DNA from: Microvirga pudoricolor
Lineage (GTDB): Bacteria; Pseudomonadota; Alphaproteobacteria; Rhizobiales; Beijerinckiaceae
DNA: 64,000 nucleotides
Assembly: GCF_016892705.1 (NCBI RefSeq)
Contig: NZ_JAFEMB010000009.1
Location: 1-64,000 of the forward strand
Reading direction: 5' to 3'
Made by a program: the position numbers and the translations under genes
Notes under the pieces: model-generated
The model's input: only the letters and a program-made list of their open reading frames with translations
Databases searched by the model: none
Told to the model about the DNA's origin: nothing
Shown: positions 1 to 64,000 of the stretch, in pieces
Numbering within the stretch: the first letter of the stretch is position 1
Layout: every line of letters begins with the position of its first letter

Positions 1-96
1 GTCAGCGCCGGACTGCTCATCGTCGCCATCATCCTCCTCGTCCTCGCCCTCCTCCCAACCATCCGAAAAGGACGGGACGAGGTGTTCACGGAATAG
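1..96 (+). CDS. tctA: TctA-family transporter membrane subunit, C-terminal end (partial)
   Basis: The reading frame is open from the first base and stops with TAG at 94-96, giving the last 31 residues of a larger protein. They form one very hydrophobic segment rich in Leu, Ile and Val, followed by a short charged tail with Arg, Lys, Asp and Glu. The layout matches the end of the complete TctA protein encoded at 58748-60259, whose final helix is also followed by a basic/acidic tail. A TctC-type binding protein gene follows 84 bp downstream, the usual tctA-tctC order. Identification rests on this paralogy and on context, because only the last helix is in the window. Confidence 0.7.
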   Translation, partial: VSAGLLIVAIILLVLALLPTIRKGRDEVFTE

Positions 97-180
97 TGGG
101 GCCGTGTTCACCGAAGTGATAATTGCCCGAGACCTGAAACCTTCTCAGATAACGCCATAACCTTTCCAGGGAGAACCATA

Positions 181-1158
181 ATGAAAGCCACCCTTCTGGC
201 CCTCGCGGCGGCCGTTGGCCTTGCCGCCACGGGCGCTCAGGCCCAAGGCAACTATCCGCAGCGTCCCATCACCATGATCGTGCCCTTCGCGGCGGGGGGC
301 CCCACGGACGTCATTGCGCGGATCGTCGGCGAGAACATGTCCCGCACCCTGGGACAGCAGATCGTGGTCGAGAACGTTGCCGGCGCCGGCGGCACCACCG
401 GCATCACCCGCGCGGCGGGGGCCCAGCCTGACGGTTACACCATCATGATGGGCCATATGGGCACCCACGGCGCCGCGCCGGCCCTCTACCCGAACCTGAA
501 ATACGATCCCACCAAGGACTTCGCACCCATCGGCCTCGCCGCCGGCACGCCGATCCTGATCGTGGCCAAGAAGGACTTCCCGGCCAACGATCTCAAGGGC
601 TTCGTCGAATACATGAAGAAGAACGGCGATAAGGTGAACATGGCCCATGCGGGCGTGGGCTCCGTTTCGCACATGACCGGCATCTATCTGAGCTCGGTTC
701 TGGCGGCCAAGCCGACCATGGTGGCCTATCGCGGCACCGGCCCGGCCCTCAACGACCTCATGGCCAACACGGTCGACTACATGACCGACCAGATCGTCAA
801 CGTGGCCCCGCAGATCCAGGGGGGCAATATCAAGGCTTTCGCGATCGCCACGCCCCAGCGCTCGCCCGCCCTGCCGAACGTGCCGACCACGAAGGAGGCC
901 GGTCTGGACGGCTACGAGGTGAGTGCCTGGAACGCCATTTTCGCCCCGAAGGGCACAGCGCCCGACATCGTCAAGAAGCTGAACGATGCTCTCTTGAAGG
1001 CCCTGGACGACGAGACCACCAAGAAGCGTCTTCTGGACCTCGGCGCCGTGCTCCCCACCGCCTCGGAGCGGAGCCCGGAAGCGCTCCAGAAGCTCGTGGA
1101 TTCCGAGGTGGCCCGCTGGACCCCGGTCCTCAAGGCCGCCGGCGCCACCGCCGAGTAA
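181..1158 (+). CDS. tctC: TctC/Bug-family tripartite tricarboxylate transporter substrate-binding protein
   Basis: This is a periplasmic binding protein that captures a carboxylate or related small organic acid for a TctAB membrane pair. The 325-residue length is normal for the Bug family. Residues 1-22 form a Sec signal peptide ending in Ala-Gln-Ala with mature Gln. The family hallmark follows, an RPITMIVPFAAGGPTD block near residues 29-43 that shapes the carboxylate-binding loop. The start is supported by an AGGGAG ribosome binding site at 168-173. The gene lies directly after a TctA end, so the two were probably co-transcribed. A second TctC paralogue is encoded at 60298-61305. The ligand cannot be told from sequence. 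Confidence 0.9.
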   Translation: MKATLLALAAAVGLAATGAQAQGNYPQRPITMIVPFAAGGPTDVIARIVGENMSRTLGQQIVVENVAGAGGTTGITRAAGAQPDGYTIMMGHMGTHGAAPALYPNLKYDPTKDFAPIGLAAGTPILIVAKKDFPANDLKGFVEYMKKNGDKVNMAHAGVGSVSHMTGIYLSSVLAAKPTMVAYRGTGPALNDLMANTVDYMTDQIVNVAPQIQGGNIKAFAIATPQRSPALPNVPTTKEAGLDGYEVSAWNAIFAPKGTAPDIVKKLNDALLKALDDETTKKRLLDLGAVLPTASERSPEALQKLVDSEVARWTPVLKAAGATAE

Positions 1159-1185
1159 GCTGAACCCGAGCGAAACCCATGCAAG

Positions 1186-1216
1186 CGGCGGGCCCAGCGC
1201 CCGCCGTCATCGTTTT
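1186..1216 (+). terminator. Terminator after tctC
   Basis: An 8-bp perfect GC-rich stem (CGGCGGGC at 1186-1193 and GCCCGCCG at 1199-1206) encloses a five-base loop and is followed by a T-containing run (tcatcgttttc). It sits 27 bp after the tctC stop and ahead of tRNA-His. Confidence 0.65.
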
Positions 1217-1279
1217 CGGGGGCAGGACCCCAAAAGGCCTTGAAATCCGTCCCAGGGGCGATTACACCCTGCGCTGCGT

Positions 1280-1356
1280 GCAGCCGTAGCTCAGTTGGTT
1301 AGAGCACCAGATTGTGGATCTGGGGGTCCCCCGTTCGAGCCGGGGCGGCTGTACCA
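1280..1356 (+). tRNA. tRNA-His (anticodon GTG)
   Basis: A full cloverleaf of 77 nt with encoded CCA can be folded. The acceptor stem GCAGCCG pairs with CGGCTGT (first pair G-U), the anticodon stem CCAGA/TCTGG carries loop TTGTGGA with anticodon GTG, and the T-arm CCCCC-GTTCGAG-CCGGGG region is intact. The discriminator base is A73 and no G-1 is encoded, which differs from the usual bacterial tRNA-His but is known for many Alphaproteobacteria. The 3' part from 1310 onward is duplicated at 36832-36880, so this gene is the integration target of the island. The 3' half now present was supplied by the element. Confidence 0.95.
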
Positions 1357-1358
1357 TT
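1310..1358 (+). repeat. attL: 49-bp direct repeat, 3' half of tRNA-His
   Basis: The 49 bases from the anticodon-stem G to two bases past CCA are identical to 36832-36880. The upstream bases differ (ccA before this copy, acc before the other), as do the downstream ones (t versus c), which defines the repeat limits. Because the tRNA 5' half is on this side, this copy completes the functional tRNA. Overlap with the anticodon arm is typical for tyrosine-recombinase attachment sites. Confidence 0.92.
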
Positions 1359-1403
1359 TAAATCAGGCACTTAGCAGTCGCAGGTTAGATACTCGCCGAG
1401 CTG

Positions 1404-1424
1404 TGGTGACCATATGGTGACCAC
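1404..1424. repeat. Left-end TGGT-N-ACCA tandem boxes (putative arm-type sites)
   Basis: Two copies of TGGTGACCA are separated by two bases, 46 bp inside attL. The same 9-mer occurs at the right end beside the integrase gene (36677-36713). Each 9-mer is itself a palindrome with a central free base. Position and symmetry suggest binding sites for integrase or an excision factor; this is inference. Confidence 0.5.
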
Positions 1425-1508
1425 TCGAAAAGGCTAGGCTTCGAGATAGCTGCTAGACCGATAAAGCAATAATATGACGCTCTGATCGAATCGTAATCAG
1501 GGTTTTCA

Positions 1509-2333
1509 ATGCACATTAATGATGTTGTTGCTGGTCTGTTGCATGCTGACTTAGAGGCGGCACCGCTCCTTCGGCAAGAGTTCGTGATTCGATTGGCAAT
1601 GTGGCTGCGCTTCTCCGGTCAGCCTGTGGCTTATGACGTAGCCTGTATGGCTGGTTGTCTCAGTTATCTCAGTGTCAAACGTAGAGATGCTAATCTTTCT
1701 GAATTGCCTTCGGGCGAAGCTGCACTTCTTCAGAGAGTCATTAAGATTGGATGTTTGACAGATGCACTGCATGGCATCTTGCCGACCTCAGATTATCCAG
1801 AGTTTGAGTTGTTTGCTGAGTATGGAGATGATTATCACGAGTATCCATACATCGCCGATGCGATAAAATTCCTATTATGGTATGCGCCGAGAAGTAATGA
1901 TAAGAGGCAGCAAGCTAGTTTACAAAAAGCTTATTTCTTTCTTATGAAAGAAGGGTTCTCGCATTGGGCGCATTTTTCGCGCCGATATTTCATCAAGCAA
2001 TGGACGCTTCATAGAAGCGCCTCGTCATTATTGTATGTTATGTATCACCATATGGAGCGGGACTTGCTGCTGGACCCTCGGGATGTAGATTTCAGCACAA
2101 GGGTAGATACGCTAGCTGAAGATATCTCGACAATTCATGACCTGTTCGCACAGGCAAAGTGGGTAGGTGAACAATTGTCGCGCCGGCTGCATCCAAAGGC
2201 TCAAAAAAATATTCGCCTGCCCGTATTTCCGGACTCTCTAATTAGCAAGGAGATTCCCACAGTACGACTTGGTGATTATGTGTATGATGCGTTTGAAGAT
2301 TATAGCTCTGATGTTGATTCAATAGAGGACTAA
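1509..2333 (+). CDS. Uncharacterised 274-residue protein at the island's left end
   Basis: No family is recognised. The protein is mostly helical in character, with many aromatic residues (a YFFLMKEGFSHWAHFSRRYF stretch lies near residues 138-157) and an acidic C-terminus ending in several Asp and Glu. There is no signal peptide or convincing membrane helix. The start is supported by an AGGG about seven bases upstream. The gene is clearly more AT-rich than the chromosomal flanks, with codon choice favouring A/T third positions, which points to recent acquisition. It stands alone: the next gene begins 167 bp downstream. Its place next to the attachment site is typical of cargo acquired at element ends, but no function can be assigned. 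Confidence 0.75.
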   Translation: MHINDVVAGLLHADLEAAPLLRQEFVIRLAMWLRFSGQPVAYDVACMAGCLSYLSVKRRDANLSELPSGEAALLQRVIKIGCLTDALHGILPTSDYPEFELFAEYGDDYHEYPYIADAIKFLLWYAPRSNDKRQQASLQKAYFFLMKEGFSHWAHFSRRYFIKQWTLHRSASSLLYVMYHHMERDLLLDPRDVDFSTRVDTLAEDISTIHDLFAQAKWVGEQLSRRLHPKAQKNIRLPVFPDSLISKEIPTVRLGDYVYDAFEDYSSDVDSIED

Positions 2334-2500
2334 TTTCGATTGAGCAGTGAGGTATATCATTGATTTATATGAGAAAATCATGATCAACGTTGTCACCAGG
2401 CGCTGTGCTGGACTCGTTTGAGAGGTCTTCCAGTAATCCTAGGTCAGCTTCGGTTAATCAAGTGATCGCTCGGTCACACCGAACGCCTTAGGATGACCTC

Positions 2501-2773
2501 ATGCGTTACGCTCCACCTCTAGCACATTGCGCCTACACCGGCGGTTCCCCAAATTTAACCGACGATCCAGCATTAACGACCATTGAGACTGCGCGCGTCC
2601 TTGGGCTTAAGCCTAAGACTTTGGAAAATTGGCGAGTAATGGGGATCGGCCCTGCTTTCCAAAAAGGACCGGGCTTGCGCGGCTCGATCCGCTACCCGCT
2701 CTCTTCTCTGCACGAATGGCGCAGTCGCCACCTTCAAACCTCTACATCGCAGACGATGGGAGGCATGGCATGA
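2501..2773 (+). CDS. Small HTH DNA-binding protein, AlpA/excisionase-like
   Basis: This 90-residue protein has a helix-turn-helix of the MerR/HTH_17 type at about residues 25-72. A threonine-rich entry is followed by ETARVLGLKPKTLENWRVMG, then a basic Gly/Arg stretch and a YPLSSLHEW segment, the usual layout of AlpA-type regulators and recombination directionality factors. Such proteins control integrase activity or element gene expression. The stop overlaps the start of the next gene by four bases (ATGA at 2770-2773), so the two are translationally coupled. It could equally be the excision factor of the element or a repressor of the following replication-like genes. The fold is fairly sure, the role inferred. 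Confidence 0.72.
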   Translation: MRYAPPLAHCAYTGGSPNLTDDPALTTIETARVLGLKPKTLENWRVMGIGPAFQKGPGLRGSIRYPLSSLHEWRSRHLQTSTSQTMGGMA

Positions 2774-3207
2774 GCAGTCTCCATTCCCGTTATTTCCGTG
2801 GGGTGCTTCAGGTTCGTCCGCCGTACCAAGACGGCCTCATTGCCGAAATCCTCAGCGAGGAAGGTTTGTATGGCGATGGTCCGCCACATTGGGTTGAGGG
2901 GCAGAAGCGTAAACCCTGCAAGACAGCCTTTGAAGCAGAGAACGAGCGCAGGAAGCTTGTGAAATGTCTGCGTAAGCATGGTTCACATTGTGAGGATGCT
3001 ACCAGTGTCTTCACTCGGTTGGAGCGATGCCAGGACGGTAATCGCTGCCACAGCGGTGCGTGTCCATGCTGTATCCGTGCCTTCCAACGATGGTTGGTGA
3101 TTGCAGGTGAGCAGCTACTCCATTGTCCAGGCGTCGAGGGTAGTCGGTTTAAGATCCTGTCGATCATTCCCACGAAGGCGGTCTCGGCTTCAAGGAGTCT
3201 CCAATGA
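2770..3207 (+). CDS. Cys-rich 145-residue protein, possible zinc-binding replication factor
   Basis: The start chosen is the ATG that overlaps the previous stop. A longer in-frame start at 2629 would lie inside the HTH gene and is less likely. Nine cysteines occur, with a dense cluster at about residues 87-101 (Cys87, Cys93, His94, Cys98, Cys100, Cys101) followed by a basic/aromatic segment. That pattern resembles the zinc-binding knuckle near the start of some plasmid and phage replication proteins. The stop again overlaps the next start by ATGA. The two coupled proteins may work as one split replication protein; this is speculation, as no catalytic motif is certain. Confidence 0.6.
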   Translation: MSSLHSRYFRGVLQVRPPYQDGLIAEILSEEGLYGDGPPHWVEGQKRKPCKTAFEAENERRKLVKCLRKHGSHCEDATSVFTRLERCQDGNRCHSGACPCCIRAFQRWLVIAGEQLLHCPGVEGSRFKILSIIPTKAVSASRSLQ

Positions 3208-3719
3208 CCTCCAATCCGAAAAATGCGTTTAGGCGGTTTGCCAAAGGGTGTCGTGAAGCAGGTCTTCCCATGGTCTTCGGTGCAGCGGACTTTTGCTACA
3301 ACGAGTTCAAGGTGGAAGGTCTTCCTTCACGAACCCGGTTGGCGATCCACTTCTGGGCGTTTGCCGATGGCTGTTCAGTCGAACAAGGAAGTCGTGCTCT
3401 ACGAGCATTCTTTGCTCGTACTGTCGATGCTCCAAAACCAGTCAACGTCTACGGTTACGATGGCGATCTTCGGGGTGTCGCCTATGCCTTCAAGGGAAAC
3501 TTCTCCCGCAGGGAAATCATCCCCGCAGTGAAAGACTCCAACGGGAAAACAATCTCCCGCCGCAACACGCGCCATCGTCCTTTGCGGGCATGGCAAAAGG
3601 TCGAACTGGCTGTCCTGTTGGATCGCATTGGTCTCTACGACCGCTTGATCCTGCGTGACATCGAGTTCGTTCGTATCCCTCAGGGCCTACGGCTGAAACC
3701 CATGAGGTCTGTCGCGTAA
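3204..3719 (+). CDS. Uncharacterised 171-residue basic protein, coupled to the Cys-rich gene
   Basis: No family is recognised with confidence. The protein is basic and has a FGAADFCYNE motif near residue 25, a RLAIHFWAFADG segment near residue 45 and a VYGYDGDLRGVAYAFKGNF stretch near residues 84-102, before a strongly basic region with several Arg and His. The aromatic/His pattern is reminiscent of plasmid replication proteins. It starts within the stop of the preceding gene (ATGA at 3204-3207), so both are made from one message with the HTH gene upstream. A DUF927 gene follows 181 bp later in the same direction. Function unknown. Confidence 0.6.
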   Translation: MTSNPKNAFRRFAKGCREAGLPMVFGAADFCYNEFKVEGLPSRTRLAIHFWAFADGCSVEQGSRALRAFFARTVDAPKPVNVYGYDGDLRGVAYAFKGNFSRREIIPAVKDSNGKTISRRNTRHRPLRAWQKVELAVLLDRIGLYDRLILRDIEFVRIPQGLRLKPMRSVA

Positions 3720-3900
3720 ACATCGGCCAACAGGCCGGTCGATACAGGCTCACAGGCCCCAAAGGCCCAATTCCCAAAATGGTGTGAACTGCACCACGGG
3801 ATGGCTTACCGCCACACCGAACGCGACCGGCTGCCTTGAAAACCAAGTGAGCAGTTCAACTGCTCACTTCGATTTAAACATCCAAATAGGATAACAAAAA

Positions 3901-5583
3901 ATGACGTCCACGCATATGAATAACGGTGATAGGAACAATCTTACGGGCCAACCGTCTCTCGTCTACAAGACCCTTATCCACCATATCGATGAGGCCCGAT
4001 ACGACATCGAATTGGAATTCCAGTCCGTTAGCGGTGTACGCCAGAGTATCGTGATCCCGCGCTCTGCGGCCACGACCCCATCCCTCATTCATACGAAGCT
4101 GCTCGACGCTGGAGCCAACCTTTCCGGCCAGAAGGATGAAGCTCTGGCGCTGATCAAGGCAGCCCTCAATGAAGAGCCCGCCCGAAACCAGCGTCACACC
4201 AGGCGGGGAGGGTGGCACGGCAGGACATTCGTCACCCGCTACTGGACAGTTGGAGAGCAGCAAGATCTCGTTCTTCAGCCGACCACTCAAGGAGACAATC
4301 CAGTTGATTGCGCTTCCGGTGCGTTGAAGTCGTGGAGAAGGGGTCTCAAGGAAGCATGTGCTGGATCGAGCTATCTTAGCTTCGGTATTGGCGTTGCATT
4401 CGCTGCTCCGCTTCTCCACCTTCTCGGGGAGGATGAGGGCGCCGTCTTCAACTTCCACGCCCGGTCGTCACGCGGCAAGAGCACGGTGTGCCGTGCCAGC
4501 CAATCGGTCTTTGCGAGAGCAGCAAAGAACGATGTCGCGACCTATGCGATCACACCGCGTGGTCTGGAGGAACTATGCTTCGAGCGCAATGATCGAATGC
4601 TAGTTCTGGACGAAGAGGGTCGAGGTAGCGGTGGGAAGCGGGTTACAGATGCTCAGAAGCGCAATCTCGCCTTCATGATCCCAGGAGGACAGGGTGCGGT
4701 CCGGTCACGTTCGGTCTCACTGCATCTTCCCAATATCAAATGGCGCGCTTTCGGCTTGACCACAGGAGAGGTGCCGCTGGAGACAGGGGCGACACGTCAG
4801 CGGGAGGATGGTGAGAGAACCCGGCATATCGATATCGCTCTTCCAAATGGTAGGCGGGGTATCTTCGATTGCCTCGACGCTGAGAATCTCAATAGGGCCT
4901 CGGACTACGCGGAGCAAATCGAGGCGACCATCCGTGATCATCATGGAGTAGCCCTGCGGCCTTACATTGAATCTCTCATCAACAATTGGGAGCCTGCTTC
5001 GCGTGAGGCGAAGCAAGTGATCGAAGACTTCTTGATCAATGAGAAAGTTGGCCGCGATCCCTGGGAGCAGCGGTTCGCCAGGAAATTTGGGATCGTCCTC
5101 GCCGGAATGGTTCTGGCCGTACATTGCAGGGTCGCGCCATGGACAGAAGATCATGCAAGAGAGTCCGTTCAGAGAGCCTACAAGTCCGCGTTGAAAGCAC
5201 TTCGCGCTACCCATGAGGTTGGAGACGTCTTTGTAGCACAACTGACCAATGCTCTCGATCATGGATGCTTCCCTATTCTTTCCAAAGGAGAGCCGCTGCC
5301 TGAGACTCAGCGTGAAACGGCTTGGGGCTTTCGCCGCAAAGTGAAGGAAGGTCGGATATTTGTAGTCGTCGATCCAGCCCGATTAAAGCCTCTGGCATCC
5401 TCACGTCCGCTACGTGCTGCTTTGCTCGATCTCTTCGTTGAGAAAGGGCTTCTGCATCAAGCGAATAACGGAAAGCGGGAGATTCAGATTGCCGTGTCTG
5501 GTTTCCCGCGTGAGGGCCGGGTGCGATGGCTCTGCTTCTATGAGGATCGCCTGCGCGCTTATCCCGTGTCTCGACAGGCTTAA
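3901..5583 (+). CDS. DUF927-domain P-loop protein, element replication/helicase-like
   Basis: The 560-residue protein has a divergent N-terminal part of about 95 residues, then the DUF927 signature beginning with RRGGWHGRTF near residue 100. A Walker-A-like RSSRGKST lies near residue 188 and an acidic Walker-B-like MLVLDEEGRG near residue 234. DUF927 proteins are ATPases of phages, plasmids and integrative elements, often joined to primase or TOPRIM domains; no primase domain is visible here. Placement after an AlpA-like regulator and a Cys-rich protein fits a replication or stability module of the island. An AGG lies about ten bases before the start. A 175-residue protein gene follows 105 bp downstream in the same direction. 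Confidence 0.75.
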   Translation: MTSTHMNNGDRNNLTGQPSLVYKTLIHHIDEARYDIELEFQSVSGVRQSIVIPRSAATTPSLIHTKLLDAGANLSGQKDEALALIKAALNEEPARNQRHTRRGGWHGRTFVTRYWTVGEQQDLVLQPTTQGDNPVDCASGALKSWRRGLKEACAGSSYLSFGIGVAFAAPLLHLLGEDEGAVFNFHARSSRGKSTVCRASQSVFARAAKNDVATYAITPRGLEELCFERNDRMLVLDEEGRGSGGKRVTDAQKRNLAFMIPGGQGAVRSRSVSLHLPNIKWRAFGLTTGEVPLETGATRQREDGERTRHIDIALPNGRRGIFDCLDAENLNRASDYAEQIEATIRDHHGVALRPYIESLINNWEPASREAKQVIEDFLINEKVGRDPWEQRFARKFGIVLAGMVLAVHCRVAPWTEDHARESVQRAYKSALKALRATHEVGDVFVAQLTNALDHGCFPILSKGEPLPETQRETAWGFRRKVKEGRIFVVVDPARLKPLASSRPLRAALLDLFVEKGLLHQANNGKREIQIAVSGFPREGRVRWLCFYEDRLRAYPVSRQA

Positions 5584-5688
5584 GGGCGACCAGTCGCTCA
5601 TCGAAGACAATAACACGTAAACAAAAGCAGGCGGGTGCGGATCGGATATCCGCCTGCACCATCGCAGTATCTTCATAGGAAAAATCAA

Positions 5689-6216
5689 ATGTCTAAGAAA
5701 TCCATCACAACGGAATCTGAACTCTACCAGACTCTCACCGACTTCTATCGGAATTACATGCTTCCGTCCTCTTATCCCGTCCCGGCCGTTGCGCTCGTTC
5801 TGAACCTTCTGAAGGAAATCCCGAATGGTCTTGATGCAGGCCGAATCCTGGGCCGAACGGACAATCTGCGTGGCACCATTCTCTTCGATCTGCTCACGAT
5901 GATGGCGACCCCATACGGGAAGAAGCAAAAGTCACCTCAGATGCGATGTGCGCCAGCCTTGGTCCGCTTCGCCTGCCGCGTCGCTGATGAAATGGCAGTC
6001 TCTGGCCACGTCACATTCGAGCACGCCAACCGTATCTTGGTATGGGTCTTCCTTCAGCAAAGCGGCGACTATGCGGTGAACTTCGTCGAGGTGTTCGAGG
6101 ACAACTCGTGGTGGCTTTGCAGCTCCAAGGCGCTTGAGGACGAACTAAAATTTTCGGTTCGGGTCCCGCAAAGCCAATCCTATGCGCATTATCTGACGCT
6201 TGAAAAAGCGGCATAG
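5689..6216 (+). CDS. Uncharacterised 175-residue protein
   Basis: The ATG at 5689 is preferred over an upstream in-frame start at 5635 because it has an AGGA seven bases upstream and the added residues look non-coding. The protein is soluble and helical, without signal peptide or clear motif. Residues 90-110 are basic and Cys-containing and the C-terminus is neutral. It follows the DUF927 gene and ends in a strong hairpin shared with the convergent RTX gene, so it is probably the last gene of the left-end module. No family recognised. Confidence 0.65.
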   Translation: MSKKSITTESELYQTLTDFYRNYMLPSSYPVPAVALVLNLLKEIPNGLDAGRILGRTDNLRGTILFDLLTMMATPYGKKQKSPQMRCAPALVRFACRVADEMAVSGHVTFEHANRILVWVFLQQSGDYAVNFVEVFEDNSWWLCSSKALEDELKFSVRVPQSQSYAHYLTLEKAA

Positions 6217-6232
6217 GAAATTCTAAACTTGA

Positions 6233-6264
6233 GGGTGAACCGGAATAATTCGGTCCACCCTTTC
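6233..6264. terminator. Bidirectional terminator between convergent genes
   Basis: A stem of GGGTG plus ACCG pairs with CGGT plus CACCC (6233-6260) around a short AT loop, with T-rich sequence after it on the plus strand. It lies between the stop codons of the convergent genes at 5689-6216 and 6272-9052. Confidence 0.65.
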
Positions 6265-6271
6265 CCATTTA

Positions 6272-9052
6272 TCAGATCACGAAGAAGTCGGCTGCGGTCA
6301 TCTTGAGCTTCTTGGGCAAGGTGGCGATGAGGATCGCAGCCACCTTGCCCGATCCATCGGCATCGTAGGACAGGGTGCCCTTGGTCTTGTTGTAGATCAG
6401 GTAGTCGTTCTTGTCCTTGGCCTGCTCGCCAATGGTGAAGTACGCCGCCTTCAGCTTGCCAGCCTTGCCGAGCTTCTTGAAGATCGCGTTGTCGAGATGG
6501 ATCGTGTCGTCCCGCACATTGATGTCGAGGATCTTGTCGGCGTTGGTCTTCCGGTTCGGCTTGGTGTCGAACACGAAGATATCCTTCCCGGCATGGCCCT
6601 TGAGGGTATCGTTGCCGAGCCCGCCTGCCAGGGTATCACTGCCTCTGCCGCCGATGAGAACATCCCTGTTGCGCCCACCGACCAGCTTCACGCCGCTATC
6701 GGGAGCGGTCACGATCTCAACGGCTCGGTCGGTAATCTGAACGATGAAGCTCTTCTCGATGCTGGCGCCCATGCGATCCGTGGATTTGATTGTGACGCGA
6801 TGCGAGGCTGCCTGCTCGAAGTCGAGGGCATATCCGTTCGCCACCACGAGCTTGTTGCCTGCAAGAGAGAAGCGTCCACCCGCATTGTTGGTCAGGGTAT
6901 AGCTGAAGATCTCGCCCGCGTTGGTGTCCTGGGTCGAGAGCGTGCCGATGACGGTGCCAGTGACGGACAGTTCCTCGATACTCGCTCCGGTGAGGCCGAT
7001 ATCGGCCGGAGCCCGATTGGCGGCGGTTGCCTCCACCATGATGCCTGTCGTCGTAATCGAATCGCTGTTGCCGTCCGTCACCGAGATCGTAAAGCTGGTG
7101 GCCTCAACGGATCCAGCGACAGACGTGGGCCGATCCATGGGATCGAAGGTCACCGCCCGAAGCGCGGCTGTAAGCGCCTCCGGGGTGCCGGTGAGGGTCA
7201 GGGTGCCGGTTAGGGTGTCAAAGCTGCCCGTGACGCCCGCAGGGGCCTTCAGGCTGCCCTTGGCGGGGCTATCGGGGGTAATGGTCACGGTCAGTATGTC
7301 GCCATCGGCATCAGCAAGCGAGACATGGGCGAAGGGCAGTGCCCCATCGGTATCGCTGACCTTGGTGACCGAGGCGGGGGCGTCCAGGCTTGGAGCCTCG
7401 TTCGGCAGCTCCGTCCCATTGCTGTCAATGATGGTGGTAAAGCCCCGGCTCTTGAGCAAAGCCCGTTCCGCCTTGGTGAAGGCATCGGCGGTGAGGACAA
7501 TGCTTGCCGTCGATCCGACTACCGCATGGCTGAGCAGGGCCCAGAGCTTGCTGTCGAAGGTCAGGATCCCATCGCCGCCAAGGCTAATCGCCTCCCAGGC
7601 GACGAAGGTTTTGCCGCGCAGATCGTAGGTGCCGACCTCCAGCCTGAGTTCATCCACGCCCCCCTTTCCGTCAAAGCCGACAATTCCGGTCAGTCGCTCC
7701 ACATTGGCGATGACGATGTCTGCCCCTTCCGATCCGGTGATGGCTTCGATGCCGGTGAGGATCGCGGGCTGGGTCAGATCAAGCGTGCCGCCCATGGAAA
7801 CCAGCGTATCGAATCCACCTCCCCCCTGGATGCTGTCGCCAAGGCTCAAGCCGCCGTCCTCGACCTGGAGCCAATCGGCTCCGTCCCTGCCGGTGGCGAT
7901 GTCCTTGCCAGCCGTGAGAGCGGTTCCAGGCGTGTAATGCCGTTGGACGATGTTGGAGCCGCTCTCCAGCACTGCCATCCAGCCGCCATCGCCGGTGCTC
8001 TCGATGCAGGGCGTCGTGCCCGCTGGACCGATCCGCAGGTCCGCCGCATACAGGGCGTTGCCGTTGACATCGTATCGCTGCTGATAGGTGCCCTCATGGC
8101 CTACTTGCGAGGATTGCCACGTGACGATCCATCCGCCATCGTCCATCGCCGTGACGGTCGCCTGGGTTTGGCTGCCTGGGGTCGAGAGGTTGACGCGCTT
8201 ATCAGTCGTCCAGGTGCTCGTTCCATTGGACGCATAACGTTGCTGGTAGACATCGATGGAGCCGTCCGTGCCAAAGGACGACCATGTCACCACGTAACCG
8301 CCATCCTTGAGCGCCGTGACCTTGGGGTCGAACTGGTCCCGGTCGATGTCGCGGTTCACGCGGATGTCCGAGGATGAGGCAGGATTACCGAAGGCATCGT
8401 ATCGCTGGAGATAGACGTCATAGGACGATCCGGCTCCAGCCTGATTGAGGGACACCCAGGTCACCACCCATCCACCACCGGGCAGGGCCACGAGGTCGAT
8501 CTCGGCCTGATTGCCATCCGTGACGACGTTGACGGGGCGATCCGTGGCATAAAGGCGGGTGCCGTCGGCGGCAAACCGCTGCATGTAGAGGTCGCCCTGC
8601 TTGAGGGCATTGCCGCTGGCCCACCAGACCACGGCCCAGCCACCATCCGCGAGACGTTCGGTCCTGGCATCGAGGATCGGCTTATCGCTGGAGACATTGA
8701 CGGGAGCGCCGCTCTTGACGCTGCCATCTGGATTGAAGCGAATCTGGCGAAGGGTGGAGCCGGTGAGATAGGTGATGAGCCAGCCGCCGTCGCCCAAAGC
8801 GGTGACATCCTGCAGGATCTGGTCGCCTGGGGTGTCGCCCACATTGCCGAGGCGGTCATCCGTGAAGACCGGCTGGCCGGAGGCATTGAGCTTTTGGAAG
8901 AAGATGCCTTTGCCCGATCCGTCGCGGCCATCCGAGGACCAGGCGATGAGGGTGCTACCGTCCGTGAACCTGGCGATGTGAGGGCTTTCGGCCCGATGGG
9001 CGGTTGACGCATTCACGCGAACGTCTTCGCCAACCGTTAAGATTGTCGTCAT
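6272..9052 (-). CDS. RTX-type calcium-binding secreted protein with beta-propeller-like and cadherin-like repeats
   Basis: This 926-residue acidic protein has no Sec signal. Residues 20 to about 370 contain repeats of roughly 50 residues with a core like DGGWVVTW followed by Asp-containing turns and a YQQRYDANG-type ending, as in large extracellular Hyphomicrobiales proteins. The middle part has a cadherin-like segment (LADADGDILTVTITPD near residue 575) and an NRAP segment near residue 675. Near residues 790-830 lie glycine-Asp nonapeptides (GGRGSDTLAGGLGNDTL) that bind calcium. A hydrophobic C-terminal segment fits type I secretion. No type I transporter is encoded nearby, so a chromosomal one would have to serve. 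It is divergent from an XRE regulator. Adhesion or matrix function is inferred. Confidence 0.82.
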   Translation of the reverse strand: MTTILTVGEDVRVNASTAHRAESPHIARFTDGSTLIAWSSDGRDGSGKGIFFQKLNASGQPVFTDDRLGNVGDTPGDQILQDVTALGDGGWLITYLTGSTLRQIRFNPDGSVKSGAPVNVSSDKPILDARTERLADGGWAVVWWASGNALKQGDLYMQRFAADGTRLYATDRPVNVVTDGNQAEIDLVALPGGGWVVTWVSLNQAGAGSSYDVYLQRYDAFGNPASSSDIRVNRDIDRDQFDPKVTALKDGGYVVTWSSFGTDGSIDVYQQRYASNGTSTWTTDKRVNLSTPGSQTQATVTAMDDGGWIVTWQSSQVGHEGTYQQRYDVNGNALYAADLRIGPAGTTPCIESTGDGGWMAVLESGSNIVQRHYTPGTALTAGKDIATGRDGADWLQVEDGGLSLGDSIQGGGGFDTLVSMGGTLDLTQPAILTGIEAITGSEGADIVIANVERLTGIVGFDGKGGVDELRLEVGTYDLRGKTFVAWEAISLGGDGILTFDSKLWALLSHAVVGSTASIVLTADAFTKAERALLKSRGFTTIIDSNGTELPNEAPSLDAPASVTKVSDTDGALPFAHVSLADADGDILTVTITPDSPAKGSLKAPAGVTGSFDTLTGTLTLTGTPEALTAALRAVTFDPMDRPTSVAGSVEATSFTISVTDGNSDSITTTGIMVEATAANRAPADIGLTGASIEELSVTGTVIGTLSTQDTNAGEIFSYTLTNNAGGRFSLAGNKLVVANGYALDFEQAASHRVTIKSTDRMGASIEKSFIVQITDRAVEIVTAPDSGVKLVGGRNRDVLIGGRGSDTLAGGLGNDTLKGHAGKDIFVFDTKPNRKTNADKILDINVRDDTIHLDNAIFKKLGKAGKLKAAYFTIGEQAKDKNDYLIYNKTKGTLSYDADGSGKVAAILIATLPKKLKMTAADFFVI

Positions 9053-9100
9053 GGAAAATCCTTCTGCCGGAGAGGCTTAGGTTCTGAAAGCTATAATATG

Positions 9101-9114
9101 TCGAATATATTCGA
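9101..9114. promoter_or_regulatory. Palindromic candidate operator between RTX gene and XRE gene
   Basis: TCGAATATATTCGA is a perfect 14-bp palindrome in the 89-bp divergent intergenic region, upstream of both starts. It is a natural candidate for binding by the XRE protein encoded beside it. No experiment or known consensus supports this. Confidence 0.45.
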
Positions 9115-9141
9115 TGGTTTAAATAGAGGCAAGCTGGTTGC

Positions 9142-9414
9142 TTGCCGCCCATGGATGGGCGGGCGCGTGTCGCGTGGAATCTTCGGCGGATCAGGGTCGA
9201 ACGTGAGGTTTCTCAGGAAAATCTCGCGGTCGATGCTGACGTTGACCGCACGACAATCAGCGGGATCGAGCGCGAGGACTTCAATCCATCTATCGATCTG
9301 TTGGACCGACTTGCCGAGGCTCTGTCGATAGATATTTCCGAATTCCTACTGCCGCTACCGGCGAATGCTGGAGATCTCAAACCGCTAAAGAGCGGTCGCA
9401 GGCCAAAACGCTAG
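9142..9414 (+). CDS. XRE-family HTH transcriptional regulator
   Basis: The 90-residue protein consists almost entirely of a Cro/CI-type helix-turn-helix (about residues 9-68). It has the usual order: a start helix with RVAWNLRRIR, SQENLA..A.VDRTTISGIE for the turn and recognition helix, and an LLDRLAEALSI ending. A basic Pro/Arg tail follows. Such single-domain proteins act as repressors, often autoregulating. The gene is divergent from the RTX gene, with a 14-bp palindrome between, and lies 31 bp before a HhH-GPD-like gene in the same direction. It may control either neighbour. Confidence 0.85.
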   Translation: MPPMDGRARVAWNLRRIRVEREVSQENLAVDADVDRTTISGIEREDFNPSIDLLDRLAEALSIDISEFLLPLPANAGDLKPLKSGRRPKR

Positions 9415-9445
9415 GCATAATCCGCGTCGATATTGACACGCCCTA

Positions 9446-10513
9446 TTGCGCGCGGGGTACGCCCTTTCAAATTGGCGTAAAACAACGGTCTGGCGAGTGG
9501 GCAAGAGTGAAGGGCAGGCATGGAGGCACTTCGAGACGGTCACCCGCCCGACTCTGATCCTGGCCCCATCAAGCTTTCTGGATGACATCGCCGCCAGCTT
9601 ATCGAATGCAGGCATTCAGGAGGCGGTCGCTCGTCGAGACAGCGGACCGATCTTCGATTGGCTGATGAGCCTGTTCCAGCTCCAGGGTATCTCGGATGCG
9701 GTGGCGTTTGCCTACGCTGCCGAACGCGGATCGGTACGCTGGCACGAAATCGAGACTGCCCTGTTCGATGAACCCGAGTGCTGGCGTCTGACGAGCTACT
9801 GGCACTTCCACCGCTGCCGCTTCGAGAAATCGGCCTGGACCTGCTCGGAACCGCATCTGCTTCATCGCTGTACCTTGCCCCGACATCCCTTGCGGAACGG
9901 GCGTTTGAACCAAGCCGCCTACAGCTTGTTCCTGTTCATCCGCGATATCTGCGATAGCGATCTTATTGGTTGGATTGATCACCGGCTGGAGAGAGCGGAC
10001 ATCGGACCGGGACAGCCCGGCCGTGCGGAAGCGATGCGCAACGCGCTGCTCCATCCCATGAGCCACATCTTCGGCGTGTCGTACAAGGTGCTGTCGATGA
10101 CCCTGGCCGATCTGCTGCTCTGCGGAGATCCGAGCCGGGAGCGGTGGGTGACCACAGGAACCCACATGATCGCAGTGGACACCCTGGTGCATAACTTCTT
10201 GCATAGGACGGGCGTGCTGCATCGCTTCGATGCCCTGCATGAGTTCGGACCCGATTGTTATGGCCCAAGGGGCTGCGCCGGTCTCATCAAACAACTGGCC
10301 GAGCGGATCGATGCCCGAGCCTTCAACCCGTCCTTCCCAAAGGTGTTTCCACGCTTCGTCCAATCTGCACTGTGGCGTTTCTGCGCGGGGAATGGCCTCG
10401 ACATCTGCAACGGCAACCGGATCGATGACACGGTCCGCTGCCGGAACATCCATTGCCCGGCTCATCAGACCTGCGACCGTCTCGCCTTGAGAATAGAGCA
10501 AAACCGGGCCTGA
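9446..10513 (+). CDS. Uncharacterised protein with HhH-GPD (endonuclease III)-like features
   Basis: The frame is open from a TTG at 9446; the true start could be this or a later GTG at 9497. The protein, up to 355 residues, is not assigned to a named family with certainty. Around residues 212-255 it shows HIFGVSYKVLSMTL, then an AVDTLVHNFLHRTG segment. This recalls the GVG-x-K and VDTHV-x-R pattern that carries the catalytic Lys and Asp in HhH-GPD DNA glycosylases. The C-terminus has four cysteines (about residues 322-346: DIC, VRC, IHC, QTC) that could bind a metal or Fe-S cluster, though the spacing is not that of endonuclease III. A base-excision role is inferred. It follows the XRE gene by 31 bp. 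Confidence 0.6.
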   Translation: MRAGYALSNWRKTTVWRVGKSEGQAWRHFETVTRPTLILAPSSFLDDIAASLSNAGIQEAVARRDSGPIFDWLMSLFQLQGISDAVAFAYAAERGSVRWHEIETALFDEPECWRLTSYWHFHRCRFEKSAWTCSEPHLLHRCTLPRHPLRNGRLNQAAYSLFLFIRDICDSDLIGWIDHRLERADIGPGQPGRAEAMRNALLHPMSHIFGVSYKVLSMTLADLLLCGDPSRERWVTTGTHMIAVDTLVHNFLHRTGVLHRFDALHEFGPDCYGPRGCAGLIKQLAERIDARAFNPSFPKVFPRFVQSALWRFCAGNGLDICNGNRIDDTVRCRNIHCPAHQTCDRLALRIEQNRA

Positions 10514-10539
10514 AGCCCTTGTTGCACGCCAAGCTTGAC

Positions 10540-10559
10540 TATAGGCTTATAATCCTATA
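10540..10559. promoter_or_regulatory. Inverted repeat with TATAAT core
   Basis: TATAGG and CCTATA flank an 8-base AT core containing TATAAT (10548-10553). The repeat sits immediately before the start of a 42-codon ORF and could be a promoter -10 element covered by an operator. No clear -35 box at normal spacing is seen. Confidence 0.35.
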
Positions 10560-10687
10560 TGATGAGGCCCATCAGGGCAGTCACGCCCTGGTTTGATGAA
10601 ACCCATGAGGTCGATCATGACACCCCATTCAAGGCCGCTTTGGCCATGGCAAATACGCCTGATGGCACTGCCGCAAACATCATCTGA
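10559..10687 (+). CDS. Small 42-residue ORF (possible leader peptide)
   Basis: ATG ATG opens a short frame of 42 codons ending in TGA at 10685-10687. The product is hydrophilic with an acidic centre (FDETHEVDHD) and an Ala-rich end. No obvious ribosome binding site precedes it. An inverted repeat containing TATAAT lies directly upstream, so a leaderless message is possible. A strong hairpin follows 12 bases after the stop and the next gene starts right after that, an arrangement seen for leader peptides. It may equally be a chance frame. Confidence 0.3.
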   Translation: MMRPIRAVTPWFDETHEVDHDTPFKAALAMANTPDGTAANII

Positions 10688-10698
10688 ACCATCGACAC

Positions 10699-10724
10699 GG
10701 GGGCCTCTGGCCCCCTTCGCTTTT
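10699..10724 (+). terminator. Hairpin between the 42-codon ORF and the 197-residue gene
   Basis: GGGGGCC (10699-10705) and GGCCCCC (10709-10715) form a 7-bp perfect stem with a three-base loop, followed by ttcgctttt. It ends 13 bases before the start at 10738, so it may terminate or attenuate transcription into the downstream gene. Confidence 0.6.
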
Positions 10725-10737
10725 GATGGAGGGCCTG

Positions 10738-11331
10738 ATGGTCGATAAGCCCATCGAGGATAAAGCTGCTGCCGCTACCCTGATCGTGTTCGGGCTGGAT
10801 GAGACCGGCAAGCCTCATGCCTCCTGGTTCGATGAGGCCGATGCGCCGCTGGCCGAGAAAGCCGCAGGGCTCATGAAAATGAAGATCCTGCGGCTTTCCA
10901 CCGACGAGCAGAAGAAGCTCGCGGGTCGGTTGCCGCAAGGCCGGGTGTTCGAGAGCGGCAAGGCTTTCGTGCCCTTCGTCAACCGGACGCTCTATGCGCA
11001 GCTGGCCGCGATGGGCGGTGAAGTGCCTGAGATCGATCCGGCCCTGATCGAGGCCGCGCTCAATGCCGACGCGGCCAAGACAAGCAAAGGCGGGGGCAAG
11101 GCGACGACGCCAGAGGGGCCGAAGGCGGATGCCGGGTCTTGGGCCTACCTCGCGGTGGGCAGCATCGTGCTCGCCAACGAGACGCCGGGAGAAGGCTGGT
11201 ACGAGGCCATCATCAAGGAGGTGAAGGTCGAAGGGCTGTATCTGCTTGCATGGCGGGACTGGCCGCATGAAGCCGCCTTCGTGCGCAAAGCCCCGCACAT
11301 TGCCCTGCTGCACCCGGCCAACAGCAAGTAA
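10738..11331 (+). CDS. Uncharacterised 197-residue protein
   Basis: The ATG at 10738 is chosen because GGAGGG precedes it by four bases; an in-frame ATG at 10726 is possible. The N-terminal 95 residues are acidic and helical. A Gly/Lys/Thr-rich linker follows near residues 117-134, then a compact C-terminal part of about 60 residues (SWAYLAVGSIVLANE, then a YLLAWRDWP segment) that looks like a small beta-barrel of the SH3 or Tudor kind. Similar proteins occur beside DUF3768 genes in related bacteria as far as I recall, but I cannot name a family. It is followed 156 bp later by DUF3768. Confidence 0.6.
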   Translation: MVDKPIEDKAAAATLIVFGLDETGKPHASWFDEADAPLAEKAAGLMKMKILRLSTDEQKKLAGRLPQGRVFESGKAFVPFVNRTLYAQLAAMGGEVPEIDPALIEAALNADAAKTSKGGGKATTPEGPKADAGSWAYLAVGSIVLANETPGEGWYEAIIKEVKVEGLYLLAWRDWPHEAAFVRKAPHIALLHPANSK

Positions 11332-11487
11332 CCCAAAAGCGAGCCCTCAGGGCAGAACAATCGCGCCCTGAGGGTCACCTGCCGCCGCCTCGTCAAAGCC
11401 GCCCTGCGGCCCTGCCAGCGGCCTTAACGCCACGCTTGGCGCACTGGGCGGGCCAATCACCAGCACACCAACATTGGAAAACGCATC

Positions 11488-11829
11488 ATGACTCAGATCG
11501 ATAGCCAAACGGACACCCGTGTTCGTGACTTGAACGATAGACTCCGCCAACATCGCATTGGAGGGCGGGTTGTCATGACACGCGGTGTCGCCGCCCTCGA
11601 ACCGCATATGATTCACAAGATCAATCAGGCGGTACGGGCATTTGATGCATTCACGCCCGACAACGATCCCTATGGCGAACATGACTTCGGCTCACTCACC
11701 GTCGAGGGTCATGTGGTGATGTTCAAGATCGACGCTTACGATCTCGACCTGCAATATGCCTCGCCCGATCCCACGGATCCGAACGTCACCTGCCGCGTCA
11801 TGACTCTCATGCTCGCTGAGGAGTATTGA
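11488..11829 (+). CDS. DUF3768-domain protein, complete copy
   Basis: This 113-residue soluble protein matches the DUF3768 pattern: an RIGGRVVMTRGVAAL segment near residue 23, then a [19 protein letters not shown] core near residues 67-85, and ending TLMLAEEY. The family is common on plasmids and islands of Alphaproteobacteria and has no known function. Its last 148 bp are 130/148 identical to 17592-17739 right after dnaE2, so full and truncated copies flank the imuA-imuB-dnaE2 cassette. Confidence 0.85.
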   Translation: MTQIDSQTDTRVRDLNDRLRQHRIGGRVVMTRGVAALEPHMIHKINQAVRAFDAFTPDNDPYGEHDFGSLTVEGHVVMFKIDAYDLDLQYASPDPTDPNVTCRVMTLMLAEEY

Positions 11830-12129
11830 TGGCCCGGATAAAGACTATCTCCGCGCATCTCAAGTATCCTAACTGCAATCTTTGGTGGAGCTATACGATA
11901 AGAGCTTACTAATAAGACTAAACTCGTGGCGTTTATTTTTCCGATTACTGCATCGTTATAAAATATAAATCTCCCTATCCACAGGCGAAGGGTAAGACTT
12001 AGTTTAACTAAATCAAGTCTTTAGAGCCCCCTTTTCCACAATCAGACAGACATGATGGCGGCTGTTTGACTCTGCGGCAACTGAGAACATAATAGGAACA
12101 TCCGCAGCAGCGAACGATCAGGGCAAGGT
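11830..12129. other. 300-bp intergenic region upstream of imuA
   Basis: This AT-rich stretch has no convincing ORF. It carries the LexA box at 12085-12099 near its right end and is otherwise unremarkable. The drop in GC relative to both neighbours suggests a junction between modules. Confidence 0.6.
12085..12099. promoter_or_regulatory. LexA (SOS) box upstream of imuA
   Basis: GAAC-ATAATAG-GAAC matches exactly the alphaproteobacterial LexA consensus of two GAAC (or GTTC) repeats separated by seven bases. It ends 30 bp before the imuA start, the expected place for repression of the mutagenesis cassette. DNA damage would relieve it. Confidence 0.88.
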
Positions 12130-12885
12130 ATGGGCCATACCGGGCGACAACATATCCTTGCCGATCTCCGCCAGCAAATTGACCGGCACGGTGGCGCGAC
12201 TAAGACCAGGGCGATACTCGCCTTCGATGTTCCCGTGCTCGATGATCATCTGCCGGGTGCGGGGCTCGCACGCGGTGCCCTGCATGAAGTGTTGGAGAGC
12301 GGAGCCGCTGCGGAATTCGCGGGCGCGTCAACGCTCTTCGTGGCGGGGATCGCGGCGCGTCTTGGGGGCCCTGTGCTTTGGTGCCTCAACAGACGTGATC
12401 TCTTTGCCCCCAGCCTTGCCAGCGTCGGCTTGCACCCTGACCGCGTCGTGTATGCCGAGACCTTTCGTGAGAGTGATGTTCTTCCCGTCGTGGAAGAGGG
12501 CTTGCATGCGAAGGGACTCGCCGCCGTCGTCGGTGAAGCGACACGGGTCAGCCTGATCGCATCGCGGCGTCTTCAATTAGCCGCCGAGGAATCCGGTGTC
12601 ACCGCCCTAATCATCCGCCGTTGGTGGAATGTGAGGGAGAAAGACCTCACCGCCTTGCCGACCGCCGCCGTCACGCGCTGGCGGATCTCACCGTTCACAT
12701 CTCATGCACCACCGGCTCCGGGTTTGGGTCGAGCAAGATGGCAGGTCGAACTCCTGCGTTGCCGTGGCGGGGAACCGCGCTCCTGGGTTGTCGAGGCATG
12801 TGATGCGACGGGCCGTCTCTCTCTACCTTCCGAACTGGCCGACCGACCGCATCAGACGAAAGCGCGGAGGGCCGCCGCGCGATGA
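12130..12885 (+). CDS. imuA: ImuA, RecA-like accessory factor of damage-induced mutagenesis
   Basis: This 251-residue ImuA family protein is related to RecA and SulA. It works with ImuB and DnaE2 in translesion synthesis across DNA lesions. The N-terminal region contains the family block LPGAGLARGALHEVLESG near residues 40-57. The RecA-like core (SLASVGLHPDRVVYAE near 94-110 and a SRRLQLAAEESG segment near 145-156) and the RWRISP-containing end are typical. An AGGGCAAGG sequence just before the ATG supports the start. A LexA box precedes the gene, and its last 83 bp overlap the start of imuB, so the three genes form one SOS operon. Confidence 0.9.
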   Translation: MGHTGRQHILADLRQQIDRHGGATKTRAILAFDVPVLDDHLPGAGLARGALHEVLESGAAAEFAGASTLFVAGIAARLGGPVLWCLNRRDLFAPSLASVGLHPDRVVYAETFRESDVLPVVEEGLHAKGLAAVVGEATRVSLIASRRLQLAAEESGVTALIIRRWWNVREKDLTALPTAAVTRWRISPFTSHAPPAPGLGRARWQVELLRCRGGEPRSWVVEACDATGRLSLPSELADRPHQTKARRAAAR

Positions 12886-14305
12886 GCCGATGGTGACGGT
12901 AAGCATGGCCGGCTCGCGGCGTATCCTGGCATCCGTCTGCCCTTCGGCGCACAAGAGTGGGCTTCGTCCCGGCATGGCGTTGGCAAAGGCTCAGGCGCAA
13001 ATTCCGCAGCTGCACGTTTTCGATGCGACGCCCGATGAGGATGAGGCCGCGTTGCGAGAGCTTGCCCGCTGGGCAATCCGGTACTCCCCCGTGGTGGCCC
13101 TCGATCCTCCCGATGGATTGTGGATCGATATTGCGGGCGCTGCTCATCTGTTCGGCGGTGAAGAGAAGTTGCTGTCGGATCTGACAAGTCGTCTCACAAG
13201 CCGGGGCTTTTCCGCCTTGGCCGCCGTCGCGGATGCTCCCGGCACCGCATGGGCCGTAGCGCGCTATGGCACCGAGATGATTGTACCCACGGGCCGTGCC
13301 GTCGATGCGATTGCGAGCCTTCCGGTTCACGCCCTGCGTTTAAGCCCAGATGTTCCCGCAGCCATGCATCGTTTAGGAATCGACCGCATTGGGCAACTGG
13401 CGGCGATGCCCCGCGCGCCCATGGTGCGCCGCTTCGGCAAGGAAACCGCCTTGAGGCTCGATCAGGCCATGGGTCATGCCTTCGAGCCGATCACGCCCCT
13501 CATCCCCGAGGAGACACCGTTGGCGGCCCTCGCTTTCGCAGAATCCATCGCACGCCTGGACGACATCAAGCACGTTCTGCACCGTCTCTCTAAAACGCTT
13601 TGCGCGGATTTGGCGAAGCGCGGCGAAGGCGTTCGCCGCCTCGATCTCGTCTTCCGCCGCGTCGATCAGAAAGGGGCGGCGTTGCGGATCGGAACCGCCA
13701 AGGCGACCCGCGACCACGCTCATCTGGCAAAGCTGTTCCATGATCAGCTTGAGACGGTCGATCCAGGCTTTGGCATCGAGGAGATCGTTCTGATCGCCAG
13801 CCGCGTCGAGGCCATGGTTGAGATGCAGATGATGGCTCAAGGCATTGCGGATAGTGGTGCATCCGACATCGATCTCAGCCGTCTCGTGGATCGCCTCGCC
13901 TCACGACTCGGCGCGGAGCATGTCTATCGTCTCGTGCCCGCTCAATCGCATGTGCCCGAACGCATGACCCGACGCGTCCCGGCTCTGGCGCCGCCGAGGG
14001 GTGAGACATGGCCCCGGAACCTGCCGAGACCGACCCGTCTGCTCGATCCACCGGAATCCATCCGAGCAACGGCGCTTTTGCCGGATCATCCCCCCGTGAT
14101 GTTCATCTGGCGCAAGGTTCGCCATCAGGTCGATAAGGCCGATGGGCCGGAGCGGATCGCGCCGGAATGGTGGCAGGGTGACAAGGACGGCCCCTCGCGG
14201 GATTACTACCGCGTCGAGACGGATCAAGGCGGGCGCTTCTGGATCTTCCGCGACGCACCAATGGATGAAGGCGGGCGTTGGTGGATGCATGGGTTCTTCG
14301 GTTGA
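12803..14305 (+). CDS. imuB: ImuB, Y-family polymerase-like protein
   Basis: ImuB is a Y-family polymerase relative that lost catalytic activity and recruits DnaE2 to the sliding clamp in the mutasome. The ATG at 12803 (GTG at 12800 also possible) begins a 500-residue product. The first motif reads SLYLPNWPTDR, where active polymerases carry the first catalytic Asp; here it is missing, as known for ImuB. The palm region contains SPVVALDPPDGLWIDIAGAAHLFGG (in two pieces, residues 94-118), followed by helix-hairpin-helix and little-finger parts. It overlaps imuA by 83 bp and ends 37 bp before dnaE2. Length is usual for the family. Confidence 0.92.
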   Translation: MRRAVSLYLPNWPTDRIRRKRGGPPRDEPMVTVSMAGSRRILASVCPSAHKSGLRPGMALAKAQAQIPQLHVFDATPDEDEAALRELARWAIRYSPVVALDPPDGLWIDIAGAAHLFGGEEKLLSDLTSRLTSRGFSALAAVADAPGTAWAVARYGTEMIVPTGRAVDAIASLPVHALRLSPDVPAAMHRLGIDRIGQLAAMPRAPMVRRFGKETALRLDQAMGHAFEPITPLIPEETPLAALAFAESIARLDDIKHVLHRLSKTLCADLAKRGEGVRRLDLVFRRVDQKGAALRIGTAKATRDHAHLAKLFHDQLETVDPGFGIEEIVLIASRVEAMVEMQMMAQGIADSGASDIDLSRLVDRLASRLGAEHVYRLVPAQSHVPERMTRRVPALAPPRGETWPRNLPRPTRLLDPPESIRATALLPDHPPVMFIWRKVRHQVDKADGPERIAPEWWQGDKDGPSRDYYRVETDQGGRFWIFRDAPMDEGGRWWMHGFFG

Positions 14306-14342
14306 GCGAAGGCATTTGGACTGAACGAAAGCATTTGCGCTG

Positions 14343-17300
14343 ATGTATGCCGAGCTTCAGATCACCACCCATTTTTCTTTCCTGCGCGGTGCATCGAGCC
14401 CCTCTGAGTTGTTTCAGCAGGCCAAGTTGCTAGGGATCGATGCGCTGGCCGTCACGGATCGTAACTCGCTCGCGGGAATCGTGCGCGCCTATGAAGCGTC
14501 CAAGGAGGCGGGCGTTCGCCTCATCGTCGGTTGCCGCCTGGACCTGACGGATGGCACGTCGATGCTGGTCTACCCGACCGACCGGGCGGCTTATTCAAGA
14601 TTGTGCCGTCTGCTCAGCATCGGTAAGAGCCGAGGTGGCAAGGGCAAATGCTTTCTGACCTGGGAGGATGTAGCAGCTTGGAATGAGGGATTGCTGGCGA
14701 TCCTGTTGGGCGACGAGGCCGATGAGGTTCTGGCCGCGAACCTGAAGCGCCTGAAGCAGACATTCGGCAACCGGGCCTACATGGCCCTGATCCGGCGTTT
14801 TGCCCCCAACGAGCATCTGCGTCTCTTCCATGTCGAGCAGGCCGCGCAGATAGCCCGTGTTCCAACCGTGGCTCTGGGCGATGTGCTCTACCACCACCCC
14901 ACCCGCCGCAAATTGCAGGATGTGGTGTCCTGCATCCGGCAGGGCTGCACCATCGATGAAGCAGGTTTCCGGCTGGAGCGTCATGCCGACCGCTATCTCA
15001 AGGACCCGGTGGAAATGCGCCGCCTGTTCGAGCGCCATCCCGAAGCGTTCCGCAGGATCGGCGAGGTGCTATCCCGTTGCCGGTTCTCCCTGGACGAACT
15101 GCGCTATCAATATCCATCCGAGACTGAGCCAGGGGAGACGGCACAGGAGAAGCTGGAACGGCTGACCTGGGAGGGAGCACACCGCTGCTATCCCGATGGC
15201 ATCCCCGATGTGGTGGCGACCACGTGCCGGCATGAACTGCATCTGATCGAGGAGATGGACTACGCGCCGTATTTCCTGACGGTTCATGCCATCGTCTCCT
15301 TCGCCAAGAGCCGCGGCATTCTCTGCCAGGGGCGCGGATCGGCCGCCAACTCCGCCGTGTGCTTCGTGCTTGGCATCACGGCCATCAATCCGACCGAGCA
15401 CGATCTTCTGTTCGAGCGGTTCGTCAGCCAAGAACGGCGTGAACCTCCCGATATCGATGTGGATTTCGAGCACGAGCGCCGGGAGGAGGTCATCCAATGG
15501 ATCTACGACACCTATGGCCGCACCCGATCCGCCCTGACGGCCGTGGTCTCGACCTATCGGGCGCGCGGAGCCGTGCGTGAGGTCGGCAAGGTGCTGGGCG
15601 TTCCCGAGGATGTCACGGCTGGCCTGTCCGGCCTCGTTTGGGGCTGGGGCACGGATGGGGTGACGGAAAAGGAAGCGAAAGAGCTCAACCTGAATCTCGA
15701 CGATCCGCGCCTGCGCATGACCCTGGAACTGGCCTCCGAGCTGATCGGCGCGCCGCGTCACCTGTCCCAGCATCCAGGCGGCTTCGTGCTGACCCAGGAT
15801 CGCCTGGACGATCTCGTTCCCATCGAGCCCGCTGCCATGGAGAACCGGCAGGTGATCGAGTGGGACAAGAACGACATCGACATCCTCAAGTTCATGAAGG
15901 TGGATGTGCTGGGGCTCGGCATGCTGGGTTGTATGCGCCGCGCCTTCGATCTGTTGCGGGATCACAAGGGTCAGACCTACGACATCGCCACCATTCCTCT
16001 CGATGACGAGAAGACCTACGCGATGATCCAGAAGGCCGATACCATCGGCACTTTCCAGATCGAAAGCCGGGCGCAGATGGCGATGCTGCCGCGCATGAAG
16101 CCAAGAAAATTCTACGATCTGGTGATTCAGGTTGCCATCGTTCGCCCAGGTCCGATCCAGGGTGACATGGTCCATCCCTATCTGCGGCGACGAGCCGGCA
16201 AAGAGAAGCCGGAATATCCGCGTCCAGAGCTGGAGCGGGTGCTCAAGAAGACGCTTGGCGTTCCGCTGTTCCAGGAGCAGGCCATGCGGGTGGCCATTGA
16301 ATGCGCGGGCTTCACCCCATCAGAGGCCGATCAGCTCCGGCGCGCCATGGCGACATTCAAGATGACGGCGGGCGTCACCAAGTTCCGCGACAAGCTCGTG
16401 CAAGGCATGACCAGTCGGGGATATGATCGGGACTTTGCCGAGCGCACCTTCAAGCAGCTGGAAGGGTTCGGTTCTTACGGCTTCCCGGAGAGCCATGCGG
16501 CCTCGTTCGCCAAGATTGCCTATGCATCGTCCTGGATGAAGCGGCATCATCCCGACGTGTTCTGCTGTGCCATTCTCAACTCGCAACCCATGGGGTTCTA
16601 TGCTCCCGCGCAATTGGTCCGCGACGCCAAGGCGCACGAGGTCGAGATCCGTCCCCTGGACATCAATCATTCTCGTTGGGATTGCACCCTGGAGCCGACC
16701 CGTAACCGGCACCGCTTCGCTGTTCGATTGGGCCTACGCATGGCGAAGGGACTGGCGAATACTGACGGCGGCATGATCCCCTTGGCGCGAGGCGGCTCTC
16801 CCTATTCCTCCATTGAGGATCTGTGGCGGCGAGCCGGGCTTTCTGTATCGTGCCTGGAAGCCCTGGCCAACGCCGATGCCTTCGGCTCGATGGGGGTCAA
16901 CCGCCGCGATGCTCTCTGGACAATTCGCGGATTGTCAAATGAGACGATGCCTCTATTCGCGGCGGCGGACGAGCGTGATCATGAGATCAGACCTGAGAGC
17001 ATCGAGCCGGAGGTCCGGCTTGCTCCCATGACCGAAGGGCGCGAGGTTGTGGAGGATTATCTCTCCAAAGGTCTCACCCTGCGCCAGCACCCGCTAACCT
17101 TCCTGCGCCAGGAGTTGAGGGAGAAGCGGTATCTCGCGTGCGAAGACTTGAAAGCCGTTCGTGATGGCAGGCGCGTCAACGTTGCCGGTCTGGTTCTGGT
17201 CCGCCAAAAGCCAGGATCGGCCAGGGGCGTCACGTTCATGACTGTTGAGGACGAAACCGATGTCGCCAACATCGTGATCTGGTCTGCTCTCTTCGAGAAG

Positions 17301-17594
17301 CGGCGCGGGCTTATCCTGTCATCCGGCATGATTGGCTGTCGCGGCCGCGTGCAGAAGGAAGGCGGTGTGATCCATGTGGTTGCCGAGCAATTCTTCGATC
17401 TGCGGGACATGCTGCGCAGCGTGGGAGATCGCGATAGTCCGTTGCGGTTGCGACATGGTCGGGGCGATGAGGCGAAAATGTGCACCAGAGATAGATTACA
17501 GCCAGGATCGAAGGATGTTTCGACGCCAGTCCTTCAACAGACTGATCGAAACTCCAAATCAGAGATCAGGATCAAAGGGCGGAATTTTCACTGA
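14343..17594 (+). CDS. dnaE2: Error-prone DNA polymerase DnaE2 (ImuC)
   Basis: This is a C-family alpha-subunit polymerase for lesion bypass, 1083 residues and near the normal length for DnaE2. The N-terminal PHP domain starts with [15 protein letters not shown]. Polymerase motifs include [17 protein letters not shown] near residue 367 with the catalytic Asp pair. The end GRNFH corresponds to the RSRDFH/R usually found in DnaE2, so the protein is complete. The TGA stop coincides with the first bases of a repeat shared with the DUF3768 gene at 11682. It is the third gene of the LexA-controlled operon. Confidence 0.95.
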
Positions 17595-17739
17595 CTTCGG
17601 CTCTCTCACTGTCGAAGGCCATGTGGTGATGTTCAAGATCGACGCCTACGACCTCGACCTGCAATATGCCTCGCCCGACCCCTCAGACCCCAACGTCACC
17701 TGCCGGGTCATGACCCTCATGCTGGCTGAAGAATACTAA
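17592..17739 (+). pseudogene. Truncated DUF3768 copy fused to the dnaE2 stop
   Basis: The 148 bases encode the last 48 residues of a DUF3768 protein, starting with DFGSLTVEG and ending AEEY, without any start codon of its own in the family frame. It is 130/148 identical to 11682-11829. Of the 18 differences, 15 are silent third-position changes, two lie in one Thr-to-Ser codon and one swaps the stop codon, so both copies diverged under selection before this one was cut. The homology begins exactly at the TGA of dnaE2. This is the scar of a recombination event that placed the mutagenesis cassette next to a DUF3768 gene. Confidence 0.8.
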
Positions 17740-17921
17740 GCTGCTTCGCGTGATGTCTGCTGAGGATACAGCTGCTGACCAAAGCTGCATTTCCGCTTAG
17801 TGCCAGAAGGAGACATATCCTTGCTGGCCCCTAGGTGGAGACGCTCAGCGGCCCAGCCGGCACACCGCGTGGCGGAGTTGAGCACTCCGTTACAGACCAA
17901 GGTATCTTAAAGCTCAGAAAG

Positions 17922-18407
17922 TCAGGTGTAGGCGAGGAGTCTTCCGGCGAGGATCACGCCCGTCCATGCGATCAGTGACACTGCTGCTCCGATGCGGGCG
18001 GCGACCGGGGTCACGGCGGCATCCGTCCACTCATCGACGCGGCGGTAAACGCCGTAGTGGAACACCGGTATGTTGAGGCCAGCGAGGACCAGCAGGCCGA
18101 ACTTCCACGGTGCAGCTCCGGCACCAGCGACCACGGTGGCCTGCGCACTGAGCAGGGCGATGCCCGAGGTAACGGCGATGGCGAAGCCGATGTGTGAGAC
18201 GGGCAGCAGATAGAGCGCGGCCGTGTTTGCGGACACGGCGCGGTGTCCGACGCCCAGCAGGCGGAGGTCGAAGGTGAAAGCCGGGCCGACCAGAAGAGCG
18301 ATCCCAAGGATGTGGATGGCTTCGAGCACGGGATAGAGGTACTGGCCACTCCGCACCGTCTCGCCGAGCGTAGAGCTCTGCAACAGCATCAGCAACGAGT
18401 CGAGCAA
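17922..18407 (-). CDS. Integral membrane protein, DUF6644-like
   Basis: The 161-residue protein starts at a TTG (GGAG nine bases upstream) or at an internal ATG seven codons later. Four hydrophobic segments lie at about residues 28-48, 62-88, 100-118 and 136-155. The first contains the YPVLEAIHILGIALLVG pattern of small DUF6644-type membrane proteins that often accompany DUF6152 genes. A His in this helix and another near residue 72 (VSHIGFA) could bind haem, but this is inference. It is the downstream partner of the DUF6152 gene on the same strand. Confidence 0.7.
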   Translation of the reverse strand: MLDSLLMLLQSSTLGETVRSGQYLYPVLEAIHILGIALLVGPAFTFDLRLLGVGHRAVSANTAALYLLPVSHIGFAIAVTSGIALLSAQATVVAGAGAAPWKFGLLVLAGLNIPVFHYGVYRRVDEWTDAAVTPVAARIGAAVSLIAWTGVILAGRLLAYT

Positions 18408-18578
18408 TTCAAGCTACTCCGTTCAATCCCGCCCGATGCGAGGGCGCAGGTAGAGGACCTGCTGGCACTGACTGCGGCGATGCTGGCACGAACACCGCCC
18501 ACAACATCGGATTCCCAGAGTCTTGCACTGCGGCTTCTACCTGGTGGCCAGGGTGGTGCTCACAGCCGTCGAGGAAGC

Positions 18579-19136
18579 CTACTTCGGCAGCGGCGCTCGG
18601 ACCGGGAGCGTGTTGCCGAGCACCTGGTTTACCGGCACGTTGTCATCCCCGTACCAAAACACAACGGGACGAAACAGACCGTCATTCGTCCGATTGATGT
18701 AGCCGACCGCCTGGAAGCGCTCCCCGGTCTTCAGCGGGCGGCCCAAGCCCCACTGGCCCGACCAAGCCGGCGGCGCGATGATGACCTCCAGTTCCTTGTG
18801 GGGGCCCTTGTACGAGAGAGCGGCCTTGACCCGAACACTGTCCTCGGGATCTTGCAACTGCTCTGGAATTGCCAGTTCGGGAGTGTCGGCAGGCAGGTTG
18901 CTGTCCAGGGTTACATCGAACTGCGAGTGCGGGTTGCCCCAGACACCATCCGAAGAGACCCTTCCCGCGATGTAGACGAGGCGATCAGTTTCAAAACCGG
19001 GCCATCCGTGATGCGCGGTAGCAGGTAGCACCGGAATCAGGACTGTTGCCAGCGCGACCACAGCAGCAGTGCCCGCAACGGCTAGCAGTCTTAGTCCTCG
19101 GATGCCCCTGGGTTTGTGCAAGGTTGTGCTCTTCAT
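18579..19136 (-). CDS. Exported DUF6152-family protein
   Basis: This 185-residue protein has a long signal peptide: a basic start, then a hydrophobic stretch at residues 17-37 ending near ATA before HHGW. The HHGWPGFET segment right after the cleavage site is the hallmark of DUF6152 periplasmic proteins, whose function is unknown. The rest is a compact beta domain with GRVSSDGVWGNPHSQFDVTL and GYINRTNDG motifs. The gene is followed on the same strand by the DUF6644-like membrane gene. The pair is probably an envelope unit within the LysR-linked module. Confidence 0.75.
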   Translation of the reverse strand: MKSTTLHKPRGIRGLRLLAVAGTAAVVALATVLIPVLPATAHHGWPGFETDRLVYIAGRVSSDGVWGNPHSQFDVTLDSNLPADTPELAIPEQLQDPEDSVRVKAALSYKGPHKELEVIIAPPAWSGQWGLGRPLKTGERFQAVGYINRTNDGLFRPVVFWYGDDNVPVNQVLGNTLPVRAPLPK

Positions 19137-19274
19137 TCGCTTCTTCCTTTCATAGCTGAGGCAAAATCAGACGCCAACAGGCCCTAAGGCGGCACCCGGC
19201 AACGACTTCAGCATGCGGTTATCTCCTCGCTTTGATGGAGCCTGAACCAAACGGCCTAGGCTCCATTTCGCCGC

Positions 19275-20375
19275 TCACGCGGAGAGGTGTTGATCGAAGA
19301 ACGACTGGAGCTTGTCGAATGGAATCATATCGACACGGTCGTACAGATCGGTGTGGTTGGCACCCGGGATGATGAGAAGCTCCTTCGGCTCCGCGGCAGC
19401 CGCATAGGCGGTCTCGCTGAAATAACGTGAGTGGGCTTTTTCGCCATGAATCAGCAGGACCGGGCGCGGCGCTATCTCCTTGATGTAGGTCAGGAGCGGC
19501 ATGTTCATGAATGACAGCGGAGTCGTGAGCGACCAGGAGGCGTTCGAGTTGATCGCTCTCGGATGAAAGCCGCGCTTTGTCTTATAGTAGTCGGCGTACT
19601 CCACCACGAACTGCGGTTCACCACCCTTCAGTTCGAGGGATACCGGACCATAGGCCGGGGTTCCCTTTTCTGTATCCTGCCAACGTTGCCGGCTGAGTTG
19701 CTCAAGCGTTTGCGTGCGCTGTTCAAGGGTCACGCTATCGTTGTAGCCGCGGGACATGACGCGCGTCATGTCATACATGGTGCTGGCCGCAACGGCCTTG
19801 ACGCGCTTGTCTACGGCAGCAGCATTCAATGCCATGCCGCCCCAGCCGCAAACGCCGATAACACCGATCCGCTCGCGATCGACGGATGAGTGCAGGCCCA
19901 GAAAATCAACTGCCGCGCTGAAGTCCTCGGTATTGATGTCCGGTGAGGCGACATTGCGAGGTTCGCCGCCGCTTTCTCCAGTAAAGGACGGATCGAAAGC
20001 CAGCGTGATGAATCCGCGTTCCGCCATGGTCTGCGCATAAAGACCTGACGACTGCTCCTTCACTGCGCCGAACGGACCGCTGATGGCAAGCGCCGCCAGC
20101 CTCCTGCCGGCACGGTTTTTCGGCTGGTAGAGATCGGCAGACAGGGTGATGCCGTAGCGGTTCTTGAAAGTGACCTTCTGGTGATCAACGTTCGCGCTTC
20201 GCGGGAAAACCTTGTCCCATCCACCTGACACATTCTGTGCCTTTGCGTTGGGAGTATTTAAAAGCGAGCCCGCACCAATCGCGGCGACGCCAGCTCCGGT
20301 CAGCTTCAGGAGGTCGCGCCGACCAAGGCCAGAGGTTTGGGCTGCAATATTCTCAGGACCGTTCTGCTTGTTCAT
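19275..20375 (-). CDS. Tat-exported alpha/beta hydrolase with a Cys nucleophile motif
   Basis: The 366-residue protein has a twin-arginine signal: RRDLLKLTGAG at residues 19-29 followed by a hydrophobic run and an Ala-Lys-Ala cleavage site. The hydrolase core contains GVIGVCGWGGMAL near residues 172-184, where the nucleophile elbow holds Cys rather than Ser, as in dienelactone hydrolases. Acid and base candidates lie at VLLIHGEKAH and GANHTDLYD near the end. Family members act on esters or lactones or on peptides; the substrate here is unknown. It lies between the DUF6152 gene and the LysR gene, all on the minus strand. Confidence 0.82.
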   Translation of the reverse strand: MNKQNGPENIAAQTSGLGRRDLLKLTGAGVAAIGAGSLLNTPNAKAQNVSGGWDKVFPRSANVDHQKVTFKNRYGITLSADLYQPKNRAGRRLAALAISGPFGAVKEQSSGLYAQTMAERGFITLAFDPSFTGESGGEPRNVASPDINTEDFSAAVDFLGLHSSVDRERIGVIGVCGWGGMALNAAAVDKRVKAVAASTMYDMTRVMSRGYNDSVTLEQRTQTLEQLSRQRWQDTEKGTPAYGPVSLELKGGEPQFVVEYADYYKTKRGFHPRAINSNASWSLTTPLSFMNMPLLTYIKEIAPRPVLLIHGEKAHSRYFSETAYAAAAEPKELLIIPGANHTDLYDRVDMIPFDKLQSFFDQHLSA

Positions 20376-20529
20376 GCCAGTCTCTCTGTTCTTTCCTGCT
20401 CAGGCCGATGCCTGGCTCCGGTTAAACAGTAGCAAGCGGGAAGGCAGAGGATTAGCGGAGTGGCAGTGCATGCCCTTATGAGCTCAGCTCATCAATCTGG
20501 CATGAAATTGAAGAATTAGGCCTTCTCGT

Positions 20530-21423
20530 TCAGCTCCGATGGCGCAGAGCTTCGACAACGAGGTTGAAGGCTGGGGAGGACTGCCGACGGCTGGGGTAGT
20601 ACATGTGGTACCCCGTCCATGACGGGCACCAATCGTCGAGGACGCGCACAAGACGTCCAGAGGCGATGTGCGGCAGCGCGATATCCTCTGGGACGTGAGC
20701 GAGCCCGAAGCCATCCACTGCGGCATTGAGGACCTGGAAGATTCCGTTGAACACGAGTTGTCCTTCGACCCGGACGGCAAGTTCATGTCCATCACGCTCG
20801 AATTCCCAGGCGTAAAGCCCGCCATAAGTGGGAAGGCGCAGGTTGATGCAGGTGTGACCGATGAGGTCCTGAGGGGTCATGGGGCGCGGCCTGCCTGCGA
20901 AGTAGGACGGTGCCCCGATCACCGCGAAACGGACATCGGGGCTGATGCGCACTGCGATCATATCCTTGGCAACCTGCTCGCCAAGGCGGACGCCCGCATC
21001 GAACCTTTGCTCGACGATGTTGGTCAGGCCCTCTTCGAGGGCGATCTCCACCTTGATGTCAGGGTAGTTGGCAAGAAATGTCCGGAGCTTAGGCCAGAGG
21101 ATCGTCTCAGTGACATGGTAGCCTGCCGTGATCCTGATCGTACCAGCGGGCTTCTCACGGAACTCGCTCAATCCATCCAACTCGGCCTCGATTTCCTCCA
21201 GCCTGGGGCCTGCCGTCCGGAGCAGGCGCTCCCCTGCCTGTGTAGGCGCCACAGAGCGGGTGGTCCGGGTCAGAAGCCGCACGCCCAACCGTTCCTCAAG
21301 GCCACGCACCGTGTGGCTCAGGGCCGATTGGGAGACACCGAGCTGTGCCGCAGCCCTCGTGAAGCTCCGCTCCCGCGCGACAGCCAGGAAGGCGATCAGG
21401 TCGTTGATGTTTTCGCGGGCCAT
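20530..21423 (-). CDS. LysR-family transcriptional regulator
   Basis: This 297-residue regulator has the winged HTH at residues 4-62 (INDLIAFLAVARERSFTRAA, then SQSALSHTVRGLEERLG) and a periplasmic-binding-protein-like effector domain from about residue 90 on. It resembles the group near AaeR/DmlR that respond to small organic compounds. It is divergent from the MFS gene. A near-perfect dyad (CATGAAC-N11-GTTCATG) starts one base before its own start codon. It probably represses itself and activates or represses the MFS-CMD-cupin-alcohol dehydrogenase genes to the right. Confidence 0.92.
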   Translation of the reverse strand: MARENINDLIAFLAVARERSFTRAAAQLGVSQSALSHTVRGLEERLGVRLLTRTTRSVAPTQAGERLLRTAGPRLEEIEAELDGLSEFREKPAGTIRITAGYHVTETILWPKLRTFLANYPDIKVEIALEEGLTNIVEQRFDAGVRLGEQVAKDMIAVRISPDVRFAVIGAPSYFAGRPRPMTPQDLIGHTCINLRLPTYGGLYAWEFERDGHELAVRVEGQLVFNGIFQVLNAAVDGFGLAHVPEDIALPHIASGRLVRVLDDWCPSWTGYHMYYPSRRQSSPAFNLVVEALRHRS

Positions 21424-21424
21424 T

Positions 21425-21449
21425 CATGAACTCCACTCATAGGTTCATG
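21425..21449. promoter_or_regulatory. LysR-type operator
   Basis: CATGAAC (21425-21431) and GTTCATG (21443-21449) are perfect inverted arms with an 11-base spacer. The site lies in the short region between the divergent LysR and MFS genes, in the usual position for a LysR recognition site. Confidence 0.6.
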
Positions 21450-21522
21450 CAGGTCTTAGCACCTAATCGGCCCCATGAGGACAGCCTATCTTCCAGCCTC
21501 CAATCGCTATCGTGAGACATTG

Positions 21523-22722
21523 ATGACAGCTGGAACCGCCTCAACCTGTGACATGGTCACCGACCGCTCTCCGGCATGGGGGGCGGTTCTCGCCATGTCG
21601 CTGTGCTGCATGGTGCTCGTCGCCTCCGAGTTCATGCCCGTCAGCCTGCTGACGCCCATTGCCTCCGATCTTCACATGACGGAAGGCCAAGCCGGGCAGG
21701 CGATTTCCGTTTCCGGCATCTTCGCCGTGCTCACGAGCCTGTCGATCTCGGGCCTGACGTCCCGATGGGATCGGCGTACCGTCCTGCTCGTGCTGGCCCT
21801 CTCGCTGATCGTATCTGGAACGGTCGTGGCCCTTGCTCCGAACTATACGATCCTCATGCTCGGACGAGCGGTACTCGGCATCGCCATCGGCGGCTTCTGG
21901 TCGATGTCGGCCGCAGCAGTCATGCGCTTGGTGCCGGCGGATAGCGTTCCTCGTGCTCTGGCAATCCTGCAAGGTGGAACCGCACTGTCATCCATTGTCG
22001 CGGCCCCACTGGGGAGCTTTCTCGGCGGATACATCGGGTGGCGCGGAGCCTTCTTCTGCGTGGTGCCCCTGGCGGCCATCGCATTGGTCTGGCTGCTGGC
22101 AAAGCTCCCCTCCATGCACGCTGGACGGCCCACCGGCTCTGGCAATGTGTTCAAGCTGCTCCGCCGGCCTGTAGTGACCGCCGGCATGATGGCGATCACG
22201 CTCTTCTTCATGGGTCAGTTCGCGCTGTTCACCTACCTGCGGCCGTTCCTTGAGATGGTGACCCATGTCAATGTTCCGACCCTGTCGCTGATCTTGCTGC
22301 TTCTAGGCATCACTGGCCTTGTCGGGACGACCTTCATCGGATCCTTCCTGACAAACGGCATGTATGGCGTGATGATCGCCATTCCGCTCGCGATGGCAGG
22401 GATTGCCGTTGCCCTGATCGCCTTCGGAAACTGGCTTGCTGGAACGGCAGTCCTGCTTGGGGCATGGGGCCTGCTCGGCACTCCAGCACCCGTCGCTTGG
22501 AACACTTGGCTAACCCGGACCTTGCCGGACGATGCCGAGGCCGGCGGCGGACTGATGGTGGCCGCCATCCAACTGGCGATCACCTTGGGCGCAACCATTG
22601 GCGGTCTCCTGTTCGACATGAGCGGCTATCAGAGCACCTTCGCCGCGAGCGCGGCCATCCTAGCTGCTGCGGGCCTCATGGCGTTCGTGACAAAGCGTGC
22701 GGGATCATCCGTACGAACGTGA
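21523..22722 (+). CDS. MFS transporter, DHA1-type drug/arabinose efflux family
   Basis: This is a 12-helix major facilitator of 399 residues from the ATG at 21523. An upstream in-frame ATG at 21475 is possible but overlaps the operator-proximal region and adds a charged tail. The typical SEFMPVSLLTPIASDLHMTEGQAGQ segment (split here as SEFMPVSLLTPIA and MTEGQAGQA) near residues 30-55 matches the YdhP/AraJ-like efflux group. The loop between helices 2 and 3 has SRWDRRTVL. It is divergent from LysR and lies 74 bp before the CMD gene. It probably exports the compound handled by this module. Confidence 0.9.
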   Translation: MTAGTASTCDMVTDRSPAWGAVLAMSLCCMVLVASEFMPVSLLTPIASDLHMTEGQAGQAISVSGIFAVLTSLSISGLTSRWDRRTVLLVLALSLIVSGTVVALAPNYTILMLGRAVLGIAIGGFWSMSAAAVMRLVPADSVPRALAILQGGTALSSIVAAPLGSFLGGYIGWRGAFFCVVPLAAIALVWLLAKLPSMHAGRPTGSGNVFKLLRRPVVTAGMMAITLFFMGQFALFTYLRPFLEMVTHVNVPTLSLILLLLGITGLVGTTFIGSFLTNGMYGVMIAIPLAMAGIAVALIAFGNWLAGTAVLLGAWGLLGTPAPVAWNTWLTRTLPDDAEAGGGLMVAAIQLAITLGATIGGLLFDMSGYQSTFAASAAILAAAGLMAFVTKRAGSSVRT

Positions 22723-22796
22723 GCACCACGTCGGCTGCCGCGATCATCGCGTCAGCCTCCTTCACCCATCGAGCTATGTGCAAAGGATCATCGTCC

Positions 22797-23582
22797 ATGA
22801 AGTTGCTGGCCTCCACACTCTCCCTCGCATTGGCAACCCCCGCCTTTGCCCAAGGAACCGCTTCCATGTCGTCACCTCTTGCCGCAATCTCCGCACTCTC
22901 GATGGCTGACATCCAGTCCGTCTCGCCAGCCCTCGGCCGCTATGCCAAGGAGGACGTTGCGGGCCTGTGGCAGCGTCCTCAACTCTCCCGCCGCGACCGC
23001 AGCCTCGTGACGGTGGCCATTCTGATCGCACGCAATCAGACGCTGGACCTACCGCACTACATCAACCTTGCCCTCGACAGCGGCGTGACACCGCGCGAAC
23101 TCTCCGAAGCCATCACGCACCTCGCCTTCTACGCGGGCTGGTCGAACGCCATGGCGGCGGTTGCCGTCACCAAGGACATTTTCGCCGAGCGCAAAATCGG
23201 GCCGGATCAGTTGCCAGCCGCATTGCCGCAACTCCTGCCACTGAACGAGCAGGCGGAGGCGACCCGGGTCGCGAGCGTGCAACGCCTTCTCGGAGCCGCA
23301 GCTCCTGGCCTCGACCAGTACACTACCGATCCACTCTTCAAAGACGTGTGGCTGCGCCCCGACCTGTCGCCGCGTGACCGCAGCCTCGTGACCATCACGT
23401 CGCTGATGGCGAATGGGCAGGTGGCTCAGCTCGCGGGCCACCTGAACAGGGCCTTGGACAACGGCTTGACGCAGGAACAGGCCGGTGAGGTGGTTACGCA
23501 GATCGCCTTCTATGCGGGCTGGCCCAATGCGTTCTCTGCCGGCCCGGTCGCTGCGGAGGTCTTCAAGAACCGATCCAAGTGA
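22797..23582 (+). CDS. Exported protein with two carboxymuconolactone decarboxylase-like domains
   Basis: The ATG at 22797 gives a 261-residue product with a signal peptide (MKLLASTLSLALATPAFAQ). Two tandem CMD domains follow: one near residues 45-125 with RRDRSLVTVAILIARNQ and ITHLAFYAGWSNAM, the other near 175-255 with PRDRSLVTITSLMANGQ and VTQIAFYAGWPNAF. AhpD-like Cys pairs are absent, so peroxidase activity of the AhpD type is unlikely. CMD proteins with cupin neighbours are common beside LysR regulators. The next gene starts 41 bp after its stop. Confidence 0.88.
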   Translation: MKLLASTLSLALATPAFAQGTASMSSPLAAISALSMADIQSVSPALGRYAKEDVAGLWQRPQLSRRDRSLVTVAILIARNQTLDLPHYINLALDSGVTPRELSEAITHLAFYAGWSNAMAAVAVTKDIFAERKIGPDQLPAALPQLLPLNEQAEATRVASVQRLLGAAAPGLDQYTTDPLFKDVWLRPDLSPRDRSLVTITSLMANGQVAQLAGHLNRALDNGLTQEQAGEVVTQIAFYAGWPNAFSAGPVAAEVFKNRSK

Positions 23583-23623
23583 CCATCGTCATCCCGTTTT
23601 CCTGTCTTCTGAAAGGATTCAAC

Positions 23624-24094
23624 GTGAAGAACACACTCCTTGCAGCCACCATGACCGCAGCCACACTCGGTGGCGCGCCAGCCAATGCACAGAACATCCA
23701 GGTTTTCCCGAGTGGCTCCTCGCCGTCGGTGATTGCCGATCCGAAGAACTTCTCAGGCCAGGTGGTAGTCGATCTTCTCACGCCGCCTTCCGTCGAGACC
23801 CCGGCTTCGTCGGGTCTCGTGACCTTCGCCCCGCGCGCCCGCACCGCGTGGCATAGCCATCCGGCGGGTCAGACGCTCATCGTCACGGCTGGCAAGGGCT
23901 GGGTACAGCGCGAAGGCCAGGCTCGCCAGGAGATCAAGCCGGGCGATGTCGTGTGGATTCCGGCAGGGATCAAGCACTGGCATGGCGCAACCGACACCAA
24001 CGGCATGAGTCACATCGCGATCACTTATATCCAGAACGGCAAGAACGCTGATTGGATGGAACTGGTGACCGATGAGGAATACGCCACCCGATAG
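23624..24094 (+). CDS. Exported cupin-domain protein
   Basis: A GTG at 23624 is chosen because GAAAGG lies seven bases upstream and the resulting N-terminus is a clean signal peptide ending in ANAQ. The 156-residue product is a single cupin: motif 1 TAWHSHPAGQTLIVTAGKG near residues 77-95 supplies the His ligands and motif 2 PAGIKHWHGA near residues 119-128 the second set. Such secreted cupins commonly sit beside CMD proteins and alcohol dehydrogenases. Its catalytic role, if any, is unknown. Confidence 0.88.
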   Translation: MKNTLLAATMTAATLGGAPANAQNIQVFPSGSSPSVIADPKNFSGQVVVDLLTPPSVETPASSGLVTFAPRARTAWHSHPAGQTLIVTAGKGWVQREGQARQEIKPGDVVWIPAGIKHWHGATDTNGMSHIAITYIQNGKNADWMELVTDEEYATR

Positions 24095-24206
24095 CGTCTT
24101 GTTCGATTGAGAGGGGATCATGAGGGCGGCTTAATACATGCCTTGGTGGCTTCGCTGCCCCTCTCAAACACCTGCCCAATTATCTCATCAACGAAAGTAT
24201 GTTTCC

Positions 24207-25256
24207 ATGACTGTAAAAGCCTTTGGCGCCTATGCTGGCGACAAGCCACTGGAGCCGATGGACATCAGCCGTCGGTCTGTCGGTCCGCACGATGTCCGCA
24301 TCGAGATCGTTTTCTGCGGCGTGTGCCACTCAGACATCCATCAGGTGCGCTCTGAATGGGCGGGCACCTTGTACCCTTGCGTGCCGGGCCACGAGATCGT
24401 TGGCCGGGTGTCGTCGGTCGGTGCGCATGTGACGAGCCACCAGGTCGACGATCTCGTCGGCGTGGGGTGCATCGTCGATAGCTGCAAGCGCTGCGACGAT
24501 TGCAGCGACGGGTTGGAAAACTATTGCGACCACATGGTCGGCACCTACAACGGCCCCACACCCGATGCGCCGGGTCACACACTGGGAGGCTACTCGCAGC
24601 AGATCGTGGTACATGAGCGTTACGTGCTGCGCATCAGCCACCCCGAGGAGCAACTGGCTGCCGTCGCGCCTCTGCTGTGTGCAGGCATCACGACATACTC
24701 GCCGCTACGCCACTGGAACGTCGGCCCCGGCCACAAGGTGGGCGTTGTCGGTATCGGCGGCTTGGGTCACATGGGCATCAAGCTCGCGAACGCGATGGGC
24801 GCGCACGTGGTGGCGTTCACCACCTCCGAGTCGAAGCGCGAGGCTGCCAAGGCACTGGGCGCTTATGAAGTCGTCGTCTCTCGCAATGCGGATGAGATGG
24901 CGGCACACATCAAGAGCCTCGACTTCATCCTCAACACGGTGGCGGCGCCACATGACTTGGATGCCTTCCTCGTGCTGCTTAAGCGCGATGGCACCATGAC
25001 GCTGGTGGGCGCTCCTGCGACGCCGCATCCGTCGCCGGAGGTGTTCAGCCTGATCATGAAGCGCCGCAGCCTGGCCGGCTCGATGATCGGCGGCATTCCC
25101 GAGACGCAGGAGATGCTGGATTTCTGTGCCGAGCACGGGATCGTCGCCGACATCGAGCTGATCCGAGCAGACGGGATCAATGAAGCCTACGAGCGAATGC
25201 TCAAGGGCGACGTGAAGTATCGCTTCGTGATCGACACCGCATCCCTGGCAGCCTGA
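24207..25256 (+). CDS. Zinc-dependent NADP alcohol dehydrogenase (YahK/CAD-like)
   Basis: This 349-residue medium-chain dehydrogenase reduces aldehydes or oxidises alcohols. The catalytic zinc site is seen in GVCHSDIH near residue 40 and GHEIVGRVSSVG near 63. The structural zinc Cys cluster lies near residues 93-107 (SCKRCDDCSDGLENYC). The Rossmann GIGGLGHMGIK is near residue 181. The ATG at 24207 is preferred over an earlier in-frame start at 24138. Cytoplasmic, in contrast to its exported neighbours upstream. Confidence 0.93.
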   Translation: MTVKAFGAYAGDKPLEPMDISRRSVGPHDVRIEIVFCGVCHSDIHQVRSEWAGTLYPCVPGHEIVGRVSSVGAHVTSHQVDDLVGVGCIVDSCKRCDDCSDGLENYCDHMVGTYNGPTPDAPGHTLGGYSQQIVVHERYVLRISHPEEQLAAVAPLLCAGITTYSPLRHWNVGPGHKVGVVGIGGLGHMGIKLANAMGAHVVAFTTSESKREAAKALGAYEVVVSRNADEMAAHIKSLDFILNTVAAPHDLDAFLVLLKRDGTMTLVGAPATPHPSPEVFSLIMKRRSLAGSMIGGIPETQEMLDFCAEHGIVADIELIRADGINEAYERMLKGDVKYRFVIDTASLAA

Positions 25257-25388
25257 CCTCGGTTGAGAGTGCCGTTAGCCGCCTGACAGCCAACATCATG
25301 AAGCCTTCGTCGGCTCGGGGATTATTTGGTTCTCCGAGCTGGCAGCCACAGGTTAGCCCAGATAGAAAGGCTGATATAGGAGGGGCCT

Positions 25389-25883
25389 ATGCCAATAATA
25401 CGGAGCATGTCCATGGCGATGAGACCATTGACAATCAGCCGCCGCACGATGCTCAGCGCCACGCTTGCGGCTGCCGTGCCGCATCTGGCCTACGGTCAGA
25501 CTGGCAGGGATCCGGCAAGCCAGAAGCCAACCGATGTGAAGATCAGGCTCACCTTCGGTGGTCAAACCATGACGGCCACGCTCTACGACAACCCGTCGGC
25601 CCGCGACTTGGCCACGCTACTCCCCCTGGATCTTACCATCGACGACTACGGCAACAACGAGAAGATCGCCTATCTGCCGCGTAAGCTCACTGAGGACGGC
25701 AGCGGCCCCTTCGGTAACGAGCTTCCGGGCGATCTCTGCTACTTCAAGCCCTGGGGCAATCTCGCTATGTTCTACGCCGATTACCGCTGGGACGGCCTGA
25801 TCCGACTTGGTCGCTTCGACGGCAGCTTCGAGCCGCTGCGGGTGCGCGGCAAGTTCCCGCTGCGCATCGAGCGCATCCGATAG
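25389..25883 (+). CDS. Exported cyclophilin-like family protein
   Basis: A strong AGGAGG lies about seven bases before the ATG at 25389. The 164-residue product has a Tat-like signal (ISRRTMLSATLAAA near residues 17-30, cleavage near AYGQ). The rest matches the cyclophilin-like (DUF-type) fold seen in flavin-linked neighbourhoods: IRLTFGGQTMTATLYDNPSA, then LPLDLTIDDYGNNEKIAYLP and a C-terminal GRFDGSFEPL. No peptidyl-prolyl isomerase catalytic set is obvious. It closes the LysR-linked module. Confidence 0.82.
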   Translation: MPIIRSMSMAMRPLTISRRTMLSATLAAAVPHLAYGQTGRDPASQKPTDVKIRLTFGGQTMTATLYDNPSARDLATLLPLDLTIDDYGNNEKIAYLPRKLTEDGSGPFGNELPGDLCYFKPWGNLAMFYADYRWDGLIRLGRFDGSFEPLRVRGKFPLRIERIR

Positions 25884-25950
25884 GGGCTAGCTCAATTGCC
25901 GTTGCCACTAAATTCAGACCCAGAGCCTTTGAGATCATCAGAGCGAGCAT

Positions 25951-27342
25951 ATGTCTGACTTGGCAACCCGGATGGTCGGCTTCGTGTCCAGAACCTTGGA
26001 GAGGCTTGGATCCCTTAGGTCTCGCAGAAACTCACGGGTTCGTCTTCGGGCGAGCATTCGACAGGCAGAACTCGAAGGTCTCCAGTTCGCCTTCTACGCT
26101 CGGCTGACCGCGATCATTATCGTCTCCATCTGGCTGGTCTGGCTCGTACCTTGGCCACGCGATCTCTATTACGGCACTTACGCCTTCGGATTCTTCCTCC
26201 TGGGCTATATTCCGTACCGCCTGAGGCACCATCGTCACGGCGAAACAATCAAACTGGGCTTCATCGTCCTGGACGTAGCGTTGGTAACGGCAGCGATCCT
26301 GGCCCCGCCGCCAGCGAGCCTCGGCGGAGAATGGCCCATCCAGACCCGCCTGCGCGGGCAGGAATTCCTCTACGTTCTCCTTCTCCTCGGGGAGGCTGCA
26401 CTCACCTACTCCCCGAGGAGAGTGCTCTGGACGGGTGTGTCGATCCTCGTCATCTGGTCGATTGGCGTCTTTACGATCTACTCCCTGCCGGACACGCTGC
26501 GGATCAACGATGCGGCTGCCGAGGGAACGCTCACGTCAGCCGCAGTCCTGGATCTTTCCTTCAAGCCTGCCTTCGTCGGCCTGACGGCCTGGTACACTCA
26601 GCTTGTTGCAACCTCACTATTCACCCTGCTCATCACACTGGCCGTCTGGCGCAGCCGGCGGACCTTGCTGAACCAGGTCAAGGCCGAAGTCATGCGCGCT
26701 GATCTAGCGCGCTACGTCTCTCCGGACGTGGTCGAGGCACTCACCAAGCGTGGAGAAACGGCATTCGGAGAGCCGGCAACACGGACGGTGGCTATTGTGT
26801 TCGCGGACATCGTCGGCTTCACCAAGCTCACCGAGATACTCTCGCCCGAGCGCACGTTCGCCTTGCTGAGGAGCTTTCAGGAGCGGAGTAGCGCCATCGT
26901 GTTCAAGCATGGCGGCACCCTCGACAAGTATCTTGGCGACGGCTTCATGGCCACCTTCGGCTCCCTCGGCTTGCAATCGGACGCGCCGGCCCGCGCGCTC
27001 GCGTGCGCCTTTGAACTCCAGCAGGAGATCGAGCGCTGGAGCCGAAAAAGGTCCGGCCGTGGCGCCAATCCGCTGCGTGTCTCGGTCGGAGTTCACTGCG
27101 GCCCGGTGACAGTAGGCAATCTCGGCGGCAGGGAACGCGTGGAGTTTACCGTCGTGGGCGACGTCGTGAATGTGGCGAGCAGGCTCGAGGAGGTGACGCG
27201 CGAGATTGGCGGCTCGATTATCGCCTCGGAGGATTGCATCCGCGCCGCGGGAGATCCGGAGTGGCTCACGAGGTTCCAATTCTCCCGCCAAGTTCAGCTC
27301 CGTGGCAGGCAGCAAGGCCTCCTCGTCCACATCGCCTCATGA
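25951..27342 (+). CDS. Membrane-anchored class III adenylate/guanylate cyclase
   Basis: The 463-residue protein has five or six hydrophobic segments between residues 45 and 235, then a catalytic cyclase domain from about 268. TVAIVFADIVGFTKLTE provides the first metal-binding Asp, KYLGDGFMATFG the second, and NVASRLEEVTRE the transition-state Asn/Arg pair. It should make cAMP from ATP; the residue set for base choice cannot be judged with certainty. It belongs to the widespread Hyphomicrobiales receptor-like cyclases. The neighbouring small gene downstream is in the same direction. Confidence 0.9.
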   Translation: MSDLATRMVGFVSRTLERLGSLRSRRNSRVRLRASIRQAELEGLQFAFYARLTAIIIVSIWLVWLVPWPRDLYYGTYAFGFFLLGYIPYRLRHHRHGETIKLGFIVLDVALVTAAILAPPPASLGGEWPIQTRLRGQEFLYVLLLLGEAALTYSPRRVLWTGVSILVIWSIGVFTIYSLPDTLRINDAAAEGTLTSAAVLDLSFKPAFVGLTAWYTQLVATSLFTLLITLAVWRSRRTLLNQVKAEVMRADLARYVSPDVVEALTKRGETAFGEPATRTVAIVFADIVGFTKLTEILSPERTFALLRSFQERSSAIVFKHGGTLDKYLGDGFMATFGSLGLQSDAPARALACAFELQQEIERWSRKRSGRGANPLRVSVGVHCGPVTVGNLGGRERVEFTVVGDVVNVASRLEEVTREIGGSIIASEDCIRAAGDPEWLTRFQFSRQVQLRGRQQGLLVHIAS

Positions 27343-27449
27343 CAGATGCCGCCGGACGTGGCCGCTGCGGGCTTGCGTCAGGGTGTCGCGTTCACCCGTG
27401 AGGGCTGCGGCCCCATCTCCTCCACATCGTCTCGTTGCGGAGATCTGAG

Positions 27450-27719
27450 ATGGCAGTTCGCATTCCCCAGAGCTTGTTGACCGGCCTTCAGCCGGAGACG
27501 GGCTGGAGCGTGCTTGATTATGAACTCAGGGAGCAGAAAGCGCGTACGCTCGGCACCTTGAGCAGCCAGGTCGAGCAGGCTCTGGCGGCGTTGCGGGTCT
27601 TCGATGCCGAAGCGCACGAGCCTGACCGGGAGCGTCGTCACCGTGCCTTGCTGGACGATGCAGCCGATCTCGTCTTGGCCTTCATGATCCAGCGGGAGCT
27701 CTGCGGTCTCCGGAATTAG
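27450..27719 (+). CDS. Small DUF6665-like protein
   Basis: This 89-residue helical protein starts at the ATG at 27450 (GAGATCTGAG upstream). The pattern MAVRIP..L..GL.PETGWSVLDYE, then a Glu/Gln-rich helix with LSSQVEQALAAL, and an end with DAADLVLAFMIQRELCGLRN matches the small DUF6665 proteins of Hyphomicrobiales, whose role is not known. It lies 107 bp after the cyclase gene. Confidence 0.65.
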   Translation: MAVRIPQSLLTGLQPETGWSVLDYELREQKARTLGTLSSQVEQALAALRVFDAEAHEPDRERRHRALLDDAADLVLAFMIQRELCGLRN

Positions 27720-28011
27720 GACGCTGTAGTGAAGGACTACGGCATTCCGCGTGAGGTACTGAACCGGGTAGGGCAAGTCAGGCGCAGGGCGGGCTAGCCG
27801 AATGGGTATCCAGCCCGCTCCCACGAGTAGCCTGAATCGCCTCGATCACAAGCTTGGGCTCAGACGGTCTCCTCTGGGTCAAAATGAGAAGTAAGGCAGA
27901 GATTACAAAGGTCCGCTTGCTACTGGTTTTTGGAACTTCTTGGCCATCTAGCTGATGGAATTTCGACTTGATCGATTTTTCTAGCTTGGGCCGCGAAGAG
28001 CGGCATTCTGC

Positions 28012-28584
28012 TCATCGACTATCGGTTGCTTTGCCCGCCTGACCATTTTCCAGTATTCGATACACCTGCATCCGTGAGCATCCGATTGCCTGCGCGATGG
28101 CAGTCGGGCCCTTGCCTTGCGTATACAGACTCAAGATCTTATCGTGATCCAATCGACGCTTGCCGCCGCGATAGGAGCCATGGGCCTTGGCTTCCTCAAT
28201 GCCGTCGCGTTGCCGCTCCTTGATGAAGCGTCGCTCCATTTGAGCGACCATGCCGAGAACCGTCAGTACTATATGACCCATCTCGCCTCTGGTTGAGACA
28301 TGGGGATCTAGCACCGTCACGAAAGCGCCCTTCTGCTCGCATTCGTGGATCAGGTTGAGCACATCCCGTGTGTCCCTGCCGAGACGATCAAGCCGAGTGA
28401 CCACAAGCTCATCGCCCGGTCGGAGAAAGTCGAGGATAGTCGCTAGTTCAGTACGGCCATCGCGGCTCGCCCCTGACACTTTCTCGGAGCGAATGACCTC
28501 GCAGCCTTCAGCTTTGAGCTTCGCAAGCTGTGTATCAAGATCTTGGTCGGTGGTGCTGACGCGGGCGTAACCGATGCGGGCCAT
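28012..28584 (-). CDS. Serine recombinase (Tn3-type resolvase/invertase family)
   Basis: This 190-residue site-specific recombinase has the catalytic Ser10 in GYARVSTTDQDLDTQ and the arginine motif LVVTRLDRLGRDTRD near residues 60-74. The dimerisation helix follows (residues 98-125). A C-terminal HTH lies at about residues 150-180 (GPTAIAQAIGCSRMQVYRIL). A palindromic region with several copies of GTCACCTCAGGG lies immediately upstream and is a plausible recombination/autoregulatory site. No transposase is encoded nearby, so this is either a resolvase left from a transposon or a stability recombinase of the island. Confidence 0.92.
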   Translation of the reverse strand: MARIGYARVSTTDQDLDTQLAKLKAEGCEVIRSEKVSGASRDGRTELATILDFLRPGDELVVTRLDRLGRDTRDVLNLIHECEQKGAFVTVLDPHVSTRGEMGHIVLTVLGMVAQMERRFIKERQRDGIEEAKAHGSYRGGKRRLDHDKILSLYTQGKGPTAIAQAIGCSRMQVYRILENGQAGKATDSR

Positions 28585-28585
28585 A

Positions 28586-28706
28586 TGTCACCTCAGGGTT
28601 TAGGCCCGACCGTAGCAGTGTCACAAATAGGCCCGTCAACCCAGATGTGACATGAAATTCAGTGCCCTAAGTGACGTCACCTCAGGGTATACCCTGAGGT
28701 GACGTG
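28586..28706. promoter_or_regulatory. res-like palindromic region of the serine recombinase
   Basis: Three elements are seen. TGTCACCTCAGGGTTTA lies at 28586-28602. An inverted pair TGTCACA/TGTGACA lies at 28619-28625 and 28646-28652, 34 bp overall. A perfect 32-bp palindrome spans 28674-28705, with arms ACGTCACCTCAGGGTA and its complement around the centre TA. Repeated GTCAC half-sites at about 30-bp intervals resemble the subsites of a resolvase res site. The assignment is inferred from position and symmetry. Confidence 0.6.
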
Positions 28707-28742
28707 TCACGACTTCATTGGAAGTAATTGCAAAGCAATATT

Positions 28743-31190
28743 TTAGGCGACAACCATGGCCACGTTGAGGTTTTCAATTATCGCTTGAACCTCTGAATAA
28801 AGGTCTGCCTCTACTTCGCCAGCGTCGATTTCGACGATCAACGAGAAGCGGGCCGAGCGGGTGTCTGGATCAGGGACCGACTTAGACTTCCACCATCCGC
28901 TTACGGGGTGAACAGCTAGGATATTGCGGCGAGCAAGATCCGATGCAGCACAGGTAAGCTCATCAATGTGAAGTGATCCAACATCTCTGCGGTTGCGTCC
29001 GAACATCCAGCCATCGTTTTCCTCGATTACCGGAGCTTCTGGTTGGTCCGCAACCTTGCTAATTCTAGCTATGAAGTCGGACTCACTCTCGTTCGCGCGG
29101 TTGAGCTTGAATCGTAGATTATGTGAGGCATAGCGGAACTTAGAGCCGCGTGCTGGTTCAGAAGGATTAGGAGCAATGAACGTGCTCAACGCGACGCGCA
29201 GTGTGACAGGTGCGTTTGTGAGCTTTCGTAACTCCTCTACAGGCCATGGAAGTGTGAAGAGCTTCATCTCATTATGAGTGTGCTCTAATCCTGATTTACC
29301 GCTTTTGCGGAAGGGCGTGATCGCATCTTGTACAATAAGTGTCAGTGCATTTGATGCGCTTCTACGTGCGCGAGCCATATCAGGGACGCCAAATCCGTAA
29401 CGCTTAAAGAGCGGTGCATAATGCCCTTTCCCTGGATTATTAGGTAGATGGCTCCGCATTTGATCCGTCCAGCGTGCCGACGACACAAACAGCGCCCGGA
29501 TCGTTTCTGGCCAGAGGTTTGGGTAGTCGGACCAAAGCTCTGTAATTGCTTTTGCAGCCAAGGCGGTCGCGCCACTGGTCTCCCCGCAGGTGGTAAATGC
29601 ACGCTGCGGATATGTATGGTCAGTTGTAAGCAGCGATAGCGCCGGATGTTTCATCGGCGGAGGTAGACCATTGACCACCCAATTCCCACCCTCAAATACA
29701 ACATCAGGCTTGATCGGCCAATGAGAAGACCAGCTAGCTGTTCTTGAGGACGGAGCCAAGTCGCCCACAGGTGCCAGTGGTGTACCGGGCTCATCGGGTG
29801 GAATAACATTCTTGCTCGTATAGGCACCTACACTGATGACATTCCATGCTTGGGCAGGGGATTCGATCTCATGGTCTGGAAGATCGCAAACAGGCAGGTA
29901 GTTATCATTACCAAAATGGTTCTGGTTGGTGTTTCCTGCAGATACCAACATGAGTCGCTGGATTTTCTTATTACCCGATACGCCTGCTGTTAACTGGTCG
30001 AGTGCACTTGACCATGACGTTGGGGCTCCATCATGAGGTGTGTCGTCTTCAGTCGTGCTCGCCATAGTGAAGGTGCGACGGCGATCTGCCATTGCTTCAG
30101 CGGCATTGATGCCTGCCCCCGTGGTTGCACCTAAAAGGTGGTGAGGGTTTTGCCCTGCATCTGGAATTATTTTTGCTGATTCAAGCCTGTATCTAATTTG
30201 AATAGGGGATCTAGTTTGAAGAGTGAGCGTCAAGTCGCCATAAAGTGAAAGACCGGCCAATTGTGTCCCATGCCCAACCTGATCTTCTACGCCCCATGCT
30301 GGATCAGCGGCGTGCCGATCAGCTGAGTCGAGTGCAGGAGAGATCAGCGGATGAGCGCGACTAACGCCTCTATCTAATAGAGTTATATAGTTGAAATCGC
30401 CGACGCCGTCGAATGTTGTCAAAGCAGTTAATGCGTCCAACCACTCAGCTTGCTCCTCAACCGGCATAGCATCGAAGTAGTCAGCAGTGACGGTAGGAGC
30501 GGCGAGAGCACGAACTCCTGCAAGACGGCGGATCGCGAGAGCAAGCGCATCGCGCGTTGCAGCTGCGATTACGACAGTGTCTTCCGGGAATTCTAAGCGG
30601 TCATCACTAACTGCAACACCGTATTCTCTTGCGTGGGCAATGAAGGTGTTCGCGTGTTCTTTGTCGAGCCAAACTTCCCATGAAACCGGGCCTGCTGTTT
30701 CGGGAAATTTGTGATTTGGACTCCGCCATAGCGCACGGAGTCCTGCCTCGACTATAGAGGCGATACTCTGGACAAGATCAGCATTGAATGGGCGGCCTTC
30801 GCTACCATCCTTCTGCGGCCGGTTCTTCTCCCCAAAATCTTCAATTTTTCGTCGTAGCTTGTCCAACCCTTCAGGTGATGCAAATACAGTCGCTCTTGTC
30901 GGCTGCCCTTCCTCGACGCTAGAGGCGACCTTAAGAAGTGTTATGCCACTTACGTTGAGGCTTTTGGTAGCCATAATCTCGCCGGGTCTACCTTCAATAT
31001 CGAGGTAGACACCTGGTAGTGCCGCTGTCCTTATATCAGGGAGACCATCAAGTGCTCGTAGAAGCGATTGAGCGTGCGCAACCCGGTCAGTAACATCATT
31101 TGGATGTCTTGTTATGGGCTGCCCTTTTGGTTTGAACTTTTCGTCCCGCCCCAAGCCGTTTATTATGAAGTGTTGGCGATCCCGCGCCAT
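28743..31190 (-). CDS. ietS: IetS, subtilisin-like (S8) protease of the IetAS defence pair
   Basis: The 815-residue protein has a long N-terminal part (residues 1-265) and an S8 peptidase core: catalytic Asp273 in LLDRGVSRAHP, His307 in QVGHGTQLAG, oxyanion Asn420 in SAGN and Ser539 in GETSGATALAAK. The triad is complete. There is no signal peptide, so it acts in the cytoplasm. The gene overlaps the upstream AAA ATPase gene by 95 bp. An AAA ATPase plus S8 protease pair is the IetAS system, first reported as a plasmid stability/exclusion locus of an Agrobacterium Ti plasmid and later shown to protect from phages. The ATPase presumably restrains or activates the protease. Confidence 0.85.
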   Translation of the reverse strand: MARDRQHFIINGLGRDEKFKPKGQPITRHPNDVTDRVAHAQSLLRALDGLPDIRTAALPGVYLDIEGRPGEIMATKSLNVSGITLLKVASSVEEGQPTRATVFASPEGLDKLRRKIEDFGEKNRPQKDGSEGRPFNADLVQSIASIVEAGLRALWRSPNHKFPETAGPVSWEVWLDKEHANTFIAHAREYGVAVSDDRLEFPEDTVVIAAATRDALALAIRRLAGVRALAAPTVTADYFDAMPVEEQAEWLDALTALTTFDGVGDFNYITLLDRGVSRAHPLISPALDSADRHAADPAWGVEDQVGHGTQLAGLSLYGDLTLTLQTRSPIQIRYRLESAKIIPDAGQNPHHLLGATTGAGINAAEAMADRRRTFTMASTTEDDTPHDGAPTSWSSALDQLTAGVSGNKKIQRLMLVSAGNTNQNHFGNDNYLPVCDLPDHEIESPAQAWNVISVGAYTSKNVIPPDEPGTPLAPVGDLAPSSRTASWSSHWPIKPDVVFEGGNWVVNGLPPPMKHPALSLLTTDHTYPQRAFTTCGETSGATALAAKAITELWSDYPNLWPETIRALFVSSARWTDQMRSHLPNNPGKGHYAPLFKRYGFGVPDMARARRSASNALTLIVQDAITPFRKSGKSGLEHTHNEMKLFTLPWPVEELRKLTNAPVTLRVALSTFIAPNPSEPARGSKFRYASHNLRFKLNRANESESDFIARISKVADQPEAPVIEENDGWMFGRNRRDVGSLHIDELTCAASDLARRNILAVHPVSGWWKSKSVPDPDTRSARFSLIVEIDAGEVEADLYSEVQAIIENLNVAMVVA

Positions 31191-32178
31191 TCAGACCTAC
31201 CCCTATCCCTTGTAGTGAGCGGCGCCGTTCAAGAGATGCAATTAGTGCAAGGGTCTCAATAAGGCTTGAGCCTCCTAGCACTGCTCTCCTTGCCGCATCC
31301 TCACCAGCTGCAATAACATCAGCCGTTGATAATCCTTCTGCGCATCGAGCAACTTCCGGCCAGTTAACCTGCCTAATGTCAAAGCCTGTTAAGCGGCGCC
31401 GCATCGCTTTCTCGATGGCAGACCCAGCAGGCATCTCATAGGAAAGAACAAGATCAAAGCGTCGAAGGACAGCACGATCAAGAATTTGTGGAATGTTGGT
31501 TGTAGCGACGATGATAGATGGGCCCATATCCTCATCCAAAAATTGGAGAAAGGAATTAAGTATGCGGCGGGCTTCCCCTATGTCGTTCTCCGAACCACGT
31601 GTCGCTGCAAGGGCATCGATCTCATCAAATAAATAAATACCTCGCGTTGTTCGGACGGCATCGAAAATCATCCGCAACTTTTGTGCCGTCTCCCCCATGA
31701 ATTTTGTGATCAGACCATGTAGCAGAACTGTAAAAAGGGGAAACTTGAGTTCACCCGCAAGCGCAGCGGCACTTAAGGTCTTGCCTGTACCAGGCGGACC
31801 TGCAAGCAATAATCTACGCCGTGGCCTTAGTCCCTTCTCTTCGAGCCGCTCTGTCATCCGGGTTTCGGTAACAACGTGCGCTAGCTCATCTTCCAAGTGA
31901 AGAGGCAGGATCACATCAGCTAGACGTGTCGTTGGATAGCTCGCGCTAAGTAAGCCAGCGAGGTCTCCACGCGGGGCGGTTATGGGGGTAAAATTTGGAC
32001 GACTAACCTTTGTAGGAGCCTGGCCTGCCTCCGCCCATTGCCGAAGTTGCTCCGCAAGTCGCGTGTGCCCCTTTTGAGCTTCAGCTGCGGCAAGCTGCAT
32101 AGCAAGGTCGAAGAACCGAGATTCGTCCCCCTCTGCATGGCTTTTAACTAGCCCAATAAGTTGCTGAGCAGATGCCAT
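31096..32178 (-). CDS. ietA: IetA, AAA ATPase of the IetAS defence pair
   Basis: The 360-residue protein has a helical N-terminal region (1-90) and one AAA module. Walker A GPPGTGKT lies at residues 127-134, Walker B LFDEID at 183-188, sensor-1 TTN at 226-228 and arginine fingers at RRFD near 239-242. It belongs to the classic AAA (FtsH/spastin-like) group. An AGG precedes the ATG by about eight bases. Its 3' end overlaps ietS by 95 bp, so the two are co-translated and stoichiometry is fixed. The C-terminal tail is basic (AGRKVQTKRAAHNKTSK). Confidence 0.87.
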   Translation of the reverse strand: MASAQQLIGLVKSHAEGDESRFFDLAMQLAAAEAQKGHTRLAEQLRQWAEAGQAPTKVSRPNFTPITAPRGDLAGLLSASYPTTRLADVILPLHLEDELAHVVTETRMTERLEEKGLRPRRRLLLAGPPGTGKTLSAAALAGELKFPLFTVLLHGLITKFMGETAQKLRMIFDAVRTTRGIYLFDEIDALAATRGSENDIGEARRILNSFLQFLDEDMGPSIIVATTNIPQILDRAVLRRFDLVLSYEMPAGSAIEKAMRRRLTGFDIRQVNWPEVARCAEGLSTADVIAAGEDAARRAVLGGSSLIETLALIASLERRRSLQGIGVGLNGAGSPTLHNKRLGAGRKVQTKRAAHNKTSK

Positions 32179-32377
32179 ATTATGCCTATCGGTGCCCTAT
32201 ACCCCGCCGCAACCATCCATACAGAAGCCAACGTTCCACAATATACCATGCCGACTGCATATCGCGTACCGTCCAGTCAACGTTTTCCCAAAGAGTTTAG
32301 TTCTTTGGAACCAAGCTTTTACACACACATAAGTTAGGGATTAAGGTCTATATTCCTATGAATGACCGCCTCGTTAG
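32179..32377. other. Intergenic region between ietA and the UDG-like gene
   Basis: This AT-rich stretch holds an inverted repeat CCAAAGA-N7-TCTTTGG at 32288-32308, upstream of ietA and downstream of the UDG-like gene on the same strand. It may be an operator of ietAS or a weak terminator; no T-run follows it on the minus strand. Confidence 0.4.
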
Positions 32378-33046
32378 TCATATCAGATGAAGTTGATGAC
32401 TGTTCTCTGGTTGGCATCTGAGATGATAAAGGCTTTCTAAACTCTCTATGAATTCAGTTTGCCCGCCATAGCTGGGATGGCGCACCGCTACCGCCTCAAT
32501 ATCGAGATCGAGCAGTGCCGATTGTGCATCCCGCCCAATTGCAACGACACGCTTGGGTCTGAGAGCCTCTATCAGACTGTTCAGTAGTGGTTTGCACGCT
32601 ATACGTTCAGCGGATGTGTGACATCTATTCGTCAAAGGCTCGTTGGGAGCATGCGGATGAAACGGAAAGACATTCCAAAGGAACACCGGCTGCTCAATAG
32701 CTTTTAACATACGCCAAACTACAGTTGCCGTTCTCTCTGCGACTGGTGGGCCTTTGGTTGCTCGATCAAGAGGCGCAGTGCCAAAGAGTTCAGTGTGCGA
32801 GGGCAGATGCACCTCGTCAGTAAGGGCAAGCCCTGTGCGCCTTCCGCCTCTATACCCAAGATCGCGTGCAATCCAAAAAGAATGCACACCACGTTCCAAG
32901 GCTGCACTTAAGACGGCCTCAAGATTCCTTCGACGAATAGCAGGTGCGTCTTCGGCATCGCAATCAGGGCACAAATCTGAGTATGGGTTAAACGCATTCG
33001 CGAAACGCAGCGAAGCGAGATCGGCTACAAACGTTGCAGGGTTCAT
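32378..33046 (-). CDS. Uracil-DNA glycosylase superfamily protein in a four-gene module
   Basis: This 222-residue protein has the UDG fold. The first motif region FWIARDLGYRGGRRTG lies at residues 57-72 in place of the canonical GxDPG loop. A central strand WNVFPFHPH lies at 124-132, and VRHPSYGG at 188-195 corresponds to the HPSP loop. The usual catalytic Asp/Asn is not obvious, so it may recognise a modified nucleotide or act in DNA without excising uracil. A Cys pair (LCPDCD, residues 25-30) may bind metal. Its ATG overlaps the stop of the MazG-like gene (ATGA), so the two are translationally coupled. AT-rich codon use. Confidence 0.72.
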   Translation of the reverse strand: MNPATFVADLASLRFANAFNPYSDLCPDCDAEDAPAIRRRNLEAVLSAALERGVHSFWIARDLGYRGGRRTGLALTDEVHLPSHTELFGTAPLDRATKGPPVAERTATVVWRMLKAIEQPVFLWNVFPFHPHAPNEPLTNRCHTSAERIACKPLLNSLIEALRPKRVVAIGRDAQSALLDLDIEAVAVRHPSYGGQTEFIESLESLYHLRCQPENSHQLHLI

Positions 33047-34188
33047 AGCGGAAGCTCCTGCACAATCATATCTCGCTTGTCTAGATCAAGAACGAGTAGC
33101 CCGCGGCGTTTCATCTGCAAGAAGCGAAAAGCTGCATTGCCTTTGAGGATGGCCTCCTCCCAAAGCCACAACGGGCAGTTCTCTGCTTCAAAACCTTTGA
33201 CGAAGCTTCTTGCAACTTTGAGCATTGTAAAATCGAGTTCATTTCTACCCTCGAAAAAATTGTGCTCCTTAGCTCTACTAAATACGTAAGCGACAACGCC
33301 TTCTTCGATAATTCCGGCTCGCGCTCCATCCTCACCATCATCGATTTTTGTTTTGCTCTTGCGTTTGAGCTTGAGCAATGCACGAGTAACGGGCGACCAG
33401 CCTAGGACAGCTGCATAAGCATAATGGAAGACATCATGGAAACGATAAAAATCCTCGACAACATTATTGTCTGTTAAGCGGTCGCCAATATTCACGCCAC
33501 GGCATCTTTGGTACACGTACATCTTACCTGCTGACTCTCGCTCAAATATCTCGATTTCAAGCTGACGAGGAAGCTGTTCTTCCTGCGGAAAATCGATGTC
33601 AAAGAGGGGTGGGGGCGTTCTATTAGTTGGCCATCTATCCTGTGCCTTTTCAATATTTCGGATAGCTGCGTCCTCGAGAGTAACACCTGCCTCATTGGCG
33701 GCGTCAATAAGGGTATCGAGAACGCCGGAAAGCATATCGCGTAACGATAGTGTGCTGTTTTGAAAATCATCCATGTCGTTACCAGCGAGCTTACCCACAG
33801 CAGTCGCTAGTTTTAGTAGTGTGCGCTCAAATGCAGTAGATGGTGCTGATAAGGGTAAGCCAGCCTGAGGCTGCAAATTGACGAATCTAATATGAAGGGC
33901 TGCTGTTCGGTTGTTCTCTGAAACTAAATCAGAAAGCCTTAGGTTGGCGTGGTGAGCAATAATTGCTAAATACCATAGTGTGTCGCCGAATTCTTCAACA
34001 ACACCATTCTCATATGTATCATAAGATTGAGAGTCTCGCTGCTTTTTCTTAACTTCGCTAAGTAAGCTTCCAGTTTCGCCGAATAAACCTAATATTGGTA
34101 ATGACAATCTACTAGTTACAAGGTTAGTTCTGTCAGTCTTGACCGCTAAGGACTGATATTCATCAAGCGTCATCGAATAGTCGCTCAT
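33043..34188 (-). CDS. MazG-like nucleoside triphosphate pyrophosphohydrolase with unknown C-terminal domain
   Basis: From the ATG at 34188 the product has 381 residues; a GTG at 34215 is possible but has no space for a ribosome binding site. The first 110 residues are an all-alpha NTP-PPase of the MazG kind: LDEYQSLA, then LFGETGSLLSEVKKKQRD (36-52) and VVEEFGDTLWYL (63-74), with the metal-binding Glu38, Glu45, Glu65/66 and Asp69 positions all in place. Residues 190-381 form a second helical domain with FHDVFHYAYAAVLGW and IIEEGVVAYVF, perhaps a degenerate related fold. It is divergent from the TIR-like gene and coupled to the UDG-like gene. Confidence 0.78.
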   Translation of the reverse strand: MSDYSMTLDEYQSLAVKTDRTNLVTSRLSLPILGLFGETGSLLSEVKKKQRDSQSYDTYENGVVEEFGDTLWYLAIIAHHANLRLSDLVSENNRTAALHIRFVNLQPQAGLPLSAPSTAFERTLLKLATAVGKLAGNDMDDFQNSTLSLRDMLSGVLDTLIDAANEAGVTLEDAAIRNIEKAQDRWPTNRTPPPLFDIDFPQEEQLPRQLEIEIFERESAGKMYVYQRCRGVNIGDRLTDNNVVEDFYRFHDVFHYAYAAVLGWSPVTRALLKLKRKSKTKIDDGEDGARAGIIEEGVVAYVFSRAKEHNFFEGRNELDFTMLKVARSFVKGFEAENCPLWLWEEAILKGNAAFRFLQMKRRGLLVLDLDKRDMIVQELPL

Positions 34189-34370
34189 ACTAGCCCCGTA
34201 TACGGAATTCGCCACCTTCTATCATGAGAATGTAGAAAATTAAACTTATGCGTGCAAGGGACTTGCCATTATAAGCTGTGAAACTTTAATACTAGAGCCG
34301 AGCTTTTCCACTGCGTGAATGCAATGGGAAGCGGCAGACCCTTTAGCGACGAAGTTTCTCGGAGAAGTTG
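34189..34370. promoter_or_regulatory. Divergent promoter region of the four-gene module
   Basis: The 182-bp AT-rich interval separates the MazG-like gene (minus) and the TIR-like gene (plus), so both promoters must lie here. I see no perfect long palindrome or recognisable operator. Confidence 0.45.
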
Positions 34371-34775
34371 ATGCCAAAAGCATATGTTTTAAATGAAAAG
34401 CTATCAAATGCCGATCGAGAAGCGATTGCAGGTTTGTTGACGCAGAATGGCTACAGTCCCCATTTTGGTTTCCCAGAAAATCTGCCTGCTCTGAACCCTC
34501 AAGTTGACATAGGCGTAGTTTGCCTGCCGATTGATCTATCGGAGCAGTCGTCTCTTCAAGAATACATTCAAGCCCTTATGGCTGCTGGTATACGTGTTGT
34601 GTCGATATGGCTTCATCCAGCAGATGCCTTACCTTTAGGAGTTGAGAAATTCGGTTCTGCGGCTGTTGCCATAGACTCTCCCAAGGTAAAAGAAGCCTTG
34701 CAAGGTGAGGCGATATGGGAGGGGGCAAGCGGAGAGCAGCGGCCTCAACAACCAATGACTCGGAATAGGTGCTGA
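34371..34775 (+). CDS. Small Rossmannoid (TIR-like) protein
   Basis: The 134-residue protein is not recognised by a specific family name. It alternates strands and helices as in TIR or related Rossmannoid domains: KAYVLN strand, helix ADREAIAGLLTQNGY, strand DIGVVCLPID, helix SSLQEYIQALMAAGI, strand RVVSIWL, and a late strand AAVAID. The first position that in NAD-cleaving TIR domains holds a Glu before the third helix cannot be located with confidence. The start is supported by GGAGAA seven bases upstream. The next gene starts one base after its stop. It is divergent from the MazG-like gene. Confidence 0.6.
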   Translation: MPKAYVLNEKLSNADREAIAGLLTQNGYSPHFGFPENLPALNPQVDIGVVCLPIDLSEQSSLQEYIQALMAAGIRVVSIWLHPADALPLGVEKFGSAAVAIDSPKVKEALQGEAIWEGASGEQRPQQPMTRNRC

Positions 34776-34776
34776 G

Positions 34777-35364
34777 TTGTCAGTTTATACTTATGTCGTC
34801 GAACATGATATGGGTTTCGCGCCTAATCCATTCTGGGGTATATGCACACTCGCTAATTGTAAACCGCAGATCAGGAAGAAGGCGGTCGAAGGTGATATTG
34901 TCATTGGCACGGGATCCTCTGGAGCAAAGCTTGCAGGTCATCTTATTTATTGGATGAAAGTCGAATACATCATGAATTTTGATGAGTATTGGAGAGATCC
35001 CCGATTTCGCCTCAAGCGCCCAATACTCAACGGGAGCAAGGCCCAACAATTTGGAGACAATATTTACTATACCGATGGAAGTGGAAAAATCCGCCAACTC
35101 GACTCCTTCCATAGTGAACCTAATGGTGTGGTGAGTATCGGAAATCTAAAGCGAGACACAGGTCGAACCAATCGTGTCCTTGCCGGGAAAAGTTTTTCTT
35201 ACTTCGGTAAAAGGGCACCATTAATACCAGACGAGCTTCGCTTCATGGTCAAAAAGGGTCCAGGGCACAAATGTAGATTTACGAATGCGCAGAAAGTCGC
35301 AATTGCTCAATGGCTAGATGACCTAGGTACATTTGGCCTACACGGTGAGCCTGTCAGATGGTAG
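34777..35364 (+). CDS. Nmad2-like protein (nucleotide-modification-associated domain)
   Basis: The start is a TTG one base after the previous stop, with an AGG seven bases upstream. The 195-residue product resembles Nmad2-type domains as I remember them: N-terminal YTYVVEHDMGFAPNPFWGIC, then LANCKPQIRKKAVEGDIVIG (residues 25-44), a YWMKVEYIMNFDEYW strand-helix, FGDNIYYTDG near residue 92 and HSEPNG further on. These proteins occur beside enzymes for modified DNA bases and in defence islands; their biochemistry is unknown. Together with the MazG-like and UDG-like genes it points to handling of modified nucleotides. AT-rich codon use. Confidence 0.58.
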   Translation: MSVYTYVVEHDMGFAPNPFWGICTLANCKPQIRKKAVEGDIVIGTGSSGAKLAGHLIYWMKVEYIMNFDEYWRDPRFRLKRPILNGSKAQQFGDNIYYTDGSGKIRQLDSFHSEPNGVVSIGNLKRDTGRTNRVLAGKSFSYFGKRAPLIPDELRFMVKKGPGHKCRFTNAQKVAIAQWLDDLGTFGLHGEPVRW

Positions 35365-35392
35365 GTGCCCTCATGATCCGGCCTTGCCAACA

Positions 35393-36643
35393 TCAAGCTC
35401 TCTCCATAGCAGACGAAATTTGCGTTGAAATTAAATCTGCAGCTCTCCGAAGCGGATCAGCATCGAGATGAGCGTACCGTGCTGTCGTTCGAGGCTGTGT
35501 ATGTCCGAGCAACTTACCGACAATCGGTAAGCCGAGGCTAGCTCCAGTGCCTATGGATGCGAAGGTGTGACGTAGATCGTGAAGTCGCACACCTTCCAAA
35601 CTTGCCCGAAGCTGGATCGCAGCCCATGGCTTCTTGAGGTCTGCACGGGGCTGATCCTTCTTGGCCCCTTCTATGACATAGACGCTGTTCTTGGGAAGGC
35701 TCTTAAGAACCTCTAAAGCAACATTGCTAAACATCAGTGGCTTCCGGCCCGTTTTGCTATCAGGCAGAAATGCCATGCCTCTTTCGAGATCCACTTCCTG
35801 CCAACGCAGGTGTAGAATTTCCCTTAGGCGAGCACCTGTGAAGAGAAGAAGCCGTAGAGCCGCAATGGCTGCGGGCTCCGGCTTAGTGCGCCGGTTCTCG
35901 GGGGCTGCAAGGTGTTTCGCCTTCGGTTTAGTCTCATCAACCTGCCACGGGAGTCCGATGGTTTCGGCTTCAATAAGGGCAGCTCCTAGCCTCCCAAGCT
36001 CCTCAGAGGTCAGGTATCGCTCACGTCCTTGCTCCGGGTACTTGTCTATGCCCCTAACCGGATTATAGCCTTCAGGGACGATCTCACGTTTGCCAAGGAA
36101 TGTATAAAGACTGCTGACGATGGAAAGGGTCCGGTTGGCCTGAATAGGGCTGTCCTTCATCTTGTGATGAAGCTTCAGGAGGTCGGCCCGCGTGACCTTC
36201 TCCGCTGGACGATTGCCGATCTCAGGGATGACATGCCGCTTGAGAGCCGAGGTGTATTCCAGTGCCGTTCTCTCCTTTCGCTTCGGATTGACGTGCTCCT
36301 TTAGGTACAGGTCTATGGCATCCTTTACGATCATCGCTGCCTTCGCAGCTGCCACTTGGGCCGCCGGGTCTGAGCCGACAGCAACCGCTCCAAGGATGTT
36401 CTGGGCTTGGGCGCGGGCCTGATCAGGGGTCAGATGGCCATGACGGCCAATGGTCATGAAGCGTTTGGGAGCAGTGCGGCCCAGCCCCTTGGGGCGATAT
36501 CGAACAATGTAGGTCTTCTTGCCTGATGTTTCGATCCGAATTCCGAAGCCGGAAATGTCGCTATCCCATAGAATGTACCGAGAGGGTCCCGGCAGGGCTT
36601 GATCGACCGCGCGTTTGGTCAGGCGAGTGGTAGTTTCAGGCAT
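35393..36643 (-). CDS. Tyrosine-recombinase integrase of the island (P4 type)
   Basis: From the ATG at 36643 the protein has 416 residues (an upstream in-frame ATG at 36673 exists). An N-terminal arm-binding DUF4102-type domain covers residues 5-95, a SAM-like core-binding domain about 105-190, and the catalytic domain 205-405. All catalytic residues are seen: Arg272 (GARLREIL), Lys297, His355 and Arg358 (HDLRHTF), His381 (GHTQPRTTARY) and Tyr390. The gene points away from the right att site, which is 188 bp upstream of its start, the normal layout for tRNA-targeting islands. TGGT-N-ACCA boxes lie in this interval. Confidence 0.95.
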   Translation of the reverse strand: MPETTTRLTKRAVDQALPGPSRYILWDSDISGFGIRIETSGKKTYIVRYRPKGLGRTAPKRFMTIGRHGHLTPDQARAQAQNILGAVAVGSDPAAQVAAAKAAMIVKDAIDLYLKEHVNPKRKERTALEYTSALKRHVIPEIGNRPAEKVTRADLLKLHHKMKDSPIQANRTLSIVSSLYTFLGKREIVPEGYNPVRGIDKYPEQGRERYLTSEELGRLGAALIEAETIGLPWQVDETKPKAKHLAAPENRRTKPEPAAIAALRLLLFTGARLREILHLRWQEVDLERGMAFLPDSKTGRKPLMFSNVALEVLKSLPKNSVYVIEGAKKDQPRADLKKPWAAIQLRASLEGVRLHDLRHTFASIGTGASLGLPIVGKLLGHTQPRTTARYAHLDADPLRRAADLISTQISSAMERA

Positions 36644-36676
36644 AACGAATCCGTCCAAAAATCGGGTCTGCATCGG

Positions 36677-36713
36677 TGGTCACCAAGTGCGTTTGGTGAC
36701 CACATGGTGACCA
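36677..36713. repeat. Right-end TGGT-N-ACCA boxes (putative arm-type sites)
   Basis: Three copies are present: TGGTCACCA (36677-36685) and TGGTGACCA twice (36694-36702 and 36705-36713). They lie in the 188 bp between integrase start and attR. The latter pair repeats the left-end motif with the same two-base spacer. Likely integrase or excisionase binding sites, possibly also autoregulatory. Confidence 0.5.
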
Positions 36714-36831
36714 CGCGGACGGGAAAGTCAACGAGAGGACAGGGAGTGTCGGGAAATAAATATTTTTGTTTATCAATAACTTAGAGCGTTTCTGGGGAGT
36801 GGCGGGGAATCTCGGGGAATAGGAAAAAACC

Positions 36832-36880
36832 GATTGTGGATCTGGGGGTCCCCCGTTCGAGCCGGGGCGGCTGTACCATT
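36832..36880 (+). repeat. attR: 49-bp direct repeat of the tRNA-His 3' half
   Basis: The 49 bases are identical to 1310-1358. The sequence upstream (ggaataggaaaaaacc) does not fold into a tRNA 5' half, so this is a remnant of the original gene left by integration, not a second tRNA. Confidence 0.93.
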
Positions 36881-37167
36881 CTCCGCACAACTCGATCATG
36901 GCCACGTTGATGGGTAATCTCCATCGAGGTGTGCTTGCGCTCCGACCGGCTTGGCCGTGGCGCGGGTGTCGCGAGGGTTCCGCGCACCCGACGGGACGCC
37001 GATCCTAGGAGCCGAAGGTCAACATCTGCCGCTGGCGGGCGGCGCTCGAAATGCCTCTGGATGGAGGGCCGGGCCCGCGCTTTGTCGCGGCTTTTTGGCT
37101 TGCGCCGCTGGGAGAGTTCGCCTCTTAATGACGCCGGTGAACGATTTCGCTGCAGGGGAACGTCTAG
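36881..37167. other. Intergenic region after attR
   Basis: 287 bp of GC-rich chromosomal DNA between attR and the MHS transporter gene. No convincing ORF or tRNA part is seen. It must hold the transporter promoter; no clear consensus was found. Confidence 0.5.
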
Positions 37168-38511
37168 ATGGCGGTGGATCAGGTTCAAGGCTCGCAACCC
37201 ACATCCACGGCGCTCGAGCGCGATGCCAGGTTGGCCTCCACCGATCACAAGGTCGCTCCGAGCGAGATCGCCATCGGCGTCATCATCGGCCGCACGGCGG
37301 AATATTTCGACTTTTTCGTGTTCGCCATCGCGTCCGTTGTGGTGTTCCCCAAAGTCTTTTTCCCGTTCGCGGATCCCCTGACGGGAACGCTCTACGCCTT
37401 CGCCATGTTCTCGCTGGCGTTCATCGCCCGCCCCGTCGGCACGGTCATCTTCACGGCCGTTGATCGACACTACGGGCGCGGCGTGAAGCTGACGATCGCG
37501 CTCTTCCTGCTCGGCTTTTCCACCATGGCCATCTCGTTCCTGCCCGGCTATGCCCGGATCGGGGCTTGGGCACTTTATCTCCTCGGGATCCTGCGGATCG
37601 GGCAGGGCCTGGCCCTGGGCGGCGCCTGGGATGGTCTCGCATCGCTTCTCGCCCTGAACGCGCCGATCCACCGCCGGGGCTTTTACGCTGCACTTCCCCA
37701 ACTCGGCGCCCCTCTGGGCTTCATGGTCGCGAGCGTCCTGTTTGCGTTCTTCATGCTCAATCTGACGGAGGAGGACTTCCTGGACTGGGGCTGGCGCTAT
37801 CCGTTCTTCTGCGCCTTTGCCGTCAACGTCGTGGCCTTGTTCGCGCGCCTCAGGCTTGTGGCCACGGACGAGTTTTCGAGCCTGCTCGAGCGGCGGCGCC
37901 TGGAGCCTTCGCCGATCATCCCGCTCGTGCGCAACTATTCCCGCGTGCTCCTCACCGGGGCGCTGATTCCCCTGGCGAGCTTTGCCCTCTTCCATCTCGT
38001 CACGGTCTTCCCCATCAGCTGGATCAGCCTTTTCACACAGCGCTCCGCCGGCGAGTTCTTGATGATACAATGTTCGGGAGCATTCATTTGCGCGGGCGCG
38101 GTCTTCGCGTCTGGCCTCATCGCCGACCAGATCGGGCGACGCACGCTCCTGATGGTTTCCGCGGGCCTGATCGCCATCTTCGCCATCGGAAGCACGATCG
38201 CCCCGCTGCTCATCGAGGAAAACGCGATCGGGCAGACGATTTACGTGAATGCCGGCTTCGCCTTGCTGGGGCTGTCCTACGGTCAGTCCTCCGGGGCGGT
38301 CACGTCGGAACTCGACCAGCGCTACCGCTACACAGGGGCGGCCCTCACGAACGACCTTGCTTGGCTGCTCGGTGCGGGTTTCGCGCCGTTGATCGTGCTT
38401 TTCCTCTCAGCCCGCTACGGCTTGGCCTGTGTGGGACTCTACCTGCTCTCTGGAGCGGTCACGACCCTCATCGCGCTCAGCCTGTCACGTTCGGAAATCC
38501 GGCAAGTTTGA
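37168..38511 (+). CDS. MFS transporter, metabolite:H+ symporter (MHS) family
   Basis: This 447-residue, 12-helix transporter resembles ShiA/YhjE-type proton symporters for organic acids. IGVIIGRTAEYFDFFVFAIA near residues 35-54 is the family signature around helix 1. A Gly/Arg loop RIGQGLALGGAWDGLAS lies near 144-160 and an RRGFY motif near residue 170. The start is supported by AGGGGAA eleven bases upstream. The gene ends 59 bp before cyoA in the same direction. The substrate cannot be predicted. Confidence 0.88.
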   Translation: MAVDQVQGSQPTSTALERDARLASTDHKVAPSEIAIGVIIGRTAEYFDFFVFAIASVVVFPKVFFPFADPLTGTLYAFAMFSLAFIARPVGTVIFTAVDRHYGRGVKLTIALFLLGFSTMAISFLPGYARIGAWALYLLGILRIGQGLALGGAWDGLASLLALNAPIHRRGFYAALPQLGAPLGFMVASVLFAFFMLNLTEEDFLDWGWRYPFFCAFAVNVVALFARLRLVATDEFSSLLERRRLEPSPIIPLVRNYSRVLLTGALIPLASFALFHLVTVFPISWISLFTQRSAGEFLMIQCSGAFICAGAVFASGLIADQIGRRTLLMVSAGLIAIFAIGSTIAPLLIEENAIGQTIYVNAGFALLGLSYGQSSGAVTSELDQRYRYTGAALTNDLAWLLGAGFAPLIVLFLSARYGLACVGLYLLSGAVTTLIALSLSRSEIRQV

Positions 38512-38570
38512 CGGACGCGTTCGCAGATGCGCCCGATGTGTCAAAATTCTTCCCAAGGTCCGAGGCTGCG

Positions 38571-39803
38571 ATGCACCATGGAGCGACGGCCCTAGCCATG
38601 CATTCCACTTCTCCATCCATCCAGCCAAACTCGAACCGCCTGTCGGTGGGAAAAGTCGTCCGCCTGCTGGCGGTATTGTCCGGATCCGCCTGGCTCGCCG
38701 GATGCGACCTGATCGTGATGAACCCGGCCGGCGACGTGGCCGTCCAACAGCGCAACCTCATCATCGCATCCACGGCGCTGATGCTGCTCGTGATCGTTCC
38801 CGTGATCGCTCTGACCTTCGTGTTCGCTTGGCGCTACAGGGCGACGAATACGGATGCGACATACGATCCGGACTGGCATCATTCCACGCAGCTCGAGGTG
38901 GTCATCTGGACCGTGCCGCTGCTGATCATCATCGCACTCGGCGCCATGACCTGGATCAGTACACACACCCTAGATCCCTATCGGCCCCTCAGCCGGATTG
39001 CGCCCAACCAGCCGGTGCCCGCCGACGTGAAGCCGCTCTCGGTCGAGGTCGTGGCGCTCGACTGGAAATGGCTGTTCATTTACCCGGAACTGGGCATCGC
39101 CAGCGTCAACGAGATGGCTGCCCCCGCGAATGTCCCGATCACCTTCAGGATCACGTCTTCATCCGTCTGGAACACTTTCTACGTGCCCGCCATGGCCGGG
39201 ATGATCTACGCCATGCCCGGCATGCAGACGAAGCTGCACGCCGTCATGAACCAGGAAGGGGACTTCACGGGTATCTCGGGACAGTATAGCGGATCGGGCT
39301 TCTCCCGGATGAATTTCAAGTTCCGCAGCCTGAATCAGCAGGGCTTCGATGAGTGGGTGGCCAAGGTCAGGTCCGCCACGGGCCCTCTCGACCGCAACGT
39401 CTATACCGAGCTCGAGAAGCCTAGCGAAGCGGTGCCCATTCAGCATTATGGAACCGTCGAGGGCGGTTTGTTCGACGCCATTCTCGGCCTATGCGTCGCT
39501 CCGGGGCAGATGTGCGTGCACGAGATGCATCACATCGACCGCATGGGCGGGTCCAGCGAAGGCAGCGAAGAGAACCGCAAGCGTCTCGACTACGACAATC
39601 GGCGCCTGGAGCGCGGCGAAGAGCCATCTGGGGCGACGTTCCCGGCCTCGGGCCGCGCCCCCAGGAGCCCGGAGGAGCCCCAGGGCGTGATGCCGCGCGG
39701 AGATGACAATGCCAACAGGCCCGGATCCGGCCAACCTGGTGCGGGAAGCGGTCCCGCGCCATCCCAGTTGAACACCCAGCCGAACGAACCTCACCGGCAC
39801 TGA
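38571..39803 (+). CDS. cyoA: Cytochrome bo3 ubiquinol oxidase subunit II
   Basis: CyoA of 410 residues from the ATG at 38571 (GAGG five bases before; ATG at 38598 also possible). A lipobox SAWLAGC lies near residue 45, two membrane helices follow, then the cupredoxin-like domain with VVALDWKWLFIYPELGIAS near residues 159-177. The CuA ligands of cytochrome c oxidases are absent in the expected place, so the donor is quinol. The C-terminal 80 residues after the COX2/CyoA domain are a low-complexity Gly/Pro/Glu-rich tail, unlike E. coli CyoA. It starts the cyoABCD-SURF1 operon. Confidence 0.93.
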   Translation: MHHGATALAMHSTSPSIQPNSNRLSVGKVVRLLAVLSGSAWLAGCDLIVMNPAGDVAVQQRNLIIASTALMLLVIVPVIALTFVFAWRYRATNTDATYDPDWHHSTQLEVVIWTVPLLIIIALGAMTWISTHTLDPYRPLSRIAPNQPVPADVKPLSVEVVALDWKWLFIYPELGIASVNEMAAPANVPITFRITSSSVWNTFYVPAMAGMIYAMPGMQTKLHAVMNQEGDFTGISGQYSGSGFSRMNFKFRSLNQQGFDEWVAKVRSATGPLDRNVYTELEKPSEAVPIQHYGTVEGGLFDAILGLCVAPGQMCVHEMHHIDRMGGSSEGSEENRKRLDYDNRRLERGEEPSGATFPASGRAPRSPEEPQGVMPRGDDNANRPGSGQPGAGSGPAPSQLNTQPNEPHRH

Positions 39804-39818
39804 CTCGGACGAGATCCC

Positions 39819-41822
39819 ATGTTTTCGGACAGCAACCTTCTGCAATTCATCTTCGGTCGTTTGACGATCGACGCCATCCCCTACCACGATCCCATCCTGG
39901 TCGGGACCTTCCTGGTCGTGGCGGTGATCGGCACGGCCATCCTGGCCGCCATCACATGGTATGGGAAATGGGGCTATCTCTGGCGGGAGTGGTTCACCAG
40001 CGTCGATCATAAGAAGATCGGCATCATGTATATCGTGCTGGCCATCGTGATGCTCCTCCGGGGCTTTGCCGACGCCATCATGATGATCACCCAGAAGGCG
40101 CTGGCGGTCGGGGCGTCGGAAGGCTACCTGCCCCCGCACCATTACGATCAGATCTTCACGGCTCACGGAACGATCATGATTTTCTTCATGGCGATGCCGT
40201 TCGTGACGGGGATCATGAACTACATCATGCCGCTGCAGATCGGGGCCCGGGACGTGGCGTTCCCGTTCCTCAACAATTTCAGCTTCTGGATGACCGTCGG
40301 CGGCGCGATCCTCATCATGATGTCCCTTTTCGTCGGCGAATTCTCGCGAGCCACCTGGCTGGCGTACCCGCCGCTGTCGGGATCCGCCTATAGCCCCGGG
40401 GTCGGGGTCGACTACTATATATGGGGGCTCCAGATCGCCGGTGTCGGGACCACGTTGTCAGGCATCAACCTGATCGCCACCATCGTCAAGATGCGTGCTC
40501 CCGGCATGACGATGATGAAGATCCCCATCTTCTGCTGGACGACCCTTTGCAGCAATGCCCTGATCGTCACGATCTTTCCGGTCCTGACTGCGACGCTGAC
40601 GCTTCTGGCGCTCGATCGCTATGTCGGAACTCGGTTCTTCACGAACGACTTCGGCGGCAACTCGATGCTGTACATGAACCTCATCTGGATTTGGGGTCAC
40701 CCCGAGGTCTACGTGCTGATCCTGCCCGCCTTCGGCATCTTCTCGGAGGTCGTGTCCACATTCTGCGGCAAGAGGCTCTTCGGCTACACGTCAATGGTCT
40801 ATGCCACCGCCGTCATCGCCGTCATATCCTGGCTGGTTTGGCTGCACCATTTCTTCACGATGGGTTCGGGGGCCAGCGTCAACGCCTTCTTCGGCATCAC
40901 GACGATGATCATCTCGATCCCAACGGGCGCGAAAGTCTTCAACTGGCTCTTCACCATGTACCGGGGGCGGATCCGCTTCGAGACGCCCATGATCTGGGTC
41001 ATGGGCTTCATCCCGACATTCGTGCTCGGCGGATTGACCGGCGTGCTGCTCGCCGTGCCGCCGGCCGACTTCGTGCTCCACAACAGCCTGTTCCTGGTCG
41101 CGCACTTCCACAACGTCATCATCGGCGGCGTGGTCTTCGGGCTTTTCTCCGGGGTCAACTATTGGTTCCCTAAGGCTTTCGGCTTCAAGCTCGACCCCTT
41201 CTGGGGCAAAGTCTCTTTCTGGTGCTGGCTGGCCGGTTTCTGGGTCGTCTTCACGCCAATCTATGCTCTCGGTCTCATGGGTGTGACGCGCCGGACCCAG
41301 CATTTCGAGGATCCAAGCCTGCAGCCATACCTTCTCGTCGCCGCCTTCGGGGCCTTCATCATCCTCGCCGGCATCCTGGCCCTCCTCGTCCAGCTCGCGG
41401 TCAGCTATTTCAAGCGGGCGCAGCTGCGTGACACCACGGGCGATCCCTGGCATGGCCGGACCCTCGAATGGTCGACCACTTCGCCGCCGCCGCCCTACAA
41501 CTTCGCGTTCACGCCCGTGGTGCATGATCTCGATGCGTGGTGGGACATGAAGAATCGCGGCCACGACCATCCGCTCGAGGGCTTCAAGCCGATCCATATG
41601 CCCAAGAACACGAGCACTGGCGTGTTCCTGGCCGTGCTGAGCACGGCTCTCGGCTTCGCCCTGGTCTGGTATATCTGGTGGTTGGCGGCCCTGTCGTTCG
41701 TCGGGCTGATCGCGGTCGCGATCCATCATACCTTCAACTACAATCGCGACTACTACATCCCGGCCGAGGACGTCGTCCGCTTCGAAAGCCACAGAATGGC
41801 GCAGCCCGCGGGAGGAGCCTGA
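39819..41822 (+). CDS. cyoB: Cytochrome bo3 ubiquinol oxidase subunit I
   Basis: This haem-copper oxidase core subunit has 667 residues, near the 663 of E. coli CyoB. It reduces oxygen to water with quinol and pumps protons. The haem b His ligand lies in [15 protein letters not shown] near residue 112. The Cu-B region is [17 protein letters not shown] near 287 and WLHHFFTMG near 343. The haem o ligand region is [13 protein letters not shown] near 426. Fifteen hydrophobic helices are visible. It begins 15 bp after cyoA. Confidence 0.97.
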
Positions 41823-41826
41823 GCCG

Positions 41827-42453
41827 ATGCACGAGATGACTCCTCCGCCGGGCGCCAAGGCGCCGGTTTTCTACGAGCAGGAAGATCACGCCCACGGCGA
41901 TGGCGGCACGCTGTTCGGCTTCTGGCTCTACCTGATGGGCGACTGCCTCATCTTCGCGGTCCTGTTTGCGACGTACGGAGTGCTGGGGCGCAACTACGCC
42001 GCAGGGCCGTCCGGAGCCGATCTCTTCGATCTGCGGCTGGTTGCGCTCAACACGAGCCTCCTTCTCCTGTCATCGATCACCTACGGGTTCGCGATGCTGG
42101 AGATGGGACAGCAGAATGTCAGAAAGACCCTGATATGGCTGGCGGTCACGGGCCTTTTGGGCGCCACCTTCGTGAGCCTCGAGCTCTACGAGTTCGCCCA
42201 CATGTTCCGCGAAGGCGCAACGCCTCAGCGCAGCGCCTTCCTGTCCTCGTTTTTCGCGCTTGTGGGAACGCACGGGCTGCACGTGACGGTCGGCATCGTT
42301 TGGCTCGTGACCCTCATGGTGCAGGTGCGCCGCTTCGGACTGATCGAGGACAACCAGCGCCGACTCATGTGCCTGTCGATGTTCTGGCACTTTCTGGACG
42401 TGGTCTGGATCGGCGTGTTCACCTTCGTCTACCTGATGGGATCCATGCGATGA
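41827..42453 (+). CDS. cyoC: Cytochrome bo3 ubiquinol oxidase subunit III
   Basis: This 208-residue membrane protein has five helices and typical CyoC motifs: LFGFWLYLMGDCLIFAVLFA near residue 30, ELYEFAHMF near 120 and GTHGLHVTVGIVWL near 145. It lies four bases after cyoB and its stop overlaps the first possible cyoD start (ATGA). Confidence 0.96.
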   Translation: MHEMTPPPGAKAPVFYEQEDHAHGDGGTLFGFWLYLMGDCLIFAVLFATYGVLGRNYAAGPSGADLFDLRLVALNTSLLLLSSITYGFAMLEMGQQNVRKTLIWLAVTGLLGATFVSLELYEFAHMFREGATPQRSAFLSSFFALVGTHGLHVTVGIVWLVTLMVQVRRFGLIEDNQRRLMCLSMFWHFLDVVWIGVFTFVYLMGSMR

Positions 42454-42860
42454 GTCGAGCCGCCGGGCCTCGGGCCTCCCACCCCACCCAAGGCCTCGCT
42501 GGAGATGGGAGCGACACCCATATGTCCGAAGCCCATGGGACGTTCAGGGGCTACATGACAGGCTTCGTCCTGTCGGTCATCCTCACGGCCATTCCCTTCT
42601 GGCTCGTGATGGCCGACGTGCTGGACGACACCCTGCTGACGAGCATCGTCATCATGGCGTTCGCGGCAGTTCAGATCGTGGTGCATATGATCTATTTCCT
42701 CCATATGAACACGAAATCCGAGGGGGGATGGACGTTTCTCGCGCTTGCCTTCACCCTTACCCTTGTCGTCATCACCTTGGCCGGCTCGATATGGGTCATG
42801 TATCATCTGGACCGGAACATGATGCCGATGACGCCGCACGAAGCGTTGCAGAAGCCCTGA
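42450..42860 (+). CDS. cyoD: Cytochrome bo3 ubiquinol oxidase subunit IV
   Basis: This small three-helix subunit has 136 residues from the ATG overlapping the cyoC stop, or 112 from the ATG at 42522, which is closer to the usual CyoD length. The helices are near residues 37-57, 64-85 and 96-117; HMIYFLHMNTKSEGGW between the second and third is the family signature. The SURF1 frame begins within its stop codon. Confidence 0.92.
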   Translation: MSRAAGPRASHPTQGLAGDGSDTHMSEAHGTFRGYMTGFVLSVILTAIPFWLVMADVLDDTLLTSIVIMAFAAVQIVVHMIYFLHMNTKSEGGWTFLALAFTLTLVVITLAGSIWVMYHLDRNMMPMTPHEALQKP

Positions 42861-43588
42861 GCACTAGAAAAATCGCGGCGCTTGTCGCCTTCAACGCGGT
42901 GGCGCTTCTCGTCGTGGCGGGTCTTGCGTTGCTGGCCGTGTGGCAGATCCATCGCCGAGCATACAAGCTGGACCTCATCGAACGTGTCGAGACGCGAATT
43001 CATGCGGCTCATGTGCCCGCCCCAGGACAAGAGGCTTGGGACGGGATCTCGGCGACGAACGATGAATATCGCCGCGTCGTCGCGACGGGGCGTTGGATCG
43101 ACGGCCGTTCGGTCCTCGTTCAAGCCTTGACGGAATTGGGTGGTGGTTACTGGGTCATAACACCCCTGGCTCGGGACGATGACACCATCATCCTTGTCAA
43201 CCGGGGTTTCATTCCCGCCTCAGATCGCGACTCTGTGGCCTGGCACCCACGAGTCGATGCGCCGGTGACCGTGAAGGGGCTGCTGCGCCTGTCGGAGCCG
43301 GGTGGGGGAGTCCTGCGGGCGAACGATCCGTCCTCGGGGCGCTGGTTCTCGCGCGACGTAGGTGCGATCGCGGCGACGCAGCATCTCAGTCGCGTTGCGC
43401 CCTATTTCGTCGACGCCGAACGTGCTCCGGACGGCGGCCTTCCCATCGCCGGACTGACAGTCGTGACCTTTCCGAACAATCACCTGATCTATGCGATCAC
43501 CTGGAGCATTCTGGCGCTCATGGCAGCGGCCGGAACGGTGTACGTCAATCTCGATCAGTTGCGTTCCCGGAAGCGGGCGGCACATTAA
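42857..43588 (+). CDS. SURF1-family oxidase assembly protein
   Basis: SURF1 (Shy1-like) proteins help insert haem into oxidases. Two helices bracket the protein (first near residues 8-28, WQIHRR right after; second near 215-233, YAITWSILALMAAAG), with the periplasmic part between containing ATGRWIDGRSVLVQ and ILVNRGFIP. No ATG, GTG or TTG stands at a sensible place. The CTG at 42857 forms a CTGA overlap with the cyoD stop and would give 243 residues. The first canonical start is GTG at 42899, which trims the first helix. I give the CTG start as a hypothesis. Confidence 0.8.
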   Translation: MSTRKIAALVAFNAVALLVVAGLALLAVWQIHRRAYKLDLIERVETRIHAAHVPAPGQEAWDGISATNDEYRRVVATGRWIDGRSVLVQALTELGGGYWVITPLARDDDTIILVNRGFIPASDRDSVAWHPRVDAPVTVKGLLRLSEPGGGVLRANDPSSGRWFSRDVGAIAATQHLSRVAPYFVDAERAPDGGLPIAGLTVVTFPNNHLIYAITWSILALMAAAGTVYVNLDQLRSRKRAAH

Positions 43589-43610
43589 AACCGGGCTGGA
43601 CATGGCGAGG

Positions 43611-43650
43611 CCCCGGACGGTGATCCCGCACCATCCGGGGTCGGCTTTCC
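43611..43650 (+). terminator. Terminator of the cyo operon
   Basis: CCCCGGA (43611-43617) pairs with TCCGGGG (43634-43640) around a 16-base loop, followed by ggctttcc. It lies 22 bp after the SURF1 stop and just before the convergent oxidoreductase gene, for which it may also serve. Confidence 0.5.
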
Positions 43651-43652
43651 TG

Positions 43653-44828
43653 TCAGGCAGCCGAACTGGCCTTCGTCACGCCCCTCCAGAGACCGGCTGC
43701 TTCGCCGTCGTCCAACGGGGCAGGGCGCTCTAACGATGTCGTGATGGGCTTGGGCTCACCCGTGGCCGCGCTTTCGAGGATGCTGTGCATGATTTCCAGG
43801 ACATGGAGGCCGAGGCGGCCGCTGGAGCGATGCGGCGTCCCGTTCAGGACGGCGCTCGCCAGATCGGCGAGGCCGAGGGCCCGGTAGTTCGCCCGGTCCG
43901 GCATCTCGGGCGCCCAGTTGGGCGAGCGCCAGTTCGGAGAGCCTAAGGGCATTCCGCTGGAATCGACGTTGCGCCAATCCCCGCCTCGGTCGGAGATATC
44001 CACCTGACCGCCGAAGAAATTCGGGTCGGGGACCCGAAGCGACCCTTCGGAGCCGTAGATCTCGATCGCCGGATGGCTGTGCTTCCAGACATCCCAACTC
44101 ATGCAGAACGTGATTTGCGCGCCTGACGCGAATTCGAGTAGTGACATCACGTGAGTCGGTGTTTCGACCGCGATGCGATGGCCCTTGCGCGGAGAGTCGG
44201 ATGTCACGATCCGCTCTGGAAAACCGATGCCCGAGATCGCGACGACCCGCTGCACGGGACCGATCAGGTTGACGAGCGCGCTCAGGTAATACGGCGCCAT
44301 GTCGAGGATCGGGCCGCCGCCCGGCTTGAAGAAGAACTCCGGGTCCGGGTGCCAGTGCTCCATGCCATGGGACATCAGGAAGGCCGTGCCCGAGAGGATT
44401 CGTCCAATTTCACCGTCGTCGACGAGCTTGCGGGCCAGGCGCCCACCGGCCCCCAGGAACGTGTCGGGCGCGCAACCGAGATGCAGGCCGCGTGCTTCCG
44501 CTTCGTCCACGAGCTTGCGGCCCTGCTCGAAGTCCACGGCCAGGGGCTTTTCCGAGAACACATGCTTGCCCGCGCTCAAGGCCGCGAGGGAAACGCCGAA
44601 GTGAGCGCTCGGTATGGTCAAATTCACGACGAGGTCGATGTCGGGATCGGCTAGAAGATCGTCGACCGACAACGCCTTCGTGCCGTACTTGCTCGCTTGG
44701 GCTAGCGCCACGTCATGCTTCACGTCTGCACAAGCGCGGAGTGTCAGGCCCCGATAGCCCGGGATATTCTGAAAATAGATGCCGGAGATGTTGCCGCATC
44801 CGATGACGCCGACATTCAGTGTGCTCAT
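43653..44828 (-). CDS. Gfo/Idh/MocA-family oxidoreductase
   Basis: This 391-residue NAD(P)-dependent dehydrogenase acts on sugars or polyols. The Rossmann part begins with VGVIGCGNISGIYFQNIP at residues 6-23. The catalytic EKPLAVD lies near residue 93 and the C-terminal alpha/beta domain has the usual GGGPILDMAPYYLSAL near 168-183. It lies six bases after the sugar isomerase gene, the last gene of the minus-strand sugar operon that starts with the ABC binding protein at 49893. Confidence 0.93.
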   Translation of the reverse strand: MSTLNVGVIGCGNISGIYFQNIPGYRGLTLRACADVKHDVALAQASKYGTKALSVDDLLADPDIDLVVNLTIPSAHFGVSLAALSAGKHVFSEKPLAVDFEQGRKLVDEAEARGLHLGCAPDTFLGAGGRLARKLVDDGEIGRILSGTAFLMSHGMEHWHPDPEFFFKPGGGPILDMAPYYLSALVNLIGPVQRVVAISGIGFPERIVTSDSPRKGHRIAVETPTHVMSLLEFASGAQITFCMSWDVWKHSHPAIEIYGSEGSLRVPDPNFFGGQVDISDRGGDWRNVDSSGMPLGSPNWRSPNWAPEMPDRANYRALGLADLASAVLNGTPHRSSGRLGLHVLEIMHSILESAATGEPKPITTSLERPAPLDDGEAAGLWRGVTKASSAA

Positions 44829-44833
44829 GGTCC

Positions 44834-45601
44834 TTAATCCTCAATGGAGCGAAGGAACGCGAGGCTGTTACGGGCTGTTTGGGCAGGGTCCGCCGGCTTG
44901 TCGTGCTCGACCACCATCCATTCGGCCCCGGCGTTGCGACAGACCTGCCAAAGCTCGCGCCAGTTCAGCGTGCCCGAGCCGACATCGGCCCATCCGTCCT
45001 GATCCTCGTTCTGCCCAGCGGGGGCGATGTCCTTCACATGCGCAGCCCTGACGATGCCGCTGTAACGATTGATCCATTCCACCGGGTCGACATTGCCGCG
45101 TACGAGCCAAGCGACATCGACCTCCCAGGTGAGGGGACTGCCCTCTGCTTCTGCGAAAATCAACTCGAGGGCGGTCTTCGGCCCATCCTTGGGCTTCAGC
45201 TCCCAATGATGGTTGTGGTAGCCCAAGCGGATCCCCTCCCTTTGGAAGCACTCCGCCATCTGCCCCAGCTCACGTCCGAGGGAGCGCCAACCGTCGGCCG
45301 CCATGTCACGGTCCTCGGGCGGGACCGCTGGCATGTAGAGATGAGTGATGTCCAGGGTCCGGCAGGCATCGGCGACCGCTTCCGGCTTCTCCCGCAGGGC
45401 CGCGAGGCTCACGTGGCTCGACGAGGCCTTGAGGTTGTGAGAATCAAGCTTGGCGCGCACCTCGGCCGCTATGTCGAGGTGCGATCCGACCGTTTCGACG
45501 TAACGGTAGCCTGCACCGGCCGTGACGTCGAGAATGCGATCGAGATCCTCCAGCGAGCGCAAGGTATAGAGCTGTATGGAGAGTACGTCTGAAACGCTCA
45601 T
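44834..45601 (-). CDS. Sugar phosphate isomerase/epimerase (AP endonuclease 2 fold)
   Basis: This 255-residue TIM-barrel protein of the xylose-isomerase-like family has SIQLYTLRS at residues 8-16, YHNHHWELKP near 146-155 and EVDVAWLVRGN near 176-186. These contain the metal-binding Glu/His/Asp positions. Family members isomerise or epimerise sugars or act on inosose-like compounds. It is co-oriented with the Gfo/Idh/MocA gene, a common pair for keto-sugar metabolism. Confidence 0.9.
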   Translation of the reverse strand: MSVSDVLSIQLYTLRSLEDLDRILDVTAGAGYRYVETVGSHLDIAAEVRAKLDSHNLKASSSHVSLAALREKPEAVADACRTLDITHLYMPAVPPEDRDMAADGWRSLGRELGQMAECFQREGIRLGYHNHHWELKPKDGPKTALELIFAEAEGSPLTWEVDVAWLVRGNVDPVEWINRYSGIVRAAHVKDIAPAGQNEDQDGWADVGSGTLNWRELWQVCRNAGAEWMVVEHDKPADPAQTARNSLAFLRSIED

Positions 45602-45672
45602 GAGATCCTCATGGTTCGGAAATGAATCCAGCGAGACTTTGTGAGAAGGGTGAACCTTTGGAATAGCTCAGG

Positions 45673-46752
45673 TTACAGACGGTCTCCGGTCTCTGCCGAG
45701 AACAGCGAGACCTGCAAAGCGTCGACATGAAGTGTCAGGTTGTCGCCGGGAGCCGCGCGTCGGCTGCCGGTCGTGCGCACCTGAAGCGATCCTGTCCCGT
45801 CGCTGCACCAGATGACCGTGTCGGCGCCCATGGGCTCCACGATGTCCACCTTGAACCCGGGCCACAATCCCTGGCCCGTGATTTCGAGATGCTCGGGACG
45901 GACGCCGAGAACGACGTTCTGTCCTGGAACGGGTGTCGTGACGAACGGATAGGAAGAAAGCGGGAGATGCCTGTCTCCCGCCAGGAAGCTCAGGCCTTCG
46001 CCGGTGCTCTCGAGCCTTCCCTTGATGAAGTTCATCTGCGGCGATCCGACGAATCCTGCAACGAACAGGTTGGCCGGCCGGCGATAGATCTCGTCGGGCG
46101 AACCGATCTGCTGAATCTTCTGCTCCTTCATGACCACGATGCGGTCGGCCAAGGTCATGGCCTCGATCTGATCGTGGGTGACGTAGATCATCGTCGTCTT
46201 GCCTAGGCGAGCGTGGAGGCGCTTGATCTCGACCCGCAGCTCGTTCCGGAGCTTTGCGTCGAGATTCGAGAGCGGCTCGTCGAAGAGGAATACCGCCGCG
46301 TCCCGGACGAGGGCGCGGCCGATCGCGACCCGCTGACGCTGGCCACCGGACAACTGGTCCGGGCGCCGGTCGAGGAGGGGGGTGATCTGGAGGAGGTCGG
46401 CGGCTTTGGCCACGCGCTTCTCAATCTCGGCCCTTGGCGTCTTCGCCATCTTCAAGCCGAAGGACATGTTCTCCCGCACGCTCATGCGCGGGTACAGGGC
46501 ATAGGATTGGAACACCATGGCGATGCCCCGATCCTTGGGCTCCTCCCACGTGACGTTCCGGCCGTCGATCCAGATCTGACCGTTGGCCACGTCCAGCAAT
46601 CCGGCGACCGCGTTGAGCAGCGTGGACTTGCCGCAGCCGGACGGCCCCAACAATACGATGAATTCACCCTGTTCGATATCCAGCGACAGGCCGTCGAAGA
46701 CCCTCACGGCTTCGAACGCGACGCTGACATCCCGAACCGAAACTGCAGTCAT
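45673..46752 (-). CDS. Carbohydrate ABC transporter ATP-binding protein (UgpC/MalK-like)
   Basis: This 359-residue ATPase powers the sugar importer. It shows Walker A LLGPSGCGKSTLLN near residue 34, signature LSGGQRQRVAIGRAL near 134, Walker B VFLFDEPLSNLD near 153, the His switch MIYVTHDQ near 188 and a C-terminal TOBE region. It lies three bases after the permease gene on the same strand. These ATPases can serve several sugar importers. Confidence 0.95.
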   Translation of the reverse strand: MTAVSVRDVSVAFEAVRVFDGLSLDIEQGEFIVLLGPSGCGKSTLLNAVAGLLDVANGQIWIDGRNVTWEEPKDRGIAMVFQSYALYPRMSVRENMSFGLKMAKTPRAEIEKRVAKAADLLQITPLLDRRPDQLSGGQRQRVAIGRALVRDAAVFLFDEPLSNLDAKLRNELRVEIKRLHARLGKTTMIYVTHDQIEAMTLADRIVVMKEQKIQQIGSPDEIYRRPANLFVAGFVGSPQMNFIKGRLESTGEGLSFLAGDRHLPLSSYPFVTTPVPGQNVVLGVRPEHLEITGQGLWPGFKVDIVEPMGADTVIWCSDGTGSLQVRTTGSRRAAPGDNLTLHVDALQVSLFSAETGDRL

Positions 46753-46755
46753 GGC

Positions 46756-47643
46756 CTATCCCTTCACGGCTCCGGCGGCGATGCCGCGGACAAACCAGCG
46801 TCCAGACACGAAGTAGATCACCAGGGGAACGAGGGCCGCGAGCATGGTCGCGGCCATATCCACGTTGTAAGCGCGTTCGCCCTGGGTCGAATGGACGATG
46901 TTGTTGAGCTGAACCGTCATCGGCAGGTTCTCACGGCCTGCGAAAGTCAGCCCGAAGATGAAGTCGTTCCAGATGCCCGTCACTTGAAGAATCGTGGCGA
47001 CGACAAGAATCGGGGTCGACATGGGCAGGATGACCCGGAGGAAAATCGACCAGAATCCGCCCCCGTCGATGCGGGCGGCTTTGAAGAGCTCGATCGGCAA
47101 CCCGGCGTAGTAGTTTCGGAATAGGAGCGTCATGGTCGGGAGTCCGAAGATCACATGCACGAGTACGATGCAGAGGAGGGAATTGTAGATTCCCGTCAGG
47201 GAGAAGATGCGCACGAGGGGATAGAGAAAGACCTGGTAAGGAATGAAAGCGCCGAGGAGCAGCACGCCGAAGAGGACGTTGGCGCCTTTGACCCGCCAGA
47301 AAGAGAGGGCGTAGCCGTTGATCGCTCCTGCAATGATCGAGAGGATCACGGAGGGGATCAGGATGCGCACGGAGTTCCAGAAGCCGACGCTGATGCCATT
47401 GCACTCCAGCCCAGTGCAAGCGGAAGACCAAGCCTTGCTCCACGCGTCGAAAGTCATGGCGGCGGGCAGCGATAGAATGTTGCCGAGCCTGATTTCCTCC
47501 ATGGGCTTGAGGGAGGTCATCACCATGATCCAAAGGGGCAGGAGAAAGAAGAGGGCCGCCGTCACCAGGAACATGTAGACGCCGATCCGTCCTGCGGTGA
47601 GCCGACGCGGACGACGGCCCTGCGGTTCGATGGCGGCGGTCAT
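46756..47643 (-). CDS. Carbohydrate ABC transporter permease (MalG-like)
   Basis: The ATG at 47643 overlaps the stop of the upstream permease by four bases; a longer open frame upstream is not coding. The 295-residue product has six helices and the EAA-type loop YAGLPIELFKAARIDGGGFWSIF near residues 185-207, the contact with the ATPase. It is the second membrane subunit of the importer. Confidence 0.94.
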   Translation of the reverse strand: MTAAIEPQGRRPRRLTAGRIGVYMFLVTAALFFLLPLWIMVMTSLKPMEEIRLGNILSLPAAMTFDAWSKAWSSACTGLECNGISVGFWNSVRILIPSVILSIIAGAINGYALSFWRVKGANVLFGVLLLGAFIPYQVFLYPLVRIFSLTGIYNSLLCIVLVHVIFGLPTMTLLFRNYYAGLPIELFKAARIDGGGFWSIFLRVILPMSTPILVVATILQVTGIWNDFIFGLTFAGRENLPMTVQLNNIVHSTQGERAYNVDMAATMLAALVPLVIYFVSGRWFVRGIAAGAVKG

Positions 47644-48575
47644 GCGGGCCTCCCCTGCGGGCGGACGTATCGTGCGTAGACCCAAGGGGCGAGCACGATC
47701 ACGACGGTGATCAGCATGATCGTGGCGGCCGCCGTTCCTAGGGCGATGTTGTTTCTCTCGAACAGGTGGTCCATCACGAACTTGGCCGGCACTTCCGTGG
47801 CGATGCCGGGGCCACCAAGCGTCATGGCGACGACCAGGTCGTAGAGCTTGACCACTCCGGTCGCCAGCAGCACGGTCGCCGTGATGACCATCGGTCGGAG
47901 GAGGGGAAGGATTACGGATGTGTAGACGCGCCATGTAGGAATGCCGTCAACCTTCGCGGCTTTCCAGAGATCGGCGTCGACACCGCGCAGACCGGCCAGC
48001 AGGATGGCCATGGTCAGCCCCGCTCCGTGCCAGAGGCCTGCGATCACGATCGTGTAGATCGCCATCTTCTGGTTGACGAGCCAGTCGAACGTGAAGCTTT
48101 CGAAGCCCATGTCCCTGACAAGCTTCTGAAGTCCGAGGCCAGGATTGAGAAACCACTGCCAGGCCACACCCGTCACCACGAAGGACATGGAATAGGGGTA
48201 AAGGAAGACAGTTCGGAAAAGACCTTCGCCCCGCACGTTCTGATCGATGAAGACGGCCATGAGAAAGCCGATGATCAGACACCCCGAGATGAACAAGACG
48301 CCGAAGATCACGATGTTCTCGGCCGATGTCAGGAATCGGTCATTCAGGAAGAGGCGGTTGTATTGCGCCATCCCGACCCAGTCGAACTTCGGCAGCAGTG
48401 TCGAACTGGTGAAGGAGAGCCGCACGGTCCAGATCATGCAGCCGATGTAGACGACCAGCACGATCAGCGCGGTCGGCAGGAGGGCGAATGCAGCAGGCAG
48501 CCGAGCTCGGATGCGGCGTCGAGCTCCTGTATCGGCCGCGCCGATGCTGGAGGCACGGATCGGGAGAGTGGCCAT
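47640..48575 (-). CDS. Carbohydrate ABC transporter permease (MalF-like)
   Basis: This 311-residue permease has six helices after a basic N-terminus and an EAA loop with LRGVDADLWKAAKVDGI near residues 196-212. It lies upstream of and overlaps the second permease gene. A hairpin at 48615-48640 separates it from the binding-protein gene, which would give more binding protein than permease. Confidence 0.94.
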   Translation of the reverse strand: MATLPIRASSIGAADTGARRRIRARLPAAFALLPTALIVLVVYIGCMIWTVRLSFTSSTLLPKFDWVGMAQYNRLFLNDRFLTSAENIVIFGVLFISGCLIIGFLMAVFIDQNVRGEGLFRTVFLYPYSMSFVVTGVAWQWFLNPGLGLQKLVRDMGFESFTFDWLVNQKMAIYTIVIAGLWHGAGLTMAILLAGLRGVDADLWKAAKVDGIPTWRVYTSVILPLLRPMVITATVLLATGVVKLYDLVVAMTLGGPGIATEVPAKFVMDHLFERNNIALGTAAATIMLITVVIVLAPWVYARYVRPQGRPA

Positions 48576-48614
48576 GCTAAGGTCCCCTCAAGCGCTAAAG
48601 CCCCATGATTGAAG

Positions 48615-48640
48615 GGCTCGCCCCCGTGCGAGGGCGAGCC
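48615..48640 (-). terminator. Attenuating hairpin between binding-protein and permease genes
   Basis: GGCTCGCCC (48615-48623) and GGGCGAGCC (48632-48640) form a 9-bp perfect stem with an 8-base loop, without a T-run. It lies just after the binding-protein stop and probably stabilises that part of the message or reduces readthrough. Confidence 0.55.
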
Positions 48641-48648
48641 GGAGCGGA

Positions 48649-49893
48649 TTAGCTCGCGTCGCGCATCGCTGCTGACACTTTCTCGATGAAGGTGTCAGCC
48701 GTCATGTTGGGGTTGTTCCAGTACTGGGTGATCGCGTCCTGCATCGCACCCGTGAAGTTCGGGGTCGAGATCAGTTCCTGGGCTTCCACCTGATTGGCGG
48801 AGTCCTTCAGAACTGCGCTGGACTTTTGAGCACAGGCATCCATGGACGAGACGTCGACGTCCATTCGCACCGGGATCGAACCCTTCTTCTTGTTGAATTC
48901 GAGCTGTGTGGTCGGATCGAGAAGGACCTCAACGAGCTTGTCCTGCGTGGCTAGCTGACCTTTGTCCTTCGTGGCGGGAAAGACGAATACGTCACCTCCA
49001 ATGATGAGCTTGCCGCCACTTGCGCCCACGAGCGCGCAACCATACTCCTTGCCTGCGGTTTGGCCGGCGGCGATGAATTCGCCTTTCGCCCAGTCGCCAT
49101 TGAAGTGCATGCCGGCCTTGCCCGTGATGACGAGAGATGCGGCGTCGTTCCAGTTGCGGCCAGGGCTGCCCTGGTCCACAAGGCCGCGCATCTTTCCGTA
49201 GATCTCGACCACTTCCTTGAATTGCGGACTCTTGGCAGCGCTTTGGTCACGGGCGCCGTTGATCTTCCGGAACAGATCCGGCCCCCCATGGCCCACAAGA
49301 ACGGCGTTGAAGAGGTTGCGCTCCCAGGTCGGCTGTCCACCGAGTGCCAATGGTATGATACCCTTGGCCTTCAGCTTCTCACCGGCTTGCAGCAGTTCGG
49401 GGAATGTCTTGGGCGGCTCGACGCCGGCATCGGCGAAGACCTTGGTATTGTAGAACATCCAGTTCTGGCCGTGGATGTTCACCGGAACCGCGTAGACCTT
49501 GCCTTCCCGGGTCACGGCGTCAACGATCAGCTTCGGCATGATCTCGGACCATTTGCCGGCCTTGGCCTGAGCATCGAGGTCCCGTAGGAGGTCGGCATCG
49601 ACGAGTTCATCGAACTGTTTGCCGGTGTTGAACTGCGTCATGGTCGGCGGGTTCCCGCCCACGATCCGGTTGACGCCCGCTGCCCGGGCGTTGACGCCTC
49701 CCGCGATGGCATTGTCGACCCAGGTGCCGCCGGACTTCGTGAACTGGTCGGCAAAGACCCTCACGGCTGCCGACTCGCCAGCCGAGGTCCACCAGTGAAG
49801 CACCTCCGCCTTCATCTGTTGGGCGAAGGCTCCGGAGCTCCAAACGAGGGCAATAGAAAGTGTATACGCGGACACGCGTGTCTTCAGGCTCAT
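48649..49893 (-). CDS. Carbohydrate ABC transporter substrate-binding protein
   Basis: This 414-residue periplasmic protein has a signal peptide (residues 1-25, ending AFAQ) and the COG1653 sugar-binding fold: EVLHWWTSAGESAAVRVFAD after the signal, and GKAGMHFNGDWAKGEF near residue 265. It is the first gene of the minus-strand operon and its promoter lies opposite the LacI gene, with a TGTAATCGATTACA palindrome in between. The sugar is probably an oligosaccharide from plant hemicellulose, judging by the GH43 gene nearby. Confidence 0.94.
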   Translation of the reverse strand: MSLKTRVSAYTLSIALVWSSGAFAQQMKAEVLHWWTSAGESAAVRVFADQFTKSGGTWVDNAIAGGVNARAAGVNRIVGGNPPTMTQFNTGKQFDELVDADLLRDLDAQAKAGKWSEIMPKLIVDAVTREGKVYAVPVNIHGQNWMFYNTKVFADAGVEPPKTFPELLQAGEKLKAKGIIPLALGGQPTWERNLFNAVLVGHGGPDLFRKINGARDQSAAKSPQFKEVVEIYGKMRGLVDQGSPGRNWNDAASLVITGKAGMHFNGDWAKGEFIAAGQTAGKEYGCALVGASGGKLIIGGDVFVFPATKDKGQLATQDKLVEVLLDPTTQLEFNKKKGSIPVRMDVDVSSMDACAQKSSAVLKDSANQVEAQELISTPNFTGAMQDAITQYWNNPNMTADTFIEKVSAAMRDAS

Positions 49894-49925
49894 GGCTTCC
49901 TCCCAGAAGCGTTGTACCGACTTTT

Positions 49926-49967
49926 TGTAATCGATTACATCTTGAGGTATAGGTTGTAATCGGATTT
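49926..49967. promoter_or_regulatory. LacI-family operator region
   Basis: TGTAATCGATTACA (49926-49939) is a perfect 14-bp palindrome with the central CG typical of LacI-family operators. A second partial site TGTAATCGGATT begins at 49955. Both lie between the divergent binding-protein gene and the LacI regulator gene, so the regulator probably represses the importer operon and itself. Confidence 0.75.
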
Positions 49968-50053
49968 TAAATTAGTCAAGACGTCTGTTCAGATAAGCTG
50001 GAGTTCCTGGAACAGGGGGGCCATATCTTGTCTTGGGCTTTGAGGTAACTGTC

Positions 50054-51118
50054 ATGAGCCGCCAGCGATGGCATTCCGTCAAGGATATCCGTATCGCCGA
50101 CGTTGCGCGACTGGCGGGCGTGTCGACGGCCACCGTCAGCCGGGTCCTGTCGGATCCCGACAAGGTGCGGCAAAAGACCTGCGACCTTGTCATGGAGGCG
50201 GTCCGCCGTAGCGGCTATACGCCGGATCGGACAGCCCAGAACCTGCGGACGCGGCGCACCATGAACGTGCTGGTGGTGGCGCCGCGTCTGACCAATCCGG
50301 TTTTCGCCCAGGTTCTGCGGGGCGTAGACGATGAACTCACGCGGTGCGGCTATGGCATCATCGTCGGCAATCTTGATAATCAGCGCGAGCGGGAACCGCG
50401 TTATGTGGCGCTCGCGCTCTCGCGCCAGATCGATGGCGTTCTCCTGCTGACGGGCCACGTGCCCCAGGATGGAGACCGAAACATGAAAGAGGCGGGACTG
50501 CCCATCGTCGCGATGTGTGCCGCCATCGATGATCCGTCCATTCCGAACGTGGTCGTCCAGGATCGAGAGGCTGCGCGCCAGGCCGTGGAGTACCTTGTTA
50601 GGTTGGGACACCGGCGGTTTGGTTACATCTCGGGCACTCCTACTTCCATCATTGAAGTCGAGCGCTATGCAGGATTTGTGGAAGGAGTGGCCGCAGGTGG
50701 CTTCAGCCAGCGGGATATCGTCCGCTGGGAAGGAGCCTTCGTATTCGCAACAGGAGTGGCAGCCGCAGAAGCCTTCCTGCGGCTGAAGAAACGTCCCACC
50801 GGCGTGTTCGCAGCCTGCGACGAGAGCGCAATCGGGTTCGTCAAGACCGTTCAGGCGGCCGGCATTCGTATTCCGCAAGATGTCTCGGTCATCGGCTTCG
50901 ATGGGATCGAGGTCTCGGACTATATCGAGCCACCTCTCACCACGTTCCGCCAGCCGATGTACGACATGGGGCGCGCGGGTGCTCAAATCCTCCTGAACAT
51001 GATGCAAGGAGAGGCGGCAACGGGCATTCCGAATGTTCGGATGCCCTTGCGCTTGCTCGAACGCGGCACGACCTCAGTTGCACCGAGCAGGGCCCGAGGC
51101 CTGAAGGTCGTAGCCTGA
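50054..51118 (+). CDS. LacI-family transcriptional regulator
   Basis: From the ATG at 50054 (an earlier in-frame start at 50033 exists) the product has 354 residues. The HTH and hinge helix IRIADVARLAGVSTATVSRVLS lies at about residues 10-31 (given in two overlapping parts: IRIADVARLAG and VSTATVSRVLS). A sugar-binding PBP1-like domain with the C-terminal GFDGIEVSDYIEPPLTT follows. It is divergent from the ABC importer operon and lies 190 bp before the GH43 gene. It is likely inactivated by the imported sugar. Confidence 0.94.
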   Translation: MSRQRWHSVKDIRIADVARLAGVSTATVSRVLSDPDKVRQKTCDLVMEAVRRSGYTPDRTAQNLRTRRTMNVLVVAPRLTNPVFAQVLRGVDDELTRCGYGIIVGNLDNQREREPRYVALALSRQIDGVLLLTGHVPQDGDRNMKEAGLPIVAMCAAIDDPSIPNVVVQDREAARQAVEYLVRLGHRRFGYISGTPTSIIEVERYAGFVEGVAAGGFSQRDIVRWEGAFVFATGVAAAEAFLRLKKRPTGVFAACDESAIGFVKTVQAAGIRIPQDVSVIGFDGIEVSDYIEPPLTTFRQPMYDMGRAGAQILLNMMQGEAATGIPNVRMPLRLLERGTTSVAPSRARGLKVVA

Positions 51119-51308
51119 TGCTCAGGCCTTTTCATCCGATCATGGCTCGTCGAGGGCTAAGAGAATCTTCAACCTCCCGTCCTGGAGGAGACTTGATCGC
51201 TTCCGACCGCGACTGAAGCCGGCGACGGTTGGGCAGCAGCGCTTGGTTGATCGGGCAGACGATTGAGGACCCCAGTCCCCTAACCCACCTTCCCTCCTGG
51301 AAAGCCGC

Positions 51309-52916
51309 ATGACGACCATCAGAAATCCGATCTTGCCCGGCTTCAATCCGGATCCGGCGATTTGCAGGGTCGAAGGCGACTACTACATCGCAACTTCGAC
51401 CTTCGAATGGTTTCCAGGCGTGCAGATCCATCACTCGCGCGACCTCGTGAACTGGCGGCTGGCCGGCCGGCCCCTCGATCGCAAGTCACAGCTCGACATG
51501 CGCGGCAATCCTGACAGCTGCGGTGTTTGGGCTCCAGCGCTCACCTATGCGGATGGCCTGTTTTGGCTGATCTACACGGACGTCAAACGGCGCCTGGGAA
51601 ACTTCAAAGATACTCATAATTACTTGGTCACCGCCCCTTCGATCGAGGGGCCTTGGTCCGATCCAATTTACATGAACTCTTCGGGTTTTGACCCGTCGCT
51701 TTTCCATGATGACGATGGCCGCAAGTGGTTTCTCAACATGGTTTGGGACCATCGCCGCCGCCGCACCTCGTTCGATGGTATTCTTTTGCAGGAGTACCTT
51801 CCGCAGGAGCGGCGTCTCGCGGGGCCGATCAAGAACGTCTTCAAGGGCAGCCCGCTCGGCCTCGTCGAGGGACCGCATCTGTCGAAACGGAACGGCTGGT
51901 ACTATCTGACCGTGGCCGAGGGCGGGACAGCCTACAATCATGCCGTCACCATGGCGAGATCGCGCACCATCGACGGTCCGTACGATCTGCATCCCAACAT
52001 CCATCTCATCACGAGCAAGGATGATCCCGACGCGCCGCTCCAACGAGCTGGTCACGGCTTCTTCGTCGAGACGGATGCAGGCGAGGTCTTTCACACACAT
52101 CTGTGCAGTCGCCCTCTGCCAGGGACGAAGCGTTCGCCTCTCGGTCGCGAAACGGCGATTCAGCGTGTGGTGTGGGGAGAGGACGGCTGGCTTCATCTGG
52201 CTCAGGGTGGGCAGGTTCCTGCCGTCGAGGTCGACGGCCCCGACCTGCCGCCGCATCCCTTTCCCGCTGAGCCCGAGCGGCATGAATTCGACGACGGCGG
52301 ACTGCCGTCGGCCTTCCAATGGCTTCGGACGCCGGAGCCGGACCGCATCTTCTCGCTGGAAGCGCGGCCAGGGCATCTCCGGCTCTATGGCCGCGAGTCG
52401 GTTGGAAGCTGGTTCGAGCAAGCTCTGGTGGCCCGTCGCCAGACGTCATGGTTCTACTCGGCCGAAACGGTGGTCGAATTCTCGCCTGACACCTATCAGC
52501 AGCTCGCCGGCTTGATCTGCTATTACGACCGGGCACGTTTTCATTACTTGGCGGTCTCCGTCGCCGATGACGGAAGCCGCGTTCTCCAGGTCATTTCGAG
52601 TCTCGGTGATCATCCCGACGCCCTGATGACCTACGGATTGGAGCGAGATCTGCCGATTCCTGCCCTGGGGCGCGTCTATCTGGGGGTGGACGTTCGCCTG
52701 TCTGAACTGCGCTTTCGTTGGTCGGAAGACGGTGAACGCTGGCAATCCATCGGGCCGGTGCTGGACGCGAGCATCCTGTCCGACGAAGCTGGGCCCGGTG
52801 CACACGGTTCGTTCACTGGCGCATTCGTGGGAATGGCCGCTCATGACCTGTCGGGGAGGGCCTTGCCGGCCGACTTCGACTTCTTCGTCTATCGCGACGA
52901 GCCGAACCCGATTTAA
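51309..52916 (+). CDS. Glycoside hydrolase family 43 beta-xylosidase/arabinofuranosidase
   Basis: This 535-residue enzyme has the five-bladed propeller of GH43 (residues 1-300) and a C-terminal beta-sandwich (about 330-530). The three acids are seen: base Asp15 in FNPDPAI, the pKa-tuning Asp near residue 127 in SGFDPSLF, and the acid Glu near 188 in LGLVEGPHL. No signal peptide, so it acts on short oligosaccharides after uptake. It follows the LacI gene and probably splits xylo- or arabino-oligosaccharides brought in by the ABC importer. Confidence 0.94.
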   Translation: MTTIRNPILPGFNPDPAICRVEGDYYIATSTFEWFPGVQIHHSRDLVNWRLAGRPLDRKSQLDMRGNPDSCGVWAPALTYADGLFWLIYTDVKRRLGNFKDTHNYLVTAPSIEGPWSDPIYMNSSGFDPSLFHDDDGRKWFLNMVWDHRRRRTSFDGILLQEYLPQERRLAGPIKNVFKGSPLGLVEGPHLSKRNGWYYLTVAEGGTAYNHAVTMARSRTIDGPYDLHPNIHLITSKDDPDAPLQRAGHGFFVETDAGEVFHTHLCSRPLPGTKRSPLGRETAIQRVVWGEDGWLHLAQGGQVPAVEVDGPDLPPHPFPAEPERHEFDDGGLPSAFQWLRTPEPDRIFSLEARPGHLRLYGRESVGSWFEQALVARRQTSWFYSAETVVEFSPDTYQQLAGLICYYDRARFHYLAVSVADDGSRVLQVISSLGDHPDALMTYGLERDLPIPALGRVYLGVDVRLSELRFRWSEDGERWQSIGPVLDASILSDEAGPGAHGSFTGAFVGMAAHDLSGRALPADFDFFVYRDEPNPI

Positions 52917-53226
52917 GGGGTCGTATGACCTGCCCTTGGATCGCAGAGACGAGGTGGCAGGTCTCGATCAGAAAGCTGGGTGATCCAACGGACAATCCTG
53001 CGTCGTGGTCGGCATGCGCCAGAACGCGACTAAATGCCGGTCTACGATACAGTATTGCGATCAAGATCCCTTCTCGTGTTTCGAAGAATAACAAATGAGA
53101 AGCCCCCCGGAAGAGGTATATACTCTTACCCCGTCGTCCGCGTATAAAAGCGGGCGCTCTTGGCCAGTCCCATAGCCGGGTTGTGAAATTCCCTCGGAAG
53201 GCAGGAGTGAGCGTCAGGGGGCACGA
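52917..53226. other. 310-bp intergenic region between GH43 and GGDEF-EAL genes
   Basis: GACCTGCC (52927-52934) and GGCAGGTC (52956-52963) form a stem with a long loop that may end the GH43 transcript. An inverted repeat AAGAG-GTATATA-CTCTT lies at 53111-53127 and may belong to the promoter of the next gene. No ORF is convincing. Confidence 0.45.
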
Positions 53227-55161
53227 TTGTCGCTGCGCGTACTCAAGCTTTGGCTCGCCGTGGTGGTGTGCGGCTTCGCCGCTGCGGCCGCTTACTTTTC
53301 GTATGCGGTCATCGAACGCCAGCACTCGTTACGTCGTATATCTCGTTATAATCTTACATGGCAGGCCAGCCAGACGCTCGCAGAATTCATGAGGCTCCAC
53401 CAGAGCCTGCAAATGGTCCGCAGCTTCAGCGGCGACGCCGAGACGGCGGCCCTTCGCTTCGATATCTTCGCCGGAACCGTGAGCGGCCTCAGCAGAGGGG
53501 CGTTCGAGGATGTGGCAAGGCGCTATCCCGATATGGGATCGGTCGTACTGAAGCTCGAAGCCGCGCTGAAGACGGCCGTGCCGCATAAAGACCGGTTGAA
53601 CGAGCCCGGGCAGGCCGAGGCCATGTTGGGCATCCTGACTCCGCTTCAGGGTGAACTGAACCGGTTGACGGCGGCGACCTACAACCATGGTGCGGAACTG
53701 GCGACTGAAGACGAGCATGAGCTGACGCGTCTGCACTGGATCTTTTCCAGCTTGGTCGGATGCCTGATTGCGCTCGGGATCGGGCTGATCGGACTTCTCG
53801 CCCGTCATAATCATCTGTTGACGCGGGCCCACAAGGACCTGCGGGGCATGACGGCGAGCCTCACACACATCGCCCATCACGATGCCCTCACGGGGTTGGC
53901 GAATCGCGTTCTGTTCAGGGACACCCTGGTGGCTGCTTTGGACGAGGCGCGGCAGGACGGTCGCACCATCGCGCTTCTCTACTTGGACCTAGACCTCTTC
54001 AAGAATGTGAACGACGCTCTCGGACATGGTATTGGCGATGATCTCCTCAAGATTGTCGCCCAGCGGCTTCGCGCATGTGTGCCAAGCGACACGGTAATCG
54101 CCCGCCTTGGCGGTGACGAGTTTGCAATTCTGCTCACAGATCTCGGCATGCACGAGAAGAGCTTGGGGGTCGCACACCACTTGATCGAGGAAATCGGAGC
54201 GCCCTACGAGATCGAGGGCCACGAGATCGTCATCGGCACAAGCATCGGCATCGCTTTCAACGACCAGGATAATGTGGCGCCGGACGTCCTTCTGAAGCAG
54301 GCCGACATGGCTTTGTATCGCGCGAAGGCCGACGGACGCGGCGCGGTGCGCATCTTCGAACCGGCCATGGACCAATGGCTTCAGGACCGCCGGTCCCTGG
54401 AGACAGACATCCGCAAGGCTTGGGCGGCCAGGGACTTCGAGATCTACTACCAGCCGCAAGTTTGCGCAGCCACGAGACAGGTCTGCGGATTCGAAGCGCT
54501 CTTGCGCTGGAACCATCCAGAACGCGGCGCGGTCCCGCCCTCCGAGTTCATTCCGGTCGCCGAAGACATCGGCCTGATTCTCCCCCTCGGTGAGTGGGTG
54601 CTCGAGCGAGCCTGCACCGATGCGGTCGGTTGGCCCGAGAGGATAGGAGTCGCCGTCAACTTGTCTCCGGTTCAATTCAGGGATCGCGGTCTTTTGGAGA
54701 GCGTCGGCAGGGCGCTGAACCGGTCTGGCCTAGCGCCGAACCGTCTCGAACTTGAGATTACCGAGCGCGTCCTCCTTCAGAAGAACGAGGTGACGCTGGC
54801 AACCCTGCACAAGCTGCGAACCTGCGGCGTGCGGATTGCCATGGACGACTTTGGGACCGGCTATTCGTCACTCAAGTATCTCAGCAGTTTTCCCTTCGAC
54901 AAAATCAAGATCGACCGCTCCTTCGTGCGCGATATGTCGTCTCGCGCGGTCTCCTCGGCGATCGTTCAATCCGTTACCACCCTTGGCTCAAGCCTGCGGA
55001 TTTCGACGACCGCCGAAGGAGTCGAGACGGAGGATCAGTACCGGAGAGTGCTCGCAGCCGGGTGCACAGAAATTCAGGGATACTATTTCGGCGTGCCGAA
55101 GCCTGTCGCCGAACTGGTCTTCACCCATGAGGCGTCCGAAGCCAATCAGGCTACGATTTAG
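53227..55161 (+). CDS. GGDEF-EAL protein, c-di-GMP synthesis and/or breakdown
   Basis: The start is TTG at 53227 with AGGGGG seven bases upstream. The 644-residue product begins with a membrane helix (residues 7-27), then a periplasmic helical sensor region (about 30-170) and a second helix (175-195). The GGDEF domain has the intact RLGGDEFAIL near residue 294. The EAL domain has GFEALLRWNHPERG near 421 and MDDFGTGYSSLKYL near 538. Both active-site sets look intact, so net activity cannot be told. The signal sensed by the periplasmic part is unknown. It stands alone. Confidence 0.94.
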   Translation: MSLRVLKLWLAVVVCGFAAAAAYFSYAVIERQHSLRRISRYNLTWQASQTLAEFMRLHQSLQMVRSFSGDAETAALRFDIFAGTVSGLSRGAFEDVARRYPDMGSVVLKLEAALKTAVPHKDRLNEPGQAEAMLGILTPLQGELNRLTAATYNHGAELATEDEHELTRLHWIFSSLVGCLIALGIGLIGLLARHNHLLTRAHKDLRGMTASLTHIAHHDALTGLANRVLFRDTLVAALDEARQDGRTIALLYLDLDLFKNVNDALGHGIGDDLLKIVAQRLRACVPSDTVIARLGGDEFAILLTDLGMHEKSLGVAHHLIEEIGAPYEIEGHEIVIGTSIGIAFNDQDNVAPDVLLKQADMALYRAKADGRGAVRIFEPAMDQWLQDRRSLETDIRKAWAARDFEIYYQPQVCAATRQVCGFEALLRWNHPERGAVPPSEFIPVAEDIGLILPLGEWVLERACTDAVGWPERIGVAVNLSPVQFRDRGLLESVGRALNRSGLAPNRLELEITERVLLQKNEVTLATLHKLRTCGVRIAMDDFGTGYSSLKYLSSFPFDKIKIDRSFVRDMSSRAVSSAIVQSVTTLGSSLRISTTAEGVETEDQYRRVLAAGCTEIQGYYFGVPKPVAELVFTHEASEANQATI

Positions 55162-55308
55162 AGGGGAAGTCGCTCGTTGGCCCGGCAATCCACCTTCCGT
55201 CCATCGTGATGTCCACGAGAAAACGGTTCTGCGGAAAGGCGCTTGCTGCGCGCTTCCCGCAGAATATTGACAAGCCGGCCGCATGGCTGGGGTCAAGCGG
55301 TCTCGTGG

Positions 55309-56163
55309 TTAAAGGACGAAGTCCGTCCTCGAATTCTCCAACGCTTTCTGGAACACGTCCGCTGAGCCGAATGAGCCTGTATCTACGATGCCTTCCGCGA
55401 ACATGTCCGCATACAGGTCTAACTGATCCTTCAGCGCCGACGCAACACCCGCGAAGCGACCTGGTGGATCATGCAAGACCTCAAAATCGCTCTGTGCCTC
55501 CAAGGCGAGAGGTGTCTGGCCGCCTGCTTCTTCGACAAGACTGAAGTCCTTGTAGTTGACCGCAATCGTCTCGTCGGACGCTTTTCTGTAAGCCCCATGT
55601 TTCCAATAGGGCCCAACCTCGTCGTGGTAGCCGAGGGGGCCGTCGTAGTCGACGAGTTGGACGCCGTCGCGCCAAACGTCGAGCATTCCGTCTCCGAACG
55701 GATCGAGCCTCAGCGTGACCTTCATGTCGTACCAATGCCCACGCTCGATATCCTGCTCGTCCTTGTAGGCAACGAGGGTGTTGACATTGTCCCAGTTCGT
55801 ATCCGCCTGATCCGACCAGCGTGCGTGGATCTCCATCCGTTCGCCGATCAGGTCGAGACCATAGGGCGGCGACACACCGTCATCCCCCGCGTCTTCGGTG
55901 GCATGAAGTTGCCCGAGTACGATCCATTTAGACGTGTTCGTTTCGCCGGGCTCGATCATGAACTTGTAGCTGATCGTGTAGGTCTGTTCGTAATCCAGCG
56001 TTTTGTAACTCGCGAGTTCCGAGCGCTCGACGCTCCCATCGGAATCTTTCGCCCACCGGTCGCCTGGTCGCAATTCGAAACGCATCGTGCTGCCGTCGGC
56101 GGCATAGCTCCAATCTTTTCCAGCGGATTGCAGCTTGTATGTGTCAGGCTCGAAGTAACTCAT
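55309..56163 (-). CDS. Polysaccharide lyase, heparin-lyase-I/glucuronan-lyase-like jelly roll
   Basis: The ATG at 56163 is chosen because GGAGG precedes it by eight bases; an ATG twelve codons upstream is possible. The 284-residue product has MRFELRPGDRW near residues 26-36 with a SVERSEL loop, KWIVLGQLHAT near 78-88 and HWYDMKVTLRLDPFGDGMLDVW in pieces near 140-165. These strands and the Gln/His positions are typical of concanavalin-like lyases that cut uronic-acid polymers. A C-terminal extension of 60 residues has no known motif. No signal peptide is visible, so the export route is unclear. Confidence 0.8.
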   Translation of the reverse strand: MSYFEPDTYKLQSAGKDWSYAADGSTMRFELRPGDRWAKDSDGSVERSELASYKTLDYEQTYTISYKFMIEPGETNTSKWIVLGQLHATEDAGDDGVSPPYGLDLIGERMEIHARWSDQADTNWDNVNTLVAYKDEQDIERGHWYDMKVTLRLDPFGDGMLDVWRDGVQLVDYDGPLGYHDEVGPYWKHGAYRKASDETIAVNYKDFSLVEEAGGQTPLALEAQSDFEVLHDPPGRFAGVASALKDQLDLYADMFAEGIVDTGSFGSADVFQKALENSRTDFVL

Positions 56164-56199
56164 GTGCCAACCTCCAAGTTTGGACAGTTGGATCGACAA

Positions 56200-56622
56200 C
56201 TTGATAAACGATGTATCGTTCCGATTAACTTCTGGAATTACTGGACATTGTGAGTGTTGATTGAGGTTAAGTCTTTAGTCTCTCGCAAAAATTGCGTAAT
56301 CATCAGTTGTCTTATCAAGTTGTGACAACTTATCAATTAGCGTGCAAGTTTAGTAAGCTCCTGATCTCAAGTAGTGAAGCTCGACCTAAGGTTCCGAATT
56401 CTCAGAAGGCGTGAGGACGACCTGCGCCTGCGCGGGGCGGACGGGAGCGAATTAGAGCGGCCGAAAATTCAGAAATCATGTCGTCAGCGGCTAAGCCCCA
56501 GGCCCGGAGCATTGTGATCGCGTCGGCTCCTGCTGTTCGAAAACTCATTCAGCCAACATTGACACTGCTGAGGGCAGGCTGTTAGCGTGAGAAAATAGAA
56601 ATTGATTTCTACACAATAGAAA
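56200..56622. promoter_or_regulatory. Divergent intergenic region of lyase and IclR genes
   Basis: More than 400 AT-rich bases without ORF. AGTTG-N6-CAACT lies at 56186-56201 and AAGTTG-TGA-CAACTT at 56317-56331. These look alike and may be binding sites of one regulator of the lyase gene. A perfect dyad TAGAAAT-TG-ATTTCTA (56596-56611) lies 11 bp before the IclR start and is the natural IclR operator. Confidence 0.5.
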
Positions 56623-57408
56623 ATGACCCAGGAAACGGAACGCCACGTCCAGTCTCTCATGTCCGGCCTGCAGATCCTCGAAGCCTTCGATCAGGATCGC
56701 GGCCTGCGGCTTAAGGACCTTCACGAAAGGACCGGCCTCAACCGGAGCCGCATCCTGCGCTTTGCGGGAACGCTTCGCGCCGCCGGGTTCCTGGAATATG
56801 ACGAGAATGAGGGGCTCTATTTCCTAGGACCCAAGCTGTATGCGCTCGGCTGGATGCTGCACGAGCGGTTCTCCCGCATCTCCGATTTGGTTCGCCCCGG
56901 CTTGAAGCGCCTCGTCAAGCTGAATGGCGACACGGCCTTCTATTCGATCGTGCAAGGGACTGAACGTCTTGTCGTCGCACGCGAGGAATCCCCGGATGGA
57001 TTGCGCTTCACGATCCAGGAAGGGCAGACGCGACCGTTGCATATCGGCGCAACCAGCAAGGTGCTGCTGGCTTTCGGCCCGGACAGCCTGATGCGGCGCG
57101 TCCTTGACGACGCGGCGATGGTGAACGACCCATCCGGTCTTGCTGCCGATATTGCGAGCGTGCAGCGCCAAGGCGTCGCCGTCAGCCGCGGCGAGGCCAC
57201 TCCGCACGGCTTCGCCGTATCGGTGCCCGTGCCACGGCAGGGCCAGGCAGGCTGCGACGCGCTCACCATTGCCGGGCCGCTCGCGAAGCTCACGGACGAA
57301 CTGGTGGCCATCTACACCGATCACCTGACGAAGGAAGCGCATGGGCTCGCGGCCGCGCTCTCCAATGTCAGGGGCCAGGGCGGCGTTTCTCTCGCGGCTG
57401 CCCAGTGA
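56623..57408 (+). CDS. IclR-family transcriptional regulator
   Basis: The 261-residue protein has a winged HTH (residues 9-70, with GLQILEAFDQDRGLRLKDLH and RSRILRFAGTLRAAGFLEYD) and a GAF-like effector domain from about 85 (GDTAFYSIVQGTERLVVARE). No strong ribosome binding site precedes the ATG, so weak or leaderless translation is possible. It lies 31 bp before the RraA-like gene and presumably controls the RraA-TctBAC genes in response to the transported acid. Confidence 0.93.
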   Translation: MTQETERHVQSLMSGLQILEAFDQDRGLRLKDLHERTGLNRSRILRFAGTLRAAGFLEYDENEGLYFLGPKLYALGWMLHERFSRISDLVRPGLKRLVKLNGDTAFYSIVQGTERLVVAREESPDGLRFTIQEGQTRPLHIGATSKVLLAFGPDSLMRRVLDDAAMVNDPSGLAADIASVQRQGVAVSRGEATPHGFAVSVPVPRQGQAGCDALTIAGPLAKLTDELVAIYTDHLTKEAHGLAAALSNVRGQGGVSLAAAQ

Positions 57409-57439
57409 CCTCAATCATCAACCAAGGAGCACCAGGATC

Positions 57440-58225
57440 ATGACCTCTCAAGTGGATCAGGAATACGACGAGTACAAGCAGCAGGGTCGCCTCTGGGGGC
57501 AGGTCCCCCGCGAACGCATCGCGAAGATCAAGTATCCCCGCTTCTCCAAGCAGATCATCCAAGAATTCATGGAGATGCAGGACCTGACCACGACCGTGTC
57601 GGACGTTCTCGACTCTCTCGGCGTTCGCGCCGCCGTGGCGGCTTCCTTCGTCAAGCCTCTCATCCCCGGAAAGAAAATCGTCGGTACGGCCACCACGGTG
57701 CGCAGCATTCCCGAGCGCAAGACGTCGACGAAAGGCTACTACGACAAGGACATCATCCGCATGTCCACTCGCGAGTCCTACTATCTTGGCGAACCCGGCG
57801 ACGTCTTCATCGCCGATTTCGGCGGCAATCTCGACGTATCGAACATGGGTGGCCAGTCCTGCACCGTAGCGCAGTCCATGGGCTTTGCCGGAGCCATCGT
57901 GAATGGCGCGGTTCGCGATGTGTCGACGATCCGTGAGCTGGACTATCCGGTGTGGGCGGCAGGCGTCACCCCGATCACGGGCAAATTCCGCATGGAGGCA
58001 ATCGAGCTCAACGGTCCCGTGACCGTGCACGACGTGGCCGTCTATCCGGGAGACCTGGTCTGCGCGGACGATTCGGGCATGTGCTTCATTCCGGCCGAGT
58101 ATGTCGAGACGGTACTCCAGCAGGTTCGCTCGATCCACGACGAGGAAGCGAAGATGCGGGAGCTGATCGTCGACAAGCGTCCCATCTCCGAACTGCTGCC
58201 GCTTTATCGCAAGCGGTATTCCTGA
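57440..58225 (+). CDS. RraA-family aldolase-like protein
   Basis: The ATG at 57440 follows AAGGAG by about ten bases and gives 261 residues. The RraA fold is seen with TTTVSDVLDSLGVRAA near residues 48-63 and GFAGAIVNGAVRDVSTIREL near 151-170, which contains the Arg-Asp active-site pair, followed by VCADDSGMCFIP near 210. RraA relatives include 4-hydroxy-4-methyl-2-oxoglutarate/oxaloacetate aldolases and regulators of RNase E. Here the TctBAC genes downstream favour an aldolase for a branched or hydroxylated dicarboxylate. Confidence 0.9.
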   Translation: MTSQVDQEYDEYKQQGRLWGQVPRERIAKIKYPRFSKQIIQEFMEMQDLTTTVSDVLDSLGVRAAVAASFVKPLIPGKKIVGTATTVRSIPERKTSTKGYYDKDIIRMSTRESYYLGEPGDVFIADFGGNLDVSNMGGQSCTVAQSMGFAGAIVNGAVRDVSTIRELDYPVWAAGVTPITGKFRMEAIELNGPVTVHDVAVYPGDLVCADDSGMCFIPAEYVETVLQQVRSIHDEEAKMRELIVDKRPISELLPLYRKRYS

Positions 58226-58245
58226 AACGGGGCCCATCCCCAACG

Positions 58246-58272
58246 GGCAGCGCCAGGAGGCGCTGCCTTCTT
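58246..58272 (+). terminator. Terminator between rraA-like and tctB genes
   Basis: GGCAGCGCC (58246-58254) and GGCGCTGCC (58259-58267) form a 9-bp perfect stem with a 4-base loop followed by ttctt. It may limit readthrough from the IclR-RraA unit into the transporter genes. Confidence 0.65.
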
Positions 58273-58289
58273 CCCGGAGGAGAGGTTTC

Positions 58290-58751
58290 TTGAGGCGACT
58301 GGCGACAAGCCCAGATTTTCTGGCTGGCCTGGCTTTCGTTCTGTTCGGCATCGGCTTTTTCGCCGGCTCGCTGAACTATGAATACGGCTCCGTTCAGGAA
58401 ATGGGGCCGGGGTACTTCCCGCGCGTGCTCAGCGCGAGCCTGCTCGTTTTGGGGCTCCTGCAGGTGATCGGCGCCATGAGAGAAGCCGGTCACGGGGGTT
58501 CGATGGCGTCTCGGCTCTATGTAAGGCCTCTCATCTTCGTCCTTGGCGGCATGGCGGTCTTTGCCGCGACGCTGGAGACCTTCGGGATCGTGGTGGCGGC
58601 CATGCTTCTCGTTCTGGTCGCCGGTGTCGTCGCGCCAGACCGCCGCTGGCCTGAGGTCGCCCTAGCGGCGGTTCTGCTGGCGGCGTTTTCAGCCCTGGTG
58701 TTCGTCAAGGGCCTGGGCGTTTATATGCCGATCTGGCCGGAGATGCCGTGA
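58290..58751 (+). CDS. tctB: TctB-family transporter small membrane subunit
   Basis: The start is TTG at 58290 with GGAGGAGAGG nearby. The 153-residue protein has four hydrophobic helices, GYFPRVLSASLLVLG near residue 44 being characteristic of TctB. Its stop overlaps the tctA start by four bases. Confidence 0.9.
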   Translation: MRRLATSPDFLAGLAFVLFGIGFFAGSLNYEYGSVQEMGPGYFPRVLSASLLVLGLLQVIGAMREAGHGGSMASRLYVRPLIFVLGGMAVFAATLETFGIVVAAMLLVLVAGVVAPDRRWPEVALAAVLLAAFSALVFVKGLGVYMPIWPEMP

Positions 58752-60259
58752 TGGATTTCATCGGCAACCTCGCGTTGGGCTTCAGCGTCGCCGTATCCCC
58801 CACCAACATCTTCTACTGCTTCGTCGGCGTGCTTCTCGGCACACTGGTCGGCGTCCTGCCGGGCATCGGTCCCATCGCGACGATGGCGATGCTGCTTCCG
58901 GCGACTTACGCTCTCGAGCCGATCTCGGCTCTCATCATGCTGGCCGGCATCTATTACGGGGCTCAGTACGGCGGCTCGACCAGCGCGATCCTCCTCAAAC
59001 TGCCGGGCGAGTCATCTGCGGTCATCACGACCCTGGACGGCTACCAGATGGCCCAGAAAGGCCAAGCCGAGCTCGCGCTGTCGCTAGCGGCCATCGGATC
59101 CTTCATCGCCGGAACGTTCGGCACCTTGGTGCTGAGCGCCTTCGCTCCCTTGCTGGCGACCGTCGCCGTGAAGTTCGGCGCGGCCGAATATTTTTGTCTC
59201 ATGGTCCTGGGACTGGTGGCCGCCATCGTGCTTTCATCGGGGCCGCTCCTCAAAGCCCTGTCGATGATAATCCTGGGCTTGTTGTTCGGCATTATCGGGA
59301 CCGATATCAATTCCGGACTCGAGCGTTACACATTCGGGATCCCGGAGGTGTCGAGCGGGATCAGCTTCGCGGTCGTCGCGCTGGGCCTTTTCGGCGTCTC
59401 CGAAATTTTGGCCAATCTTGAGACCGGCGAGAAGCGCGCCGTTGTCTCCAAGACCATTGAGGGCCTCTGGCCCACGCGGGCGCAAATGCGTCAGGCGTTG
59501 CCACCCATCCTGCGCGGTTCGGTTCTGGGATCCCTGCTCGGCGTCCTGCCGGGCGGGGGCGTCACCATGGCGTCCTTCGGGTCATACTCGATCGAGAAAA
59601 AGATCGCCAAGGATCCGAGCCGGTTCGGAAAAGGCGCTCTCGAAGGGGTCGCAGGGCCTGAATCCGCCAATAATTCGGCGGCGCAGACGTCGTTCATTCC
59701 GCTGCTGACCCTCGGCGTGCCGTCGAACGGCGTGATGGCGATGATGATGAGCGCCATGATGCTGCACAATATTCGCCCGGGTCCGCAGGTGATCACCTCG
59801 ACCCCGGAACTGTTCTGGGGGCTCGTCGCCTCCATGTGGCTCGGCAACCTGATCCTTGTCGTCCTGAACCTGCCGCTCATCGGAATCTGGGTGAAACTCC
59901 TGCAAGTGCCGTACAGGCTGCTCTATCTCGTCATCCTGCTCTTCTGCTGCATCGGCATCTACAGCATCCAGAATGCCGCGACGGACATCTACTTCGGCAT
60001 CTTGTTCGCCATCCTCGGCTACGTCTTCGTGAAATTGCGCTGCGAGCTCGTGCCGTTCCTGCTGGGGTTCATTCTCGGGCCGATGCTCGAAGACAACCTG
60101 CGGCGGGCGATGCTGCTCTCGGGTGGCGACGCGACCGTGTTCGTCACGCGCCCCATCAGCGCCTCGCTCCTGGCTGTCGTCGCCCTGCTGCTGATCGTGG
60201 CGCTGCTGCCCAAGATCCGGCGCAAGCGAGAAGAAGTTTTTCAAGATCAAGAAGCCTAA
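58748..60259 (+). CDS. tctA: TctA-family transporter large membrane subunit
   Basis: This 503-residue membrane protein has about twelve helices. The two TctA signatures are visible: GTLVGVLPGIGPIATMAML near residues 33-51 and LGVLPGGGVTMASFGSYSIEKK near 265-286 (in pieces). YYGAQYGGSTSAILLKLPGE near 75-94 is also typical. The substrate enters through TctC at 60298. The gene is coupled to tctB by an ATGA overlap. Confidence 0.96.
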   Translation: MMDFIGNLALGFSVAVSPTNIFYCFVGVLLGTLVGVLPGIGPIATMAMLLPATYALEPISALIMLAGIYYGAQYGGSTSAILLKLPGESSAVITTLDGYQMAQKGQAELALSLAAIGSFIAGTFGTLVLSAFAPLLATVAVKFGAAEYFCLMVLGLVAAIVLSSGPLLKALSMIILGLLFGIIGTDINSGLERYTFGIPEVSSGISFAVVALGLFGVSEILANLETGEKRAVVSKTIEGLWPTRAQMRQALPPILRGSVLGSLLGVLPGGGVTMASFGSYSIEKKIAKDPSRFGKGALEGVAGPESANNSAAQTSFIPLLTLGVPSNGVMAMMMSAMMLHNIRPGPQVITSTPELFWGLVASMWLGNLILVVLNLPLIGIWVKLLQVPYRLLYLVILLFCCIGIYSIQNAATDIYFGILFAILGYVFVKLRCELVPFLLGFILGPMLEDNLRRAMLLSGGDATVFVTRPISASLLAVVALLLIVALLPKIRRKREEVFQDQEA

Positions 60260-60297
60260 GGGCCGCACTCAATCAACCACCCTCAGGAGGAAACGCC

Positions 60298-61305
60298 ATG
60301 AAGAACCACTCCCATCAATCCGTCGTCCGCTCCGCAATCCGTGCCGCCGCGCTCCTGCCCTTCGGCCTGGCGCTTGCCGCGGCCTCTCCGGCGTTGGCCC
60401 AGGACTGGAAGCCGACTCGTCCCGTCAACCTCATCGTGCCGTCCAACCCCGGAGGGGGACACGACAACAACGCCCGCATCCTGGCGAGCACGATGGAGAA
60501 ATATGCGGGCCAGCCGATCAACATCGTCAACCAAGCTGCCGGCGGCGGGGTTGTCGCCTACAATCAGATGATGAAAGCGAAGCCCGACGGATACACAGTC
60601 GGACAGATCTCGGTCTCCGTCGTGTCCGACCAGTTTCGGATCTCCGGCGTCACGTACAACAAGGATAGCTACACCTATCTCGGCCAAATTTCCTCCGACC
60701 AGAATCTCTTGGTCGTGAAGGCTGACGGGCCTTTCGGCAAGATGAACGTCAAGGAATTCGTGGCTTACGCCAAGGATAACCCCGGAAAGGTCCCCTTCGG
60801 CGTCTCCGGCAACTGGACGAACCACGACTACACCCGTTTCCAGATCGAGGACGCGTCAGGGGCCAAGTTCCTCCGCGTGCCGCAGAAGGGCGGCAGCGAG
60901 ATCGTGCTGTCGATCCTGTCAGGGGACGTGCAGGCCGGCGCCTTGTATCCGTCCGAAGTGAAGTCGCAGGTCGATGCCGGCGCCCTCAAGATCCTGGCGC
61001 ATAACGGCGACCGGGCGCTCGAAGGCTGGCCGGACGTCCCGACCTTCACGTCGCAGGGACTCGCCGTCGATCTTTCGATCTGGCGCGCCCTGGTGCTGCC
61101 GAAGGAGACGCCGGCCAATATCGTGGCGGGCTGGCGCAAGATCCTCGAGGAGACCATGAAGGATCCAGCCGTGAAGCAAGCTTATGCGACGGCGGGCATC
61201 GGCTATGCGTACCGGAACGCGGAGGACATGGAAAAGCTCGTCGAGGCCGCCGACAACGCCTATCGCACGATTTCGGCCAAGGCGGGGGTCAAAGTCTCGA
61301 ACTGA
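60298..61305 (+). CDS. tctC: TctC/Bug-family substrate-binding protein
   Basis: The ATG at 60298 is preceded by AGGAGG about seven bases upstream. The 335-residue product has a signal peptide (residues 1-36, ending ALAQ) and the Bug fold with RPVNLIVPSNPGGGHDNNAR near residues 42-61. The binding loop holds Pro-Gly-Gly-Gly-His-Asp rather than the AAGGPTD of the first TctC in the window, so the ligand may differ. Last gene of the tctBAC unit, followed by a strong terminator. Confidence 0.95.
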   Translation: MKNHSHQSVVRSAIRAAALLPFGLALAAASPALAQDWKPTRPVNLIVPSNPGGGHDNNARILASTMEKYAGQPINIVNQAAGGGVVAYNQMMKAKPDGYTVGQISVSVVSDQFRISGVTYNKDSYTYLGQISSDQNLLVVKADGPFGKMNVKEFVAYAKDNPGKVPFGVSGNWTNHDYTRFQIEDASGAKFLRVPQKGGSEIVLSILSGDVQAGALYPSEVKSQVDAGALKILAHNGDRALEGWPDVPTFTSQGLAVDLSIWRALVLPKETPANIVAGWRKILEETMKDPAVKQAYATAGIGYAYRNAEDMEKLVEAADNAYRTISAKAGVKVSN

Positions 61306-61315
61306 TGCTCCCTAG

Positions 61316-61343
61316 GGCACTGGGACAATCCAGTCCCAGTGCC
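61316..61343 (+). terminator. Terminator after tctC
   Basis: GGCACTGGGAC (61316-61326) and GTCCCAGTGCC (61333-61343) form an 11-bp perfect stem with a 6-base loop, beginning 10 bp after the stop codon. Only a short T-pair follows. Confidence 0.7.
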
Positions 61344-61411
61344 GCCTTGCAGATTCGAGCGTCATGGAGGGACTTGCGCGCCCCTGGGAACATGTTCCAC
61401 CATAGGGGACG

Positions 61412-61900
61412 GTGGCATGGATGGGGAAGGGGCCAATGCTTTTGATCCTCTCAGCGCTTTTGATCGGCGTCGTCGCGGGCCTAAGAACCATGACCGCGCC
61501 TGCCGCCGTCAGCTGGGCGGCCTTTCTCGGCCTGATCGATCTTGGCAACACGTGGCTTGGTTTCCTGAGCCACCCCTACACGCCTTGGGTCCTGACCGTG
61601 CTGGCCATCGGCGAGCTGATCGCAGACCAACTGCCCTCAACCCCGAGCCGTAAGGTGCCGACGCAGTTCGGCGCCCGGCTCGTCGCGGGCGCGCTCGCGG
61701 GTGGAGCGCTTGGAGAAAGCGGCGGGTCCCTGTTGCTGGGTGCGGTTGCAGGAATCCTAGGGGCCGTTCTCGGCACTTTGGGCGGTGCGGCCATCCGGTC
61801 ACGCCTGGCCGATGCCTTCGGCCGCGACCGTCCAGCCGCCCTGATCGAGGATGCGGTCGCAATTCTCGGAGCAGTCTTGATCGTGAGCGTGCTGACATGA
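61412..61900 (+). CDS. DUF4126-like membrane protein
   Basis: Possible starts are GTG 61412, ATG 61421 and ATG 61436; the last gives the typical MLLILSALLIGVVAGLRTM beginning and has AAGGGG upstream. The protein has four hydrophobic segments, a Gly/Ala-rich centre (ARLVAGALAGGALGESGGS) and a short Arg/Asp loop. DUF4126 proteins are small inner-membrane proteins of unknown role. The stop overlaps the start of the disulfide oxidoreductase gene by four bases. Confidence 0.8.
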   Translation: MAWMGKGPMLLILSALLIGVVAGLRTMTAPAAVSWAAFLGLIDLGNTWLGFLSHPYTPWVLTVLAIGELIADQLPSTPSRKVPTQFGARLVAGALAGGALGESGGSLLLGAVAGILGAVLGTLGGAAIRSRLADAFGRDRPAALIEDAVAILGAVLIVSVLT

Positions 61901-63276
61901 TCCAGTCGTTCGATGCCATCGTGATCGGCGCTGGGCAGGCGGGCCCCTCGCTCGCGGCACGCCTCACGGCCGCGGGCATGACGGTCGCGATCGTCGAGCG
62001 CAAGCTCTTCGGCGGCACGTGCGTGAACACAGGTTGCATGCCGACGAAAACCCTCGTGGCCAGCGCCTACGCGGCTCACCTTGCACGGCGGGAAATCGAT
62101 TACGGGATCGTGCCGAGAGGGCCTGTCATCGTCGACATGAAACGCGTGCGCGAGCGCGCCGACACGGTCTCACGAAACGCCAGGACCAATGTGGAGACAT
62201 GGCTTCGGCGCATGAAGAACCTGACCGTCTTCGAGGGACACGCACGCTTCGAGAATCCGCGTCGCGTGAGGGTGGGGGACGAGACCCTTGAGGCGGACCG
62301 TATCTTTATCAATGTCGGCGGACGCGCCAGCGTGCCGGACATGCCGGGCGTGGGATCCGTCGATTTCCTGACCAACACGTTGATGCTCCAACTCGATGTC
62401 GTGCCCGAGCATCTCGTGGTGGTCGGAGGCAGCTACATCGGCCTCGAATTCGCCCAGATGTACCGCCGCTTCGGCGCTGAGGTCACCGTCGTCGAGAAGG
62501 GACCTCGCCTCGTGGCCCGGGAGGATGAGGACGTGTCCGAGGCCATCCGGGAGATCTTATCCGCCGAGGGGATCACGGTTCGCACGAATGCAACCTGCAT
62601 CGGCTTCAAGCCTCATGCCGATGGAGTTGCAGTGGATGTCGACTGCACATCGGGCGATCCCTTCGTGGTCGGCTCCCATGTGCTGCTGGCGGTCGGCCGC
62701 AGGCCCAACACGGACGATTTGGGCCTCGACAGGGCCGGCGTTGCGTTGGATGCGCGTGGCTATATTCTTGTAGACGAAAAGCTGTCCACCAGCGCTCCGG
62801 GCATATGGGCCTTGGGAGATTGCAACGGACGAGGAGCCTTCACGCACACGGCCTACAACGACTACGAGATTGTAGCCGCGAACCTGCTCGATGGCGCGGA
62901 CCGTCGCGTGGATGCGCGGATCCCTGGCTATGCTCTCTACATCGACCCACCGCTCGGTCGCGTCGGTATGTCGGAGACGGAGGCCCGCCGATCGGGCCGC
63001 GGGCTTCTCGTGTCGAAGCGTCCGATGACCCGGGTCGGTCGGGCTGTCGAGAAGGGTGAGACCAAGGGCTTCATGAAGATTGTCGCCGATGCCGAGACGC
63101 AGCAGATCCTGGGCGCCGCCATCCTGGGCCTGAATGGCGACGAGGCCATTCACGGTATTCTGGACATGATGAACGCCAAGACGGCCTATCCGATCCTGCA
63201 ATGGGCCGTGCCGATCCATCCGACCGTCTCGGAACTCATCCCGACGCTTCTCGGCGAACTCAAGCCGGCCGACTGA
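61897..63276 (+). CDS. FAD-dependent pyridine nucleotide-disulfide oxidoreductase (mercuric reductase-like)
   Basis: The 459-residue flavoenzyme begins with the FAD motif AIVIGAGQAGPSLAARL and has the redox-active pair in GGTCVNTGCMPTKTL near residues 39-53. The NAD(P) motif VVVGGSYIGLEFAQMY lies near 173-188 and the second FAD motif GIWALGDCNGRGAFTH near 305-320. The C-terminal dimerisation domain ends in the HPTVSELIPTLL His-Glu pair. No N-terminal HMA domain and no C-terminal Cys pair are present, so mercury reduction is unlikely. It probably reduces a small disulfide or other acceptor. Confidence 0.92.
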   Translation: MIQSFDAIVIGAGQAGPSLAARLTAAGMTVAIVERKLFGGTCVNTGCMPTKTLVASAYAAHLARREIDYGIVPRGPVIVDMKRVRERADTVSRNARTNVETWLRRMKNLTVFEGHARFENPRRVRVGDETLEADRIFINVGGRASVPDMPGVGSVDFLTNTLMLQLDVVPEHLVVVGGSYIGLEFAQMYRRFGAEVTVVEKGPRLVAREDEDVSEAIREILSAEGITVRTNATCIGFKPHADGVAVDVDCTSGDPFVVGSHVLLAVGRRPNTDDLGLDRAGVALDARGYILVDEKLSTSAPGIWALGDCNGRGAFTHTAYNDYEIVAANLLDGADRRVDARIPGYALYIDPPLGRVGMSETEARRSGRGLLVSKRPMTRVGRAVEKGETKGFMKIVADAETQQILGAAILGLNGDEAIHGILDMMNAKTAYPILQWAVPIHPTVSELIPTLLGELKPAD

Positions 63277-63322
63277 GGCATTCTACAAAAGTGCGGTTTC
63301 CTCCGGATTCCTGCCACTGGAT

Positions 63323-63365
63323 GCGGCGGACACCCTGTCGAACGGGTCGACAGGGTGTCCGCCGC
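63323..63365. terminator. Strong bidirectional terminator
   Basis: A perfect 19-bp inverted repeat (63323-63341 and 63347-63365, outer bases GCGGCGGACACC) with a 5-base loop separates the convergent oxidoreductase and Gly-rich genes. There is no long T-run, but the stem is the strongest in the window. Confidence 0.7.
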
Positions 63366-63382
63366 GCTATCAGATAGACATC

Positions 63383-64000
63383 TTACTTCCGTCCGCCGTG
63401 ACCGCCGCCGTCGCCGCCGCGTCCACCGCCATCACCGTGGCCGCCACCGCCTTTTCCGTCGCCCCCACGACCGCCAGCGCCTCCATGGCCACCGCCGCCC
63501 TTACCGCCGGAGTCACCTCCGTGACCGCCGCCGCCATGGTCGCCGCCTTTATCTCCACCCTTGCCTCCGCCGTGGTCGCCCCCTTTTCCACCACCATGGT
63601 CGCCACCATTGCCGCCTCCGTGATCTCCCTTGCCTCCGCCATCGTGACCGCCACCGTTATGGCCCCCACCGCCGTGACTGCCTCCACCATGACCGCCTCC
63701 GCCGTGACCGCCTCCGCCATGGCCGCCTCCACCGTGGCCCCCACCGCCGTGACCGCCTCCACCGTGGCCGCCTCCGCCGTTGTTGCCGCCGTGATGTCCG
63801 CCACCGCCAGGGTTGCCACCATGGCCGCCCCCTGGATTACCGCCCGGACCGCCTCCACCCGGATTTCCACCCCCAGGGTTCCCGCCTGCATCGCCACCAC
63901 CCGGGTTGCCTCCGCCTGGAGTGCCACCACCGGGACTGCCGCCACCCGGGTTTCCGCCTCCAGGATTGCCGCCCCCAGGCGACCCACCGCCTGGCGCGCC
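63383..64000 (-). CDS. Gly/His-rich repeat protein, C-terminal part (partial)
   Basis: The minus-strand frame ending in TAA at 63383-63385 is open over 205 codons to the window edge; its start is beyond 64000. The part nearer the N-terminus consists of GGGNP-type pentapeptides with Asn/Ser/Thr-Pro. The middle has about eight GGGGH pentapeptides in a row. The end has GGD, GGK and GGH units and stops with GGHGGRK. Glycine makes up well over half of the residues and His is the second most common. Such proteins may bind metals or form a surface matrix; no family is claimed. Codon use (GGC/GGT with CAC/CAT) supports this frame over the Ala/Val-rich shadow frame. Confidence 0.75.
   Translation of the reverse strand, partial: GAPGGGSPGGGNPGGGNPGGGSPGGGTPGGGNPGGGDAGGNPGGGNPGGGGPGGNPGGGHGGNPGGGGHHGGNNGGGGHGGGGHGGGGHGGGGHGGGGHGGGGHGGGSHGGGGHNGGGHDGGGKGDHGGGNGGDHGGGKGGDHGGGKGGDKGGDHGGGGHGGDSGGKGGGGHGGAGGRGGDGKGGGGHGDGGGRGGDGGGHGGRK

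What the first reader, a model, noticed from the sequence alone, without database searches (positions are those of the whole stretch)
32378..35364. Divergent four-gene module: MazG-like NTP-PPase + UDG-like protein versus TIR-like + Nmad2-like proteins
Two pairs of tightly coupled genes face away from one promoter region: MazG-like/UDG-like with an ATGA overlap, and TIR-like/Nmad2-like one base apart. A nucleotide pyrophosphohydrolase, a glycosylase-fold protein with altered active-site loops, a Rossmannoid sensor-like protein and a nucleotide-modification-associated domain together suggest sensing or removing modified nucleotides of an invader. The module lies in AT-rich DNA between IetAS and the integrase, a typical position for defence cargo. 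I do not know a described system with this set. Coupling and motifs are seen; domain names come from memory of the families; function is inferred.
Basis: partly seen in the sequence, partly recalled or inferred. Interest (0 to 1): 0.88.

Follow-up and report, generated by a model that had tools for sequence, protein, structure and literature searches.

The report
Probable modified-thymine anti-phage module
Four neighbouring genes, seen together in many unrelated bacteria, look like one mobile defence unit that may act on phage DNA or nucleotides with altered thymine; this copy is an odd version whose alarm-signal protein has lost its active site but kept its tail.

Summary
In detail: UDG-like 32378-33046(-), MazG/MazG_C 33043-34215(-), TIR-like 34371-34775(+), Nmad2 34777-35364(+). 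The four belong to one recurrent family. In the 80 genome loci most similar to the window's Nmad2 (of at least 558), a TIR-family gene lies upstream of Nmad2 in 80, MazG is in 62, and the partner is this UDG (40) or a 5-hmdU-kinase-family protein (34), both in 2. An E. coli operon (TS, dNMP kinase, 5-hmdU kinase, TIR, Nmad2) carries domains listed for validated systems in DefensePredictor (2026); MazG/NMAD/UDG sets are there only predicted. New here: Nmad2 probably has a PUA-like fold; the UDG keeps UNG's Asp, Asn and His but has Gly at the Tyr that excludes 5-substituents; TIR partners end in R-x-x-Cys even when the TIR is degenerate; degenerate-TIR loci (the window's type) lack TIR/SLOG/patatin-type neighbours (0 of 36, against 38 of 44; about two independent events), though some have other candidate effectors. 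Best reading: MazG and UDG act directly on 5-substituted uracil. No experiment covers this subtype.

The parts
32378..33046 (-). UDG-superfamily glycosylase-like protein, 222 aa; UNG-type Asp62, Asn125, His190; Gly64 at the position of UNG Tyr66, Leu75 at that of UNG Phe77 (UNG numbering recalled)
   Evidence: PF03167 43.2 bits; motif spacing against the host's family-1 UNG and conservation over 40 sequences
33043..34215 (-). MazG domain + MazG_C domain, 390 aa as called (start may be a downstream ATG)
   Evidence: PF18722 266.5 bits, PF03819 22.4 bits; E47, E74, E75, D78 kept in 98-100% of 48 sequences; its C-terminal part matches phage MazG family phrog_229, 198.5 bits
34216..34370 (.). Divergent intergenic region. 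One weak promoter-like match near it (34407-34379, minus strand, oriented towards MazG-UDG), no more than shuffles give
   Evidence: 1 found, shuffles mean 0.6
34371..34775 (+). Degenerate TIR-like protein, flavodoxin-like alpha/beta fold, without the catalytic Glu motif of its relatives
   Evidence: AF2 model pLDDT 94; alignments; PADLOC ThsB E 9.8e-5
34761..34772 (+). C-terminal R-x-x-C tail of the TIR-like protein (R132-N-R-C135)
   Evidence: Cys in the last 5 residues of 74 of 81 partner TIRs, Arg at -3 in 63 of 74; lowest-confidence part of the model
34777..35364 (+). Nmad2 protein, 195 aa, TTG start; probable PUA-like fold; invariant D11, C28, K29, R33, D94, Y97, H112, D127 among others
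   Evidence: PF18753 216.7 bits; AF2 pLDDT 97; Foldseek; alignment of 67

Best explanation
The four genes are one mobile anti-phage unit directed at 5-substituted uracil (hydroxymethyl-uracil or hypermodified thymine) in phage nucleotides or DNA. Proposed order: MazG/MazG_C hydrolyses a modified dNTP; Nmad2, a PUA-like base-binding protein, recognises the modified base; the UDG-like enzyme, whose C5 pocket is opened by Tyr-to-Gly, excises it from phage DNA and leaves abasic sites; the TIR-like partner supplies its C-terminal R-x-x-Cys tail to Nmad2. In relatives with a live TIR the same recognition would also switch on an ADP-ribose-type signal for a TIR/SLOG or patatin-type effector. The window copy belongs to a clade that has lost TIR catalysis and these effectors, so it would act directly. 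Shown: gene set, linkage, motifs, tail, near-exclusion of UDG and kinase. Inferred: substrate, direction of signalling, defence.
For: TIR-family ORF upstream of Nmad2 in 80 of 80 loci; MazG 62, UDG 40, kinase 34, UDG with kinase 2 of 80; 11 UDG/kinase switches on the Nmad2 tree. The kinase, TS (9 of 80) and dCTP-deaminase-like genes (10 of 80) are by family name handlers of 5-substituted or deoxyuridine nucleotides. UDG: Asp-to-GLA spacing of 10 residues as in the host UNG; Asp62 in 37 of 40, Gly64 40, Asn125 40, His190 40. That small residues at the UNG Tyr admit thymine is recalled. Nmad2 model and fold matches. E. coli TS-DNMK-HMUDK-TIR-Nmad2 operon carries domains named for validated systems. 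Precedent: Brig1 and Brig3. Rare and mobile: 2 of 61 genomes, own included; 17 plasmid records; 0 of 50,697 phage records.
Against: No experiment on this subtype. That the domains TS, dNMPk, 5hmdUk and NMAD form one validated unit, and that it is our E. coli operon, is my inference from a legend. Foldseek for Nmad2: no PDB match at E 0.001 or below; ranks 1-7 are chains of one protein (ZmASCH, best E 1.6e-3, TM about 0.4-0.5). UDG substrate rests on sequence. UDG/kinase exclusion is strong uncorrected (p 2.8e-12) but borderline in independent pairs (median p 0.06). Degenerate TIR without effector rests on about 2 events. Degenerate-TIR loci do hold other possible effectors: metallophosphoesterase in 4 and HTH-M78 peptidase in 7 of 80, all of them degenerate-TIR. 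The 80 loci are the nearest to the window's Nmad2; in a phylum draw 4 of 6 Nmad2 genomes had distant Nmad2 without TIR, and 3 of 13 in the class draw likewise.
Confidence: 0.42

Rival explanations
1. Signalling system: MazG_C and UDG make a ligand rather than destroy. They release a modified base or dNMP from phage material; Nmad2 binds it and relays to the TIR partner, whose product activates an effector, in the window's case one elsewhere in the genome.
For: 38 of 44 loci with intact TIR carry a TIR_2/SLOG, patatin/TM-family or extra ThsB-TIR gene; Thoeris precedent (passages); Kongming precedent for base-modified nucleotide signals (one passage).
Against: The window TIR and those of 36 of 80 loci lack an intact catalytic motif (in L074 and L089 a Glu aligns but the rest is lost), and none of the 36 has such a gene nearby. 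A distant effector in the genome was not searched for.
Confidence: 0.25
2. Nucleotide-pool sanitation and repair cassette (removal of dUTP or damaged pyrimidines), with no role in defence.
For: MazG and UDG are common repair and sanitation families; MazG acidic motif intact.
Against: The host has five other UDG-superfamily genes; the cassette is rare (13 of 385; 2 of 61), found on plasmids, beside IetAS-like genes and an integrase, and tied to a TIR-family gene in 80 of 80 loci.
Confidence: 0.1
3. Decaying remnant: the degenerate TIR marks a module on its way out.
For: TIR motif lost; long window branch, 0.81.
Against: The degenerate state is an old clade of 34 rows (98/82) in many families, with open frames, conserved MazG and UDG motifs and the conserved tail.
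Confidence: 0.05
4. Two unrelated gene pairs (MazG-UDG, TIR-Nmad2) that merely share defence islands.
For: MazG-UDG or MazG-kinase also occurs without TIR-Nmad2, beside M78 peptidase and/or c13 genes (L042, L043, L045, L046, L047).
Against: MazG in 62 of 80 TIR-Nmad2 loci, often directly downstream of Nmad2 on the same strand; natural Nmad2-MazG fusion in L070.
Confidence: 0.15

Closest known systems
DefensePredictor systems (PMC13092281): validated systems whose legend lists TS, dNMPk, 5hmdUk and NMAD (Fig. 3C); predicted systems with MazG, MazG-C, NMAD (section 8) and UDG (Fig. 6F legend)
   Same: Same domain families; an E. coli operon with TS, dNMP kinase, HMUDK-family kinase, TIR and Nmad2 exists
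   Different: Window has MazG-UDG in place of TS and kinases and a degenerate TIR; the text I read gives no mechanism, subtypes or tail motif; figures and tables not seen
Thoeris (ThsB TIR with SIR2-SLOG or TM-macro ThsA)
   Same: Live-TIR relatives have ThsB_TIR partners and often TIR_2/SLOG proteins nearby
   Different: Window TIR lacks the catalytic motif; no SIR2-SLOG or macro effector; Nmad2, MazG and UDG are not Thoeris parts
Brig1 / Brig3 DNA glycosylases
   Same: UDG superfamily, defence islands, modified phage base as target (passages)
   Different: They act on hmC derivatives and defend as single genes; 'MazG' occurs in neither text.
Kongming (KomABC, dITP signal)
   Same: Idea of a base-modified nucleotide in immunity
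   Different: Its parts as I recall them (deaminase, HAM1-like, SIR2) are not among the four
IetAS
   Same: Immediate neighbour in the window
   Different: Separate AAA ATPase + subtilase pair, about 200 bp away; window proteins score below the NCBIfam cut-offs

Membership tests
TIR-Nmad2 family (as delimited here) | TIR-like gene directly upstream of Nmad2, same strand | tested here: met
TIR-Nmad2 family (as delimited here) | C-terminal R-x-x-Cys on the TIR partner | tested here: met
   R132-N-R-C135
TIR-Nmad2 family (as delimited here) | MazG_C plus UDG or HMUDK-family partner nearby | tested here: met
   MazG_C and UDG present
Thoeris | Catalytically competent ThsB TIR (Glu motif) | tested here: not met
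   WVNWEI motif of relatives absent in the window protein
Thoeris | ThsA effector (SIR2-SLOG or TM-macro) in the locus | tested here: not met
   not among the eight proteins of 28012-36673 scanned with Pfam and PADLOC
TS/5hmdUk/NMAD type | Thymidylate synthase and 5-hmdU-kinase-family genes | tested here: not met
   not among the eight proteins scanned
Brig-type antiviral glycosylase | UDG-superfamily fold | tested here: met
   PF03167 43.2 bits
Brig-type antiviral glycosylase | Excision of a modified phage base; defence by the single gene | not testable with these tools
   needs enzyme and plaque assays
Canonical family-4 UDG | NCBIfam UDG_fam4 cut-off | tested here: not met
   26.3 bits against 125.3
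PUA-like fold (ASCH/EVE/YTH), for Nmad2 | Structural match to solved members | tested here: inconclusive
   PDB ranks 1-7 are chains of ZmASCH (best E 1.6e-3, prob 0.98), ranks 8-10 are structural-genomics entries that I recall as EVE proteins; none at E 0.001 or below; BFVD best E 9.7e-5 is unnamed, ASCH and EVE entries among the rest
Kongming | KomA deaminase, KomB HAM1-like, KomC SIR2-like (recalled) | tested here: not met
   no such domain in the four proteins

The most novel reading that the evidence does not exclude
Nmad2 works with a thiol on a mobile C-terminal Cys tail, given in trans by the TIR partner or in cis by Nmad2 itself. The tail enters the Nmad2 base pocket (C28, K29, H112, D94/D127) and reacts with, or is displaced by, a 5-substituted uracil released by UDG. 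In live-TIR members this frees the TIR to couple the captured base into an ADP-ribose signal; in the window's clade the TIR domain survives only as carrier of the tail.
Probability: 0.1. Interest if true: 0.9.

Novelty: new variant of a known kind. Interest (0 to 1): 0.7.

Why it matters
It turns a list of predicted defence domains into one family with a fixed core (TIR-Nmad2), two exchangeable nucleotide arms (MazG-UDG or MazG-5hmdU kinase) and swappable effectors, all pointing to 5-substituted uracil. It gives Nmad2, whose function is explained in no paper I found, a likely fold, a partner and a testable ligand class. The degenerate-TIR clade is a natural experiment on what the module does once TIR signalling is gone. 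The R-x-x-Cys tail is a sharp, cheap mutational target.

Tried and rejected
TIR tail as a ribosome-binding-site artefact: rejected, since the conserved Arg uses all six codons and the Cys both codons; non-adjacent TIRs of the same loci end in Cys in 1 of 19, other ORFs in 27 of 1,893.

Phage origin of Nmad2: no match in 50,697 phage records with the window protein or a stand-alone Nmad2; 10 IMG/VR contigs, of which L145, L146, L148 and L150 hold cassettes like the bacterial ones. MazG_C, by contrast, is shared with phage MazG proteins (phrog_229); tblastn of the window MazG hits 13 phage records, over 22-24% of it only.

Clean attachment or empty site: in the relatives compared, the two flanks lie on different contigs or far apart, and no convincing end repeat was found; left open.

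Foldseek on the TIR-like model gives generic receiver/Rossmannoid hits first (StyR E 3.7e-4); SARM1, SpbK and BtpA TIRs and DNPH1 come lower. It supports the fold class, not TIR specifically. PDB sequences: none related to Nmad2, only weak ones for UDG and MazG. The first viral scan, with the single Nmad2 sequence, found nothing. In one search my ORF choice took wrong frames for host UDG loci in the alignment; I used only the printed ORFs and redid the UNG comparison. Papers: 'Nmad2' gave three unrelated ones; no paper held all of MazG, uracil-DNA glycosylase, TIR and anti-phage; one search gave one paper without UDG. Burroughs 2015 and Iyer 2013 are not held and were not read.

Rows dropped or treated apart: L070 (fusion) from the Nmad2-tail count; seven TIRs without Cys in the last five residues from the codon count. 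L128 is 'not intact' (Glu changed) but live by score. The TIR ORF of L077 ends 160 bases before Nmad2 and may be broken.

Full report
Observation. Pfam names three: UDG PF03167 (43.2 bits), MazG_C PF18722 (266.5) with a MazG domain at its cut-off (22.4 against 22), and Nmad2 PF18753 (216.7). The fourth has no Pfam match and only a weak PADLOC ThsB match (E 9.8e-5). PADLOC has no match for the other three. The module lies in low-G+C DNA (0.45-0.52) between IetA/IetS-like genes and a tyrosine integrase.

Is it one system? In 385 genomes of the class, Nmad2 occurs in 13 and MazG_C in 13; 9 have both (0.4 expected if independent), and in 8 they lie within 2.5 kb. In all 80 a TIR-family ORF stands upstream of Nmad2: 78 by the position filter, the other two, L073 and L077, seen and re-read. 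MazG is present in 62 of 80, the UDG in 40, a kinase of the 5-hmdU DNA kinase family (HMUDK_hel PF18723) in 34; UDG and kinase together in 2, neither in 8, four of these on contigs cut short. Uncorrected exclusion is p 2.8e-12. On the Nmad2 tree the partner changes 11 times; in 9 supported independent pairs the two go opposite ways in 4.8, the same way in 0.1, and do not differ in 4.1, median p 0.06. The exclusion is recurrent but not proven after correction. Hosts span Pseudomonadota, Actinomycetota, Bacteroidota, Chloroflexota, Planctomycetota, Acidobacteriota and others. A natural Nmad2-MazG fusion exists in L070.

Limits of that survey. The 80 loci are those most like the window's Nmad2. 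Of the 13 Nmad2 genomes in the class draw, three (L037-L039) have distant Nmad2 without TIR, and two are fragments. In a phylum draw of 398 genomes, 6 had PF18753: the window's, one (L184) with a TIR-Nmad2-kinase-TS-TylF-SLOG set, and four with distant Nmad2 without TIR. Among 61 relatives, own genome included, 2 carry Nmad2; the other, in the same genus (L183), has MazG, UDG and Nmad2 with a high-scoring TIR and a gene of the patatin/TM family c5. The cassette is rare and mobile: 17 of 72,556 plasmid records have a match, 0 of 50,697 phage records.

Effectors and the degenerate TIR. Neighbours of live-TIR loci include TIR_2 proteins with SLOG (LD_cluster2, LD_cluster3), fused in L117 or side by side, patatin/TM-family proteins, and further ThsB-type TIRs. 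The canonical partner TIR is ThsB_TIR PF08937 (L053, 81.8 bits). Of 44 loci whose partner TIR is intact (Glu of WVNWEI and over 140 bits), 38 have such a gene; of 36 others, none has (p 7.7e-17 uncorrected). In two of the 36 (L074, L089) a Glu aligns but the rest of the motif is gone. The tree shows only two changes of the degenerate state, a clade of 34 rows (support 98/82) plus L129 and L139: a suggestive pattern from about two events. Against a strictly effector-less reading, metallophosphoesterase (4 of 80) and HTH-M78 peptidase genes (7 of 80) are seen only in degenerate-TIR loci and could be other effectors. The window has neither; its neighbours are IetAS-like genes and the integrase.

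The tail. What degenerate and live TIR partners share is the C-terminus: Cys within the last five residues in 74 of 81 (exactly last in 58), Arg three before it in 63 of 74. Both Cys codons and all six Arg codons occur, so the constraint is on the protein. Non-adjacent TIRs of the same loci end in Cys in 1 of 19, other ORFs in 27 of 1,893. In the AF2 model of the window protein (pLDDT 94) the low-confidence part is this tail. Stand-alone Nmad2 proteins carry a Cys in their own last six residues in 8 of 13, TIR-paired ones in 6 of 80 (p 2.7e-5 uncorrected, background 147 of 1,775). The four paired Nmad2 that end exactly in Cys all sit in the 20 loci whose TIR tail is not canonical (p 0.003 uncorrected); they are two lineages, and in one (L077) the TIR ORF may simply be broken. 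I read this as a thiol tail that Nmad2 needs, supplied in cis or in trans. That is inference, made after seeing the data.

Nmad2. The model is confident (pLDDT 97). Foldseek finds no PDB match at E 0.001 or below. Ranks 1-7 are chains of one protein, ZmASCH; ranks 8-10 are structural-genomics entries that I recall as EVE proteins; YTH, THYN1 and TRIP4-ASCH come further down at E 0.65 or worse, among unrelated folds. In the viral library the best hit (E 9.7e-5) is unnamed, with ASCH and EVE entries among the rest. PUA-like folds often bind modified bases (general knowledge). Invariant in 67 sequences: D11, G13, A15, P16, C28, K29, R33, D94, Y97, H112, D127, G144; in the 15-row set with distant stand-alone members only five columns stay invariant, C28 and K29 among them.

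UDG. Against the host's family-1 UNG (L194) the distance from the catalytic Asp to the GLA motif is 10 residues in both, Asp to Asn 58 and 63, Asn to His 64 and 65. Over 40 sequences: Asp62 in 37, Gly64 in 40, Leu75 in 35, Asn125 in 40, His190 in 40. Gly64 falls where UNG has the Tyr that keeps 5-methyl out; SMUG1 and MUG have Gly there (recalled). The host has five other UDG-superfamily genes, so this one is unlikely to be needed for ordinary repair.

Literature. DefensePredictor (PMC13092281; abstract, sections 5, 7 and 15, passages of section 8 and part of the references read; figures and tables not seen) names a 5-hydroxymethyluracil kinase and a thymidylate synthase among validated domains, lists TS, dNMPk, 5hmdUk and NMAD in the Fig. 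3C legend, and names MazG, MazG-C and NMAD (text) and UDG (Fig. 6F legend) for unvalidated predictions. A blastn query finds an Nmad2-like stretch in 16 of 5,426 E. coli genomes; in the two loci opened the operon reads thymidylate synthase, a small protein (DNMK in L189), HMUDK-family kinase, ThsB_TIR ending in Cys, Nmad2, beside a divergent SLOG/TIR_2/ThsB_TIR set. I infer that this operon is one of the validated systems. Brig1 and Brig3 (passages) are the precedent for UDG-superfamily defence, Kongming (one passage) for base-modified nucleotides in immunity, Thoeris (passages) for TIR signalling. In the searches, whose listings I saw, I found no paper that describes the four-part set with a mechanism.

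Verdict. A real, widespread, modular family, probably anti-phage, of which the window holds the MazG-UDG, degenerate-TIR subtype. Best reading: direct attack on 5-substituted uracil, with Nmad2 as base reader. My confidence that the four work together is about 0.75, that the target is 5-substituted uracil about 0.5, in the full mechanism 0.42.

Noticed in passing
window 28743-32178: IetA/IetS-like pair next to the module; on Rhizobium plasmid L049 an S8 family peptidase with a smaller neighbour also lies beyond the UDG.
   Followed up: partly
L042, L043, L045, L046, L047: MazG-UDG or MazG-kinase pairs without TIR-Nmad2, beside M78 peptidase and/or c13 genes (some with a papain-like peptidase): perhaps an alternative core for the same arm; L064 and L065 hold both.
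   Followed up: partly
L048, L049, L064, L073, L074, L082: Metallophosphoesterase gene beside or within the cassette in degenerate-TIR loci; DefensePredictor validated other metallophosphatases (DS-8, DS-9).
   Followed up: no
L070:9001-11325: Natural Nmad2-MazG fusion protein.
   Followed up: no
L068, L069, L071, L072, L075, L077, L090: Longer MazG (544-595 aa) with an extension that has no Pfam match in L068, in kinase-type, degenerate-TIR loci.
   Followed up: no
L054: Two TIR-Nmad2 pairs back to back on one Mesorhizobium plasmid, with MazG-UDG, SLOG/TIR and a patatin-family gene.
   Followed up: no
L048:56-3155: His-Xaa-Ser maturase cluster (hxsB, hxsC, hxsA) a few kb from the module on an Agrobacterium plasmid.
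   Followed up: no
window 27362-27715: Stretch at the island's left edge that matches more than one place in some related genomes.
   Followed up: no
c5 family, e.g. L105:10225-10875, L122:9726-12308: Unassigned family of small, often TM-bearing proteins that share sequence with large patatin-TM proteins near live-TIR modules; candidate effector.
   Followed up: partly
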